Source of the DNA: Darksidea phi
Lineage: Eukaryota; Ascomycota; Dothideomycetes; Pleosporales; Lentitheciaceae
Reading direction: 5' to 3'
Length of the DNA stretch: 64,000 nt
Assembly (NCBI GenBank): GCA_030770425.1
Contig: JASJFT010000013.1
Span: 248,001 to 312,000 of the forward strand
The position numbers were made by a program, and so were the translations under genes. This document shows, one piece after another, positions 1 through 64,000 of this stretch. The notes under the pieces were generated by a model. The model was given only the letters and a program-made list of their open reading frames with translations. It made no database searches and was not told the origin of the DNA. Numbering within the stretch: the stretch's first letter is position 1; each line of letters begins with the position of its first letter.

Positions 1-1250
1 TAATAATACTATCTATATAAAGTTTAACTACTAGTTCGTAGTTATCTTTTTCCTTTTAGATTAGAAAAGTATTTATAATTAGTACGGAATTTCTTTAAGA
101 TCTCCCTCTACTTTATTTCTTTAATTCTTTAACTCGTACGGGAGGAGGTTCTTTTTTTCTTAGTCTTCTATACTTTCTTATATATAGTTATTTAACTTAG
201 ACTAGAGTAGATTTATTAGAATTAGTATCTTTACTTAATTAGTCGTTAGTTTTATACGAAGAAGTCTATTTACAATAGTATTCCTTAACTTATATATATT
301 ATATAGTAAGTAGTCTATTATTTAGATAGATAGTAATATCTTTATCTTTAATTCCTATAATTTCGTATAGGCCTATCTAACCTTTCTTTTCTCTCTATAT
401 TATAACTTCTATCTTAAGAGAAAGGTTAAGAATATTATATAATAATCTATTCCTTATATTTAGTACGTAGTTAATATCTAGTTTTATATATTCTACTCGA
501 ATTATTTTAATAACCTTTTATACGATATTAGCGTATTTAATAATATTTAGGAATAAAGAAGAATCTATATTAACTCGAGGATATATACTAAAGACGAGTA
601 GTATAGATATAATATTATTTAGGTCTACTATATCGTTTAAAGCTTTAACTACTATCTAGAGAAGTAATTTATTTAATATATAATTATTAAATTTAGCTTT
701 AAGAATATTAAATATACGTTTTAAGAATACGTATATATATTTTATCTTACTAATAGCCTAGTATACTTTAATAGATATCTATTAATATTCTACTCTAATA
801 ATCTTCGTACGAGCTCTAAATTCTTTTAAAGTAAAATTTATACTTAGATTATATATAATATAGTCTAGTAGTTCTTAGTATATATTAATCTAATATATAT
901 AGAGTATATTCTAAGTATCTTGTACGAAGAGTAATTTTAGAAATATAGTAGCTTAGAAGAAGATATTAGTATTAATTATATATAGGATATTCTTTCTACT
1001 AATCTATACGACGTTAATAATTATCTTATAATTAAAATAGATATTATTCTTAATTAAAAACTTAAATCTCTTTAGTATAGATCCGTACGATTAGTAGAAG
1101 TAATAGAATTTCGTAATCTATTCTAGTACTAATAGGTTTACTTCGTAGCTAGTATTTATAAGTAGATTATATAATCGTTTTATATAAGGGTAGTTAAAAC
1201 GACGATATAGCTAACGTAGCTCTAATTCTATAAAGAACGACGTTACGTCT
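1..1250 (-). mobile_element. RIP-degraded Ty1/Copia-type retrotransposon, integrase region, cut by window edge
   Basis: Read on the minus strand, about 1250 down to 1 gives a degenerate but recognisable Copia-type polyprotein. A GAG-pre-integrase zinc-binding segment lies at about 1206-1085: an HRRF..HPS-like stretch has both His codons turned to Tyr, and the CxxC pair is turned to YxxY. It is followed by the start of the integrase core (about 1060 to 700), in which the first catalytic Asp reads Asn. Every lost residue is explained by C-to-T or G-to-A change, and many Gln/Trp codons have become stops, as expected after RIP. The rest of the integrase plus RT and RNase H would lie beyond base 1. 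The family is known from fungal Copia elements; the assignment is by eye. Confidence 0.65.
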
Positions 1251-4200
1251 ACTAGACTAATATTAAAGAATAGATAACCCTATTTACGTATAATAGGAAT
1301 AGTTATTTTATTCTTTTATATAATATAATTAAGAACGTTATTAAAGTAGACCCCTAGTTAGTCGATATCTACTAGTAATAGTAGGAAGAATATTAGGGTA
1401 TTTAAGATATAGTAGATAACTATTCTAATCGAATTCTTAATCTATACGGTTTCTAAAGATATTACTAAATTCTATCTACTAAAGCTAATAGTTATATTAT
1501 AAGGTATTTAGTTAACTTTTATATAGGGGTTCTCGCGTATATATATCTTAAGTTATACTTTTCTAATAGTCGATATTTATACGGCGCTAGTATTCTATAG
1601 TTCTCCTTAGTATACTATACGATAATAGTCTTTAAGAAAGAATTAATTAGCTTAAGATTAATAGTCTTTATTAATTTTATAAATATCTTCGCTAGTTATA
1701 TAATAAAGATATACTACTAATATAAGATAGTTAAGTATATATTTACTCTTCTTAATATCTTTTTTAAATCTATTACTATTATCTTCGTATATAGTATTAA
1801 TATCTACGTTATTATTAGAAAGTTCTTTAAAGTCTATAATATAGATAGCTATCTTATTATATAAGGGCGCTTAGTAGTATATATTTTTAAAGAATATAAT
1901 ATACTATATTCTAGCTCTAGAATAATCTATATAATTATAATTTAATAACTAGTAACCTTCTTTATAATAAATAAAGTATCTTTTTCTTCTTAGTCTAGTA
2001 TTATTATCTCTTTCTTATACGGTAAATAGTCTTCCGTATAATTAGAATTATCTATACTAAAGTAGTCTATCTTATACTAGGTAGTATAAGTTATATTATT
2101 AGTTAATATAGAAAGTATCGTATAAGTTCTAGATATATTAGTTATTATTCTATTAATTAAGTAAGACTTATAATACTAACTAGAGGTTACTAAATAATCC
2201 TTTATATATTATCTTAGATAAGAGTAAAACTTATTCTAGCTTATAATATCTATAATATACTCGTAGTACTACTATATAAAGTTATATTTCTCTATAGAAC
2301 TATAGATTAAGTACTCGTTATACTAAAGTAAGCTTATCGATTATAGCTTCTAATACTTTATATAGTATCTTATCGGAATTCTCCTATCTTACCCGTACGA
2401 AGATTATTATAGTCTAGTTAGTATAGTATTAGCTATAGTTAATATCTATATTAAAGTATTTATTAAATACTTCGTATAGATACTTCTAAGTTTAACTAGA
2501 ACTAATAACTATTAAGTAGTAGATATTCGTATAACCCTTAAGAATATCTAGGAAGATATTTAAATATTAGAACTTATAAATCTTAAGATATCTATATAGT
2601 TTAATAAAGATTTATACCTTATTAGTAAGAATATTATATAGTTTACTAGTATAGTTATTCGTCTTTCTCTATATCTTTTAGAATTAGATAAGCTTTTTAG
2701 ATAGAAGGAGTATATTAGTATATTCTTAGATTAGTAGAAGTTTATATAGATTATATATCGGTATTAAAGCTAATCGATAGGGTAGCTATATAGTTAGTAG
2801 AGGGACTAAGGCTTTCTATACGAAAGAAGGAGGATTATATAACGGGTAGGTAGGCGTTACTCCCTACTATAGTAAGATATCGTCGTATAAAGGCTCGAGT
2901 ATATTCCTTAAAGGCTAAGAACCCTATCGGGTATCCTAGAGAGAAGAAGAAGAAGAAGGGGAAGGATCTTATTAGATATTCTTCCTATTCTTCTTAAGAC
3001 TTAGTTCCCTCTTTATATTATCGTATAGGTTATAGACTATAAGTCTTAAGAGTATTAATCTAGAACTCTTAATACTAAAGTTCTAGTATATAATATCGTA
3101 TAACTTCTATAATTAGATAGTCTTAGAATTTAAGACGGAGTATACGCCTCGCTTCTTAAGAATATACTTAAGCTCTCTTTTAAATATATAATTAGTATAG
3201 TTTTAATAACTAATAGTCTAGTCTTAAAAGTCTTTTAGAAAGCTTTATACGAAGATTTCTTCTACTCTACTTAACGTACGTAGTTTAATAAGTACGTATC
3301 TAACGTACGAGTTAAGCTAGATAATACCTTCCTCTAATTTAGTATTAATATTATTAAGGTTAATTCTATTAATCTAGTACTAAGAATTAACCTTATACTT
3401 TAGTATCGTTACTAAGATATTTATATTACGGGAGTATTTATTATACGAAGTATTATCCCTTCTTATTACTAATCTTTTCCCTTTTATATATAATAATAGT
3501 AGTAGGGGTTCTTATTTCTATATAAAGGATAAGAATTCTTCTTTATCCTCTATAAGTAGGAGTTAGACGGCTTATTTCGATATTATAGTTTAATTAGTTA
3601 GTATTACTTATACATTCGTACGATAGTAGAAGAAGAAGTAGATAAATCGCGGGCTTATATTCGTATAATATAGGTTAGTATAGTAGCTATACTATCGTAT
3701 TCTTATTATATAGAAGTAGATAGTATATTCGTCGATTTATTAGCTATTCGTCTTTATATAAAAGAAGTCGATCTTCTTTTCTATATAGATATACGAGATA
3801 GAGTTAATATATAGTACTTATTAACTTAATCTCTACTTTCTATATAGAATAGGTACGAAATAAAGTCTAAAGTAGTCTAGAAGGTCTTTATCTTTACTCT
3901 TACTAATTTACGATTTTACCGTATAGGGTAGAAGCTTATTATAGTAATTTATTAGCTTCTATCGTACGGTTTAATTATTAATTAGTATTAAATAGTCTAT
4001 AGTTTATAATAGTAGACTATAAAGATTTAACTAAGTAAATAGCTAGAGTATATATATACGTATATACGAAATAGAAATAATAAAATAATTTAATTTTAAT
4101 AATAATTTATAGTTTTTTAAAGAACTTTAGATAGAAGTCTCTTTTATCTAAAAGAATTACGCGAAGCTTTGTATATAATAAATTACTAAGAAGATAATCT

Positions 4201-4278
4201 ATATATATAAATCCCGCGCGACTATATATAATTAAACGTATAAGATTAGTATTAGAACTTAGTAAATAAATAATAGCC
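1251..4278. repeat. AT-rich RIP-mutated repeat DNA of unresolved class
   Basis: This TA-dominated stretch has no open frame and the same RIP-like composition as its neighbours. It probably includes the upstream gag/protease part and the LTR of the minus-strand Copia element, but no conserved motif could be fixed. A run at about 4242-4256 resembles a RIP-altered initiator-tRNA-Met primer binding site in plus orientation. That orientation does not fit the minus-strand integrase, so a second element may be present. Confidence 0.5.
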
Positions 4279-7200
4279 CTTATAGAAGCTATTAATATCT
4301 ATATAAAGGGCTTTATAAATTCTAAAGATACGAGAATTATAAATAACCTCTAATACCTAGTTATCTAGACTATTATTAACTTAGTTATAGGTACTAGTAG
4401 TAATAGTAGTTATATAAATAGTAATAGTAATAGTATTAGTTTATATCTAAGTACTAGTAAATACCCCTAAAGAATATATATAGAAGCTACTTTATTATCT
4501 TTCTTAGAAGAAAGTAATTATTCTATATCTAGAAGTATATTTTAAAAAGAATAAGTATAAGCTATATAAGCCCGTAATATAATAAAGTAAGATAATAATA
4601 TTTATATTCTACTTATAGTTCCTACTTTAATTTAACTTCTAAATCTAGTACTAATAGTTATCTAATAGACTATATATAGTACTATAGAACTCTAGATTAC
4701 TAATATCCCCCGGGCTATAACTATAAGAATAGACTAGATAATTATTCTAACTAGTAGAATAATACGTAACTAGCTTATAAAGTAGAAAACTTAAGAGAAA
4801 ATAATCTATACTATAAAGAATAATAAAGTTACCCTTCTATAAAAGTAGTATAATTATATAGTCTAGAACGTATAGTATAGCTTTAGAAGTCTCTTTAAGA
4901 AAGAGACCCCTATTACTCTATATAATATTAAGAAGGAGGTAGTAGTCTAAATAGAAATATAACTAATTAGCTACTAGCCCTCTAGATATAACCCTAATAA
5001 GAGAGGCTTAATTACTTAAATTATATTCTTTCTTAAGCTAATATAGTCTTTCTAGCTCTTTAGAATAAGTAATCGATCTAAAGAGATTATTAAAAAGATT
5101 ATAATAACCTAATATAAGAATAGCTACTAGGAATATTATAACTCTATAAAATATATAAAAGTAACGAGGTATATTTACTATAGTAATAGAATTATAGACT
5201 ATATTAGGTCTATTAGTATAGAGTATACTTATAAGAAAAGGTATATAAACTACCTAAAATCCTACTAATTAGGTTATAGTACCTACCCTATAGTTCCTAA
5301 GAGAGTTAATAGTAGGATTATTAAATCTACTAAGAAGGAACTTATAATAATTTAATACGTAGAATACTATACCTTTTAGTAGGTCTATAATCTTACTAAA
5401 TAATATATATAATAACTAGTTAAATAATAACTCTTATAAGAAGTATTATTAAGTAGTAAAAGAAGACTAGTTATAAAGACTAACTCTTTATAGTAGAGTA
5501 GTATAGCGGCCGTTAGTATCTAGAGAGGTAGAAAGTACCTTACTATATAGACTAGGATACTAGCTAAAGTAACAATTATTATACTATAAAGTACTAGACT
5601 AGTTAGAAATATCTTTTAGTATATCTTTCTTAATATTAAGTATCTATTAATATAAAGTATTATCTCCTAAAATAAGTATACTACTTTATTCTAAGAAGAG
5701 AATATAAATATAAATAATTCCTTTAACTTATATTAGGATAACTAACCTACTAATAATATATTTCTAAGAAGACTAAAAATATATAGATAGAATAGATTAA
5801 TATAAATAAAAAATCGTCTAGTTATATTACTACTCTAGAAATTATCTATAATAAGGAAATAAATATCTTATATATTTAGAAATCTTTTATTTATATAGAT
5901 ATATAAATCTTAATATACTTAAGCTTTATTTACTACCTACTAGTAGAAGTCTAGGACGACTTAAGGAAATAGGAAACTTAATACCTAAGAGTTATAATAT
6001 ATATTTAGAAGAAAGTAGAGCTCTATATTATATACTACTAGCTACTATAAAATAGAAATCTATAATAAATAAAGGTAAATAGTATATCTATACTAAATAT
6101 TTATAGATAATCCTAGGTACTATAAGTTCTAAATTACGTTATATATCTAATCCTTCCTTTATACTACTTAGTAGGGGGAGATTTTAATATTAAGTATAAT
6201 ATATTTAAACTAGAAGCTATAATATTCTAAAGGAGAGAGAAGCTTATTAAATAGGTAGTAGAGAGTAGTATAAACTTTATAAGAGAACCTAATAAGATAA
6301 CTTACTAGATAAAATATATTATTAATCTTACCTTTTTAAATATATCTTTTACTAAAATAGTTATTAGACTAGATTTATACTATAGCTTAGATTATATTAC
6401 TTAAGTTATTATAATCCTAGAATATAGTAAGTAGATACTTAAATAATATTATTATTATATCTTATAAAATAAACTACCTAAATTCGTAGGTATAGTCGCT
6501 TTAGATATATACTAAGTTTTAGATTCTAATAATTTATCTAGAGATAAGCTCGAAGTATATATAGATATACTTATCTAGATTATTAATAAGGGTATATATA
6601 TAATAAAGAAGACTAATTAAAAAATAGAATACTTAGCTCTTTAGTAGATAGAGGAGTACTATAAGACTCGTTAGTAATACTTATACTTAATAGAAGGATA
6701 TATAGAATAGAGTTCTATAAAGACTATCTATACTTTTTATACTATTATCTAAAAGACGAAATAAGAATATTAGTAATATATAATTAATAGTATTATAAAT
6801 AACTAGAATCTTTATAAAGTTATAGACTAGTACTAGTTTAAGCTAATATACCTAGATAAACTATTAATTATAAATAATAGAATTATCTATAATAAGAAGA
6901 AGAAAGTAAAGACCCTTTACGAGACTATACTATACTAGTTTAATATAGACGATAATCTTAATACCCTTCTATTACTATAGAAGGATCTTATACTTTTATA
7001 GAATAGTAGTCTCTTAATAAAGAAAATAAAGAAAAATACTATAGACGTTATAAGTACCTTACTAGGACTAAATAGAGTTATAGTTTAACTTCTTAAGATA
7101 TACTAGTATATTATTCGTAATCTTATTTATAGTATTTATTATAAATATTTATAGCTTAGCTACTTTTTATAAGTATAGAAACTAGTAGAAGTAGTTATAA

Positions 7201-9904
7201 TATCTAAGGTAGATAAGAAGAATAGAAGCTCTTTAAGGGCCTACTAATCTATAATACTACTATCCTATCTTAATAAAGGGCTAAAAAGGATTATTATAAG
7301 AAGACTAGTCTAGATAATAATAATAAAAGAGGTTTTTAGTCTATAGTATATAGAAGTCCTACCTAAGAGATTAGCTATAGATCTAGTTACTACCTTTATA
7401 TATAATACGAAGAGGGCCTTTATAAAAGATAAATATATAATAATAATTACTATAAATATCTAGGATATATTTAATATTCTATTAGTTAATAAACTTTTAT
7501 ATTATATAAAGGTCTAAGACTAGACTACTAGAATAATATAACTAATATATAGTTTCCTTATAAACTAGAAAGTATAAGTAAGATTAAATAAATTAATTAC
7601 TCTAAACTATCTAATATAGTATAGTATCTTATAGGGATTACTATTATTACTAGTCCTATATACTCTATACCTAGCTAAACTAATTAAGATTAAAGATAAG
7701 TAGTATTTTAGATATATAGATAATATCTACTTTTATAGAATTACTAATATACTAGAGAAGAATAATAGTCTTATTATAAATAATATTAGGGACGTTATTT
7801 AATAAGAAATAGATAATTAAGTTATATTTATACTAAAGAAGCTTAAAATAATTTATCTTATATAATAATAAAAATCTATAGTATCTTTCTATATAATAAA
7901 TAATACTCTAATAATTTATCTAATTATATAAAAATAAGATTTATTAAAGTAATTAACTCTTTAGTAACTTAGGATTTAATTTAACTATAAACTTATCTTT
8001 AAATATTATATAATAGAACGTATAGTAAAGGTCTATAAGATAGCCCTCTATATATAAAATTTAGTAAAAACTATCTATAGTCCCCCTATAGTTATACTAT
8101 AAAAAGTAATTATTATTTATATTATTCTATAACTACTATATAAGGTAAAAGTATAGTATAAAGATTATATAAAAATCTTTTTTATTAAATATTAGGTCTA
8201 AGTCCTAGAAGTTAATATTAGACTTAACGAGTACGTAGCTACTATATATAAAATACTTATCCTAGTAGTAAAAGGTATTCTACCTATATATAGGACTATA
8301 TCTATAGCTATACTATTTCGGGATATAGATCTATTCTTAGGTTATATTACCCTTAAAGAGATAAAGATTAGATTTACTATATATCTATAAACTATAGATA
8401 TAAACTACCTACTTATAAAGAGGGTCTAACTACTATAAATCTAGTAGAGTAGAGAGATAGAGATCTTATAGTATTCTAGAACTATTATTAAATAAGTAGA
8501 TACGCTATTAAATCTAGTTCTAAAATCTATTCTTATAAAGCTATACTTCTCTCCTAACTACTAAATAGACCTAACTAAGAGGATAAAGAAGAGGGTAGTA
8601 GTAAAGACTTTTAAGAAATAGTAAAGGTACCTCTTATATAAGAATATTACTATTTTCTTAGATAACTTAGAATAATAGTTTAAAAAAAGTAAGTATATTA
8701 CCTACGACTTTATAATATACTAAGAAGATAAAGAGATTAGATATAATAAGGGTTTTCTAAATATATACTTATATATATTTAATATAGAGATTATAGAGGT
8801 ATAAAGAGAATTAGAATATATTATATATAATCTAGCTCTTTATATAAAATAAATATAGATATATATAGATAGTATATTAGTTATATAATACCTATAAGGG
8901 AATATACTATTCTCTTTATAATAGGTCTTTCTCTACTACTAGTAGGTTATAGAGACGGTAGACGTCTAAATATACTAGACTCTAAAATATATAGGTATAT
9001 AGGGGAATAAAAGAGTAGATTAACTAGTAGATCTAGAGGTATATAACCCCTATCTACTAATATAGCTCGTAGCTAAACTAATAATTACTAGACTAAGGTC
9101 TAACGCCCGAACTAGACTCTATTTTATAAAGATAGAATAGTAGAAATAAAATAAGACTTAGCTCTCTATATAATATAATTAATAAGACCTACTATATATA
9201 AGTACTACTATACTAATAAAGCTTAGTCTTAGTCGTTAAAATCTTATTAAGCTACTATCGACTAGAACTATATATAGTAACTATATTTAGTATTATAAAA
9301 AATTTAAATATAAGAATATAAACCTTAACTATATATATAATAAAGAGAAGATTTTTAATTATATAGTTTACTATTTAAGGGCCCGTAGATAGTTTACTAG
9401 CTAGTTCTATAAACTAAACTAGTCTCTAATTAATATCTATAAAGAATTATAATATCTTAAAAAGCTTCTTAATAACTTAAAGGACTTTATTATCTTTATA
9501 GAATTAATAGGTCTTAAGAGGGCTAGTCTATAAGAATTATTAAGAAGGATTACTATATTTAATTAGCTTAAACTATAGACTTCTCGACCTATTCTTATAG
9601 GGGTCACTTTATAGTAGAAAGACTAAATAGCTATTACTTTATAACTATATACTAAGAATCTCTATTATATATTACTCCTCTATTATAATTATATAATATA
9701 AATATAAAAGAATAAATATTATATTATATTATATATTATATTATATATTATATTATATAGTATTTATTTAATATATAATTATAGGGCGAAAGTATTTATT
9801 TATACTACTATTTAGAACCCTCCTTTACTACTACTATTTTTACCTCCTCTTTATAATTACTTACGTACTACTTAACTATATATTAAATAATTATAAAAGA
9901 AACT

Positions 9905-9939
<35 letters not shown>

Positions 9940-10290
9940 CGAAATAAAAGAAATAGAATAAGAGGAATAATACCTATAAGATACTATAACTTTACCCTCC
10001 TAGGGTTAAATAAAAACTATAAAGGCTAATAAGGTTAGTACCTAATACTATACCTACTACTAGGTATAGATCTAGCGCCTACTAGCGCTAGATAGTACGG
10101 AATCTTTCTTACTTTACTCGTATAGAGGAGTCTAGGAGAGTTAAGATACTTAAATAGGAGTAGTATACGTACGAAACGTCTCCCCCTTACGGAGAGAGGC
10201 GCGTCCCTTATACCCTATAGGAGGTTTTTATAGATTAAGGCACCGGCCAATTCTATAGGACGTAAATTAATATAATAACAATAACAATAC
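4279..10290 (+). mobile_element. LINE (non-LTR retrotransposon) copy A, RIP-inactivated
   Basis: About 6.0 kb aligns by eye with 30727-36740 (copy B), with point differences that are mostly transitions. Plus-strand landmarks survive in degraded form. An APE-type endonuclease C-terminus lies at about 6365-6402 (RLDL...S.D-Y, where SDH has become S.DY). The reverse transcriptase YxDD box lies at about 7706-7728 and now reads YIDN. An RNase H Y-D-G-like box lies at about 8860-8878. The 3' end has (TATTA)n-like DNA at 9720-9760, a GAAATAAAA-type tandem repeat at 9895-9960 and a final AAC-type tail at about 10276-10290, a classic LINE end. No coding capacity remains. The 5' end is where similarity to copy B begins, so this copy may be 5'-truncated. 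Confidence 0.8.
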
Positions 10291-11288
10291 ATGCAAGTTT
10301 TCAAGGACCATCACACTCACATCCAATTATCTTTGGTATTGACACCGGACTGTGGTCGTGCGCGAAGGATCGCTTACTGCCCTTGAAATTTGGCGCGTTC
10401 TACAGGTATTAGGTTTCCACGTGTGCATGATCGCACGTGAGTAATCGCACAGGTGGCTTGCAGAACAGTGTGGAGGATCATTAGCGTCTCCAAACGGTGT
10501 GCCACGACTCCGCTTTATGCAGTTGAGCAAGCGAACTAGGGTGACAGTGAGCCGAAGCTGTCTCTACATGCTGCAAAGCTTATCTGGACGACATGTCGTT
10601 TAGTGCTGGAGCAATAGGTGAAGATTGAAGAAGCCATGAGAAAAACAGTATGCGATGACTGATCGCAGTACCATTGCTCATGACATTAGCGAGCAGACAT
10701 TGATTCGTCTACCACATCTACGCTTTGGCGCATACATCATCATCACCATCATGAGTCGCGTGGAACTTAACGTCTGACTTAAGAAGCGCAGCCCATCAAA
10801 CCATGCTAGCTCACGGGTGGGTGCCTAAACATAGCCGTGCGTAGGGCAAACGGCAGGGCGCCGCACGAACAATCCCATGCGCCATAAGCATGAAGGTGAG
10901 AAATGCCCTCATCGGTATATGAGTTATGTTCTGTCATGCGCACAGTAGGATGATCGTAACGTTTCGTGCACAGACCGTGACCATGTAAGACCGTATGTGC
11001 CGAATGGGGGCGGCGCAGCGAAAAAGTAATACCACGCCAGCGGAAAGACTGCAACAGAGACTTACGATCTTGCGAGCATTGGTTCGTGACTGCTTTGAGA
11101 CTAAAAGTATGCAGAAAAGTGCAAATAAGGTAATCCGATTGATTTCGCATATTCTTTCGTGTTGATGTACTAGCGGCAACTCATGATATGCCGCTGTCGG
11201 CCGCCCGTAGTTAAGATGGCGTTGTGTAGATGCCCGCTCAGTATGATGTTTCAACAGCCGGTAGGAAAGACGACGATGTCCTCTCTGC
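10291..11288. other. Intergenic DNA between LINE copy A and the NRDE2-like gene
   Basis: Base composition becomes normal immediately after the LINE tail. Several short overlapping frames are open on the minus strand (10806-11317), but none shows a recognisable domain, codon bias or splice structure. Part of this stretch will be the 3' UTR of the NRDE2-like gene. I see no supported gene. Confidence 0.5.
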
Positions 11289-14200
11289 TCAAGCGCCGTC
11301 ATCCTGTAACTCGACATACAGCCTCAATTCCTTCTCCACCATAACATTGTACACCTTCCTTAGCTCCTCTCCGCTCAAGAACTCTTCCCTTAGATGGGTA
11401 AACGCCATCATGAGGTAGTCTTTACACCATGGCAACTGCGTCATCCCTTTAAAAAACGTCTCTTTGACCCTGCGATAGGCCTCCTCCACCCTTGATTCCT
11501 CCTTGCGCTTTTTTCCATCCCGTCTCGGCTTCTTGTTTGGCCGTTTCACCCTCTCTTTCGTCGCTTCTTCAAGTTCAAACAAAACGTGCTGTCTCCATAA
11601 CACAGGGCAGTGCGCACCCGCACCATCCTCGGCTTTCCTAAAGAGCGCGCGGATGGAGTGAGAGGTCGAACCAGCTATCTCACCTCTAAGCTTTTCATAG
11701 TGGATGGCGAAGGCCCAGCCCACGATACTACGTTCCTTGGCGTTGGAAAGTATGTTTTGGTGCATAATGGCTCTCACGCGGTCATCGATTGAGAAACGTG
11801 CTTCGTTGGCGGCGAACAGGGATAAGAGGATGGTGTTGTTTGGGAAACTCTTTATGAATGGCTCCAAGGTTGTGCGAAGAAGTAATGGCTTGACGATGGG
11901 AGCGTGATTAGCATAGTAAATAAGAAATTGCGCGATTGACTGGGCGTGTAGCTCTGCGGCCGGGCTTTGAGAAAGACTACGTTGAGCGAACCAGGTCAAG
12001 AGAGTGTTGTGTACCGCCAGTGCGTTTTCGGGATCCTCTCCACCCGATAGATAGCCAAGTAGAGCTAAGAGTGAGGTTGCCTTTATAGCGGTATAGTAAT
12101 CGTTTCTGATAAGAGCGTGCTCGCTCGTGTCGCTTAATACCGACCGCGAACGGAGTAAAGCGCTATAATCCGGTGTCTCCAATGTCTTTGACACTTGACC
12201 TGTGAGAGAAACCAGCCGCCACAGTGCTTCCTTGTGGTCACCTCGGCGCAGCGCCTCCCATACCCAATTGGCGAAAAGATCAAGGGCTCCCGGCGTGGAC
12301 AGGGCCTTTCCATCCTTTTTCATCGATAGCGCAGCGCTGAAGACCTGGTCTGCCTTCGTAGGATTTCCACAGCGCGACTCAACTAGACCATACGCGTTGT
12401 AGAGCCGTAAGCTGGATGGGTGAGCCTTTAGTAGCTTTTTCGCTGTCTTGAAAGCCTCGGCAGCAAAGTACTTGGACTCAAAGGCTAAAAGATATTCACC
12501 AATGCATTCATCGTAGTTAACGTCGGTCACCAAAAGCTTTAGTACACGCCTCACAAAGGCTGCGTCAATGGCGACCATAGCTTCTGGGAAACCTCGATCG
12601 AAGAGCAGCTCGGCGGTCATTTGGTACGCGTCCAATGGGCAGTTTGCATACTTGGCAAGTGATTGCGAAAAATGAGCCGACTTGTCCTGGTCAGCAGACT
12701 TTTGAAATCCAAATTGAAGAAACGGGTCGGATGACCAGTCCTGATCGTCTATTGCTGTGCCTAAAAGTGCGGGAAGGCGGCAGAATCGCAGAAATGTGCC
12801 CAGTATTAGGGGTTTAGAAATGCCCTGTGGAAGAGTCCGTAGCAAGTCTTCGATGTCTGAGTACAGGACTGTATGGAACGCGTCGTCTTCTCCAGCTTCA
12901 TCCGTTGTGCGGCCAGGATACCGCAGCTTGACAGTGTTGTCTAGCTCCCGTTTGCAGAAGTCTCGAAAGATTGAATGTGACGGGTCGTGTGCGTCCAAAG
13001 TGTCGGCATCCGTGGGCCTGGATAGTGCATCATCAAAACTGGAGGCGCTCCATCCCTTTGCGTTAACCTCGCCAATGCGAGGCGCTTCACTCTCCCAAAA
13101 CTCTTCGAACAGGTGTACGTTCTCCCTATCATCAACAGATTTGGGTTTCAAAAGATGAAACTCCAGCAAAGCTTGCCACGCAGCTATCGCCAACTCTTGA
13201 TAACCAGCTTGTTGAATCATGGATGTCAAGCGGAGAAGCATGTAAAGGAGGAATTCCACTCTTGCCTGGGGTGAGCCGGTCCTGATAGTGTGCAGGCACG
13301 TAAAGAAAGCGGTTCGGCAACCCTCATACTTGAAGCCGGTGAAGCTAGATTGCACGAAGTTCAGGTATTGTGTCCATAAACCTTCGTTCCGCGGAAACTT
13401 CGTCAAAATCTCCGTCCACTTGCTAGTTAATCGCCCTTCATCCCAGGACTTTGTTGCCTCAGACATCAATCTACCGTAGAGCTTGGCGACACTGTCTTCA
13501 TCGTTACCAACCTTTCTCAAAGCGTGTTCGTAGGTGGATATCCGAACGTCCGCGAGATGCCGTTTGTCGGAGCTGCTTAATTCTGACGACAATCGATCTA
13601 TCCTCATCATCGCCTCTTGATGGTATGCGAGATCGAACCAAGCTTGCACGTCTTCAGGATGCTCATGGGTTCTGCGCACCAGTTCTGAGTTTCGCCGAGT
13701 GGCCTCAGTGTCTTCATAGCTCACCAACGTCTCAGAGTCGTATTCTGCATCTGAATCCGAGAGTTTTGTGTCAGACCTCTTCTCTTCAAACCCGCGGTAA
13801 TCGGTCCCGGCGGCAATTTCTTTTTCGTTTTCCTCGCGTTTCCTCTTCCCTGTCGTTGAGATCGGGATGAAGTCAGCGCCAACGTCCTGCGTTTCTCTAA
13901 TTATCTTCAAGAACCGAAGATTGCGACTGCCGTCCTTTTCGGTATTCTTCTTTGCCAGGAGGCGCTCCTCTTGATGACGCCGTGCCGGAATTATTACAAT
14001 CTCTCTGTCGGTAGAGCGGTCCCTATCAATCCTCTTGTCCAAAGGAAGTCCTAGGATGCAACCATATCCGTAACTGCGATACGCAGGGATGTCGTATCTA
14101 TAGAGGCTGCCATATTTCACAATGTCTGGGTCGCCACGGCGATCGCTGAAGAATAGCTTGGAGGGTTCAGCGTCACGCACATGCGAGCGCTGCTGATCCT

Positions 14201-14408
14201 CATTCTTCGACCTGGAAGCGCTTTCTTTACCATATCTTTCATCTTCATAACCCGGCAAGGAATCGTTCTTATGCCGTGCCTTCTCTTTCGATCGTCTCGA
14301 GTTATCGGATGTCCTTGGCTGTTCTGGTCGCTGCGGTTCTTTCGATGCCTTCGCGGGCACCTTGGGCTTGGGTCGGAAGCTTGTGAATTTCGGGACGTTG
14401 GACGCCAT
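11289..14408 (-). CDS. NRDE2: NRDE-2 family protein (NRDE2 / fission yeast Nrl1-like)
   Basis: A single uninterrupted frame of 1039 aa starts at an ATG read from 14408. The N-terminus (about 1-170) is basic, Ser/Arg/Glu-rich and disordered, with the FTSFRPKPK opening typical of the family. Residues about 80-125 carry the DIPAYRSYGYGCILGL-type stretch found in fungal NRDE2. From about 230 onward is the NRDE-2 domain with half-TPR-like helical repeats (for example EDVQAWFDLAYHQEAM). Family knowledge: NRDE2/Nrl1 is nuclear, binds the Mtr4-type helicase (Mtl1 in fission yeast) and spliceosome factors, and acts in RNA surveillance, cryptic-intron control and siRNA/heterochromatin pathways. Length is close to fission yeast Nrl1. 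It is divergent from UTP10 across about 390 bp. No damage is visible despite lying 1 kb from the RIP block. Confidence 0.9.
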   Translation of the reverse strand: MASNVPKFTSFRPKPKVPAKASKEPQRPEQPRTSDNSRRSKEKARHKNDSLPGYEDERYGKESASRSKNEDQQRSHVRDAEPSKLFFSDRRGDPDIVKYGSLYRYDIPAYRSYGYGCILGLPLDKRIDRDRSTDREIVIIPARRHQEERLLAKKNTEKDGSRNLRFLKIIRETQDVGADFIPISTTGKRKREENEKEIAAGTDYRGFEEKRSDTKLSDSDAEYDSETLVSYEDTEATRRNSELVRRTHEHPEDVQAWFDLAYHQEAMMRIDRLSSELSSSDKRHLADVRISTYEHALRKVGNDEDSVAKLYGRLMSEATKSWDEGRLTSKWTEILTKFPRNEGLWTQYLNFVQSSFTGFKYEGCRTAFFTCLHTIRTGSPQARVEFLLYMLLRLTSMIQQAGYQELAIAAWQALLEFHLLKPKSVDDRENVHLFEEFWESEAPRIGEVNAKGWSASSFDDALSRPTDADTLDAHDPSHSIFRDFCKRELDNTVKLRYPGRTTDEAGEDDAFHTVLYSDIEDLLRTLPQGISKPLILGTFLRFCRLPALLGTAIDDQDWSSDPFLQFGFQKSADQDKSAHFSQSLAKYANCPLDAYQMTAELLFDRGFPEAMVAIDAAFVRRVLKLLVTDVNYDECIGEYLLAFESKYFAAEAFKTAKKLLKAHPSSLRLYNAYGLVESRCGNPTKADQVFSAALSMKKDGKALSTPGALDLFANWVWEALRRGDHKEALWRLVSLTGQVSKTLETPDYSALLRSRSVLSDTSEHALIRNDYYTAIKATSLLALLGYLSGGEDPENALAVHNTLLTWFAQRSLSQSPAAELHAQSIAQFLIYYANHAPIVKPLLLRTTLEPFIKSFPNNTILLSLFAANEARFSIDDRVRAIMHQNILSNAKERSIVGWAFAIHYEKLRGEIAGSTSHSIRALFRKAEDGAGAHCPVLWRQHVLFELEEATKERVKRPNKKPRRDGKKRKEESRVEEAYRRVKETFFKGMTQLPWCKDYLMMAFTHLREEFLSGEELRKVYNVMVEKELRLYVELQDDGA

Positions 14409-14801
14409 CTCGAAGATAAGTTCGGAAGATCACCGGCAGTAGAGGTTGTGCGCAGGGGTTGTTGCAGACCAGAAGGGCGCGAGATTGTGCAACGGACAGC
14501 ACGCCCTCAGAAGAATCGGCATTGCTGCTGCTCTCACAAGACTGTTCGCGCCAAATGATAAGCCTCGTCGTCGGTTGCGGATGCACGTCATAAGTGAAAG
14601 GTCGCTGCACATGTCGGACATCTCGGGGGTGCGCACGGACCGCTAGTCGAAATCTTGGCGACTTCGAATTTGAGATTTCCTAATGCTCCACCACTTTCTT
14701 CGCATTCGCCACGGGCCCCGCCACGACAACCAATTTGGCTCTTTCACGCCGAACACGCTCTCTCAATGTGGATCATATAGAGGCAGAATATACTACGCGC
14801 C
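14409..14801. promoter_or_regulatory. Shared divergent promoter, NRDE2-like / UTP10
   Basis: 393 bp separate the two start codons, so both 5' UTRs and promoters must lie here. A CCAAT box is visible near 14728 on the plus strand, about 75 bp before the UTP10 ATG. No clear TATA box is seen, which fits housekeeping genes. Confidence 0.5.
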
Positions 14802-17800
14802 ATGACGTCGCTCCAGAAGCAGCTCGCCGCCATCGCGGCTTCAAGCACCCACCAACTCGACCTAAAAGCGCAGAAACTCGCCCACGGAAAGTCGCTGCTC
14901 TTCGAACCCCGGGTCGCAGCCTCGCAATCGTTCGAAAATGTCTATCTCATATGCTATGAGGGATACCGGGACCTCTGTGCGCTGGACCCGCACTTTGTGC
15001 AGTTTTCGCGGAGCTTGTTCAGCGAGCAGAGCAAGGTCGAAGACCGAACGCAGATGACGCAGAAAGAGAATGACAAACTGAACGGCGTTTTAGAAGCTTT
15101 CATGATCATGGTTGGGCCACGATTACTACTGAAGCCCGCAGAGAAGGCGCTGGAGTGGCTGGTTCGAAGATTTCGGTACGTCAAGCTTCTCAGAGGGATG
15201 GCAACTGCTAACAGTGCGCAGTGTGCACGAATATAACACAGAGTGTCTAGTTCTTACATACCTCCCATACCACAACGCACCACAATTCCTTGCACTACTG
15301 TCGATATTACCGCCGAACCCGAAACCGGCGCTGCGATTCCTCCACCCATATATACAGTCTCCCACCAACCCGCCCCGGCAGACCATAGTATACACGGCCA
15401 TTAATACACCCAACTTCTTCATCGCTCTACAGAACTACGTGGTCAAGGTGGTAGAAGCCGGTCACCAGGGATCCAACCTACTCTCCTTTTGGTCAAGCGT
15501 GACCACGCAAGCTATCGATGGCATCCTCGACCAGTCAGCATCCGGAAGGAGAGAGGTGCAGGCCCAAAAGACGGTGGACTTGTTGTTACGAATTCTTCCA
15601 GTGCTAAGAGCATGCATGCGATCCAGCAACGGCTCGGAAACCGTAACTGCATGTTACATGATCATCATCGTTGTGGCGACAAAGGCGGCTTTTGAGGACA
15701 AGGTTCTAGATTCTCTCATGGAGGCCGCCATCATCAGCCAGGACAGCGAGACGTTGGACGCCTGTCTCGTGTGCTTGGCCGTGCTAGCGGAGGAAAGATC
15801 ACAGGTGCAGCTCCCCCCACGCGTTTCCAAGCGACTACTGCGTATACCAGACCTAAGCCGGACTCTTGTATCACTCTCAAAGCGGTGTCGTGTAGAGCGA
15901 CTCTCTCTCGGTGCTGCACTGGGGGCTCTTGAAAGAGTTGAGAGTTCCGAGGAGAATAAACGTATCTTCCGGGAGATTATCGAGTCACATCTGCTGGACG
16001 AGCCGCAACTATCAGTAGCCTTGTCCGCGCTGCTACAAGTCCTTCAAAGTGGCGAGCACGATTCGTCTGAACACAGCCAATTAATAGATTACGCATCAAA
16101 GCTGAGCGATTCACCTACTGTCTCCAGCATTCTGGAAGCGGTGGCGAAGAAGAGTGATACAGACCTAGAGTCTCTAGGTTTGATCCTTGGATCGTCACTC
16201 GAAGAGGATGCCAAGCCACCGCAAGATGAAGACGAAGAGATGCTAGATGCGGATGAAGATCAGGACAGCAGCGCACCTATTATTCTACCTCCAGAGATTC
16301 GCGAAATCAGCTTCCTCGAAGCCAAATCCTTACCGGTTTTCCAGGAGACACGGATTGCATTTGAACGTGCCGTCGCATCAAACCGAGTTGGGCGGTTTTT
16401 AGGTGCTGAAAGCCTGCAACGGCAAAAGGCCTTCCAATCTCCGCTATTCTTCAGCTTCCTCGCACGGATATGGTGCAGCCAAGCTCCCATCACTACACGC
16501 GTTACTGCACTACGCTCAGCCTCTGCCTTAATCAAGGGCAACGACAGTTCTGTAAATCTCCAGAACTTGATCCCGTACCTTCTCTATGCGCTCGCTGATC
16601 AATCGACTGCCGTTCGCCGATCGGCAGTTACGTGTATTGTCGCACTGTCAGCAAAGATGGATGCTCCACAGAAGAAATCTAGTGAAGCACCTTGGGGTTC
16701 GCCTGATCTGTATGGGAACGACTCGTCCAAGATAGCTAAGCTTTCCGAGGAGCAAGCGTCCGGTCTCCTTTCCATCTTCCTCCCGATGCTCGAAGAGTGC
16801 GCTATGGACGCCAATTTTGTCGTCATTGCGCTTAGGGAAGCTTTAGAAAGCGCGCAGTCTACAAAGACCTCCAAGAATGGACTAAAGTCTACATTGCGAG
16901 CCCCTATCGTGTCATTTCTCGGCACTCATACAGCCCTCACACCATTGCTCAGTGTTCGTCTCCGATTGCTGCCTCTGTTCAACTTCCTCGGCAAGTCGTC
17001 TACTACCGTCCGCACAAACACTTTACTGCCCGTTATAAGAGCTTGGTGCTCCCTGTCAACAACGGAAGTGATGAACAAATGTGATAGCGAGCAGATCACT
17101 ACGACGGACGCCGAACGAGCGCACATTGCTGCATTAGTGGCTAGAGAGGTCGAAAGTGTCAACTTGCTCAAAGATATCATATCTGGAAACTGCAACAAGG
17201 AGCGAGCACAGCTTCTGGACGTTGCCTTTGACTGGCTCACTGCTAGCTGGCCGTCAATACGATTCGACTCTCGCTTAACGCTCAGCCAATGCCTCTTAGA
17301 TCTCTCGCTACAGGATAGTCATGCTGGGTTTGATAGCCAGTGCAAAAGCCGCTCCCTGGAGACACTTCGAAGTATCAAACTAGACACTGCATCTCTTGTC
17401 ACCCTTCTTGACAGCGTTCCGTCGTCGGTCCAGATGCCAGAAGGGCCTCCAGCGAAGAAGAGAAGAAGGACTAGTCGCAACGAGATGGCTCGGGCAGAGT
17501 TGCAGTCACCTGACGATGTTGCGCGACTTCTTCGGAGACTTACAAGGGTGCTTGAGCTGATTGAAGGCTCAAATCCGGGCGAACATCCTGCGCTGTTCAA
17601 AAACCTCTTCACCATTTTGAGCGAACTACAGCAACTCAAGCAACAGTCAGGCTCGGACTTGGTCTATTTACAGAGTCTGGTTCTTGGATCGCTAACACCA
17701 ATCGTCAACCGCATAAAGGTGAGAGATGCTGATTCGTGACCCAAATGAGTGCTAACGACATAAAGACCGAAAAGGACACAACCGAGTACCAAGCGTCTGT

Positions 17801-20417
17801 ACGAGCGGATCTGCTCATCGACTGTATACGGCATTCTTCAAGCCCGCAAGTGCAGAACGCTGCGCTGATTCTAATAGCCACCCTAGCTTCCTGGGTCCCA
17901 GAATTGATCCTGCATAACTTGATGCCAGTCTTCACGTTCATTGGCTCTACGCTCCTTCGCCAGCAAGATGACTACTCTGCTCATGTGGTTGATCAGGTGC
18001 GGTAGATTACTCGCCAATTAAGATGTGCGCTAACGTTTTCAGACTATTTCGCGTGTGGTGCCTCCCCTTGCTGCGTCGCTTCGCGCCAAACACAAGCACT
18101 TCCTCACCGGCGTCGCCGATCTTCTGCTGAGCTTCACCGCAGCCTTCGAGCACATCCCTCAGCACAGGCGACTCAAACTCTTCTCCGAACTCGCCCACAC
18201 ATTGGGTCCGGAAGATTCGCTCTCCGCTATCATTGCTCTTCTAGTTGACAGATATCCGCACAACAAGGCACAACATAGGTTTGTGATAGACTTACTAGTT
18301 GTATTCGATCCGATCGCCACGCTACAGGTAGGCTCTTGAATATCCTCCATATTGCTAGCATTGCGCTAACGGACACAGGCCTTTAAGGGTTATCTAGACC
18401 TCGTGGAAGATGCTACGGGGTCGAAAGGCAAAATCTCCGACACCTTGTTCAGCTTGACTGAGAAGCAGCCAGCCCAGGTGGAGAATGTCTTGACTAACCT
18501 TCTCTCTTCCTTGGCGGGGTTTGCCGCCGACGATCGACTTCGCTCTCATGTTGGCAGGACTTTCAGCAAGACATCTGAGTCTAACCAGCCGCGCGCTCTA
18601 TTTGCATCCATCGTCGAAACCATCATCCGGGTGTCAAAAAAGGTTGTAAAGCAGCAAAAGTTGTACCAGTCCTGCGCCCGCCTGCTTGGCAAGTGCTTGG
18701 ACCTTCTACCCACAATTGACCTCGTCAAGTCCGCCGAGCTGCTCCTCGCAAACCAGGATCACGAGGTCCGAATTGCAGCCATTAGATCAGTGGAAGTGCG
18801 TGCGGGTACGGTTGCTCAAAATAAGAAACCCTCCGTTTCAGCACTGGTGGCATTCCTACCAAGCCTAGATGACGCGCTACAGCAGTCTGAAGACCTCCAT
18901 GTCAAGCGCGTTGTGATTGGATGCATCGACACTATTATCGCTCGCTTCGGGAAGAAAGATGCGTCTGCTGTTGCTGCCGTTGCTCAAACCATTGCGGGTG
19001 CGCAGTCATTATCCAGCAGCGACGACGAAGTACGCATCCTGTCACTACTGTGTCTTACATCCGTCATCGACGTCCTTGAGGACGAAGCGATATCATTACT
19101 ACCTACGGTGCTACCGAAGGCTTTCGAATACCTTGGTACAGCGATTGAGGAGGAGAACGCTGCACTGCACAATGCTGTTTACGCCCTCCTTTCCAACACA
19201 GTACAACGGCTGGGTTTCATATTCTCCCGCGACTATCTGATACCGGTGCTCAAGCTGTCGCAGCAATCTGCGGCTGGTGGTTTAGACGATGCATGTGATG
19301 AGGAACGCAGCCAATTCTATCACACAGTATCACAATGTCTTGAGGCTCAGGAAATTTTTACTGCTATAAAGTCGACCTGGAGAGATGCTCTTGAGCAAAG
19401 CTCTGAGGTGAGACTCTCCGCAAATCTGCCTGAACCCGCTGACACCTTACAGGCGACCGAAGAGCAATTAGTATTGGTTCTCTCCACCATCGAAAGTCAG
19501 ACAAAGTCCAAGTTAGTAAGGGCTAGCGCCCCTTTGTTCGGTCTCCTCCTGGATATGTCCAAACTTAGGGAAGCAACTGCAGGCCGAAGTGAGGAGTTTG
19601 ATGATGGAGAAGTGGAGCGATTGGAAGGCATGCTCGTCGAAGCCATCTTGGGCATGACTCTGAAGCTCAACGATGCAACGTTCCGGCCATTCTTCGTGCA
19701 ACTAGTAGATCTGGCCGCCGCATCGTCGGTAACTTTCTACAAGTTCCTCGCAGCGTTCTTCGACAAGTTTAAGGTATGTCTCGCGTTCCCCACGTTACAA
19801 GTGCAAGCTGACGGATACAGTCCATCGTCACGAGCTATTCTAGCTACATCATTGAGCATGCGTCTGCTCTTCTGGGGTCGCTAGCTCGAGAAAAGGGCGA
19901 GTCGGAGCTGCGGACTGCGTTGCTGGGCGCCTTGCAAAAGTCCTTTGAACACGATCAGGACGGTATGTTTCTCCCTCCTCCTTCCACGTTTCCCTTACTT
20001 ACGAACTCAATAGGCTTCTGGCAAGCACCTTCCCACTTCGAAGCAATAATGAAACCCCTCCTCGCTCAGCTCACCGTTCCCGCCACCCCAGAAAGCCTAA
20101 CCACATATACGCTTCCCGCCATCGTCGAACTCGCCGCCGCATCCTCGTCCTCAACCGACAATCACCGCGAAATGAACAACGTCCTACTTAAATACATGCG
20201 CGCGGAGGAAGCACATACCCGACTTGCAACTGTGCTATGTGAAGAAGAGTTAACGAAGAGATTGGGAGAAGAGTGGCTGGGATTGTTGCCGGAAATGTTA
20301 CCGTTCATTGCGGAGCTGAGAGAGGATGACGATGAGATGGTTGAGAGGGAGACGCAGCGGTGGATTACAGGGATGGAGAAGATATTAGGTGAGGATCTGG
20401 AGAGCATGTTACAGTAG
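14802..20417 (+). CDS. utp10: U3 snoRNP/SSU processome HEAT-repeat protein Utp10
   Basis: Proposed exons: 14802-15175, 15222-17718, 17766-17996, 18043-18327, 18379-19773, 19821-19962, 20014-20417. They total 5328 nt (1775 aa). All introns are 46-51 bp, GT-AG, most with a CTAAC or CTGAC branch site. The N-terminal residues (SLQKQLAAIA..., LWLVRRFRVHEYN) and the C-terminal BP28CT-type region (KFKSIVTSYSSYIIEHA, DQDGFWQAPSHF) match the Utp10/HEATR1 family. A long helical HEAT-repeat body lies between, with an acidic loop near residues 470-490 and a basic KKRRR patch near 865. Role (family knowledge): component of the t-UTP/UtpA subcomplex in the nucleolus, needed for pre-rRNA transcription and 18S rRNA processing. 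Length matches fungal orthologues. It is convergent with the DUF1989 gene, with stops 93 bp apart. Confidence 0.93.
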
Positions 20418-20510
20418 TTGAGTAGGTGATGGGATAATACCCTGTGATGACCCATCGAAGTCGCTGTTCCGTATTCATCCTTTTCTCCCACTATCAAACC
20501 GCAAATTCCG

Positions 20511-21703
20511 TCAGGACTCACCCACCGGTACATCCATCCCATGCATTCCCCTATACCCACTAACAACACTCTCCTTCCATCCCTTCAGTACATCGCCCCT
20601 CACACCCTCCGCTATCTCGAGGACTTCGACTTTAATAGGTCGACATGTACTCTTCATATCCGGCTTGCCTTCACCTTCTTTTGCCGCATCCGTACCGGAG
20701 GCTTGATGCCATCCCCAAGCACTAAGGTCACCGCCTGGGCACGTCGATAACGCGCAGAGAAGCGACGTCTCGGCGAAGAAGGTTAGGTGAGAGGAGCGGG
20801 TTGCGGGGGAGGCTTCCATGACTGCGGTCTGAGTTAGCGTTATGCACTTTTTACTATGTCGAAGGACAGCGTGAAAGGGGATTGGCGTACAGTACCGCCC
20901 TTGAGAGTCGAGCCCGGTTACTTGGAAGACGTTTAGCACGTCGTGGACGTCGTATTCCGTTAGGCCATAAGGGAGGATGGCACGGACGAGGTTTGAGCTA
21001 AGAGCTTGTTAGAGCGCGGAGGAAGGGAAGGGGATATGGAGTGTGGGAATTCTTACTGGCAGTGGTAATCATATGACTCCCCCGTAAGCATGTGCGATAC
21101 TATACATCCACGCATTAGCCCCACTTTTCATCCATCCTTCTCTCTTCTTCAATACACATACCATAAGGATCACACCTCGTCCCTAACAAATCATGGCACC
21201 GTCCACCCCACTTCGTAACTCCACCCCTCTCATCCTGCCTTTCCTCCCTCCCTACATCCCCAATCTCACAATTGTCCTCCACAATACCGCAAAGCGGCCG
21301 CATAAACGGTACATTAGACCACAGCCTGTCGCCCTCCCGCATGTGCGACGAGTGCAATTGGCGGGTTCGCGCGGCCCAAAACCTCTCGCGCGGATCAGAC
21401 GCGTTCCAGATATTTAAATCGCCGACCTGCACCCTCAGAATCAGAGAGAAAATCAGGATCAGGATGACATACTTGTGGCCCCTCTACAGTACTCAACTTA
21501 AACAACCCTCCCTTTGGTACTTTCCACGCCTTTCCGCTCCGTGGAGGAATGATGAATTCCTCTTTCTTCACCAATTCGCCCTTCTCTTCACTCAACGCTT
21601 TTAATCGAGCATACAGTTCCGTCGGCGGATGGAGTACCGAGGTTGGGGACGTGGGAAAATACGCCGGTGCTGGCGGTACGTTGTCTATGTTGTTGGTTGC
21701 CAT
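20511..21703 (-). CDS. DUF1989 (urea carboxylase-associated family) protein
   Basis: Five exons on the minus strand: 21703-21473, 21426-21162, 21099-21057, 20997-20891, 20821-20511, totalling 957 nt (318 aa). The frame is confirmed by family-typical blocks joined across each junction: IPPRSGKAWKVPKG, VGDLNIWN, RERFWAARTRQLH, GGRCHDLLGTRCDPY, then YDYHCHSNLVRAILPYGLTEYD-type sequence spanning exons 3-4, DVLNVFQVTGLD, and LCALSTCPGGDLS. The 43-bp third exon is supported because it restores this continuous motif. DUF1989 proteins are cupin-like and are linked in bacteria to urea carboxylase/allophanate pathways. The reaction in fungi is not established, so no enzyme activity is assigned. Start ATG at 21703; cytosolic by lack of a signal peptide. 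Confidence 0.85.
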
Positions 21704-22441
21704 ATTGTCGCCGTATCGTCTTGTGTTGAATTGTAGCGAGGAAACGAATAAAGATGTACAATCGGATTGTCGTCAAAGCGTATAGAGGACGGACAAAGGA
21801 GGTTTTCTCTACACGAACATCGATGGGGTGTGGCGTCAATTTCTGACTAGCGTATTGCCGGTTATATTTGCCTATTCCGAAAGCCGGTCTCGGTCGTACA
21901 TACGTAACCATAAATAAATACTAAAACTACCGTTCTTTTTTTATAATAATAAAAGTATATAAAGAGACCTATTCGACTAAAAGTACTAAAAGAGTTCTTA
22001 AATTGAGTGGCTGACTAATCACCATAGAGATCGAAAAATGGCCCTAAATTCATCAGTCCAATCACAATGGGGTTTGAAAACTACCTCCGCGTACTAATTT
22101 TACCCTGACCTGATGCCGATCAAAACTTTAGCCTCAATAGAGCATGTTTCGCTCCCTCTCCTAGAGGGATCTATTTGGGTCCCTTCAATTTCGTTTGGTC
22201 GGAATCGCCTTTATTTCATCCCTGAATAAAATAAGAGTCCCTCTTTCAAGAGTCAATGAATATATTTATGCATACCATCAATCGCTGAGAGCGGTTCTTA
22301 GAAGTATCTGCGAGTTTTCTTGTCTTGGCGCCATAATCTCGTTAAGGCAAATCTTAACCCCGTGGACGAAGCTAGACCTATCTAGTACAGCTCCTCATCC
22401 ATCACAAGAAATCACTATCATCAATACAAGAAATCGCCACC
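21704..22441. other. Intergenic region with a short AT-rich patch
   Basis: It contains the promoter of the DUF1989 gene (minus strand) and the upstream region of the small secreted protein gene. A TA-rich island at about 21910-22000 looks mildly RIP-affected and may be a short repeat remnant. No gene is supported. Confidence 0.4.
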
Positions 22442-22684
22442 ATGCAATTCAAACGTCTTATTCTTCTCGCATCTACCTCGCTGGCCCTACCAGTTTCAAG
22501 AGAAATCATCGAGCGACAGTCTCCCGGCCTTTCTTTACTAGATCCTTCGGCGGTCAATGATCCGTACCAAGCCGTCGAAGGTAATATATTCGACCCGAAA
22601 TGTATATCATCCTCAGGCGAAGAAATTAATCCAATCGACTGCGCAAGGAACAGTCAGGCCGTGCAGACATACACTTCAGGCTAG
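22442..22684 (+). CDS. Small secreted protein, effector-like candidate
   Basis: An 80-aa frame starts with ATG in a CACC ATG context. Residues 1-17 form a signal peptide (MQFKRLILLASTSLALP: basic n-region, hydrophobic core, Ala-Leu-Pro end). The rest is short, acidic and hydrophilic, with an Ile-Glu-Arg-Gln segment at 22-26 that could be a pro-peptide cut, and only two cysteines (in PKCIS and IDCAR), enough for one disulfide. No domain is recognised and no function is assigned. It is convergent with the prolyl 4-hydroxylase gene (stops about 350 bp apart). It could be a truncated reading of a longer spliced gene, but the frame closes at TAG and no better model was seen. Confidence 0.55.
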   Translation: MQFKRLILLASTSLALPVSREIIERQSPGLSLLDPSAVNDPYQAVEGNIFDPKCISSSGEEINPIDCARNSQAVQTYTSG

Positions 22685-23035
22685 ATAAATGCCATGTCTC
22701 AAATTGTAGCATAGTAATATAACATCCTTTAATCAAGCACCTCCAAGACATCTATCAAGGCTTTTCTGCTCTACCAAGAAATGTTTAACATAGATTAGTT
22801 GCTGTAGTAACTAGAGCCTTATGCATCAGTTACTAAACGAGCCTTAATCAGTAGCTTATTGACAGTATTACTAAGTTAAGCTTGGCCGTGAGCTACTGCC
22901 AGTACTAGGTTACGGCTCATTAAAAACAATGTCCGCGTCACATGCGATAAGGCTAAGCATAGAGAATACAGCGAATGCACACTTCGGTTGAGTTTTCCTA
23001 CGGACTATCTGTGAGTCTCTACCTGGACCTAACCA
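22685..23035. other. Convergent intergenic region
   Basis: This holds the 3' ends of the small secreted protein gene and the prolyl 4-hydroxylase gene. It is normal to AT-rich DNA with no open frame of note. Confidence 0.4.
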
Positions 23036-23868
23036 TTAATCATTATAGCTGTCAACGCGTGTCCAGATATTTAGCCCGAATTTCATACCCTTGCTAACTG
23101 GCAACCCGGCATGCCAAGTTCTATAGTCTCCTGTACCATTAACATGAACGTTTCTCCAAAACACCGCGCTACCTGCAATTGCTTTAAAAGTAAGCATTTT
23201 AGTGTCTTCGCATTCTACTACTTCACACCATCTCTTATCTTCAACAGACCAATCCACCGATAAGTTAGGGAACTGCGTCCCGCAATGCTCACAGTCAGCC
23301 TGTAAGATCCCGAAAATGGTGGTTTCACGCTCATTCCTAAAGCCCCAGTCGAAGTGGGCTTTAAACTCTTGACCCTGCTCGTATCGTACAACTTGGAGCC
23401 CTTCTAATCTTTCAACCGGAGTAAAGCCTTGGAAACCGCTAGCACGTTCTGCCAGGCATAGTGCTACACTGTTGTCCGTAGGAATGGATGCTGTAAAGCT
23501 CGTACGGTCCAGGCTCTCATGTCCGTTGTCTTGATCGCCGCTAACAACGAGTGATCGCTCAAAATGAGCATGCCTAAAGATCCTTTATCAACACATGGTT
23601 TGAAGAGTGAAAATCTATAAATTACTCACGCGAGCTTAATAAGATATTCGCGTTCATTAGGAGTAATAAGGTTCTTAAGATAGATAATAAGAGGATCGTA
23701 TGACACAACTCGAGATGTGTATTGCGGCGGTTCACAGGTAAACCCATTCCTTAGGGCATTGAGATGAAAAGGCCATCTTCGCAACAAGATGTTTTGGAAT
23801 CCAATCGATGTTATGCTTATTAACAGAAAGCTAACTAGCGTAGTAGAAGGTGTTGAAAGGCCAAACAT
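23036..23868 (-). CDS. Membrane-anchored prolyl 4-hydroxylase-like 2OG-Fe(II) dioxygenase
   Basis: Two exons, 23868-23630 and 23573-23036 (56-bp intron, GTGAGT donor, TAG acceptor), give 258 aa. The frame extends upstream to a GTG, but the first in-frame ATG is at 23868. Residues about 8-30 form a single hydrophobic segment, a type II signal anchor that would place the catalytic domain in the ER/Golgi lumen. The P4H core is complete: HxD iron ligands at H153 and D155 (AHFDWG), distal iron ligand H234 (TWHAGLPV), and the 2-oxoglutarate-binding Lys at K244, exactly ten residues later. Known chemistry: O2- and 2-oxoglutarate-dependent trans-4-hydroxylation of peptidyl proline. It is divergent from the proline-rich secreted peptide gene at 24376, which suggests a substrate. 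Length is normal for short fungal P4Hs. Confidence 0.85.
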
Positions 23869-23936
23869 TATGGCATGAAGTTCGATCGGGAAGCGTAATA
23901 ACACAAAGATAACTCATCATGTCTAGATATATATAC

Positions 23937-24240
23937 GGAATCTCGATCCTCACAATGCTCGCCTAGGTTCTATGTAATGCGGAATTCCGTACTACCTTAG
24001 AACCAAACCAGTCACACGGAACCTCGATCCTCACAATGCTCACCTAGGTTCTATGTGATACGGAATTCCGTACTACCTTAGAACCAAACCAGTCACACGG
24101 AACCTCGATCCTCACAATGCTCGCCTAGGTTCTATGTGATACGGAATTCCGTACTACCTTAGAACCAAACCAGTCACACGGAACCTCGATCCTTACAATG
24201 CTTACCTAGGTTCTATGTGATGCGGAATTCCGTACTACTA
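23937..24240. repeat. 81-bp tandem repeat with palindromic core, about 3.7 copies
   Basis: The landmark GATCC recurs at 23945, 24026, 24107 and 24188, an exact 81-bp period. Each unit contains the palindrome CGGAATTCCG, flanked by outer inverted arms (GGTTCTA ... TAGAACC), so each could form a hairpin of roughly 40 nt. Copies differ by a few, mostly transitional, changes (for example TGATA/TAATG, CTCGCC/CTCACC). The array sits between divergent promoters. Its sequence is unrelated to the 80-bp repeat downstream. Confidence 0.9.
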
Positions 24241-24250
24241 CCGTCCTAGG

Positions 24251-24258
24251 GTATAAAT
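24251..24258 (+). promoter_or_regulatory. TATA box of the micro-exon peptide gene
   Basis: GTATAAAT lies about 125 bp before the ATG at 24376 and directly after the last 81-bp repeat. This spacing leaves a 5' UTR of roughly 80-95 nt. Confidence 0.6.
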
Positions 24259-24375
24259 GGACCCTATTCCCTTCAGCTTGGACCCTGCCATATACCATTT
24301 ATCAGACCTTTTTTTCACATAACTTATTCAAGTCTCTTCGATTTATTGGATACTTCCTCCAGCCCGCAAACAGAA

Positions 24376-26020
24376 ATGCGCGCTTTCGCAGTTTTGGTAG
24401 CAATGATGGTGGCAGCTGTAATTGCTGCACCTAATGTGCAGTCCTCATCAGACCTTGAAACGCGAGTAAGCATATAGTCTCATGAGTGGAGAAGACCTTA
24501 TGGTGGCAGATAGCTGACTGGATGTTGTTGGCGGATTAGCAAGTAAGTGTTCTCCCTCCTGTATAGACGGGCTCCGGTGATGATACCTGATGGCTGACTG
24601 GATGTTGTTGGCGGAATAGAAAGTGAGTGTTCTCCCTTCTGCATGGACGGGCTCTGGTGATGATACCTGATGGCTGACAGTATGCTATTGGCGGAATAGC
24701 CTGTAAGTGTTCTCCCTCCTGTATGGACGGGTTCCTGTGATGATATCTGATGGCTGACTGGATGCCGTTGGCGGAATAGCCTGTAAGTGTTCTCCCTCCT
24801 GTATAGACGGGTTCCTGTGATGATACCTGATGGCTGACTGGATGCCGTTGGCGGAATAGAAAGTGAGTGTTCTCCCTCCTGTATGGACGGGTTCCTGTGA
24901 TGATACCTGATGGCTGACTGGATGTTATTGGCGGAATAGCCTGTGAGTATTCTCCCTCCTGTATGGACGGGCTCTGGTGATAATACCTGATGGCTGATAG
25001 TATGCCGTTGGTGGAATAGTCTGTAAGTGTTCTCCCTCCTGCATGGACGGGCTCCGGTGATAATACCTAATGGCTGACTGGATGTTGTTGGCGGAATAGA
25101 CTGTGAGTGTTCTCCCTCCTATATGGACGGGTTCCTGTGATAATACCTGATGGCTGACTGGATGTTGTTGGCGGATTAGCCTGTGAGTGTTCTCCCTCCT
25201 GCATGGACGGGTTCCTATGATGATACCTGATGGCTGACAGTATACCGTTGGCGGAATAGAAAGTGAGTGTTCTCCCTCCTGTATGGACGGGTTCCTGTGA
25301 TGATACCTAATGGCTGACTGGATGTTATTGGCGGAATAGCCTGTGAGTGTTCTCCCTCCTGTATGGACGGGCTCCTGTGATGGTGCCTGATAGCTAACTG
25401 GATGTTGTTGGCGGATTAGCCTGTTGTAAGTGTTCTCCCTTCTGCATGGACGGGCTCTGGTGATGATACCTGATGGCTGACAGTATACTGTTGGCGGAAT
25501 AGCCTGTAAGTGTTCTTCCTCCTATATAGACGGGCTCCTGTGATGATACCTAATGGCTGACTGGATATTGTTGGCGGAATAGCCTGTAAGTATTCTCCCT
25601 TCTGCATAGACGGGCTCTGGTGATGATACCTGATGGCTGACAGTATACTGTTGGCGGAATAGCCTGTGAGTGTTCTTCCTCCTATATGGACGGGCTCCGG
25701 TGATAATACCTGATGGCTGACTGGATATTGTTGGCGGAATAGCCTGTAAGTGTTCTCCCTCCTGTATGGACGGGTTCCTGTGATGATACCTAATGGCTGA
25801 CTGGATGTTATTGGCGGAATAGCCTGTGAGTGTTCTCCCTCCTATATGGACGGGCTCCTGTGATGGTGCCTGATAGCTGACTGGATGTTGTTGGCGGAAT
25901 AGCCTGTAAGTGTTCTCCCTCCTGCATGGACCGGCTTCTCGGTGATGATACCTGATGACTGACTCGATATTGTTGGTATAGAACGTACGGTTCCGACGAC
26001 ACCCGTCGACAGACGTTTGA
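24376..26020 (+). CDS. Putative secreted Pro/Lys-rich peptide encoded by about 20 exons, 18 of them micro-exons
   Basis: Exon 1 (24376-24465, 30 codons) encodes a clean signal peptide (MRAFAVLVAMMVAAVIA, cleavage near A17/A18) and ends in phase 0 at GTAAGC. Then come 19 candidate introns, of 74, 77 (17 times) and 76 bp. Each has a GTRAG donor, a CTGAC/CTAAC/CTGAT branch motif and a TAG acceptor. They are separated by 3-nt exons at 24540, 24620, 24700, 24780, 24860, 24940, 25020, 25100, 25180, 25260, 25340, 25503, 25583, 25663, 25743, 25823 and 25903, plus one 6-nt exon at 25420-25425. These spell QKPPKPSTPKPPVPPPPPP. The last exon (25982-26020) gives NVRFRRHPSTDV and a stop, with a Kex2-like RR. 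Total 61 aa. All introns are phase 0, so skipping any micro-exon keeps the frame. The alternative is a single 1.5-kb intron containing a minisatellite. No family is recognised. Confidence 0.55.
24466..25981 (+). repeat. 80-bp tandem array of intron-like units (19 copies)
   Basis: Units recur every 80 bp, except one 83-bp unit around 25420. Unit order is donor GTRAGTGTTCTCCCTCCT, a variable GYATGGACGGG region, a branch motif in TGGCTGACTGG, then GTTGGCGGAATAG and three bases. The first and last units are the most diverged. Differences between copies are nearly all transitions, except in the three bases between acceptor and donor. The period is not a multiple of three and the plus frames contain stops, so the array cannot be a conventional repeat-protein ORF. 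Confidence 0.92.
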
Positions 26021-27916
26021 TCATATCTTGTCGCATGATATTCGGTAAGTTATAATAAGTCCTGCATCTATGCTGGTATGAGAATGTTAGCGAGATACTT
26101 ATTACCACTAGGGGAGGGTTGTCCACTGCTACTTTAAGCAGAGTTGTGGGATGTGGAATTGAGTATGTTGGCCTTGGCTAGGTTTTGTCTAGAAATTTCT
26201 AGGATTTCCCTAGTCTTCGTGCAAATGCAAAGGTCGTTTTTATCTATTCGGTCTCCGCCTTCATTGCCGCTGCATGTTAACTTGTAAATGTGCGCCTAGT
26301 GGTACGCTACTCCTTATATTTACTTCCAGCACAACAAAAACGCTCCGCTCCTTGGGCCACAACTCCGATCTGTCGCATCTCGCAGACATTGTGCAACAGA
26401 ACAACTCGGGCCCATCTGACCTCACCAAAACATGCCTAGCCTTTCCACTTTTGTACGTACTTGGAGCGATGGCGTTCTGACAGTGGTACTCAAGCCCCTC
26501 GCCGAGGTGCAGGCTTTGATATTTTCGGTCCATATCATGCTAGCCGGTCCCCATTGCCATGCCCACTATGGTTGAGACCCCCCACCCACTCCACCTTCCT
26601 GTATACCTCTCCTGTCTCGCCTTATTCCCTTCGATAGGCCGGTACCAGATATCTGGCCGGTGCCCAGTAGCGACCGGTTGTGATGGGCTCGAGAGGCATG
26701 AGGACGTGAGAGGCTCGGGCACATTTTTGTTCGGTCAGCGGCGGTACCAACGGCGGGTCTGCGGAGCTTGGGGGCAACGTGATGGATTCTCTCTAAGGTA
26801 CGAAAGCTTCCAAGTTACCGGGAAGTGGTGCGTTATACCGCATCTCGAAGTTGTGCGATAGCTGTATTGAAAGCCCGATTGCGGTTTCGATGCTGGATGT
26901 TCGTGGACTGAACAAGCGCTTGGGCCTTCAGAATCTCAGCCTTGCTCCCAGCTCGGAGTCGGATCTATGATATCCCGGAGCTTGGCAAAACTACGCACAG
27001 CCACAGGTCCCGCAGTCATCACAATCAATTACACAGTAATGATGTCGCACTGAGATGTACTAATATAGGATGCTAGGAACAATTTATGATGAATAGCAGA
27101 GTTGCATTGTGTGTGTGTTGTTGTCAGATTCGATGGGATCCTGATGATGTGGAGATATATGATGCGTATTGTCTGTGTCTATCTAGATCGTTGGTACTGG
27201 TTCTTGTAGTACGGACTCTAAGCAGCTAAGCAACGATCCCCCTTTTGGTTAGGCCACATGACCTACTTCACGCGACCTGTACTACGGGTACTGTATCCCA
27301 TGGTACTGAGCTGATACTACAGGAAACTGTATCCTGTAGTACGGCCAACCCGACCTTTCTTCAGCCACTTGATGAACGATCGGTTCCTTGTCTACTGGGC
27401 CACCTCCTGAGGCATCTACCAAGGGCCAGGAGCAGCACCAATCTGACAACTATAGTGTGCTTTAAGCACTACGCAACTCTGATACAGGAGATGCAGTAGA
27501 GGTAAAGGATTTTATATAGTAATTTGTAAGGCAAGAGTGTTACTCCTGTGTCCTTTTAATAGAGTGTGCGAAATATATACAAGGAAGTACTTAGGCAAGG
27601 CGTAGCTATGACTTGCTGTGTCAGCGTAAGGGGTCAGCAGCGGTGGCAATTTGCCACTAGCAGCAGGGAGGACGGCCGACACGCACCGGCACAGACCTTG
27701 CGCGGGAGGCGTTTTTGGGTTTTTGGTTGTACGTGAGAAGAAAATAGATTGCCGCGGCATGTACTGAGTGAGTTGGCGCTAAGACATGTTCGGTAGGGCT
27801 ACCGGTTTAGGGCCTCCCCCGCGGGACCTAACGTAACAGCCCGTGTTGTTCACGATAATGCCCGTAACTACAGACGATGAACAATAGGCTGTGTGAGGCT
27901 ACAAAACTTTTGCTAC
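26021..27916. other. Intergenic region, no supported gene
   Basis: It begins with the 3' UTR of the peptide gene. A GTAAGT donor at 26045-26050 could mark a 3' UTR intron. Scattered short frames (26261-26861, 27245-27499, 27512-27760) lack domains or splice support. A diverged dispersed repeat lies at about 27640-27790 (see 40275-40420). Confidence 0.4.
27640..27790. repeat. Diverged dispersed repeat, member 1
   Basis: The segment containing GCAGGGAGGACGGC, CCTTGCGCGGGAGGCG and, further on, GCATGTACTGAGTGAG is recognisably similar to 40275-40420 in the same order and orientation. No ORF or clear terminal repeat was found, so the class is unknown. Confidence 0.4.
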
Positions 27917-28846
27917 TTATAGTCTGGATCGAATACCATCTTTGTGTCTTGTCTGCAGTCGGCTAGCGCGTGGTAGGGCGAAGTGAGAGTGGCCATGTTG
28001 CGTCAGAATCCCGTTCGGGGACGAGCCCTCCAAAGCGTTTGCGAGCTGCGTTATGCAAAGCTCGAATGCGTGGAAATACTTGGCTGCTAATAACGGGTCT
28101 ACTAGACCCTGCGCCGCATTGAACTTCTCAACTTCGGTAAGATGCATGGATGCAGTTCCTGCCAGTGCATCTGGACGATTCCTTGGGACATTGAGCACAT
28201 TCAGGCACTGTAGTGGACATCGACAGTGCTTGTCGCTGAGCTCTGGAAGGGGATCGTTGATATAAGCAGACCCTGTCTCGATATTGACTTCATGTGAGAT
28301 GGTCTCATGATGCGTGTCGATATGCTCCATGATCAGTCAGGCAATGCTGATGTCGTGCTTGTCCCGGTACGGATCCTTCCGCAGGATTGCGTCGCAATAC
28401 AGGGCTGGAATGGGAGGATAGTGCCCAGTCCAGTCATTCAGACCTCCAAAAAGAGATAGAGACGCCAAGAAACCCTCCACGGATATAAGCGTATGCGCGA
28501 AGAGGTGGGTATCTCTCTGCAAGTGCGGGGCAGATGGAAGAGCCATGGTTTTCATCTTCAGAACCGAGACGTCGAGTGGGGGGATACACGTTGAGATAGA
28601 TACATTAGTTTGAGAGGTTCGAAAAGCTTTACGAAGCCTGAGGAGAGCATCTAAAACAACTGGAGCCGAGAGCGTGTGCTCCGCTAGTAAGATATGAACT
28701 CCAGCTGGTACTCGTTGCAGAACGTGTTCTCTAGCTACCACCGCACTGCTATCTTTCAGAGGTTCAGTGCTACCCTGCATGATTGAGTGAGAACTGTCGC
28801 TGTGGTACTCGGAGCAAGCATGTTGATGCTCCATAGTCCAGAACAC
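27917..28846 (-). pseudogene. Hypothetical protein gene interrupted by an in-frame stop
   Basis: On the minus strand one frame runs from about 28846 to 27917 (about 309 codons), broken only by a TGA at 28337-28339. The part before it has 169 codons from an ATG at 28846; the part after it has about 137. The TGA can derive from CGA or TGG by a single RIP-type transition. The upstream part has a hydrophobic helical stretch (VHILLAEHTLSAPVVLDALL). The downstream part has a short Cys-rich motif (KHCRCPLQC) and a helical segment ending near LANALEGSSP. I do not recognise the family. Either it is a recent pseudogene, or the stop lies in an intron or ends a genuine shorter gene. Confidence 0.4.
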
Positions 28847-29388
28847 ATCGACGGCAGTTCTTCGAATCGTGGAATGAGCGCCTATGGAACGCGTCTAAGC
28901 CAGAATGTTAGAAAGTTAAAGGTACATTGACCAAAGTGAAAACAAGAGAGATGCTCACAATATGGGCTGCTTCGGGGCAATGGTCATATGCGGGTGTTTG
29001 TCGCATCGTAATGATAAACATGGTAGATGCGATCCGGTGTCATTGCGTTATCGATAAGCACCTAAAGGAGTTAGGGACGTGGGATCTTGGCCCGTCGCGA
29101 GAGCTCGACTGTACAAGCAGGGAGGACCTCACGCATCGACTCCGACCCTGCAACTATCTATTCCTTATCTTTATGAAAAGATTAGTAGGCAACTCCTATT
29201 GTTTTGAGCCAACTTACAGAGAACGTGGCGTCTCCATGCATATTACACTCACCCTCTTCATCAAAACAGTGTCATGGGCACTGACAGCACATCACACAAA
29301 ATTTTACCAGCAGCCAAGCTTCTCCCAGGCGCGGTGAGAACCCCTCCTGAGAGTCCGACGCTCTGCACCTGAAGACGCAGCCACATCG
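28847..29388. other. Intergenic region, no supported gene
   Basis: A 136-codon plus-strand frame (28927-29337) is open, but it has no domain, an unusual composition and no start context that sets it apart from chance. Confidence 0.35.
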
Positions 29389-30281
29389 TTGCCCATCTCC
29401 CCGCCGGCTACTGTCCTTGTCGAATCTTCTCCTCGAGTCTTCCCGCACCGCATTCATCGCCTATTCAACTGCATACAACAGTGGTATCAAGGGAAACCGT
29501 CGAGCAATACCTGGGAGCGTGTTCGCATATGGTCGGAGAAGTACCAAGTGCTGCAGGATGAGCTGGGGAAGGACACCCGCCTTGGAGCCTTGGTCGCAGA
29601 CAAGCTTCGCTACGACTACGATCCAGTCAAAAGCGAGTTCATCCTTCGCATGCCTTCGCCGCTGCATAGCATCTTCGCCATCAGGCTGCAAGAGGTGATT
29701 GTCTAGGAACTTGTGGCTTTGATGAAGCACGAAGAAGTACGGCCAATAATAGAGTGCATTAAGATGGCTACCACACCCGACGTCAGGTTTGGTGATAAAT
29801 CTACAAAAAGGAAGAAATCTCCGGACGGATCGTTTCGTTTTGCTGGTACCAAGTATCCGCCCCTGGTAACTGAAGTCGCCAATACACAGAAGAGGGGTGA
29901 CCTGTGGTGCCTCGCTGAAACCTACATTGAGCACACCAAGGGCCGGACTAGGACCGTAATTACCGTAGACCTAGGAAGCGCCTCAATAACAAACTTACAC
30001 TTGAATTACAACACTAGGTTTTAGCTCACTTACGAGACTTCCTGTGCTGACTTATGTAAACATAATCCGCCCTATCTTCTTTGCACGAGAACAAATGCCG
30101 AAGTAGATGCCGCAGGACAACGCCACCTTCCTCCGATTCTTTGAGTGTGTTGTGGAAGATTTTGTGAGTCTTCTGGCTGTAACTACTCAACTCGCGTACT
30201 GTGCGAAAAACCTGGACTCGCTTGCCGCCGTTACGGCCCTAATGAATCAAGTCAATCATATTGACATGATAGTTCCTAACA
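29389..30281 (+). pseudogene. Decayed PD-(D/E)XK (Uma2-like) nuclease-family gene, 3' end cut by LINE copy B
   Basis: Plus frame 29389-30024 is one reading frame broken by TAG at 29704-29706, between ...RLQEVIV and ELVALMKHEE. The segment SPDGSFRF...YPPLVTEVANTQKRGDL...IEHTKGRTRTVITVDL resembles a fungal family with a restriction-endonuclease-like fold, in which the Asp of PDG and the Glu of TEVA would be metal ligands. Further downstream, frame 30107-30280 is open but preceded by another TAG, at 30098-30100. Both TAGs are explained by CAG-to-TAG, the RIP direction. The frame reaches the LINE target site at 30269-30281. Read across the empty site, it would end a few codons later (SLRLQ-stop at 36753-36770). 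Family assignment is tentative. Confidence 0.45.
30269..30281. repeat. Left target-site duplication of LINE copy B (13 bp)
   Basis: ATAGTTCCTAACA is identical to 36741-36753, directly after the LINE 3' tail. Confidence 0.9.
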
Positions 30282-33200
30282 CCGAACACCAATTTTTCTG
30301 GATTTTCAGATTGGTAATTTTTATCATTTTTCTATCTAATCCTAGTTGAAACGGGCCTGAATTTTCGAATTCTAGCCTTTATCTACCCTCTACTCATCGC
30401 GCTATTGCGCTGTAATATAAATAGTAGAAATTATAGAGTCTATAGTAGTATCCGGGGCGACCCCCCCTAATAGCTAGTAGCCGTCCTTCCTCCTAGAGGG
30501 CGGTATAGGGCTAGTAGGGCTTAAGTCTACTAGATAGAATAATATTCACGCCTCTAAAAGGTACCGTATAATAGATATTCACGCGCTAGTACGTCTTTAA
30601 CTTAATAGTAGTATAAATACCTAGGATAAGGCTAGAGCGGTAACTAATACTATCTCTAGCGCGATTACCCCCTATCTTACTACTATTAGGTATACTACTT
30701 AAAGATATAAAGTTATTACTATAATTCTTATAGAAGCTATTAATACCTATATAAAGGGCTTTATAAATCCTAAAAATACGAAAATCGCGAATAACCTCCG
30801 ATACCTAGTTATCTAGGCTATTACTAACTTAGTTATAGGTACTAGTAGTAATAGTAACTATATAAATAGTAATAGTAATAGTACTAGTTTATACCCGAGT
30901 ACTAGTAGATACCCCCAAAGAACGTACGTAGAAGCCGCTTTATCGTCTTTCTTAAGAGAAAGTAACTATCTTATATCTAAAAGTATATTCTAAAAAGAAT
31001 AAGCGCGAGCTATATAAGCCTATAATATAATAAAGTAGGACGATAATATTTATATCCTACTTATAATTTCTACTCTAATCTAGCTCCTAAACCTAGTACT
31101 AATAGCTATTTAATAGGTTATATATAGTACTATAGGACTCTAGATTACTAATATTCTCTAGACTATAACTATAAGAATAGACTAGGTAATTATTCTAGCT
31201 AGTAGGATAATACGCGACTAACTTATAAAGTAGAAAATTTAAAAGAAAATAATCTATACTATAGAGGGTAATAAAGCTACTCTTCTATAGAAGTAGTATA
31301 ACTACGTAGTCTAGAATATATAGTATAGCTTTAGAAGTTTCTTTAGAGAAGAAACCTCTATTACTTTATATAATATTAAGAAGGAGATAGTAGCCTAGAT
31401 AGGAATATAACTAATTAGCTACTAGCCCTCTAGATATAGTTCTAATAAGAGAGGCTTAATTATCTAGGTTATATTCTTCCTTAAGCTAGTATAGCCTTTC
31501 TAGCTCTTTAGAACGAGTAATCGATTTAAAGAGATTATTAAAAAGACTATAATAGTCTAATATAAGAACGATTACTAGGAATATTATAACCCTATAAAAT
31601 ATACGAAAGTAGTAAGGTATATCTACTATAGTAATAGAATTATAGGCTATATTAGACTTACTAGTATAGAGTATACTTATAAGGAAAGGTATATAAACTA
31701 CTTAGAACCCTACTAGTTAGACTATAGTATCTACCCTATAGTCCTTAAGAGAGTTAATAGTAGGATTATTAAACCTACTAAAAAGGAACTTACGATAATT
31801 TAATATATAGAACGTTATACCTTTTAGTAGGTTTACGACCTTACTAAATAATATATATAATAATTAGTCGAATAATAACTCTTATAAGAAGTATTATTAA
31901 GTAGTAAAGGGGGACTAATTATAAAGATCGACCCCTTATAATAAAGTAGTATAGTAGCTACTAGTATCTAAAGGGGTAGAAAGCGCCCTATTATATAGAC
32001 TAGGACGCTAGTTAGAGTAGTAGCTATTATACTATAAAGTACTAGACTAGTTAGAAACGTCTTTTAGTATACCTTTCTTAATATTAAGTATCTATTAATA
32101 TAGAGCGTTATCCTCTAAAATAAGTATATTATTTTATTTTAAGAAAAGAATATAGATATAAACAACTTCTCTAACTTATATTAGAATAACTAATCTACTA
32201 ATAATATATTTTTAAGAAGACTAAAGATATATAGATAAAATAGATTAATATAAATAAGAGATTACCTAGTTATATTACTACTCTAGAAATCGTCTATAAT
32301 AAGAAAATAGATATCTTATATATCTAAGAATCTTTTATCTATATAGGTATATAAATCTTAATATACCTAGGCTTTACTTACTATTTACTAGTAGAAGTCT
32401 AGAACGACTTAAGAGAATAGGAAGTCTAGTACCTAAGAATTATAATATATATTTAAAAGGAAGTAGAGTTTTATATTATATACTACTAGCTACTATAGAA
32501 TAGAGATCTATAATAGATAGAGGTAAATAGTATATCTATACTAAATATCTATAGATAACTCTAGATACTATAAGCCCTAGATTATATTATATATCTAACC
32601 CCCCCTTTATACTACTTAGTAGGGGGAGATTTTAATATTAAGTATAATATATTTAAACTAGAAGCTATAATATTCTAGGAGGGAAAGAAGCTTATTAAAT
32701 AAATAATAAAGAGTAATATAGACTTTATAGAAGAATCTAGTAAGATAACTTATTAGATAGGATATATTATTAATCTTACCTTTTTAAATATACCTTTTAC
32801 TAAAATAGTTATTAGACTAGACTTATACTATAACTTAGACTATATTATCTAGATTACTATAATTTTAGAGTATAATAAGTAGATACTTAAATAATATTAC
32901 TATTATATCCTATAGAATAAATTATTTAAGTTTATAGATATAGTTACTCTAGGTATATACTAAGTCTTAGATTCTAGTAATCTATTTAGAGATAAGTTTA
33001 AAGTGTATATAAATATACTTATCTAGATTATTAATAAGGGTATATATATAGTAAAAAAGATTAACTAAGAAATAAAATACTTAGCTCTTTAGTAGATAGA
33101 GGAGTATTATAAGACCTACTAGTAATACCTATACTTAATAGAAGAATATATAGAATAGAATCCTATAAAGACTACTTATACTTTTTATACTATTATCTAA

Positions 33201-36200
33201 AAGATAAAATAAGAATACTAGTAATATATAATTAATAGTATTATAAATAACTAGAATCTTTATAAAGTTATAGACTAGTACTAACTTAAGCTAATATACT
33301 TAAATAAACTATTAATTATAGATAATAAAACTATCTATAATAAAAAGGAGAAAGTAAAAATTCTTTATAAGGCTATACTATACTAATTTAATATAGACGA
33401 TAATCTTAATATCCTCCTACTATTATAAGAGAACTCTATACTTTTATAAAATAATAGTCTCTTAATAGAGGAAATAGAGAGAAATACTATAGATATTATA
33501 AGTACCTTACTAGAATTAAATAGAGTTATAGTTTAACTCCTTAAGATATACTAGTATATTATTTATAACCTTATCTATAATATTTATTATAGATATCTAT
33601 AGCTTAGCTACTTCCTATAAGTATAGAAACTAGTAAAAGTAATTATAATACCTAAGATAGATAAGAAGAATAGAAGCTCTCTAAGAGCCTATTAATCTAT
33701 AGTACTACTATTCTACTTTAATAAAGGGCTAGAAAGGATTATTATAAGAAGACTAGTTTAAATAATAATAATAAAGGGGGTTCTTAGTTTATAGTATATA
33801 AAAGCTCTATTTAAAAGATTAACTATAGATTTAATTACTACCTTTATATATAACGTAGAGAGAGTCTTTATAAGAGATAAATATATAATAATAATTACTA
33901 TAGATATCTAAGACGCGTTTAATATTCTATTAATTAATAGACTTCTATATTATATAAAGATCTAAGACTAGACTATTAGAGTAATATAACTAATATATAG
34001 CTTTCTTATAAACTAAAGAGTATAAGTAAAACTAAATAAATTAATTACCCTAAACTATTTAGTATAATATAGTATCTTATAGAGATCGTTACTATTACTA
34101 ATTTTATATACTTTATATCTAGCTAAACTAATTAAGATTAAAGATAAGTAGTATTTTAGATATATAGATAATATCTACCTCTATAAGGTCGCTAATATAC
34201 TAGAGAAAAGTAATAGCTTTATTATAAATAATATTAGAAACGTTATTTAGTAGAGAATAAATAATTAAATTATATTTATATTAGAAAAGTTTAAAATAAT
34301 TTATCTTATATAATAATAAGAATCTATAGTACCTTCTTATATAGTAAATAATACTTTAATAATTTATTTAACTATATAGGAATAAGACTTACTAAAGTAA
34401 CTAGCTCTTTAGTAGTTTAGGGTCTAGTTTAACTATAAGCTTATCTTTAAATACTATATAATAGAATACGTAGTAAAGACCTATAAGATAGCCCTCTATA
34501 TATAGGACTTAGTAAGAACTACCTATAATCCCCCTATAGTTATACTATAAAAAGTAGTTATTATTTATATTATCCTATAATTATTATATAGGGTAGAAGT
34601 ATAGTATAAAAATTATATAAAGGTCCTCTTTATTAAATACTAAGTCTAAGTCCTAGAAGTTAATACTAGACTTAATAAGTACGTAACTACTATATATAAA
34701 ATACTCGTCCTAGTAGTAAGAGGTATTCTACCTATATATAGGATTATACCTATAGCTATATTATTTTAGAATATAGATTTATTTTTAGATTATATTATTC
34801 TTAAAGAGGTAAAGATTAAATTTATTATATATTTATAAATTACGGATATAAGCTACCTATTTATAAAGAGAATCTAACTATTATAAATCTAATAGAATAA
34901 AAGAATAGAGACCTCGTAGTATTCTAGAACTATTATTAAATAGATAGATATATTACTAGATCTAGTTCTAAGATCTATTCTTATAAAGTTATACTTCTCT
35001 TCTAACTACTAAATAAACCCGATCGAGGGGATAAAGAAGAGGATAGTAGTAAAGGCTTTTAAGAAATAATAGGAATACCTCTTATATAAGAATATTACTA
35101 TTTTCTTAAATAACTTAGAATAATAGCTTAAAGGGAGTAAGTATATTATCTATAACTTTATAATATATTAAGAAAATAAAGAGATTAAATATAATAGAGG
35201 CTTTCTAAATATATATTTATATATATTTAATATAGAGGCTATAGGAATATAGAGGGGACTAAAATATATTATATATAATCTAGCTCTCTATATAAAATAA
35301 ATATAGATATATATAGATAGTATATTAATTATATAGTATTTATAAGAAAATATACTATTCTCCTCGTAATAGGTCTTTCTTTACTACTAGTAGACTATAG
35401 AGATAGTAGATATCTAGGTATACTAGACTCTAGAATATATAAGTATATAAGAGAATAAGAGAGTAGACTAACTAGTAAACTTAAAAATATATAACTTCTA
35501 CCTACTAATATAGCTCGTAGCTAAACTAATAATTACTAAACTAAGATCTAATACCTAAACTAGACTCTATCTTATAAAGATAGAATAGTAGAAATAAAAT
35601 AAGACTTAGTTCTTTATATAGTATAATTAGTAGGACCTATTATATATAAGTACTACTATACTAGTAAAGCTTAGCCTTAGTTATTAAAATCTTACTAAAC
35701 TACTATTAACTAGAACTATATATAGTAACTATATCTAGTACTATAAGAAATTTAAATATAAAAATATAAACCTTAACTATATATATAGTAAAGAGAAAAT
35801 CTTTAATTATATAATCTACTACTTAAGGACCTATAAATAGTTTACTAGCTAGTCTTATAAATTAGACTAGTTTCTAATTAATATCTATAAGGAGCTATAA
35901 TATCTTAAAGAGCTTCTTAATAATTTAAAAGACTTTATTACCTTTATAGAGTTAGTAGACCTTAAGGGGGCTAGTCTATAAAGATTATTAAGAAGAATTA
36001 CTATATCTAACTAGTCTAAACTATAGACTTTCTAATTCGTTCTTATAGGGGTTACTTTATAATAAAAAGACTAGATAGTTATTACTTTATAGCTATATAT
36101 TAAGAACCTCTACTATATATTACTCTTTTATTACGATTATATAATATAAATATAAAAGAATAGATATTATATTATATTATATACTATATTATATATTATA

Positions 36201-36740
36201 TTATACGGCGCCTATTTAGTATATAACTATAGAATAAAAGTATTTATTTATACTACTATTTAGAACCCCCCTTTACTACTACTATTTTTACCTCTCTCTT
36301 ATAATCGCTTATATACTACCTAACTATATATTAAATAATTATAAAAGAAACTAAATAAAAGAAATAAAAGAAATAAAAAAAATAAAACGAAATAAAAGAA
36401 ATAAAATAAGAGGAATAATATCTATAAGATACTATAATCCTATCCTCCTAGGGTTAAATAGAAATTATAAAGGCTAATAAGGTTAGTATCTAATACTATA
36501 CCTACTACTAGGTATAGATCTAGCGCCTACTAGTACTAGATAGTACGGAATCTTTCTTACTTTACTCGTATAGAGGAGTCTAGGAGAGTTAAGATACTTA
36601 AATAGAAGTAGCGTACGTACGAAACGTCTCCCCCTTATAGAGAGAGGCGCGTCCCTTATACCCTATAGGAGGTTTTTATAGATTAAGGTACCGGCCAATT
36701 CTATAGGACGTAAATCAATACAACAACAACAACAACAATA
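30282..36740 (+). mobile_element. LINE copy B, 6.46 kb, RIP-inactivated, with target-site duplication
   Basis: The element is bounded by identical 13-bp duplications and ends in a CAA-type tail at 36718-36740. From 30727 it matches copy A throughout. The endonuclease S.DH remnant lies near 32815-32855, the RT YIDD remnant (YIDN) near 34155-34178 and the RNase H box near 35305-35325. Many CpA/TpG sites have become TpA. The first roughly 130 bp (30282-30410) are of normal composition and not RIP-like. They are probably 5' UTR absent from other, 5'-truncated copies, or transduced flank. There is no coding capacity. The order APE endonuclease, RT, RNase H and the 3' simple-repeat tail fit the Tad1-type LINEs of filamentous fungi. 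Confidence 0.88.
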
Positions 36741-36753
36741 ATAGTTCCTAACA
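36741..36753. repeat. Right target-site duplication of LINE copy B (13 bp)
   Basis: ATAGTTCCTAACA, identical to 30269-30281. It contains the stop codon (TAG on the minus strand at 36748-36750) of the zinc-finger-like gene. Confidence 0.9.
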
Positions 36754-37341
36754 GTCTGCGTCTTCAATGAGTAATCGTGCATCTGCTGCGCTGAAATCGC
36801 CTACCTCTTCACACCTCTCACAAGTTGTGGGAAGCGGATTGAGTCCTATAGCACGGCATAAAGAATGCCACGCCTCCAGGTCGTCTTCTGAGCCGTACCA
36901 GAGTTCAAACTCTTTTCGCAGAGCATTCTGATATCTCACCCAGCTCTCCATGCTTTCTATGCTGTTACGACGCCATTTATGGTGCTTTTGTAGACGCTCG
37001 TAAGATGCGGATGGTGTTATGGAAGGATCGTAGTCGAAAGTGGGGAAGGATGCAAAGAACTCGTTGATTGGGCTACGGTTGAGGCCAGGTATAGGATCAT
37101 CCACCGATGGAGGAATAACTTTCTTCTTTTGATATTGTGCACGATTCTGTTTTACCCTTTCAAATGATGTTGGATGCAAAGCATTGCCGCAAGATAAAGC
37201 TGCTGTAGTACCGGAAATATGAGCGATGAGGCGTTCGACATGGTTGTCGTCGATCAAGTGGTATGGGCCGTCAGAGACTGGCATGGCCACCTGACAGATA
37301 TTACAGGTCCATAGTTCGGACAGTGGCGTAGAGATATTCAT
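36748..37341 (-). CDS. Zinc-finger-like hypothetical protein
   Basis: 197 aa from the ATG at 37341. The open frame extends to a TTG at 37350, but ATG is the better start. Residues 10-35 (LWTCNICQVAMP...HLIDDNHVERLI) fit a C2H2-like finger of the matrin/U1 type (CxxC, then H...H). The C-terminal tail has a second CxxC (TTCERCEE) near residue 175. The middle is Trp/Arg-rich and helical. No orthologue is recognised, and a nucleic-acid-binding role is only a guess. The last codons and the stop lie in or next to the LINE target-site duplication. Because the duplication recreates the stop codon, the encoded protein is unchanged, but its native 3' UTR has been replaced by LINE tail. Confidence 0.6.
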   Translation of the reverse strand: MNISTPLSELWTCNICQVAMPVSDGPYHLIDDNHVERLIAHISGTTAALSCGNALHPTSFERVKQNRAQYQKKKVIPPSVDDPIPGLNRSPINEFFASFPTFDYDPSITPSASYERLQKHHKWRRNSIESMESWVRYQNALRKEFELWYGSEDDLEAWHSLCRAIGLNPLPTTCERCEEVGDFSAADARLLIEDADC

Positions 37342-38326
37342 TGGTACCAACAGAGGCCGAATGTGTGCAATGATTCTAAGCCTTTAATGAAAGATGCGGA
37401 GCCTAGTGCATGCCCTAGGAGCGCAGCAAGGGCATACCTTGGGTGTGTCACATGTGACAGGATTGGTGGAGAAACAATAACGAAACCCAAAGGTTTACTG
37501 ACCAGCTTGATCATATCAGCTGATAATTTTTCTTCGGGCCGTTAGTCGTGACTTCTTTTCCCTCCTTCGTCAAACAGGAAATGAAACTACGTCCATCTTC
37601 AACCAAGCGGAGACACGCTTCATGCATACAGAAAGAAGCTTTTGTTGAACTGTTGATGGGTCGTACCAATGATATCATAGTCATCGTGAACTAGATGCGG
37701 GACCAATTAGATCCAAGCGGATCTCCAAGGATTGGTTATGAACTGCTGCAACTATCTTACGTCACTCTGCATGGTCATGATTTCATGTGCGTTAATCTCT
37801 AATCACGACAGATTGAACTGGCTCCAGATCGTCGTGCCACGTATTAGGTGTTTCTTTTAGGTACAATAGATAAAGAACGATAATCGAATCGTCTAGATGC
37901 GTCTGGAGTTAAAACGCATAACTTTTCATCCAGGAATATTCATACTGTATCATTAGTTCTCAGTACATACAGAGTGTATTCAGATTCGCCAATAGGACTC
38001 GCTGCAAGCACGCAATCATGTTTTTAGATTTGCTTTACGTTTGATTCGGATAGCGTTGGGTGTGCGCCCCTGCAGCTTCCGCTCGTACCAGTCAGTTCAC
38101 AAGGACCTCACTCCTGTTCATTGAATGTAACATGTGAACCAAAAACTAATCTATTGACCTGCAAACAAGGTTCTACGACTTTCGCCTAATGATGCCCTTA
38201 GCCTATAGGCTAGACCATCGAGTTCTTGAGCGCTCGTCAACACCATCGCATCATGACATCACCCCTCTTGCAAGATACTCCTACCATACGACTTCTGCAA
38301 TTTTTTATCGGCCATTTTGTTTAGAT
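37342..38326. other. Intergenic region between divergent genes
   Basis: It contains the promoters of the zinc-finger-like gene (minus) and the BTB gene (plus). Only short unsupported frames occur (37363-37545, 38189-38398). Confidence 0.4.
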
Positions 38327-39520
38327 ATGGATAAAGTAGGCCTCTCTAACGTAATAGAAAATCTTCATAATGAATCTCCTGACTGTAACAGGATTTAACG
38401 GAAGTGGAGGGTCCCACACGTGATACCAACAACATTTTGAGACTCGATCTAGATGGAGACGTGGTTCTTAAATGTCGGGATCAAAAAAGCCATACCACTA
38501 CAGCATTCCGAGTTTCAAGCAAAGTCCTTCGACTTGCATCCCCGGTCTTTTCTAACATGTTTGGACCTCGTTTTAGAGAAGGCCATCAGCTTCTAGAAGA
38601 GCAAAACCCGGTATTTGAGCTTGAAGATGACGCGTCGCTTATGAATATCGTTCTCCGCGTTCTTCATTTCCGAACCAGCGACGAAAACGATGTCATCGAT
38701 GCTGAGAAGTTGGCACGCCTTGCGATCCATTGCGACAAGTATGATCTTACAAATGCCTTGGGCCCATGGATATCATTTTGGTTTGATAAGGTCGGAATAC
38801 CGAGTGAGATGTCTGGAGAGTTGAGTTTAATCCTCCTGGCTGCATATCTGGTGAACGACTCTGCCAAATTTCGAGAAATATCAGGAACTGCTTTGAAAAA
38901 AGCCCCTCCTGGATTTTTGAAGGAGTGGGATGAACAAGAGCTGCTGACATTACTACCAATCACTGTATCGGGTGAGTGAAACTAGATTACTACTTCATTG
39001 TGAGGTAACTAATGCTCCTCTAGACGCGATGATTGTACACATCAAGAGGACGCTAGACAAGCTCGAAACAGAACTCCAGGGCGTCGAGCCGTCACTACGC
39101 CTGTCCACACCTTGTCATGAAACAATGCACCGCATGTGCACACAATGCGGCAGAACGCTCCCTGAGATAGCAAGGAAATGCCACCCGTGCCATAATTCTG
39201 ATCTCTCTGCCAAATTCTGCACTAGCGAAACCAGAATTGCTGATTATTTTGCGGTTTTACAAAAAGTAGGGCTGTGGCCAACTGTGCAGCCATTTGGGAG
39301 ATTTTCGGTTTCCAATATCGTATTTCGGCTTGGTTGTGCTAAATCGAATCTCAAGCATGATTGCACGGCTGGAACTTCCTGTCCGCTGTGGGTGCATCTT
39401 AGCGATCTTGTAGAGCGTGCGAGACAGACAGAAAAGAGTATCAGCGGTCTTTGCCTGCACTGCGTTAGGGACAGCGATGAATGGGACGAAAGTAAGAGGT
39501 GTACTCATGAAGACGAGTAG
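38327..39520 (+). CDS. BTB/POZ domain protein with C-terminal Cys-rich region
   Basis: Proposed exons are 38327-38335 (9 nt: Met-Asp-Lys), 38392-38971 and 39024-39520, totalling 1086 nt (361 aa). The main frame has no upstream ATG: an in-frame TAA is at 38386. The first exon is therefore inferred from the donor GTAGGC at 38336 and the acceptor ACAG at 38388-38391, which is preceded by a CTGAC branch. A BTB fold spans about residues 18-115 (DGDVVLKCRD...FRVSSKVLRLASPVFSNMF). Helices follow, and then a zinc-ribbon-like CTQCGR...CHPC near residues 245-265 and further Cys/His pairs (CLHC, RCTHE) at the end. Fungal BTB proteins of this type are of unknown role; BTB domains mediate dimerisation or Cullin-3 binding. 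The 5' end is the least certain part. Confidence 0.7.
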
Positions 39521-40274
39521 GGGGTCCTGGGGTATGTTGTGGTTGAAGTGGCTTTTAGCGATGACTTTCGCAGGAAACAGGTCACTCCAGGGAGACCAAT
39601 GATTTTCATAGTCTACACATAAACTACATAACGTTAGTATAAAAAATTCGAGTCCGCTGACAATGGGTATGAGTTCGTGAACTCTACTTCATCTTGCTGC
39701 CTAGCGCAAGCTTGCCTCCTGATACTGATTTCTCCTAGGTTTGCTTCCGGCTTAAACATCGTTGAGGAGTGTAAAGTCGCCACGGTCTTGCACCGGAGAC
39801 TTCTCGTCAGTCGAGAGGCGTTGCAAAGAATGCTCGTGGTTTAGATGCGGAGTGCATCGTCTGATTGAGCTACGTGACTACTACGATGCTACATCCGTAA
39901 GAAACTATCTAGTGGAAGGCTCACTCCAAGCTGAATTCACCCCATGGTGCCTATTTCTATCCCCAGCTGTGGAATCCTGTAGACCGGTCATACTTGGGGA
40001 CTATTTTCGGGAGCTCGACACACCATCCCATCACATCTGCAACTGATATAGTCACTCCTCTTTGGGGCCTTTTGCTAAGGGCAAAGAAGACTTTGAGGAT
40101 ACACTTTTCCGGATAGACTGTTTCGGCCACTGCCTTTGTATGTCTAGATTATTCTCACTTAGGTCTCTCTATTCGACTTCGTTGCCTAAACCTGCTAGCT
40201 GTAGAAGATCGGTGAAAGTGCAGCAGTTCGCTTACACACCATGGTGAGATGCAGCCTATGTGAGATGGTACTTT

Positions 40275-40420
40275 GTGTTGCCACCACCGCAGGGAGGATG
40301 GCTGACCCGCTCCTGCCACACCCTTGCGCTGGAGGCGGTCAGCTTTGGTACTGGCAAAGAGTAAGTACCAAATGAGCCCCTCCTTAGCATGTAGTGTCCG
40401 AGTGCTCGTGATGTGGAGGT
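40275..40420. repeat. Diverged dispersed repeat, member 2
   Basis: GCAGGGAGGATGGC, CCTTGCGCTGGAGGCGG and GCATGTAGTGTCCGAG line up in order with 27640-27790. Similarity is patchy, with transitions dominating. Confidence 0.4.
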
Positions 40421-40908
40421 ATTACTAATTCGGCATGGTGGTTCGGCCTTCCCTAAACCTTAGTAGACTGGCCTTGTCATAGGTTATGCAAATAGTCTTT
40501 ATAGAATTAATTGGACTATTAGACCCTTTTCGTATATAATATCTGCGTGCGAATTAGCGCGATGGCTATCCCTTATTATATTAACTAAGCACACACCAGT
40601 GAGATTTCGAAGAAACAGCAGGAAAATGTCTTCAGATATAGTTGTAGATTGCAAGGGTGAGGTAGTGTCGGGGAGCAGAGGTCCCATCCCATTCTCACAA
40701 AACATTCCTCCCCCCAGCCGCCCCACCCCTCCAACCCATTAAACCCATCGAAACAACCCCCTTTCTCCAACATCCTCGCCAATCGCCCCGAAAACCTACA
40801 CCGAAAGCAGATTCTAAAAGCTATATAGACTAGTGGATCCCGGGAATTTCTTCGAATGACGGTATATCGATAGAGCGTTTTCGGAGGGCGGCGAGAAGAA
40901 GACGAGGA

Positions 40909-40933
40909 GGGGAGGGGAAGGGGTGGGGATGGG
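40909..40933 (+). other. G-quadruplex-forming motif
   Basis: Five runs of three to four G (40909-40912, 40914-40917, 40920-40923, 40925-40928, 40931-40933) are separated by loops of only one or two bases. This fits an intramolecular quadruplex well. Confidence 0.6.
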
Positions 40934-41558
40934 AGGAAATGGGGAAATCGGATATTTGCTTGAAATCGAAAACCTCCTAAAAAAGTTACAATATGTACAT
41001 ACCACCACTCAGCAACCCAACCTCCCAACCATGCCCACACGTGCGACCGAACTCCCAGATTTTCTTACATACATTTTCTTTCTAGCAACTCTCCTCGTCG
41101 GCATTAGGTCTGCTAGCGCGATTGAATAAAATGAGAGCGAAGGAGGCAGGAAGGGTGTCTGATTTGTACACGGGAAAGGAGTGTTAGGTTGGATGGATAT
41201 GGTTGGATGGCGTGGCGAATGGCGTGGCATGAATGTAGGGTATGGAGTCAGTTCTTGTGTATCGCTGACACATACTCCTACCACACAAATCTTTCTCACG
41301 CTTAGAGCATTTATAACTCCCTCAAAGTGACTAGACCAACAGTCATCGCCGATTCAAAAAAGTTATCCTCGGCACAGAGGGCGGAGAGATGGACGGAGTA
41401 CACTGGCAGTATAGAGAAATTTGTTAGAAGGGGGGTGGAACAAAGATATAAATCAGCTATATCTGGTATGTTGTACCAACAATATGTGAGAGACTCGTTT
41501 ACAATCACACAGTATCTTACAATGTTAGAAATCCCCCAAACCCTTCCCCTCTATCCTT

Positions 41559-43450
41559 CTAATGCACCTCATCAACGTAACCCAAAGCCTCCCCAACCTT
41601 AACCTTCTTCCCCTGCTCCAGATTCCAATGAAAGCCCCCCTTCCTCGCACCCTGATATCCCTCATCCAAGCTCGGCCTCAAGCCCTTCGGCGCCTCAAAA
41701 ACCAAAACGATAGTGCTACCAAGCTGGAAGCCGCCCATTTCCTCGCCTCTCTTGAGCGCGTGACCGCCGAGCACTCTGCTCGCGCTCTCATACGTAGCTT
41801 CGGCGAAGCCAGAGTAAGGTTCGCCTCGTGCGGCCGCTTCCTCGGCTGCGCGGTCGGCCGCCGTGTCCGTGGTTAGCGAGTTGGTGCGGAGCTCGCGGTC
41901 GAAGTTTATTTTGATGGAACCGACATTTGTGGCGCCTACGGGCGTGTAGGAGAAGAAGCCCCAGCGCCATCGGCCGAGGAGGACGACACGTTCGTTTAGA
42001 GTGAAAAGCCCGGGTAGGGTTCGCTGTAGGTATGGTGATACGCTGTACAACTCTCCGGCAAAGTGTCGCCGGCTCTCCACAACCCAAGATACTGGAGAAT
42101 GGAAGCGGTGGTAATCGCCGGGCGCAAGGTAGATGACGCAGTAGTACAACGCAGTGGGCGTCTTGGCGGATGCGGGTGCCCACCATGGACGCTGGGCTTC
42201 GCTCAGGGCGAGATCTGCACGCACTTCTGCTTCGGAGGAGGGCTGCGACCCAGTAGCCTGGTCTACTGGCATCTCCGCTGGCTTTCCATCCTTCGGCCAC
42301 GGTCCCGAGAAGAGGTTCGGGAGGGTGTACGATATGCCGTTTACGTTGGCGAACTCCTCGTCCGCACGCATGACGTCTTCGCCTCCGACTTTGGTGTGCT
42401 TGTCCCTCGCTTGTTCCCTGGTGTCGGACCCTTCCATGACCTGCGTAGGCTTGGACGGGCGATTGGAACCTAGCAGTGCATCGAGACTGTATGTCACGCC
42501 CTTGACCTGCTCAACCTCTCCATGCTCGATAGTGCCGTATTGGATGACCCTGCCGTCGGCGGGGGAGAGGACGGCGTTCGGGTTGGGGTCGAGAGGGCGC
42601 ACGCCGGGCTTGAGGGTACGGTAGAAGAAGGAAGCAAGATTGGGGTAGGTGTGGAGGTCGGGTTCTGACACTTCAGAAAGGCTGCCATGGTTAGCATGTT
42701 ACAGCGTGAGGTGACTCGGGAACTCACTTGACTCCAAATATGAACGAGTATAGCTTGAAGCCGGGAACACGGAGATAGTATGGAATGGTGAGTTCATTGA
42801 AGCGACCCCAGACTCGCGATAGGGCTTTTAGTGGCAGGGTGGACATGATCTGGACGGTCCTGATGCGTGTGAGCCGAGGTCGCAGTAAAGAGAGTACTGG
42901 CTGCTGACCATGGACCACTTGGGCGTATCCTCTCGCGCTTCTTAGGGCGACCCTGATGGTCCAGCGCTTGCTCGCCATTGTCTGCCTCGCTCTGTATATG
43001 CTTCTCCCTCCGCTGGATTCGGTAGAACTGGAAAGCACCGAGAAAGCCGACACCAAGGGCAATGGGTATAGGCTCCCATTTTACTTTGGTGTTCTTAAGT
43101 GCCGAATTCAGCCGTGACCTGAACGACTCTTTCCTGTGGAATCGCTCAAAGGTTGGTCGAGTGGAGGAAAAATTACGCGAGAGCGACGATAGGTGCGTAT
43201 GTGCAGATGGGGAAGCGTGAGGACATCGCGTGCGAATGGCGGCGTGAGGGAGTCGGGCGCATATGGATGGCATAACTACCCCATAAGATGAAGCTAGGGG
43301 TATAGTGCGATGTAGATTGCGATACGTGGGGAGCATATGTAGGAGAGTGGGTCGAAAGAAGACCGAGGGGTGCAGGGGAAAAGCAACTGCACTTTTCGCG
43401 GCAAGTGACGTACCTCCGAGGCGCTTGGCGTGGAGCACAGGGCTGACCAT
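41559..43450 (-). CDS. psd1: Mitochondrial phosphatidylserine decarboxylase (PSD1 type)
   Basis: Exons 43450-42909, 42859-42728 and 42681-41559 total 1797 nt (598 aa), with introns of 49 and 46 bp. The N-terminus is Arg/Ser-rich with no acids, as in a mitochondrial presequence. A hydrophobic segment near residues 128-147 (IPIALGVGFLGAFQFY) is the inner-membrane anchor. The decarboxylase domain carries the catalytic-triad Asp in LSPADG (D267), His in DYHRFHSP (H416/H419) and Ser in the LGST self-cleavage motif (about 545-548), where Ser becomes the pyruvoyl group. Reaction: phosphatidylserine to phosphatidylethanolamine plus CO2. A roughly 90-residue low-conservation insert (about 295-390) lies between the Asp and His motifs. 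It is divergent from the UBL gene across 249 bp. A second Met at residue 39 is a possible alternative start. Confidence 0.92.
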
Positions 43451-43699
43451 CGTTTTCTGACTACCTCTCGATACGGCCAGATTTCACCATTGGCATTGTC
43501 GGACCAGACTCACTCCCCGAGCAGGAGAGCGATCCCGCCGTAGTCACTCACTGTGCCGCTGCGAGAGCACGCGGCGGGCGTTCGGTAGCTGACTACTATC
43601 CCGAGCTCAAAGCGCAACGTATACAGATACAACCTCGACCACGCACCCGCGCTCCCTCCATCGCTATCGCTTTACGGACAGTGGGTCACTACGCACAAC
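43451..43699. promoter_or_regulatory. Shared divergent promoter, PSD1 / UBL-HERP gene
   Basis: Only 249 bp separate the ATGs. A CCAAT box in reverse orientation (ATTGG) lies near 43488. No TATA box was seen. Confidence 0.5.
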
Positions 43700-46110
43700 A
43701 TGGCCACAGAAGGCGATTTGATCAACCTCAAGATCCTCTCGCCGTCCACCGAAGTCGAGTGCGGCGTCAACCTCCCCGACCTGCCCGCATGCACGACCAT
43801 CAAAGAGCTCCGCCAGAAGATCCAGGATGCGGCACCCTCGAAGCCAGCGACGGAGCGCATGCGCCTCATCTATCGAGGACGGGTAGTGGCCAACGACAAC
43901 GACAAGCTGGTAGACATCTTTGGACTGGAGAGCGTCCGTTACCCGTCACCACACAGGAATGCACTGTTAACAGCCAGCAGATCCGTGAATCTAAGGACCA
44001 GAGCCTGCATCTGGTCCTGCGCGAGCTTCCAAATGCGTCCTCTGCACCGTCGCCAGCTCCGCGTTCCTCGACCGCCCCGCCGAATCCCTTCCGCCCGGCT
44101 CCAGGCCCACCTCAGAGCCCGCTGCAAACAAATCCCTTCCGCGCGCTTCCCCAAGGCCGTCCGAATTCGCAACCGCAACTCCCACAGCCGCACCATCACC
44201 ATCATCCCTATGCGCATGCACATCACCATCACCGCATGCATGCCGTAAACCCATTCGCCCCAGGCCAGCCTATCCCGTTGCCCCCGCATCTGCAACAACA
44301 GTTTGCACAAGCAATGGCCCAGAATGCACAGCACAACCAGGCGCAGAATCATTCGCCGAACCCGGAGACAGCCGGAGGTGCTTCTACTTCTGGAGACGAT
44401 GCTCAGGCGCAACAACCGGCATCTAGGCCGCCAACTGGTTCACCAGTACCGAACTTGCCTCCCAACACTTCTAGAACGATACGCCAGGAAGGCGTAGGGC
44501 CGAATGGTGAACGGTGGACCGTGACATGGAACAACACCAATGTTACTATACCGATCAACGCCAACCAGCAGCCCATTCTCCTGCGACCGTTCCCTCACCC
44601 ACCTGGCTTCCCTCTTCCGGCCCAGCGGACACCATCCCCCGCGTCCGCAAACCTCCCTGAGCAGGGGTCGTCACGAACAGAAGCCGCCATGGACCACGCG
44701 AGACGAGAAATGAACAATATGAGAGCATTACTGCAACCACCTGGTGGACAAGCCGCAGCGGTGGGTGCGCTCGCTGCCGCAAACTCGCCAGCACGGCGTT
44801 TTGACCAGATGCGTATCGCGGCCCAGAATATTATAGGAAGGCTAGACAATGCCGATCGCGCGCTGGCATCTCTTGTCAGGGATCCGAGGATGGCGCAGAG
44901 TCCGGAGTTTGTTAGCCTGCAACGGACTGCTGCTGGGCTGAGAGAGGAGGCTGTAGACATCAATCGCATGGTGGATCTCCTGCGAGAGGACATCTTCTCT
45001 AATGAAGCTCCCACAACTCAAGGCGTATCTTCTGCTACACCGTCGACTTCGCGCACAGCGTCAGCCACGCCATCAGCGTCTACGCAAACGCAGACTCCGG
45101 CCGAATTCCCACCAGAGCTATTTATATTATCGAGTCCGCAAGGCCCGGTCGGCGTTCTCTTCGATCAGCGAGGCACCTACACTACTTCACCTATGATCCC
45201 AACGTTGCCATTCCAGGCCTTCAACCAGCAATTCGCCGCTAACAGACAGCTCATTGCGGGCATTGGACAACAAATCACCCAGAACTTGATACAACTACCT
45301 AATCAACTAGGCACGCCGCAAGCTCAGGTGCATCAACCGGCCACTGGCGCACAACCAGTGAGAGGGCAACCCCAAAACCAGCCCCAGCCCCAGAATCCGA
45401 ATCAAAACCAGCCCGCGCCAGCAGCACCAGAGCAAGACCGGGTTGGCCTCATCGCTGGCCATCTATGGCTGCTCTTCAAGCTCGCTTGCTTTGTCTACTT
45501 CTTCGCTGGTGGTGGTGGCTGGTACAGACCCGTCATGCTGGGCATAATCGCCGGCGTTGTCTACCTCGCTCAAATCGGCATCTTCGAAAACCAGTTCAAC
45601 ATAGTCCGGCGCCATTTCGAAGCCATACTCCCACTCGCGGACCGCGCAGTGCAAAATCCAAACCAACAGAATGCCAACGGTCATGGCGCACAGAACCGAC
45701 GAGTCGAGCCGGGTCAGAACCTCACGCCCCAAGAAGCCGCACAACGAATGGTCGACCAACGTCACGACCAGCGCTTTGGCTGGATCCGCGAAACTATGCG
45801 CTCGACCGAACGTGCTTTCGCCCTCTTCGTGGCCAGTCTGTGGCCCGGTATCGGCGAGCGCATGGTGCAGGCGCAAGAGGAGCGAGAGCGGGCTGAGCGG
45901 GCGGCCGAAGAAGAGAGACAGAGGCTAGAGGAAGAAAGACGGCAAGAAGAAGAGCGGAAATTGTCGGAACAGAGTGCTAGTGCTGACGTGCCGCAGACCG
46001 AGAATGCGGAGACTGTGGCCCAGGGTAGTTCGCATCCGTATTCGTCTAGTTCGAGTGCCAAGGGGAAGGAGAAGGCGGTGGCGTCTGTGAACGGTGAGGC
46101 TGCTGGTTAG
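43700..46110 (+). CDS. Ubiquitin-like-domain ER membrane protein (HERP/Usa1-like)
   Basis: Exon 1 is 43700-43933 and exon 2 is 43978-46110 (788 aa; 787 if the alternative acceptor three bases on is used). An N-terminal ubiquitin-like domain (about 8-105) contains TTIKELRQKI and ERMRLIYRGRVV. A long Pro/Gln/Asn/His-rich region follows, including a striking His tract (HHHHHPYAHAHHHH) near residues 145-165. Two membrane segments at about 568-617 (GHLWLLFKLACFVYFFAGG, PVMLGIIAGVVYLAQIGIF) form the HERP-like hairpin. A charged coiled coil (AEEERQRLEEERRQEEERK) near 730-755 ends the cytosolic side. HERP and yeast Usa1 scaffold the Hrd1 ubiquitin ligase in ER-associated degradation; that role is inferred here from architecture. 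The donor is a non-standard GTCCGT. Confidence 0.8.
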
Positions 46111-47490
46111 GGTTGTTGTTTGGTGGCGGTGATGAATGGTGGCGGATGGCGCTCTTCTCTTTGTGGCGGATGGCTTGTAAGGTTTCCTCGAGATGGGGCA
46201 CAAAATAGCATAGCAGGGATTCGGATTCGGATTCGGTTTGTATTGGCTGGGGTGTATTCCATGTCTTTCGATCCATCGATACGCGATTTCCAGTCTACGT
46301 GTCATGTCAAGCCCTTTGAGCTTTGAACATAATTTGCTTTGCTTCAATGAAGTTACTTGTCGTGAAAGGGGGCAGTGCAATGCAGTGCAGTGCAGTACAG
46401 TGTTTGTTGTGTACAGGTAGGTTAAACAATGTGGACAATGAATGGGACAGAGAAACTCACCATCAGCCTTCAGCATAGCCCCCCTGCGTAGCCATGGACA
46501 TGGACATGAATAACAAAGCGGAGCGGAGCGGGGACAGAGCGGAACTTGATCCTTCCGAGTACAGACAGACTACATACAGAGGTGAGCAAGGTTTACGATG
46601 TCACAATGCGATGTCGATATCAATACCTCAATACCAACATAACGAAGTAAGAGCTGTATTGAAATGCTGTTTGATAAAAAGTATTGGATAGGTAGGCGGT
46701 TGATGTTGATGTACATGTAGATGTACATCTAAAGCTTTTGCACTGGATTGGATTGGATTGGAATGATGTATGTAATTAGTAGTATATACAGAATTTTTTG
46801 CGGATATTGAAGGAGTGTACTTTTTCTCTGTTTGGGCCTTTTCTCCTACGCTATACTCCTATTCCTACTCCTGCAAGCGAACTTTTATGTATCCACACCG
46901 TGCTTGTACCCGTGCGGATTCTTACAAGGAACGACGGATAGTAAAACAATGGAGGAGAAAAGACTGATGGGAGACGGGAAAATGATAAGAGATAAAAATG
47001 TATGTGAGATGGTAAAAGTAAAGGGTTGTGGTGTAAATTACCTCCATATATACATAGATACATAGATACATCGAAGTGAACTAAAGTGGAATAAAAGAGA
47101 GTTGTGGTAAAGGATGGACAGTGAACTGAAGTGGAAGGTAGAATGTATAGGCTCATGCTGATGCTGATGCAATGCTTTGGTGTAAGGCGGGAAGGAAACA
47201 GAAAGGGAACGCTGGGTTGGGCTTGGTTGGGTTTGTGTTGCTGCCGCCAAGGGGTGGGTGTAGGCGTACAGATGCGGAATGCGGAATGCTACGCTAAAAT
47301 CGCATGGGAAAAAGGCTGGAACGCGTTGAAAATGCTGAGAATGTGTTGGTGTTGGTTTTGGCGTATGCTATCCATGTGGCGCTGTTTTTGGAGGGGGGGT
47401 ATCTTCCATTTTCCAACCACCATTTTCCTCCCTTCTTCTCCATCCATCCAAAGCAAGACGACAACAACGACAATAAAAGAGCCGCCCAGC
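46111..47490. other. Convergent intergenic region rich in simple repeats
   Basis: It holds the 3' UTRs of the UBL gene (plus) and the ferric reductase gene (minus). Simple repeats include GGATTC units at 46219-46235, GCAGT units at 46372-46400, GATTG units near 46745-46760 and ACATAGAT units near 47050. The many short frames here are low-complexity shadows. No gene is supported. Confidence 0.5.
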
Positions 47491-49344
47491 TCAATAAGTG
47501 AAAGCCTCCTCAATAAAATCCACGCTGCCAACCTCCAAATGCTTCCGCGTCGCCGCCCTCACACTATCCGCCATAGCCCCACTCGCACAAACAGTAACAG
47601 CCATGGCGCCCACACGCGTCGCCATCTCCTGCTCCAGAATAGTCTCGGCAGACATGCGCCCCGCAAACATCTGCACGCTGCTACTGGCATGGTTCTCGAC
47701 GCGCCCTTTGGGTCGCGAGATGAAGAGTTTGATGCGTAGGACACGCTTGCGGCCCGGTAAGCGAAGGATCTGGTCCATCCAGGGACGTACCCATTCGAGA
47801 CACTCGGAGTCCGGGACTGTCCATGCGAGGAGAATGCGTTGGGTTGCTGTGGTGCCGTTTGCCGCGCCCTCGATTAAGTGCTTGAGGTACATGACTTGGT
47901 GCGTTATGCCGACGCCGCCGGCGAAGAGCACGGCGGTGCCGTAGGAATCCAAGCTGTGGTGGCCGCCGTAGGGGCCCTCGATGAAGCCCCAGGTGGTGAA
48001 GTGCGTGTTGGGCGCCCGACACGCTTTTTCGTACATTTTGCGGGTGAGGCCTGTTCGTGCGCGGCAGATGAGGCTGATTTGCTTTGTGGATTGGGATGCG
48101 GTGGCGGGGATGCCGCCTTCAAGGGTGGAGAAGGAGAGTTCTTTGGAAGCTGGGGATGGCGGGTAGGCCCAGGCGACTGAGAAGGGGTGCGACGACCAGA
48201 GTGCGAGCGCGGGCATGTACATGTGCACGTGGCAGCCCGGACGGGGGTGCCAGCTGCCGACCATGTCGATTGTGAGGCGGACGGCTTCGCCAGGGAGGGC
48301 CTCGACTTTGATGGAGGAAGTGCGGTTGTGGCGGACGTTGTAATAGACGATGTAGACGCCCCGCATGAACAACTCGCCGCCGTAGAAGATGAAGATAAGG
48401 TGCATCCAGGGCACCTGGGGAAGGGCGTGGCGCTCGAGATGCAGGTATAGACCCAGGAAACAGAACAAGACGCAGAGACGGTGGATGTTGAGGAAAGTCT
48501 CATAAAAAGCGTGACGGAAGGGCGACCAGGCTTGGATACCGAGGAAGACAAAGGCAGCTGTGCCGACCATGCCCCAAGTGTAGGATTCTTCGTCGCGGAG
48601 GCCGTCCACAACAGCTTGCCAGCCGTGGCCGGTCCGCGTGTTGTGAACCCAGCATGCCGTGTGCACGATGGCTTCCGAGATGCAGATACGCGCGCCCCAG
48701 CGGTGGAAGAGGTTGAAGTCGTCATAGGAGACCTGGAGGAGGGGAATAAGCGGGTTGTTACGGAGAGCGAAGAGGACCGTTGGGATGAGGTTGAGCGCGG
48801 CAAGGGTACCAGAGCGTCCACGGAGGGCAGCGATGATATGCGCGTGTTCTGGTTTGCCCCACGGCAGTGCCAGGCAGTATGCGAGGTTCATGGCGACGTA
48901 GACGACCAGCATGACCATGTGCCAGCGACCGGGTAATGTGCCGTTGTCGATTGCAGAGGAGATCTGGAAGGAGGCATTGTGTCTCTTCTTGTGTAGCGGT
49001 GCCTGTAGGAGATGGCGATTTAACCACGGCCACCACCATGTCTGGTTTGTTTCCCAATATGCCTGTTTCTCATTGCCCATGACGGACAAGTGCCGTGTAT
49101 GTCTCCAGAACATGTTGCAGAATCTTAGCGTTAGCAGTGCGACGCCGCAGACCAGTAATGTGTATAGGAAGACATCCACCCAGAGGTAGTTGCCAGTCTG
49201 GTCGACACCGGTTAGGCCCCATGCATATGATAGCGACTTGGTCTCCGCTGCGTTCCAGCCATCCAGAAATTTTGCGCGGGGTGTAAGGTCATGTGCGGCC
49301 GTACTCGGTTGCTCCGCCCTCCGGAGGTGGAGGTAGGGCGACAT
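47491..49344 (-). CDS. Ferric/cupric reductase, FRE type
   Basis: A single-exon frame of 617 aa starts at the ATG read from 49344. Several membrane segments lie between about residues 52 and 335, including the ferric reductase domain. Two heme pairs are visible with the classical spacing: H214/H228 and H288/H302, each pair 14 residues apart. The FAD-binding HPFSVAW motif is at 386-392. NADPH-binding elements are GPYGG at 457-461 and GGVGITH at 476-482. Known role: plasma-membrane transfer of electrons from NADPH through FAD and two hemes to extracellular Fe3+ or Cu2+, feeding high-affinity uptake. No signal peptide is evident. NOX-type oxidases share the fold, but the length and motifs fit FRE better. 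There is no iron-cluster partner such as a multicopper oxidase in the window. Confidence 0.9.
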   Translation of the reverse strand: MSPYLHLRRAEQPSTAAHDLTPRAKFLDGWNAAETKSLSYAWGLTGVDQTGNYLWVDVFLYTLLVCGVALLTLRFCNMFWRHTRHLSVMGNEKQAYWETNQTWWWPWLNRHLLQAPLHKKRHNASFQISSAIDNGTLPGRWHMVMLVVYVAMNLAYCLALPWGKPEHAHIIAALRGRSGTLAALNLIPTVLFALRNNPLIPLLQVSYDDFNLFHRWGARICISEAIVHTACWVHNTRTGHGWQAVVDGLRDEESYTWGMVGTAAFVFLGIQAWSPFRHAFYETFLNIHRLCVLFCFLGLYLHLERHALPQVPWMHLIFIFYGGELFMRGVYIVYYNVRHNRTSSIKVEALPGEAVRLTIDMVGSWHPRPGCHVHMYMPALALWSSHPFSVAWAYPPSPASKELSFSTLEGGIPATASQSTKQISLICRARTGLTRKMYEKACRAPNTHFTTWGFIEGPYGGHHSLDSYGTAVLFAGGVGITHQVMYLKHLIEGAANGTTATQRILLAWTVPDSECLEWVRPWMDQILRLPGRKRVLRIKLFISRPKGRVENHASSSVQMFAGRMSAETILEQEMATRVGAMAVTVCASGAMADSVRAATRKHLEVGSVDFIEEAFTY

Positions 49345-51419
49345 GTGTATTTTTGTGGGCGCGGTCGTAGATATCGAGTCGCTTTCTGGACACAGGGAAT
49401 TCTGCGCTTAGGCAAAGTGGTTGATCTGTCGGTTCAGGGAAGCGTTGAGCGACGTTTGTCCAGTTTGTCGGTGAAGGTCTAAATGAATGCGCGTTGCACT
49501 ACCAGGTGCACTCGGGAGTATGTGAAATAGGGTACGGTCCTGGGAAGAATTTGCGCAACAGGATCGCTTGGAATGTAGTCGCGTGTTGACAATGTATGGA
49601 ACAAAGGCGTTCTTTAATCGTCACCTTGAATGCATCACAATGGTCGAAAGGTCCAGCGTTGCGATAAAGAGTCGGTATAGTTGAATATGCACAATGAATG
49701 GAAAGGTGTGAGGTCCAAGTATGCGCTACACAGCGGCGAAGCCAAGTGGTGTTGAGTGTGAAGTGAAGGATGTCGTCCTGTCCAGGGATGAGGAGGTAGG
49801 ATCGGCACAATGCAGACGTCGAGCTGCTAATGAATGTCCAGGATGCAGGGCAGCCAGTGAATATGGTCCGAGTACCGAAAGAGAGTAGAAATGAGACAAG
49901 AGACAAAGAGGCCAGGCCAAGTCCACTCAGGCCGTCCAGAGCTCCGGCAGATCAGACGACAAAAGAACGACGGCAGCGGTCAAAACGAGCGAACAACGAC
50001 GCAAGGTCTGAAAACGAAGGAACACGGTACCGCAGCCCGTCGCAGAATGCGTGGACTCGGAAGAAGGAGAGGATGGCTGTGGATATCAGCATGGTCGTGG
50101 GGAGCGGGCCAATCGACTCGCTACCGTCGTCCGAACAAACGAAACGCCGAAACAGACCAGCGGCCCCAAGCCAGCCACTCACGAGTCCGTGCCTGGGCTC
50201 GTACTCGAAACACGCCGTCCCCAGAGTCCATGGCAGGGGTTGCCTTCATGCGCCGTCGGAGCCTCAGAGGTCGCACCGCGGCCACTGCGAAACGGCTTGG
50301 TTTGCCATCGCGGTCTGGCCGGCACACGCCACCCTTCGACGGGAACACGCCTCGCCCGTCCATTCGCTCCCCTCGATCCACGCCGGCCGCCTCTTCAGCT
50401 GCTGCCCCCCCTTCTCCTTCTCCCCACAGTCACACCGCCACGGCACGAGGTTCGCTTCTCAAGACGCAATCTCAGTCCACCGCCGCGCGAGGGTGCTCGA
50501 CATGAAACGTCCGCAAAATGACGTCCTTTAGTCCCAAGCCTGCGGCAACAGCCTAGTCCCAAAGCGGGCAAGCAAGCGAGGCGGTCCCGGCTGTCGATCG
50601 CTACCGAGCCGCGTGACTTGCTCAAAACATCCGTACCAAGCCTTTGGCGGACTCGACGCGCTCCCACGCAATCTGCCCCTGCGATAACCACGGAGTTTGC
50701 GCCGTGCACCAATTGCGCTGCAGCACAAAAGACGTGCCGAGTCCGCGGGCCCATCGGACAGCCGTTTGTGGAGAGAAGGCTCACGGACTGATCGATAAAG
50801 ACTGCGCCTTGTCTCCCCCCGCGAGCCGGGTAGAGACAGTGCCTCGCTTGGCACGCAGGGCACCTTCAGGCCAGCTAATTAACTACCAGGCCTTCCAAAA
50901 CTCGAACCACGGACGATAGAATTTCCATCGCGTGGGTGTAAATGGAACATGCGGCCCACGGAAGATCCACGGAGGTATGCTTCTCACATCCATGAGTGCT
51001 TCGGATGGTTCGGGCCGTGGTTTGCACGTGCGAGTTGATTCACTTCGCTGCGAGCATCATGCACGCATTACGACAGCATACCCCAATTACGCCAGCAAGC
51101 TACCCCATACCCACCCATCCCATTTCATCAAGGAAGATTACGCTCACATACAGCAAGCGGTTCGGAAGAGGATCTGGTTCATACGTCGGACTGCCTTACA
51201 TGCCTGTATGTGCGCTGCAGCGACCCAGTCATCTATCCTGCAAGCTTGCTGTATCACCTGCTAACCACCGCCATGCTTGATTCATATCAATATTGTTGTT
51301 CATAGCCCCATTTTGCCGCCGAGAAGAACGGCAGTCGTGGTCATACGTGCAGTCTCGAGCCCACGACATCGTTCAATTCAGGCCACAACTCCCGGTTTAC
51401 GCACTGGATCGCCCCTCTG
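49345..51419. other. GC-rich intergenic region upstream of the ferric reductase gene
   Basis: Between 49830 and 50860 long frames are open on both strands at once (up to 233 codons). None has a domain, and their Arg/Ser/Pro/His-rich composition suggests stop-poor GC-rich DNA, not genes. The proximal part is the ferric reductase promoter and 5' UTR. No gene is supported; a lineage-specific gene cannot be excluded. Confidence 0.4.
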
Positions 51420-52903
51420 GGCTACCGCCGGTCTCCACACTGTGCGGCATCAAACGCAAACGCTCATTTTCTTCTGAGGCTGATCCCGAGAATACGGAAG
51501 GTGGTCGCCCTTCAAAACCGCCTAGAAGTCCCGGCAGCACTACTCTTTCCCAAGAAAACCCCCGAGAATTTAGCGCGCAAACCATAACCAGTACACCTAG
51601 CTTAAAAAGGCTTCTTGGTCGCGGCATTCTACCACAAAGTCGGATATAACATCTGGCGAACGTCGAACGTCCGGAATAATATTACTCTTTCTTTCTATCG
51701 CTTCCAGCATCTCTATGCTGCTTGGGTCCATATCCACACCTCACCCCCCGACGACACACAAGCTGCTGTGACGCCATCATTGGACGCAAGCACGCTCAGC
51801 AGCACCTGAACAAAATTAAAGTCATAGCTGAAGACGTTCCTCACCGCTCAGACAAACGGGTCGGCGCTTCGGATGGCGAAGACGATTTCGTTCACATATT
51901 CCTCCAAGCTCTTAGCGCTATCAAGACCGACGCCCTCTGCTACCATGAAAAAGCCGACCGGCGGGAGGAGCTCAAACCACTGCCGCCACAAGTAAATTTT
52001 AATGCACACTTCTTAGCAGATCCAGCCGTGGTCGGCACGCCTCCGGCTCTACCACTCAAGCATCAATAGCGATCTACCGACAAGAGTCATCCCTCTACGA
52101 CCGATGTAACCGACATCTCGCAGGCCGACCCGCCCCCGGGATCCGACATGTTGCCTTCTTCGGCTGGCCCTCTTGCCATGGAAAGAGCGGGAGAACGCTC
52201 CCCGATCAAGATACCGCGTTCTGACATCCCAATTGGCACAGATAAGATGGAACTCACGTCTCGTCTTGCGTCACCACGTCCCAGTAATGAATCGCCTGAG
52301 CAGCTTCCCCCCTGGCTCCAGAACAAGATGAAGCGTAATGATCCAGACAGGCCGTCTGAACCGTGGCTGATCTCGGTACCCGCCCCACGCGCATCCGACC
52401 TTCCTTTTCCCTTTGCCGTCGTCGAAGGCAAAGGCTTATTATTCTACGGGACGGTCAATCTTCGAAAGCCGAGCACCAAGCCGCCGTCTGGGCAGCTTGC
52501 GCGCTAAAGATCCAGCTCGATCTAGAAGACGTTGCGAGCACGAGACTCTGACCTGTCGCCCGCGTCACAATCTCCGCCGCTCGTGTTCTTCTCCGTCTGC
52601 ACCGAAGGCCCGCTTCACGAACTGTGGGCTCACTATGTCCTGTGCGAAGGTGGTGGCTCGAACAGGTTCAACGCGACGCTATTGGAGTGTTGTCGTGCGG
52701 GCTTGCTACATCAGGTGGAGAGCTTTCTTGTGGCCTTCGATAATTTGCATCGCTGGGGCACGGGAGACTTTGGGTTACGTGGCCGAGCCTCTGAAGACGG
52801 TGGCGAGCGTTGCAGGCATGAAATGAGCATGTACATATTCATTTTAGCGTTTTCCGAGGCTCCCCAGGCTTATGCTCGATGTACTGAATGCTTTCTACGG
52901 TAG
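51420..52903 (+). pseudogene. Broken DUF7924-type gene
   Basis: Most of the similarity lies in one plus frame (codons starting at 51293, 51722, 52148 and 52532 are all in phase), with stops at 51647-51649, near 51695 and at 52067-52069. The core resembles the fungal DUF7924 family: DLPFPFAVVEGK, then AYYSTGRSIFE in a second frame (from about 52430), AEHQAAVWAACALKIQLDLED in a third (about 52470-52545), and SDLSPASQSPPLVF..CTEGPLHELWAHYV back in the first. Two or more small indels have therefore shifted the frame within about 120 bp. An N-terminal KRKR basic patch (about 51450) matches the usual disordered start. No intron arrangement that repairs all breaks was seen. Function of the family is unknown; it is common in expanded, decaying fungal gene families. 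Confidence 0.55.
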
Positions 52904-53523
52904 ATGGAGACTCGTCCCTGTCTGCTCACTACTATCTACTTGCGCTGCGATCCACACTCACGTTCTCCATATCTAAGCATAGCGGCCACGTGGAATCTAG
53001 TCCGCCTCGGTGAAAGACCCCGTTCGTGCACACGGCAATAGTAAAAAATATATTCGTTAATGCCCACCAAGCGTCCGTACATCCGTACCCATCTTCGCAT
53101 GGCTCATCTAAACAATCAACAGCCAAATCTACGCCGACATTTCTACGCCCCACGTGTAAAACTGAACATGCACCGTTGACGGCCAAGCACGACCACGCCA
53201 CCCATCCACGGCCTTGTTTCCGAACACGCGATCCAACCTCCTTCATACCCAAACTCGTTGCTCGTCTCACACACCACCGCGAGCCGTCCCGCCCACCAAC
53301 ATCAGCATTGAACCCCAAGACCACGCCAACACGCAAGCGCGCCACCGCCAAAGCGCCACCATAATATTTCCACCATTGACCCGCACGCCACCTCGCCCCA
53401 AGTAACCACCACCACTTACAAAAGCCTTGTGTTAATTTTGACAGGATGGCAATCAAATACACATGAAACGCGCCGTCACCGTCACCGCCAACCCAGACCC
53501 TCACTAATCAAGAGGTAAGGTAC
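52904..53523. other. Intergenic region, no supported gene
   Basis: A 190-codon minus-strand frame (52932-53504) begins only at GTG and has no domain. It lies where the 3' UTR of the DIP2-like gene should be. Confidence 0.4.
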
Positions 53524-53667
53524 TTATCGTGCATGAGGCTCTTGATTAAACTTCATCGAGTCCGGCCCGCTGCCGGCGAAATTCATCGTCATGAGCGCTT
53601 CCTGCCGCCACTCATTATCCTCGCTGTCGCTAGAGTCACGACTCGACGACGCATTTGCTACTCTCAG

Positions 53668-53705
<38 letters not shown>

Positions 53706-56700
53706 ACCCGTATTCATTTCCGCTGTGTTGCGGCTGTGGCTGCGGTTGTGGTTGCGCTTGTGATTGTGACGGTAGAGTCCAGCGGTCATCTTCTGGAGGA
53801 GAGACATCGGGTTGGTAGTCGAACTGCTGCTGCTGTTGTTGGTGATGTGCGTACGGGTCTTGTTGCTCGTGCTGTGCTTGATAGTTTAGGTACGGTTTAT
53901 TCGAATAATGCGGCTGTGGCGGTGCATCATCCTGAGTAAGTGGCCCTGGGCGCAAGGCTTCAGGTAGAGCTTGTGGCGAAGTCAATAGGCCCTCGGCACC
54001 ATACTGTTGATGGTTCCGTGGGTACTCGCCCTGCGGAGCTTCCCCATTGAAGATAACTAGTCCCCGTGCAGCGTGAGCCTCCGTAGGCGTAGCATCATTT
54101 CCACCATGCTCAGCGCCGAGTTCGCCGACGCTCCCCGTACCAAGCTCAGGTATCGATTCAGGATATCGTTCACCCGGCATCTCGGATACGCCGGCTGGGA
54201 ATGACGGTTCAAAATTGGCATTCATTTGCTGCTGTTGGGAATTCCCCGGTAATTCTTGGGTGCCCGTTTGGAGCTGGAGATTGTTCATAGCGGCCGTCAT
54301 GCCAAGGGTGCTAGAAGCGCGCATGCTTTCTTTTACACTACCTGGACCACCGCTGTTTCTGTAAGTGTTTGTTGAGTGTCTGCCTGCTGGCTCGGCAACC
54401 TCGGTGATTTGGTTGTCTATCTCGGTGACGTCGCGGATGCTATATTGCGCGATGGTGCGCATCTTTCGTGTGACCCAACCAGCGAGAATTTTACCCCGTT
54501 GCTTCTCGCCTAGGCGGGAGCGATGAAAGTCACCCTTTATGACAAAGGCAACAATATCGATAACCAGTTGGTGCTCATTGAGTATGGCGTTGACGATGAC
54601 TGGAACCATTGATGCGAGGAAGTTGCGCCGGAAGATTTCGACAACCACAACAACGAGACCACCGGCTTGGAAGAGCGCGCTGTACAAATGTTATTAGTGT
54701 CACGTCTCCCTAGACGCAGAGGTACAAAAGATATTACTTACCAACCTCCAGGCACAATGTTGCGATGGCACCGCTCTACCGACGACTCAATATCCATCGA
54801 GAAATGGTTCAACCCATTGACCTCGAACGTATCACCAATGCTTCCCAAAACGAACAGTACCTGCATATCGACCGGGGCGCCGTTGGGGCCGATGGGGCGG
54901 GTCACGTTATGTAAGAACCCTAAATCCCCGGTACGGACATATCTCACATTCGGATCTCCGTCGACCGTCCTGCCATTAAACCGCTCTGCATCAAGGCGTT
55001 CTTTGGAACCGTAGAAACAATGCGCATTTGCTTCGGACTGCACCCAGATTTCGCCGTATTCTCCGACGAGGCAGAGTTGGTTGGTTTCTGGGTTGACGAT
55101 AGATATCTGTGTGCTGACCGGAACCATGCCTGAGTCTTGTATCATTAGAGCGTGCGGCTCGGTATCGGGATCTACCGGAATGACGAGGCCCCGTCGCAAG
55201 GCGTTCATGTCTAAATGTAGCTCGATCGGCTCGATGCACATGTACGACCTTGAAGCGACCATGGGGTTGAGCACGTGTGAGTAGACTGTATTGATTGCAG
55301 TCCTGTCCAGGTTCGCCGGAGCAAAATGCACACGCACTCTCTGATCTATGCACTGTGAGACATTGCTCTGTGGGGTGACAGGGGTTGTACTTACAGACAT
55401 CAACGCGCGGCCGACCGTCGGTCGCTATCATCAAGTTCTTCAACTCATGCATAGCCATGACTTTGCCAGCCCCGTTGGCCATTGCGTGGTCAAGCATCTG
55501 GCTGGTGGCGTACGCATCCTTGATTTTGTATCTCGCCAGTGTCTGGAACAATATGTTCGGGTTCTGCGCAAAGTCGACAGGGGACACAAGGTATGTGGGA
55601 GCAGCAAGGAAGATGCCCATAACACACGTGTGGATGAAACCAAGGCCAATCGTGCTACGTACGCATCCCAGGACAGGCCGGGTGCTCGTCATCTGGCATG
55701 TCTCTTTCTGCACCTTGCACAGTGCCATGATAGTGTTGTGTCCCATCTGCACGGCGATCCGTCTCTGGTCTGGGGTCCAGAAAGTCCACACTAGCACCGG
55801 GTAGCCGGCCTGGACCCAGGCAGGCCGTATCGTCAGCCCGAGGTCGCGGCAGCCATGTGACTGCTTCGGAGGTTTTGATGTGTTGTAGATGTGTGGCATG
55901 TTGACCTTGAGAATCACCGCTGATTGCTTCAGGTGCTGTGATACCTGCTTGACCTTGAGTAGATGATCTACATCTGAATTCACGATGATGGCCTTGATCT
56001 TGAAATCGGCGATGATGTGGAGCAGTGCAGGCGCGTCCTCGTTCAAGCGGTTTTGATCAATCGGCGCCATGGGAATTGCAACCACGCCAAGAACGAAGCA
56101 GGCGTGGATGGCGAACACAAACTCTTCCGAATGCGTGTACATGAGGAGCACATGGTCGCCGGGCTGGAGTTTGACCTTGTTCTTGAGATACATAGCAACC
56201 GATGCCACCTTAAGATCGAACTTCTTCCAGTTGACACCCTTTCCTTCTCTGCCTCTACCATCGATGGTGCAGTATGACAGCTCTTCAGCTTGTCGTGACA
56301 CGCGCCATTGCATGAGGTCGTGAATGTTGGAGAACTGGTTCAGTGGTGTCGATGTTCGATCGTCTATGACGACCTCTCTGTGATCCACACCTGAGTACTG
56401 CTTATCTTGCAAAAGTAAATATCCTTGCCGCGCCATGGAGGCCTGCGGTGACCAGATGCCTCCAGCTGGGTCGTCGCCTAGAGCGATATTTTGGACCGCT
56501 CTTTCGACGCCAAACTTGACGTGGACGCAAGGAAGCGAGCCATTGTCAAATTCTTTTCGACAGAGCATGTTTCCAATCTCACGCCTGCCGTTCTTGATCA
56601 CGCGGGGTAATGTGTTCGGCGCAGTCATCATTACGCAGTACACGCGGAGGTGGTGCTCGTTGTACAAAACCTCCATGCAGCGGTCAGATAACGAGTCCAG

Positions 56701-59574
56701 GAAGGGCACATCTAGCTGTCGCGGTGGGCCACCTGGGTTGGTTGGGGCGGTTGATGCAGCCTGGGTCTCGATCAGGATGATGGGCAGATACTCTCCGTTG
56801 ACATGCGCGTCAAAGGCCGAGCTAGTTGTGGTCAATCATGGCACCTCGAAGCAGGCGAGAGTCTTACCAGTCATATATCTTGGGTACCGTCTTCATGATG
56901 CTTGTGACAAGATGCTGCACGAAGAAGTATCGATGCTCGGCTTCGAACACACCATGTTCCACCCATTCAACCCGTTGCCGAATCCGATCCTCGTACAGAC
57001 CCAAGACAAAAATCTTTCCTTCAACGATACAACCCAAGAGTCCAGTGCGGAGGAACTCAAGCTCCAACAGCTGGGGTGTAGGGCTGCCTGCAACAAAACG
57101 ATAAGGCCGCGCGTGGAAGATGGTCTCAGTATGCTTCTGAAGCTGCCAGAATCCGCCAGACAGCGATGGCGAGTCTACCCATATCTCGCCAACGGTGTAT
57201 GGCGAGCACAGCAAGCTCGTTTCAGGGTCGACAATCGCCAAGGTCGCATCCGGTATTGGGTATCCAAAAGCACCAACCCGCATCGTCCCCGGCTCGTTGG
57301 CTCTTTTCCTTGCCTCTTCGCCCATGGCGACTACCACCACCTCGTTCAACTTCAAGGCTTCTTTGTCTAGTAATATCTCGGTCAGCTCGGTGCGACTCTT
57401 CTTTTCGTCCTTTTTCTTGGTAATGCCTCCGCCGATGAGACTAGAGTACCCATTGACAGCGGCTGGATCTTCATCCTTCTTCTCATCCTCGTCGGGCTCC
57501 TCATCTTCCATGTTCAGAACACAACCCATGCGCTCCTCGCCACCTAACCAGTCCCGCACCGATATGATCATCCCGCCATGTTCGGGTAAGCACAGCATCG
57601 GGGCAATCAATTGATTGGCCCTGGGATTTCTTAGAGGTCGGAACCAACGATCTCCAAGAACTTCATGGAACTCAGTGTCAACTGTCAGCGTGTCGATGAG
57701 GCATATTTTCACCGACGAGAAATTAGGCTCCATGTTCTTCTTGAAGTTCCTCGTTGCCATGGGGTCTGTTTGGTAGTTGAACGCTGAACGCTTTAAGCCT
57801 GGATAGTCGGCGACTAGGATGGAGGCCTTGTACTTGGTAATGAGATGAGCATACAAGCCAGGTGTTTCAACTGTCTGCGCTTCCGTCCATACGGTCGTGT
57901 GTCCGCCATAGACAGCAAACAGGACCCCCAGAATCATGCCTGCGGTTTCACGAGGGTCTAGGTAGCTAAGGATGATCTCTGTAGGGGACGATCGAGAGGG
58001 CGCTGCAATGAGTTTCCCGTTCCTGTCTCGCAAAGTAGTGCTGAACGTATCTGAGCCATCGGCGCGTGTAGGAATAGTGGTGATTATGGCGCTGATGCAT
58101 GCCATTTGATGCATGATGGTTCGATGGCTGAGTACGACTCCCCGTAGGTCTCCCGTCGGGGCGCGTGAGAACTCAATGTATGCCACTTCTGGGACCTGCA
58201 ATGCAGGCGTGTCGTCGTGCTTCTTGGGGTGGTAACTCCCGAATTCATTCGTTTTCCACCACTCGACGCCGCTGGGCCATTTGAGCCGGTTCTGGCTGAT
58301 GTCACGGTGGAAAGCCTTTAGGTTGTTATCGGTCGTCAAGGCAAGATGCGCTTGGGTGGTGGTCAAAAGAAGATTGAGTTTCTGATAGTCATCCACGCTA
58401 TTGATGGGGACAGCCACAACGCCAGCGATAAAGCAGCCCAGCAATGCAACGGCGAACTCGATAATCTCCGTATCCCGGTACACCAACGCTACCCGGTCAC
58501 CCCGATACAGGTTGCTCTTGTCCCGAATTACTTTGGCTACCTTTTCTGCCCGACTCGCAACCTTCTCCCAGGCTATGGAGGCCATCTCTTTCCCCTTTGA
58601 GTCCAACACCCAGAATGCGGGCTGGCGCGGCTGTGTGCGCCCTCTATGGCGGAGGACTGCGCCAATGTTGTCAAACTTGGACATGAGCATGTTCGGGTTG
58701 TGCGGGTCGTAGACCTCGAAGGGAAGCTCGCGCGGCTCGAGCGGAAGCTGCGGCTCTATGATGCCTTCTGCGAGTTCGTTCTGGGTCATCATGGGCGGGG
58801 GGATGGCAGCGGTTGGAGAAAAGGCATCACCAGAGGAATAACGGTGCGGTCCGCCATATGAGTCGCGGTTGTCCTGCATTTGCTGTCCTGTAAAGTCGGA
58901 GAAGTAGCCCTGGTGAGCATCCAGCATTGTGCTCTGTCTGCTAATGTCCATCCCAGGCGCTCCATAGCCGCCATCGTAGCCCGGCTGCGTGTCCGGATTG
59001 AATGCAAAGTTGGAGCTGACCATGGTGCCATCGCGAGAGTAACCTTGGTAGTCGGGTGTCTGAGACCGGGGAAGAAAGGTTTCGCTGCTCTGTGAGGCTT
59101 GTCGCTGCAGCGAGTTGGTCCGCAATCCCAACTGTTTCTCTTGGAAGCGCCCGACCTGGCTAGGCGGGTATGCCATGTATTGCGACTGTCCTCCACTGTT
59201 CGGGTTGGGGTTCATGTATGGATTTTCGGCAGGCGGGAGCTCGATGGACGGCGGCTGTGGGCTTGAGAGGGCTGCGAGCGATGCGGAGCGCGACCCGCCT
59301 GACCCCTCGCTGGCGACACTCCCTAGTCGCAGGTCATTCTGCAACTGCGCAGTCTGCGCGGGGCTCATGAATTGGGAGAGAAGCAGTGTTCTCCGCTTCT
59401 CGTAGCTGTCACCGTGTCAGCAGGGCTCTCGCGGCTTTGCGCCCACCGCCGAAACGACGACAGACACGCGACAATGGCGGCGACAACGGACCCTTTCTGC
59501 GTGATGTCGCCCTCCTCCAGCTCGTGGTCCAGCTGCTTGAGCTGCGCCTGCAGCGCTGGGTGATTTTCGGCCAT
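53524..59574 (-). CDS. DIP2/Mug62/Cmr2-type protein with DMAP1-binding and two adenylate-forming domains
   Basis: Exons 59574-59492, 59405-56868, 56821-55395, 55345-54742 and 54679-53524 total 5808 nt (1935 aa), with introns of 86, 46, 49 and 62 bp. Residues 1-50 form a DMAP1-binding domain (PALQAQLKQLDHELEEGDIT, then GYEKRRTLLLSQF across the exon 1/2 junction). A disordered Ser/Tyr/Gly-rich region follows. The first AMP-binding-like domain spans about 240-870 (RGDRVALVYRD, VPINSVDDYQ) and the second about 890-1570 (LQPGDHVLLMYTHSEEF, YVRTGDLGFL). The C-terminal 300 residues are Gln/Pro/Gly-rich with a poly-Gly run encoded by a GCC/CCG tract at 53672-53703. DIP2 proteins control specific diacylglycerol pools in yeast and animals; the substrate here is inferred. 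The first intron uses a non-standard GTCCGT donor. It is divergent from the thioesterase gene. Confidence 0.88.
53672..53703. repeat. GCC/CCG microsatellite within the DIP2-like coding sequence
   Basis: About ten consecutive CCG triplets encode poly-glycine on the minus strand. Such tracts change length easily, so the reading here should be polymorphic between isolates. Confidence 0.8.
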
Positions 59575-60083
59575 GGCTTGACGTGAGTGCAGTGGAGCTA
59601 CGGGCGTGCGGACGAGTGGGTGGCGGCTCGCGACATGTCAATCGGCGGCCGGCGGGAGCGGTGAGGGGTGAGGGGTGACGTCTGCAGAAAGCAAGCAGTC
59701 AATGGCCAGACGTCGAGGGGTGAATGGGGTGAATGCTGCGCGCACAGCGAAACGACGAACCAGTGCCAACCGGAGTGTGTGCCAGTATCCAGTGTTAGCT
59801 TCAGGGACGGCAAGGCGCTGGCTCTGGCGGCTCCGGCTATGACGCAGCACTCGGTTGGTGCGCTCCATCGGCCCTCTCCCGTTTGGTCTAGCGAGGTCAC
59901 CGCTTGTGCCTCGGCTCGAGTCCGAGGGAAACAAGTGCACCTCGTATCTCACATGGAAAGCACCTTGCCCGGAGGGATGCCATATCTAAACACGGTGCTC
60001 TCCTTGCTGGCCCTTGCTGACCTTTCTGACCCCTTACACTTACAACAGTCACAGATACACCTCCCATCGCCATCGCCATCGCC
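59575..60083. promoter_or_regulatory. Shared divergent promoter, DIP2-like / acyl-CoA thioesterase
   Basis: 509 bp lie between the start codons. Short CATCGC repeats lie directly before the thioesterase ATG. No TATA box was identified. Confidence 0.45.
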
Positions 60084-61201
60084 ATGTCCACCCTCATCCG
60101 GCCGCCGCCGGTGAATGCCTCGCAATCTGCCATTGAGAATGTCCTGGAGCTCACCCAGCTCAGTGACATCGATCCGGACCTCTTCACCAACACGCGTCCG
60201 CTATTCCACCCTCCCGGCGCGCGGGGCATCTATGGCGGTGCCGCCATCGCGCAGACCTTGAGCGCGGCACAACGCACCGTGCCCGCAGACTTCACCGCCC
60301 ACTCGATGCACTGCTACTTCGTGCTGGCCGGCAACTCCGAGATACCGATTCTATACCATGTTGAGCGAGTGCGCTCGGGGAAGTCGTTTGCAACGAGGAC
60401 AGTGCAGGCGAGACAAAGAGGCAAAGTCATTTTCACCACCACCATCAGCTTCGTGCGCCAGAACGCTGGGGGTGAGAGGCTCGTGGAGCACTCGGCTGAG
60501 ATGGCAACGGATATCCCGGGCCCAGTAGACGATCTGGATGACCTTAACGACGGAGGCTCTACCGGGCCATTCCAGAGCCAACGGATCGAGATCCTCAACA
60601 ATGACTCCCCCCAGCCGCATACGAAGAAATGCAGACAGTGGATAAAAGCCCGCGGCCGCATCTCAGGCGGGCACGAAGCCCACCTCGCGGCATTGGCCTA
60701 CATGTCTGACAGCTACTTTATCGGCACTGTTGCGCGAACACACAAGCTCTGGCGGTACTCCGCAGCCCGCAAGAGCAACACGAAGTCCAGTATCGATGAA
60801 GACGTCCTCAAGAAATTGTTGCTCATGGATGATGCCGACTTGAAGCGTGTCGAGTTTCTGGACCAGGCCGACCTCGAGCGCATACGCAAGCTCAAGCTCA
60901 GCCAGGGAAAACCGCAAGATCCCAAGCCCGAGATTGGTATGATTGTAAGCCTAGACCACACGATATATTTCCATGACCCAAGGGGTTTCCGGGCAGATGA
61001 GTGGATGTTTACCGAGATGGAGACGCCGTGGGCCGGCGACGGACGCGGTCTGGTCTTCCAAAAGATGTTTTCTCGGGATGGCAAGCTCATTGCGAGCTGC
61101 GTGCAGGAAGTGAGTACATCCCAAACCTCCTATACGTGTCGGATGCTGACAGTCTCAAGGGCGTCGTTCGATTACGCCAGGCGAATGAAAGTAAGCTATA
61201 A
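60084..61201 (+). CDS. Peroxisomal acyl-CoA thioesterase II (TesB/ACOT8/Tes1 family)
   Basis: Exons 60084-61109 and 61160-61201 (50-bp intron, GTGAGT, CTGAC branch, AAG acceptor) give 355 aa. Two hotdog-fold halves are visible: N-terminal RGIYGGAAIAQTL...HSMHCYFVLAG...YHVERVRSGKSFATRTV, and C-terminal SLDHTIYFHDP...DEWMFTEMETPWAGDGRGLVFQKMFSRDGKLIASCVQEGVVRLR. The second half holds the conserved Asp (SLDH) and Gln (CVQE) of the active site. The protein ends in Ser-Lys-Leu, a perfect PTS1 peroxisome signal, which exists only after splicing. Reaction: acyl-CoA plus water to fatty acid plus CoA, supporting beta-oxidation. An insert of about 50 residues (about 225-275, Lys/Asp-rich) lies between the halves, as is common in fungi. 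Confidence 0.92.
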
Positions 61202-62772
61202 CTTGGAAGGCTTGTTCTACAGCTGTATTTGTGTACCATTATACATTTGACTCTTTTAATACCTACGGAGATATTTAGACAAGGCCGAATTTAGGTCAAG
61301 CCATGAAGCCCCTCCAGCTGCGCCACAACGTCGTTTCCTTGGTCATTTCCATATCATTCAGCCATCCACCCCACCCCGATATAGGTACCTATCGGGGCTT
61401 TCACTAGTACATTTACTATTGTATCCACATCCTCTTCTACTCTTGATCCCCACAGTCTGAGCCCGCGACGATCTCTTGCAAGTATGCCCGCCGAAACGGC
61501 TCGCCCTCTGCGAACAAGTCCATGATATCTATTGGACCCGGCGTCGTCTTAGCATGGATTCTCGTCGCCTGCAGCGCTATCGCCAAACTTACATGGAGTG
61601 ACCCTCCCAAAGCAATAGTGTCACCTACGACTTCGTTGCAAAATGGGCTTTCTGGCTATCACTAATCACAGGCTAGATGTGCTCAGCGCCTTCATAGTCC
61701 TCATATATGTGCCCTGTGGTCTTGTCCTTCGCTCGCCTTGTGCGTTCTAGCTCTTGACTTCTACTATAGAATCATATGTCATTTTGTCGCTCGCACGCGC
61801 GCATTCAAAGGACTGCCGTTGGGGGATATGTGGGTTTCAGTAAAGTTCATAACCGTCTCTAGCATCGTTGGTTTTTCTGTTGCTATGTTGGATTGGTCCA
61901 TGGTTTCTTTTGCGCGCCATATGATGCCGCGGTCTGTACATGCTTTGGGCGATATCGGACAGGCTTTTGCTCTTGCTAAGGGGCTTTGAATGTCGGGTTT
62001 ATTTTGTGGCGATCAGTGAGAGAGGCGAGAGAGGAGATGGTGGATTTGCCGCGTGTTGTGCTTGGGTGGTGAGGTATGTTCAGGGGTTGTTTCGGTAGAG
62101 ATGGGCCCTTTGTATGAGGATGTTGAATAGATATATGGTTGAGATTCTAGCTTTATTAGGTTTTTAGCTGTGTCTTGGTATTTGGTGTTTACCCACATTT
62201 CGAGACGTTGTATGCCTCCTTGATTAACCATCTCCCTCTCTCCCCCTATCTTCCACTATCTAAACACAACTATCAAAAACCGTAACATCTCTTCCCTATC
62301 TCCCAAGCAATCACCCAATTAACCCACTCCATCCCCTAGCATAGCAAAAACAAACATCCACCTCCACTCCTCCATAAACTTCTTCTCCTAAAAAGAAAAC
62401 GAAAAGGAGCCGTTATAACAAGTAGTTCACAAGGGAGGAACGTGTCTAGATGGGGTGTAGAGGAAGAGAGGGGGTGTTTCTTCCGGGGAGGGGGGTTTTC
62501 AAAATGTAAGTGCGGGTTTGATATTGAAGCTACTTGAAGCTACCGTGTTATGTACTAGGAGCAATTCGACGTGTTATTTGACGGGAATGGGGATACGGAT
62601 AGGGGGAAGGTAGTTGAAAGGTGTAAGGTTAGAGAGGTTTTGAAGGCGTCAAGGGAGGATATGGTGTTGCGATATGTTGAAGTTACAATATTAGGGCATA
62701 TATGGACCGCTCCCTACCATCAAACCAAAACACACTCCGCCCTCTCGCGCTTCCAACATCGCAACCTCCATA
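61202..62772. other. Intergenic region, possible decayed membrane-protein fragment
   Basis: Around 61480-61990 several frames carry short hydrophobic stretches. The longest is 61738-61989 (83 codons: ALDFYYRIICHFV, KFITVSSIVGFSVAML), but the ATG at 61483 is followed by early stops and no spliced model joins the pieces. It may be a remnant of a membrane-protein gene. The rest is 3' UTR of the thioesterase and adenine deaminase genes and AT-rich spacer. Confidence 0.35.
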
Positions 62773-63837
62773 TCAGGCAAACCTATCCCTCCATTCCCCT
62801 GCCACCTTCTCCAGTTCCCCCAACAACTCCCTCTTCCTCCCCTCCCCACACCAACTCCCCTCAATCCCCGCCCTAACAACACCGACCCATTCCTCCACGC
62901 TCAGCTCAAATGCCTCATGGACCGCAATATAATTATCAAGACAATAGCCCCCAAAATATGCCGGGTCGTCGCTATTAATGCTAAACCGCACGCCCGCATC
63001 GAGCAGCTTGCGAATCGGTACATCGGCAATAGTATTGACGCAACGCAGTACCACATTGCTCAGCGGACATACGGTGAGCAGCATTTTGGAGGTTGCGATC
63101 TGCTTCAGCAGGGTAGGCGAGGAGGGTAGTGCGATACCGTGATCGATACGCGAGACACCGAGCTGAGACACTGCAGTCGCTATATACTCAACTGGCCCCT
63201 CCTCACCCGCATGCGCCGTCAAATGAAGCCCCATGGCCCCCGCTCTAGCAAACAACTCAACAAAAAGTTCAGGCGGATAATGCCTCTCACTACTATCCAG
63301 CCCGATCCCCGTAACAATCCCCTCACGATAGCTCTTCTGCACATCCTCGTCCTCAAACATATCCAACGACTCTTGCACAGGGAGGTGTCGCAGGAAACAC
63401 GATGTCAGTAGGGTGGTGATGCCTAGCTCTTTCTCGGCGCGTTTACACGCCCGCTCGAATCCGCCGATTACCGTCGTGTAGGGTATGTTGCGGGCGACGT
63501 GGGCTTGCGGGTCGAAGAAGACTTCCGCGTGGGCGATGCCGTCGGTAGATGCATGGTTGAAGTAGTCCCAGGCGAGGTCTTCAAAGTCGGAGGGGGCTAC
63601 CAAGACGGACATGCCGATGTAGTAGTAGTGCAGGAAGTCGTCGAGCGAAGTGAATCTTCGGTACCGCTGTAGAAGGGCTTCGGGGGATTCGAAGGCTGTG
63701 TCATCTTGCGGGAGGGTTATGTTGTTCTTGGCGGCGAGCTTGAAGAGGAGGGCTGGCGTTAGGGCGCCTTCGAGGTGCATGTGGTGTTCGCATTTGGGAA
63801 GGGCGCGGAGGAAGGCGTGGAAGGGTGCTGAGGACAT
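62773..63837 (-). CDS. aah1: Adenine deaminase (Aah1 type)
   Basis: 354 aa from the ATG at 63837. The frame is open to an earlier ATG at 63933, but the family N-terminus (FLRALPKCEHHMHLEG) begins right after the second Met. The metal-dependent TIM-barrel deaminase motifs are complete: zinc ligands H19 and H21 (HMH), H209 (TAHAGEE), catalytic E212, H233 (RIDHG) and D290/D291 (NSDDP). Length equals yeast Aah1 (about 350 aa). Reaction: adenine plus water to hypoxanthine plus ammonia, in purine salvage, cytosol/nucleus. Adenosine deaminases share these motifs, but the compact length and the CEHHMHLEG, ERHYPPE and VCPLSNVVL sequences favour adenine deaminase. Single exon. Confidence 0.88.
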   Translation of the reverse strand: MSSAPFHAFLRALPKCEHHMHLEGALTPALLFKLAAKNNITLPQDDTAFESPEALLQRYRRFTSLDDFLHYYYIGMSVLVAPSDFEDLAWDYFNHASTDGIAHAEVFFDPQAHVARNIPYTTVIGGFERACKRAEKELGITTLLTSCFLRHLPVQESLDMFEDEDVQKSYREGIVTGIGLDSSERHYPPELFVELFARAGAMGLHLTAHAGEEGPVEYIATAVSQLGVSRIDHGIALPSSPTLLKQIATSKMLLTVCPLSNVVLRCVNTIADVPIRKLLDAGVRFSINSDDPAYFGGYCLDNYIAVHEAFELSVEEWVGVVRAGIEGSWCGEGRKRELLGELEKVAGEWRDRFA

Positions 63838-64000
63838 TTGGTATGTGCGATGTGAGCGAATGTATAAGATTGCTACTTGAATCGAAGTTGGTGGTAGTGT
63901 TCGGATTGACAGACACTGTGATGGGTGACACAATGAAAAACGTTTCGTCAGTTGTTGCTCTGGTCATCAAAGTCTGCATAAAAACCAGCATAGAAAGTGG
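63838..64000. promoter_or_regulatory. Upstream region of the adenine deaminase gene
   Basis: The 163 bp to the window edge would hold the 5' UTR and part of the promoter. An in-frame upstream ATG at 63933 would give a 32-residue N-terminal extension if transcription started further out. Confidence 0.4.

Follow-up and report, generated by a model that had tools for sequence, protein, structure and literature searches.

A candidate secreted-peptide gene with mostly single-codon exons between tandemly copied short introns in a Pleosporales fungus

A real and striking layout of introns and micro-exons occupies positions 24376–26020 of the window, the 64,000-nucleotide stretch of fungal DNA analyzed here (positions 248001–312000 of contig C35 in a genome of 51.35 Mb and 477 contigs). 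With a probability of roughly 0.6, we read it as a gene for a small secreted prepro-peptide, the mature part of which would be encoded mostly by one codon per exon between tandem short spliceosomal introns. The sequence-only reading had proposed such a secreted-peptide gene, which stands as the best reading of the sequence, whereas its hint at introner-like elements does not.

The gene model (forward strand) comprises exon 1, 19 introns, 18 micro-exons, and a last exon that together give a spliced length of 186 nt and a product of 61 amino acids. Exon 1 (24376–24465) holds 30 codons (translation MRAFAVLVAMMVAAVIAAPNVQSSSDLETR) for a predicted signal peptide and a short propeptide ending in LETR, and stops in phase 0 at the donor GTAAGC, just as had been read from the sequence. 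Intron 1 (24466–24539, 74 nt) is followed by 17 introns of 77 nt alternating with the 18 micro-exons (24540–25905), by intron 19 (25906–25981, 76 nt), which has diverged from the other units and ends in the acceptor TATAG, and by the last exon (25982–26020), in which 12 codons (NVRFRRHPSTDV) precede TGA, so that the claimed in-frame stop and 61-aa product are recovered. The micro-exons are CAA, AAA, CCT, CCT, AAA, CCT, TCT, ACT, CCT, AAA, CCT, CCTGTT, and then six times CCT, and contribute the residues Q K P P K P S T P K P PV P P P P P P. Seventeen of them are 3 nt long and only one, at 25420–25425 (CCTGTT, Pro-Val), is 6 nt long, in agreement with the acceptor-to-donor gaps first reported; a GTRAG donor, a CTRAY motif, and a TAG acceptor, claimed for every unit, can likewise be read in all 19 introns.

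Tandem Repeats Finder delimits an 80-bp unit in 18.3 copies at 24509–25976, a span that opens midway through intron 1 and closes shortly before intron 19 ends. Although they lie outside the repeat, the donor of intron 1 and the acceptor of intron 19 agree with both the reading frame and the splice consensus. Every junction in the model is in phase 0, and skipping of micro-exons leaves the frame intact, while retention of any intron introduces an in-frame stop (19 of 19) and no stop codon occurs among the 18 micro-exons. The single length change among the 17 full units amounts to 3 nt and is located in an exon. All ORFs that overlap the array region are shorter than 100 aa, and unspliced or antisense coding was rejected as an explanation, as ORFs of at least 30 aa that touch 24300–26100 reach 94 aa at most.

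The window contains the string TAGNNNGTRAGT 18 times (17 of these within the array), against an expectation of 1.37 from shuffles. The longest chain of GTRAG...YAG introns separated by 3- or 6-nt exons has 19 members and lies at the array, compared to at most two elsewhere on both strands of a 254,000-base sample (the window plus 19 further stretches, 15 of which come from its own contig; 2,000 bases entered the count twice). Any motif inside a tandem repeat is multiplied along with it, and the units do not amount to independent trials, so both counts describe the layout rather than selection.

The predicted product looks like a prepro-peptide. Its start is hydrophobic (mean Kyte-Doolittle value of 2.77 for residues 3–18 of exon 1), and LETR followed by Gln falls exactly on the junction between exon 1 and the first micro-exon, where a Pro/Lys-rich part would begin; a cut after LETR would be Kex2-like. 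The micro-exons supply 19 of the 61 residues, which is nearly all of the putative mature part that extends from LETR to the last exon. A search of the genome with the spliced protein returned the gene itself and one place at chance level (E = 4.9), hence no paralogue, and Pfam gave no match. Among 5.8 billion proteins no relative sharing three 5-residue words was found, in a search that is insensitive for so short a peptide.

The 80-base unit has 19 matches among the best candidates scored in the 51.35-Mb genome, all of them inside the array. Two fully listed patterns designed for Pro micro-exons gave 35 genome places, of which 11 are in the array, against 27 for the reversed control (TAGCCNGTRAGT) and 34 places, none in the array, against 23 for the control (CAGCCNGTRAGT), without a second cluster in either case. 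A third pattern, TAGNNNGTAAGT, matched 404 places compared to 369 in the control; among the 100 matches listed, eight fall within the array, and just one further close pair is seen, on contig C57, with its members on opposite strands. Arrays with other codons, exon lengths, or donors could escape such patterns. Although the units carry the splice signals expected of introner-like elements, as judged from their letters, the unit was found at one locus only instead of in many unrelated genes and is therefore not an introner-like element. The distances between units fit expansion of the array by local tandem duplication or unequal exchange: introns 11–12 differ from introns 17–18 at one and three positions, 13 from 15 and 4 from 5 at two each, and 6 from 11 at one, while the mean difference in the array is 8.7 of 77. 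The array also carries changes like those of repeat-induced point mutation (RIP), with transitions in 14 of 19 G/C columns in RIP context (CpA/TpG) versus 9 of 28 other columns (Fisher p = 0.008).

These RIP-like changes are compatible with a different history, which we consider unlikely though worth weighing, in which the intron array grew as a non-functional minisatellite in a dead or untranscribed gene and the splice signals were simply inherited from one ancestral unit. The single locus without a detected relative would suit such a history, as would recent copying, which could keep signals alike where some intron pairs differ at only 1 of 77 bases. The pattern of variation argues against it. 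For the constraint tests, the 17 full introns were aligned, with introns 1 and 19 excluded and only the last three bases of the 6-nt exon included; 27 of the 77 intron columns vary while 11 splice columns are constant, namely, donor positions +1, +2, +4, +5, and +6, the branch C, T, and A, and the acceptor T, A, and G. Donor position +3 (A/G), the branch R, and the branch Y do vary, but remain within their working sets. By a hypergeometric estimate, P is 0.026 when the eight columns of donor and acceptor are taken and 0.006 when the branch brings them to 11; both values are rough, since copies within an array do not vary independently. The comparison gives moderate support for constraint on the splice sites, which leaves the dead-array history some room. 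The intact frame, the signal-like exon 1, and the integrity of both unique ends of the array also speak against that history.

Two other features of the alignment are less discriminating. Diversity averages 0.47 in the exon triplet versus 0.11 in the intron, and among 80 triplets that of the exon ranks first in variability (0.468), by a small margin over intron triplets reaching 0.446 and 0.426; with that margin, positive selection on the micro-exons is not claimed, and the excess could stem from recombination. Near-identical introns with differing neighboring exons (pairs 11/17, 4/5, and 3/13) may lie at the edges of duplicated blocks. Where exon and donor meet, TpG is intact in all 13 rows that hold it, yet 3 of 16 other listed TpG/CpA column pairs without a known splice role are equally unchanged, and protection of the donor TpG from RIP was rejected as a distinguishing feature. 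In favor of the gene model, AG is scarce between donor and acceptor: apart from +5 and +77, where each of the 17 introns has it, this dinucleotide turns up only at 24, 51, and 58 (4, 2, and 5 of 17, respectively), whereas the composition of a single unit would predict about 4.2 per intron.

Less probable still is the view that the micro-exons are mostly skipped and that either exon 1 is spliced straight to the last exon or few of the donors are used, to give a 42-aa or other short in-frame peptide, the array acting as one long composite intron. The phase-0 junctions would tolerate any such skip, and very small exons may be skipped or may impede recognition, according to the accessible part of one study (PMC4674806). 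Against this, donor, branch motif, and acceptor are kept in each unit. An intron of 1516 nt would, moreover, be far above the length usual in such fungi. In favor of the gene model, branch A of the second CTRAY and the acceptor are 22 nt apart in the array, compared to a genome median of 23.5 nt that has a wide spread and comes from a noisy background of 24 putative introns obtained with a rough ORF-joining script. Two details tell against the model: an additional CTRAY lies at +45 in each full intron, so that the branch site is only a candidate, and C and T occupy donor positions −2 and −1 in 13 of the 18 micro-exons, contrary to the usual consensus. GTAAGT or GTGAGT donors occur in 3 of the 24 putative genome introns.

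That the introns themselves are the product, released as small RNAs from tandem introns as in the SNORD115/116 host gene (accessible portion of PMC11608373), is very improbable and intronic snoRNAs were rejected: near-identical tandem introns do flank tiny exons and a box C-like GTGATGA is present at consensus positions +35 to +41, but the window contains no Rfam family at gathering score, the fold of the one unit tested is not unusual (z = 0.02), and the C-like box differs among units and is only 3 and 10 nt from two CTGA motifs, which is too close for a C/D snoRNA.

Returning to the secreted-peptide gene, a possible promoter lies immediately upstream. An 81-bp tandem repeat (23935–24238, forward strand, 3.8 copies) contains CGGAATTCCG four times, with starts at 23980, 24061, 24142, and 24223, and is located directly 5′ of a TATAAA box (24252–24257, forward strand) whose role is suggested by its position. 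These four palindromes are the only occurrences of CGGAATTCCG in the 254,000-base sample, where the looser CGGNNNNCCG occurs 45 times, and the repeat and 5′ region match only themselves in the genome, with no paralogue. Sites of the CGGAATTCCG type are presumably of the kind bound by zinc-cluster activators, and the repeat is possibly an activator-binding promoter element. Its period of 81 bp is almost that of the intron array, although the two sequences appear unrelated by eye.

Transcription would start from this TATA promoter with its palindromic repeats, after which each intron of 74–77 nt would leave as an ordinary short intron, in succession; removal would be stepwise, since simultaneous binding at both sides of a 3-nt exon is hardly possible, and strong GTRAGT donors may compensate for the poor exon bases. 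A block on donors near a fresh junction, which the exon junction complex exerts in human cells (PMC6224609), would hinder a strict 5′-to-3′ order of splicing here. Two cleavages of the product, one behind the signal peptide and one behind LETR, would leave a Pro/Lys-rich peptide with Gln as its first residue. Unequal recombination could add or remove 80-bp units and with each unit one residue, and skipping of micro-exons could yield shorter in-frame forms. At about even odds, we regard the array as a coding minisatellite, 96% of which (77 of 80 nt) is intron and the unit of which is an intron plus a codon; unequal recombination would then shift the secreted peptide by exactly one residue per step with the frame kept, and splice choice would add variants in length and composition.

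The wider locus includes genes for NRDE2, pieces of UTP10, phosphatidylserine decarboxylase, ferric reductase, AMP-binding/Mug62 proteins, acyl-CoA thioesterase, and adenosine deaminase. The best match of the NRDE2 protein (11289–14408) is from Lentithecium fluviatile CBS 122367 (Pleosporales, family Lentitheciaceae; 69% identity), which, judged from this protein alone, places the host as a Pleosporales fungus close to Lentithecium. AT-rich blocks with 20–28% GC, of the sort to which RIP-affected repeats lead, are present at 1–10000 and about 31000–36000 and adjoin DNA with 38–62% GC; the same AAATAAAAG tandem repeat is found at 9905–9955 and 36353–36406, each time near the right-hand edge of an AT-rich block. 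Downstream of the gene (query 25976–27200), 12 other genome places are alike at 68–78% identity, and one of the matches spans 26422–27043, a region that by this resemblance is an old dispersed repeat.

Several elements of the proposed gene are already known, i.e., single exons of 1–3 nt, micro-exon genes, and multiplying introns, as described in the accessible portions of the sources cited here. Exons of 1 or 3 nt occur in Arabidopsis APC11 (PMC4674806), Fusarium CYP621A (PMC12940212), and Drosophila hth (PMC7392893) and can be spliced, also in a fungus, but each of these genes has one such exon in the text available, as opposed to 18 in a row here. The micro-exon genes of schistosomes, as far as their description could be accessed (PMC5825161), share secreted products, largely short symmetric coding exons, and frame-neutral splicing that can vary the product. 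Their exons measure 6–36 bp rather than 3 nt (once 6 nt) and make up about 80% of the coding region, whereas the 18 symmetric micro-exons here give 19 of 61 residues, and the accessible part of that paper does not describe an array of copied introns; in the candidate gene 18 of the 19 introns largely repeat one unit, the first of them only in its 3′ half. No micro-exon gene protein was found as a candidate homologue sharing three 5-residue words, in a search insensitive for short peptides, nor as a Pfam match. Aphid bicycle genes (PMC9168663) are also putative effector genes with many micro-exons, but almost all of their internal exons are in phase 2 instead of phase 0, and the part of the source at hand makes no mention of tandem copied introns.

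The introner-like elements of Dothideomycetes share near-identical spliceosomal introns with the array, but are present in hundreds of copies in unrelated genes, according to the accessible text (PMC4457414), in contrast to the one locus here. In the same partial source, other intron duplication in Zymoseptoria tritici, including tandem duplication within genes, accounts for <1% of single intron gains. Stwintrons (PMC8469720, accessible part) likewise require the consecutive removal of closely packed fungal introns, but there one intron interrupts another, whereas the introns described here are complete and lie side by side, 3 or 6 nt apart, with a codon between them. The combination of tandem copied introns with single-codon exons is, as far as these sources extend, in none of the compared systems. 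A literature search that had most subscription journals outside its scope found no such gene, and the earlier remark that no known gene is a head-to-tail intron array with 3-nt exons holds within that scope.

If spliced as read, the locus would place 18 consecutive micro-exons, 17 of them single-codon, in a natural gene and would be an extreme test of exon recognition and of the order of intron removal. Ordinary gene finders are probably blind to genes of this kind, and more of them could be hidden. Should RNA confirm the model, the number of introns would set the length of the peptide. If our proposal is true, a coding minisatellite would be a new mechanism by which a secreted peptide evolves and diversifies, and tandem intron duplication would be a route of peptide evolution that is unable to break the reading frame.
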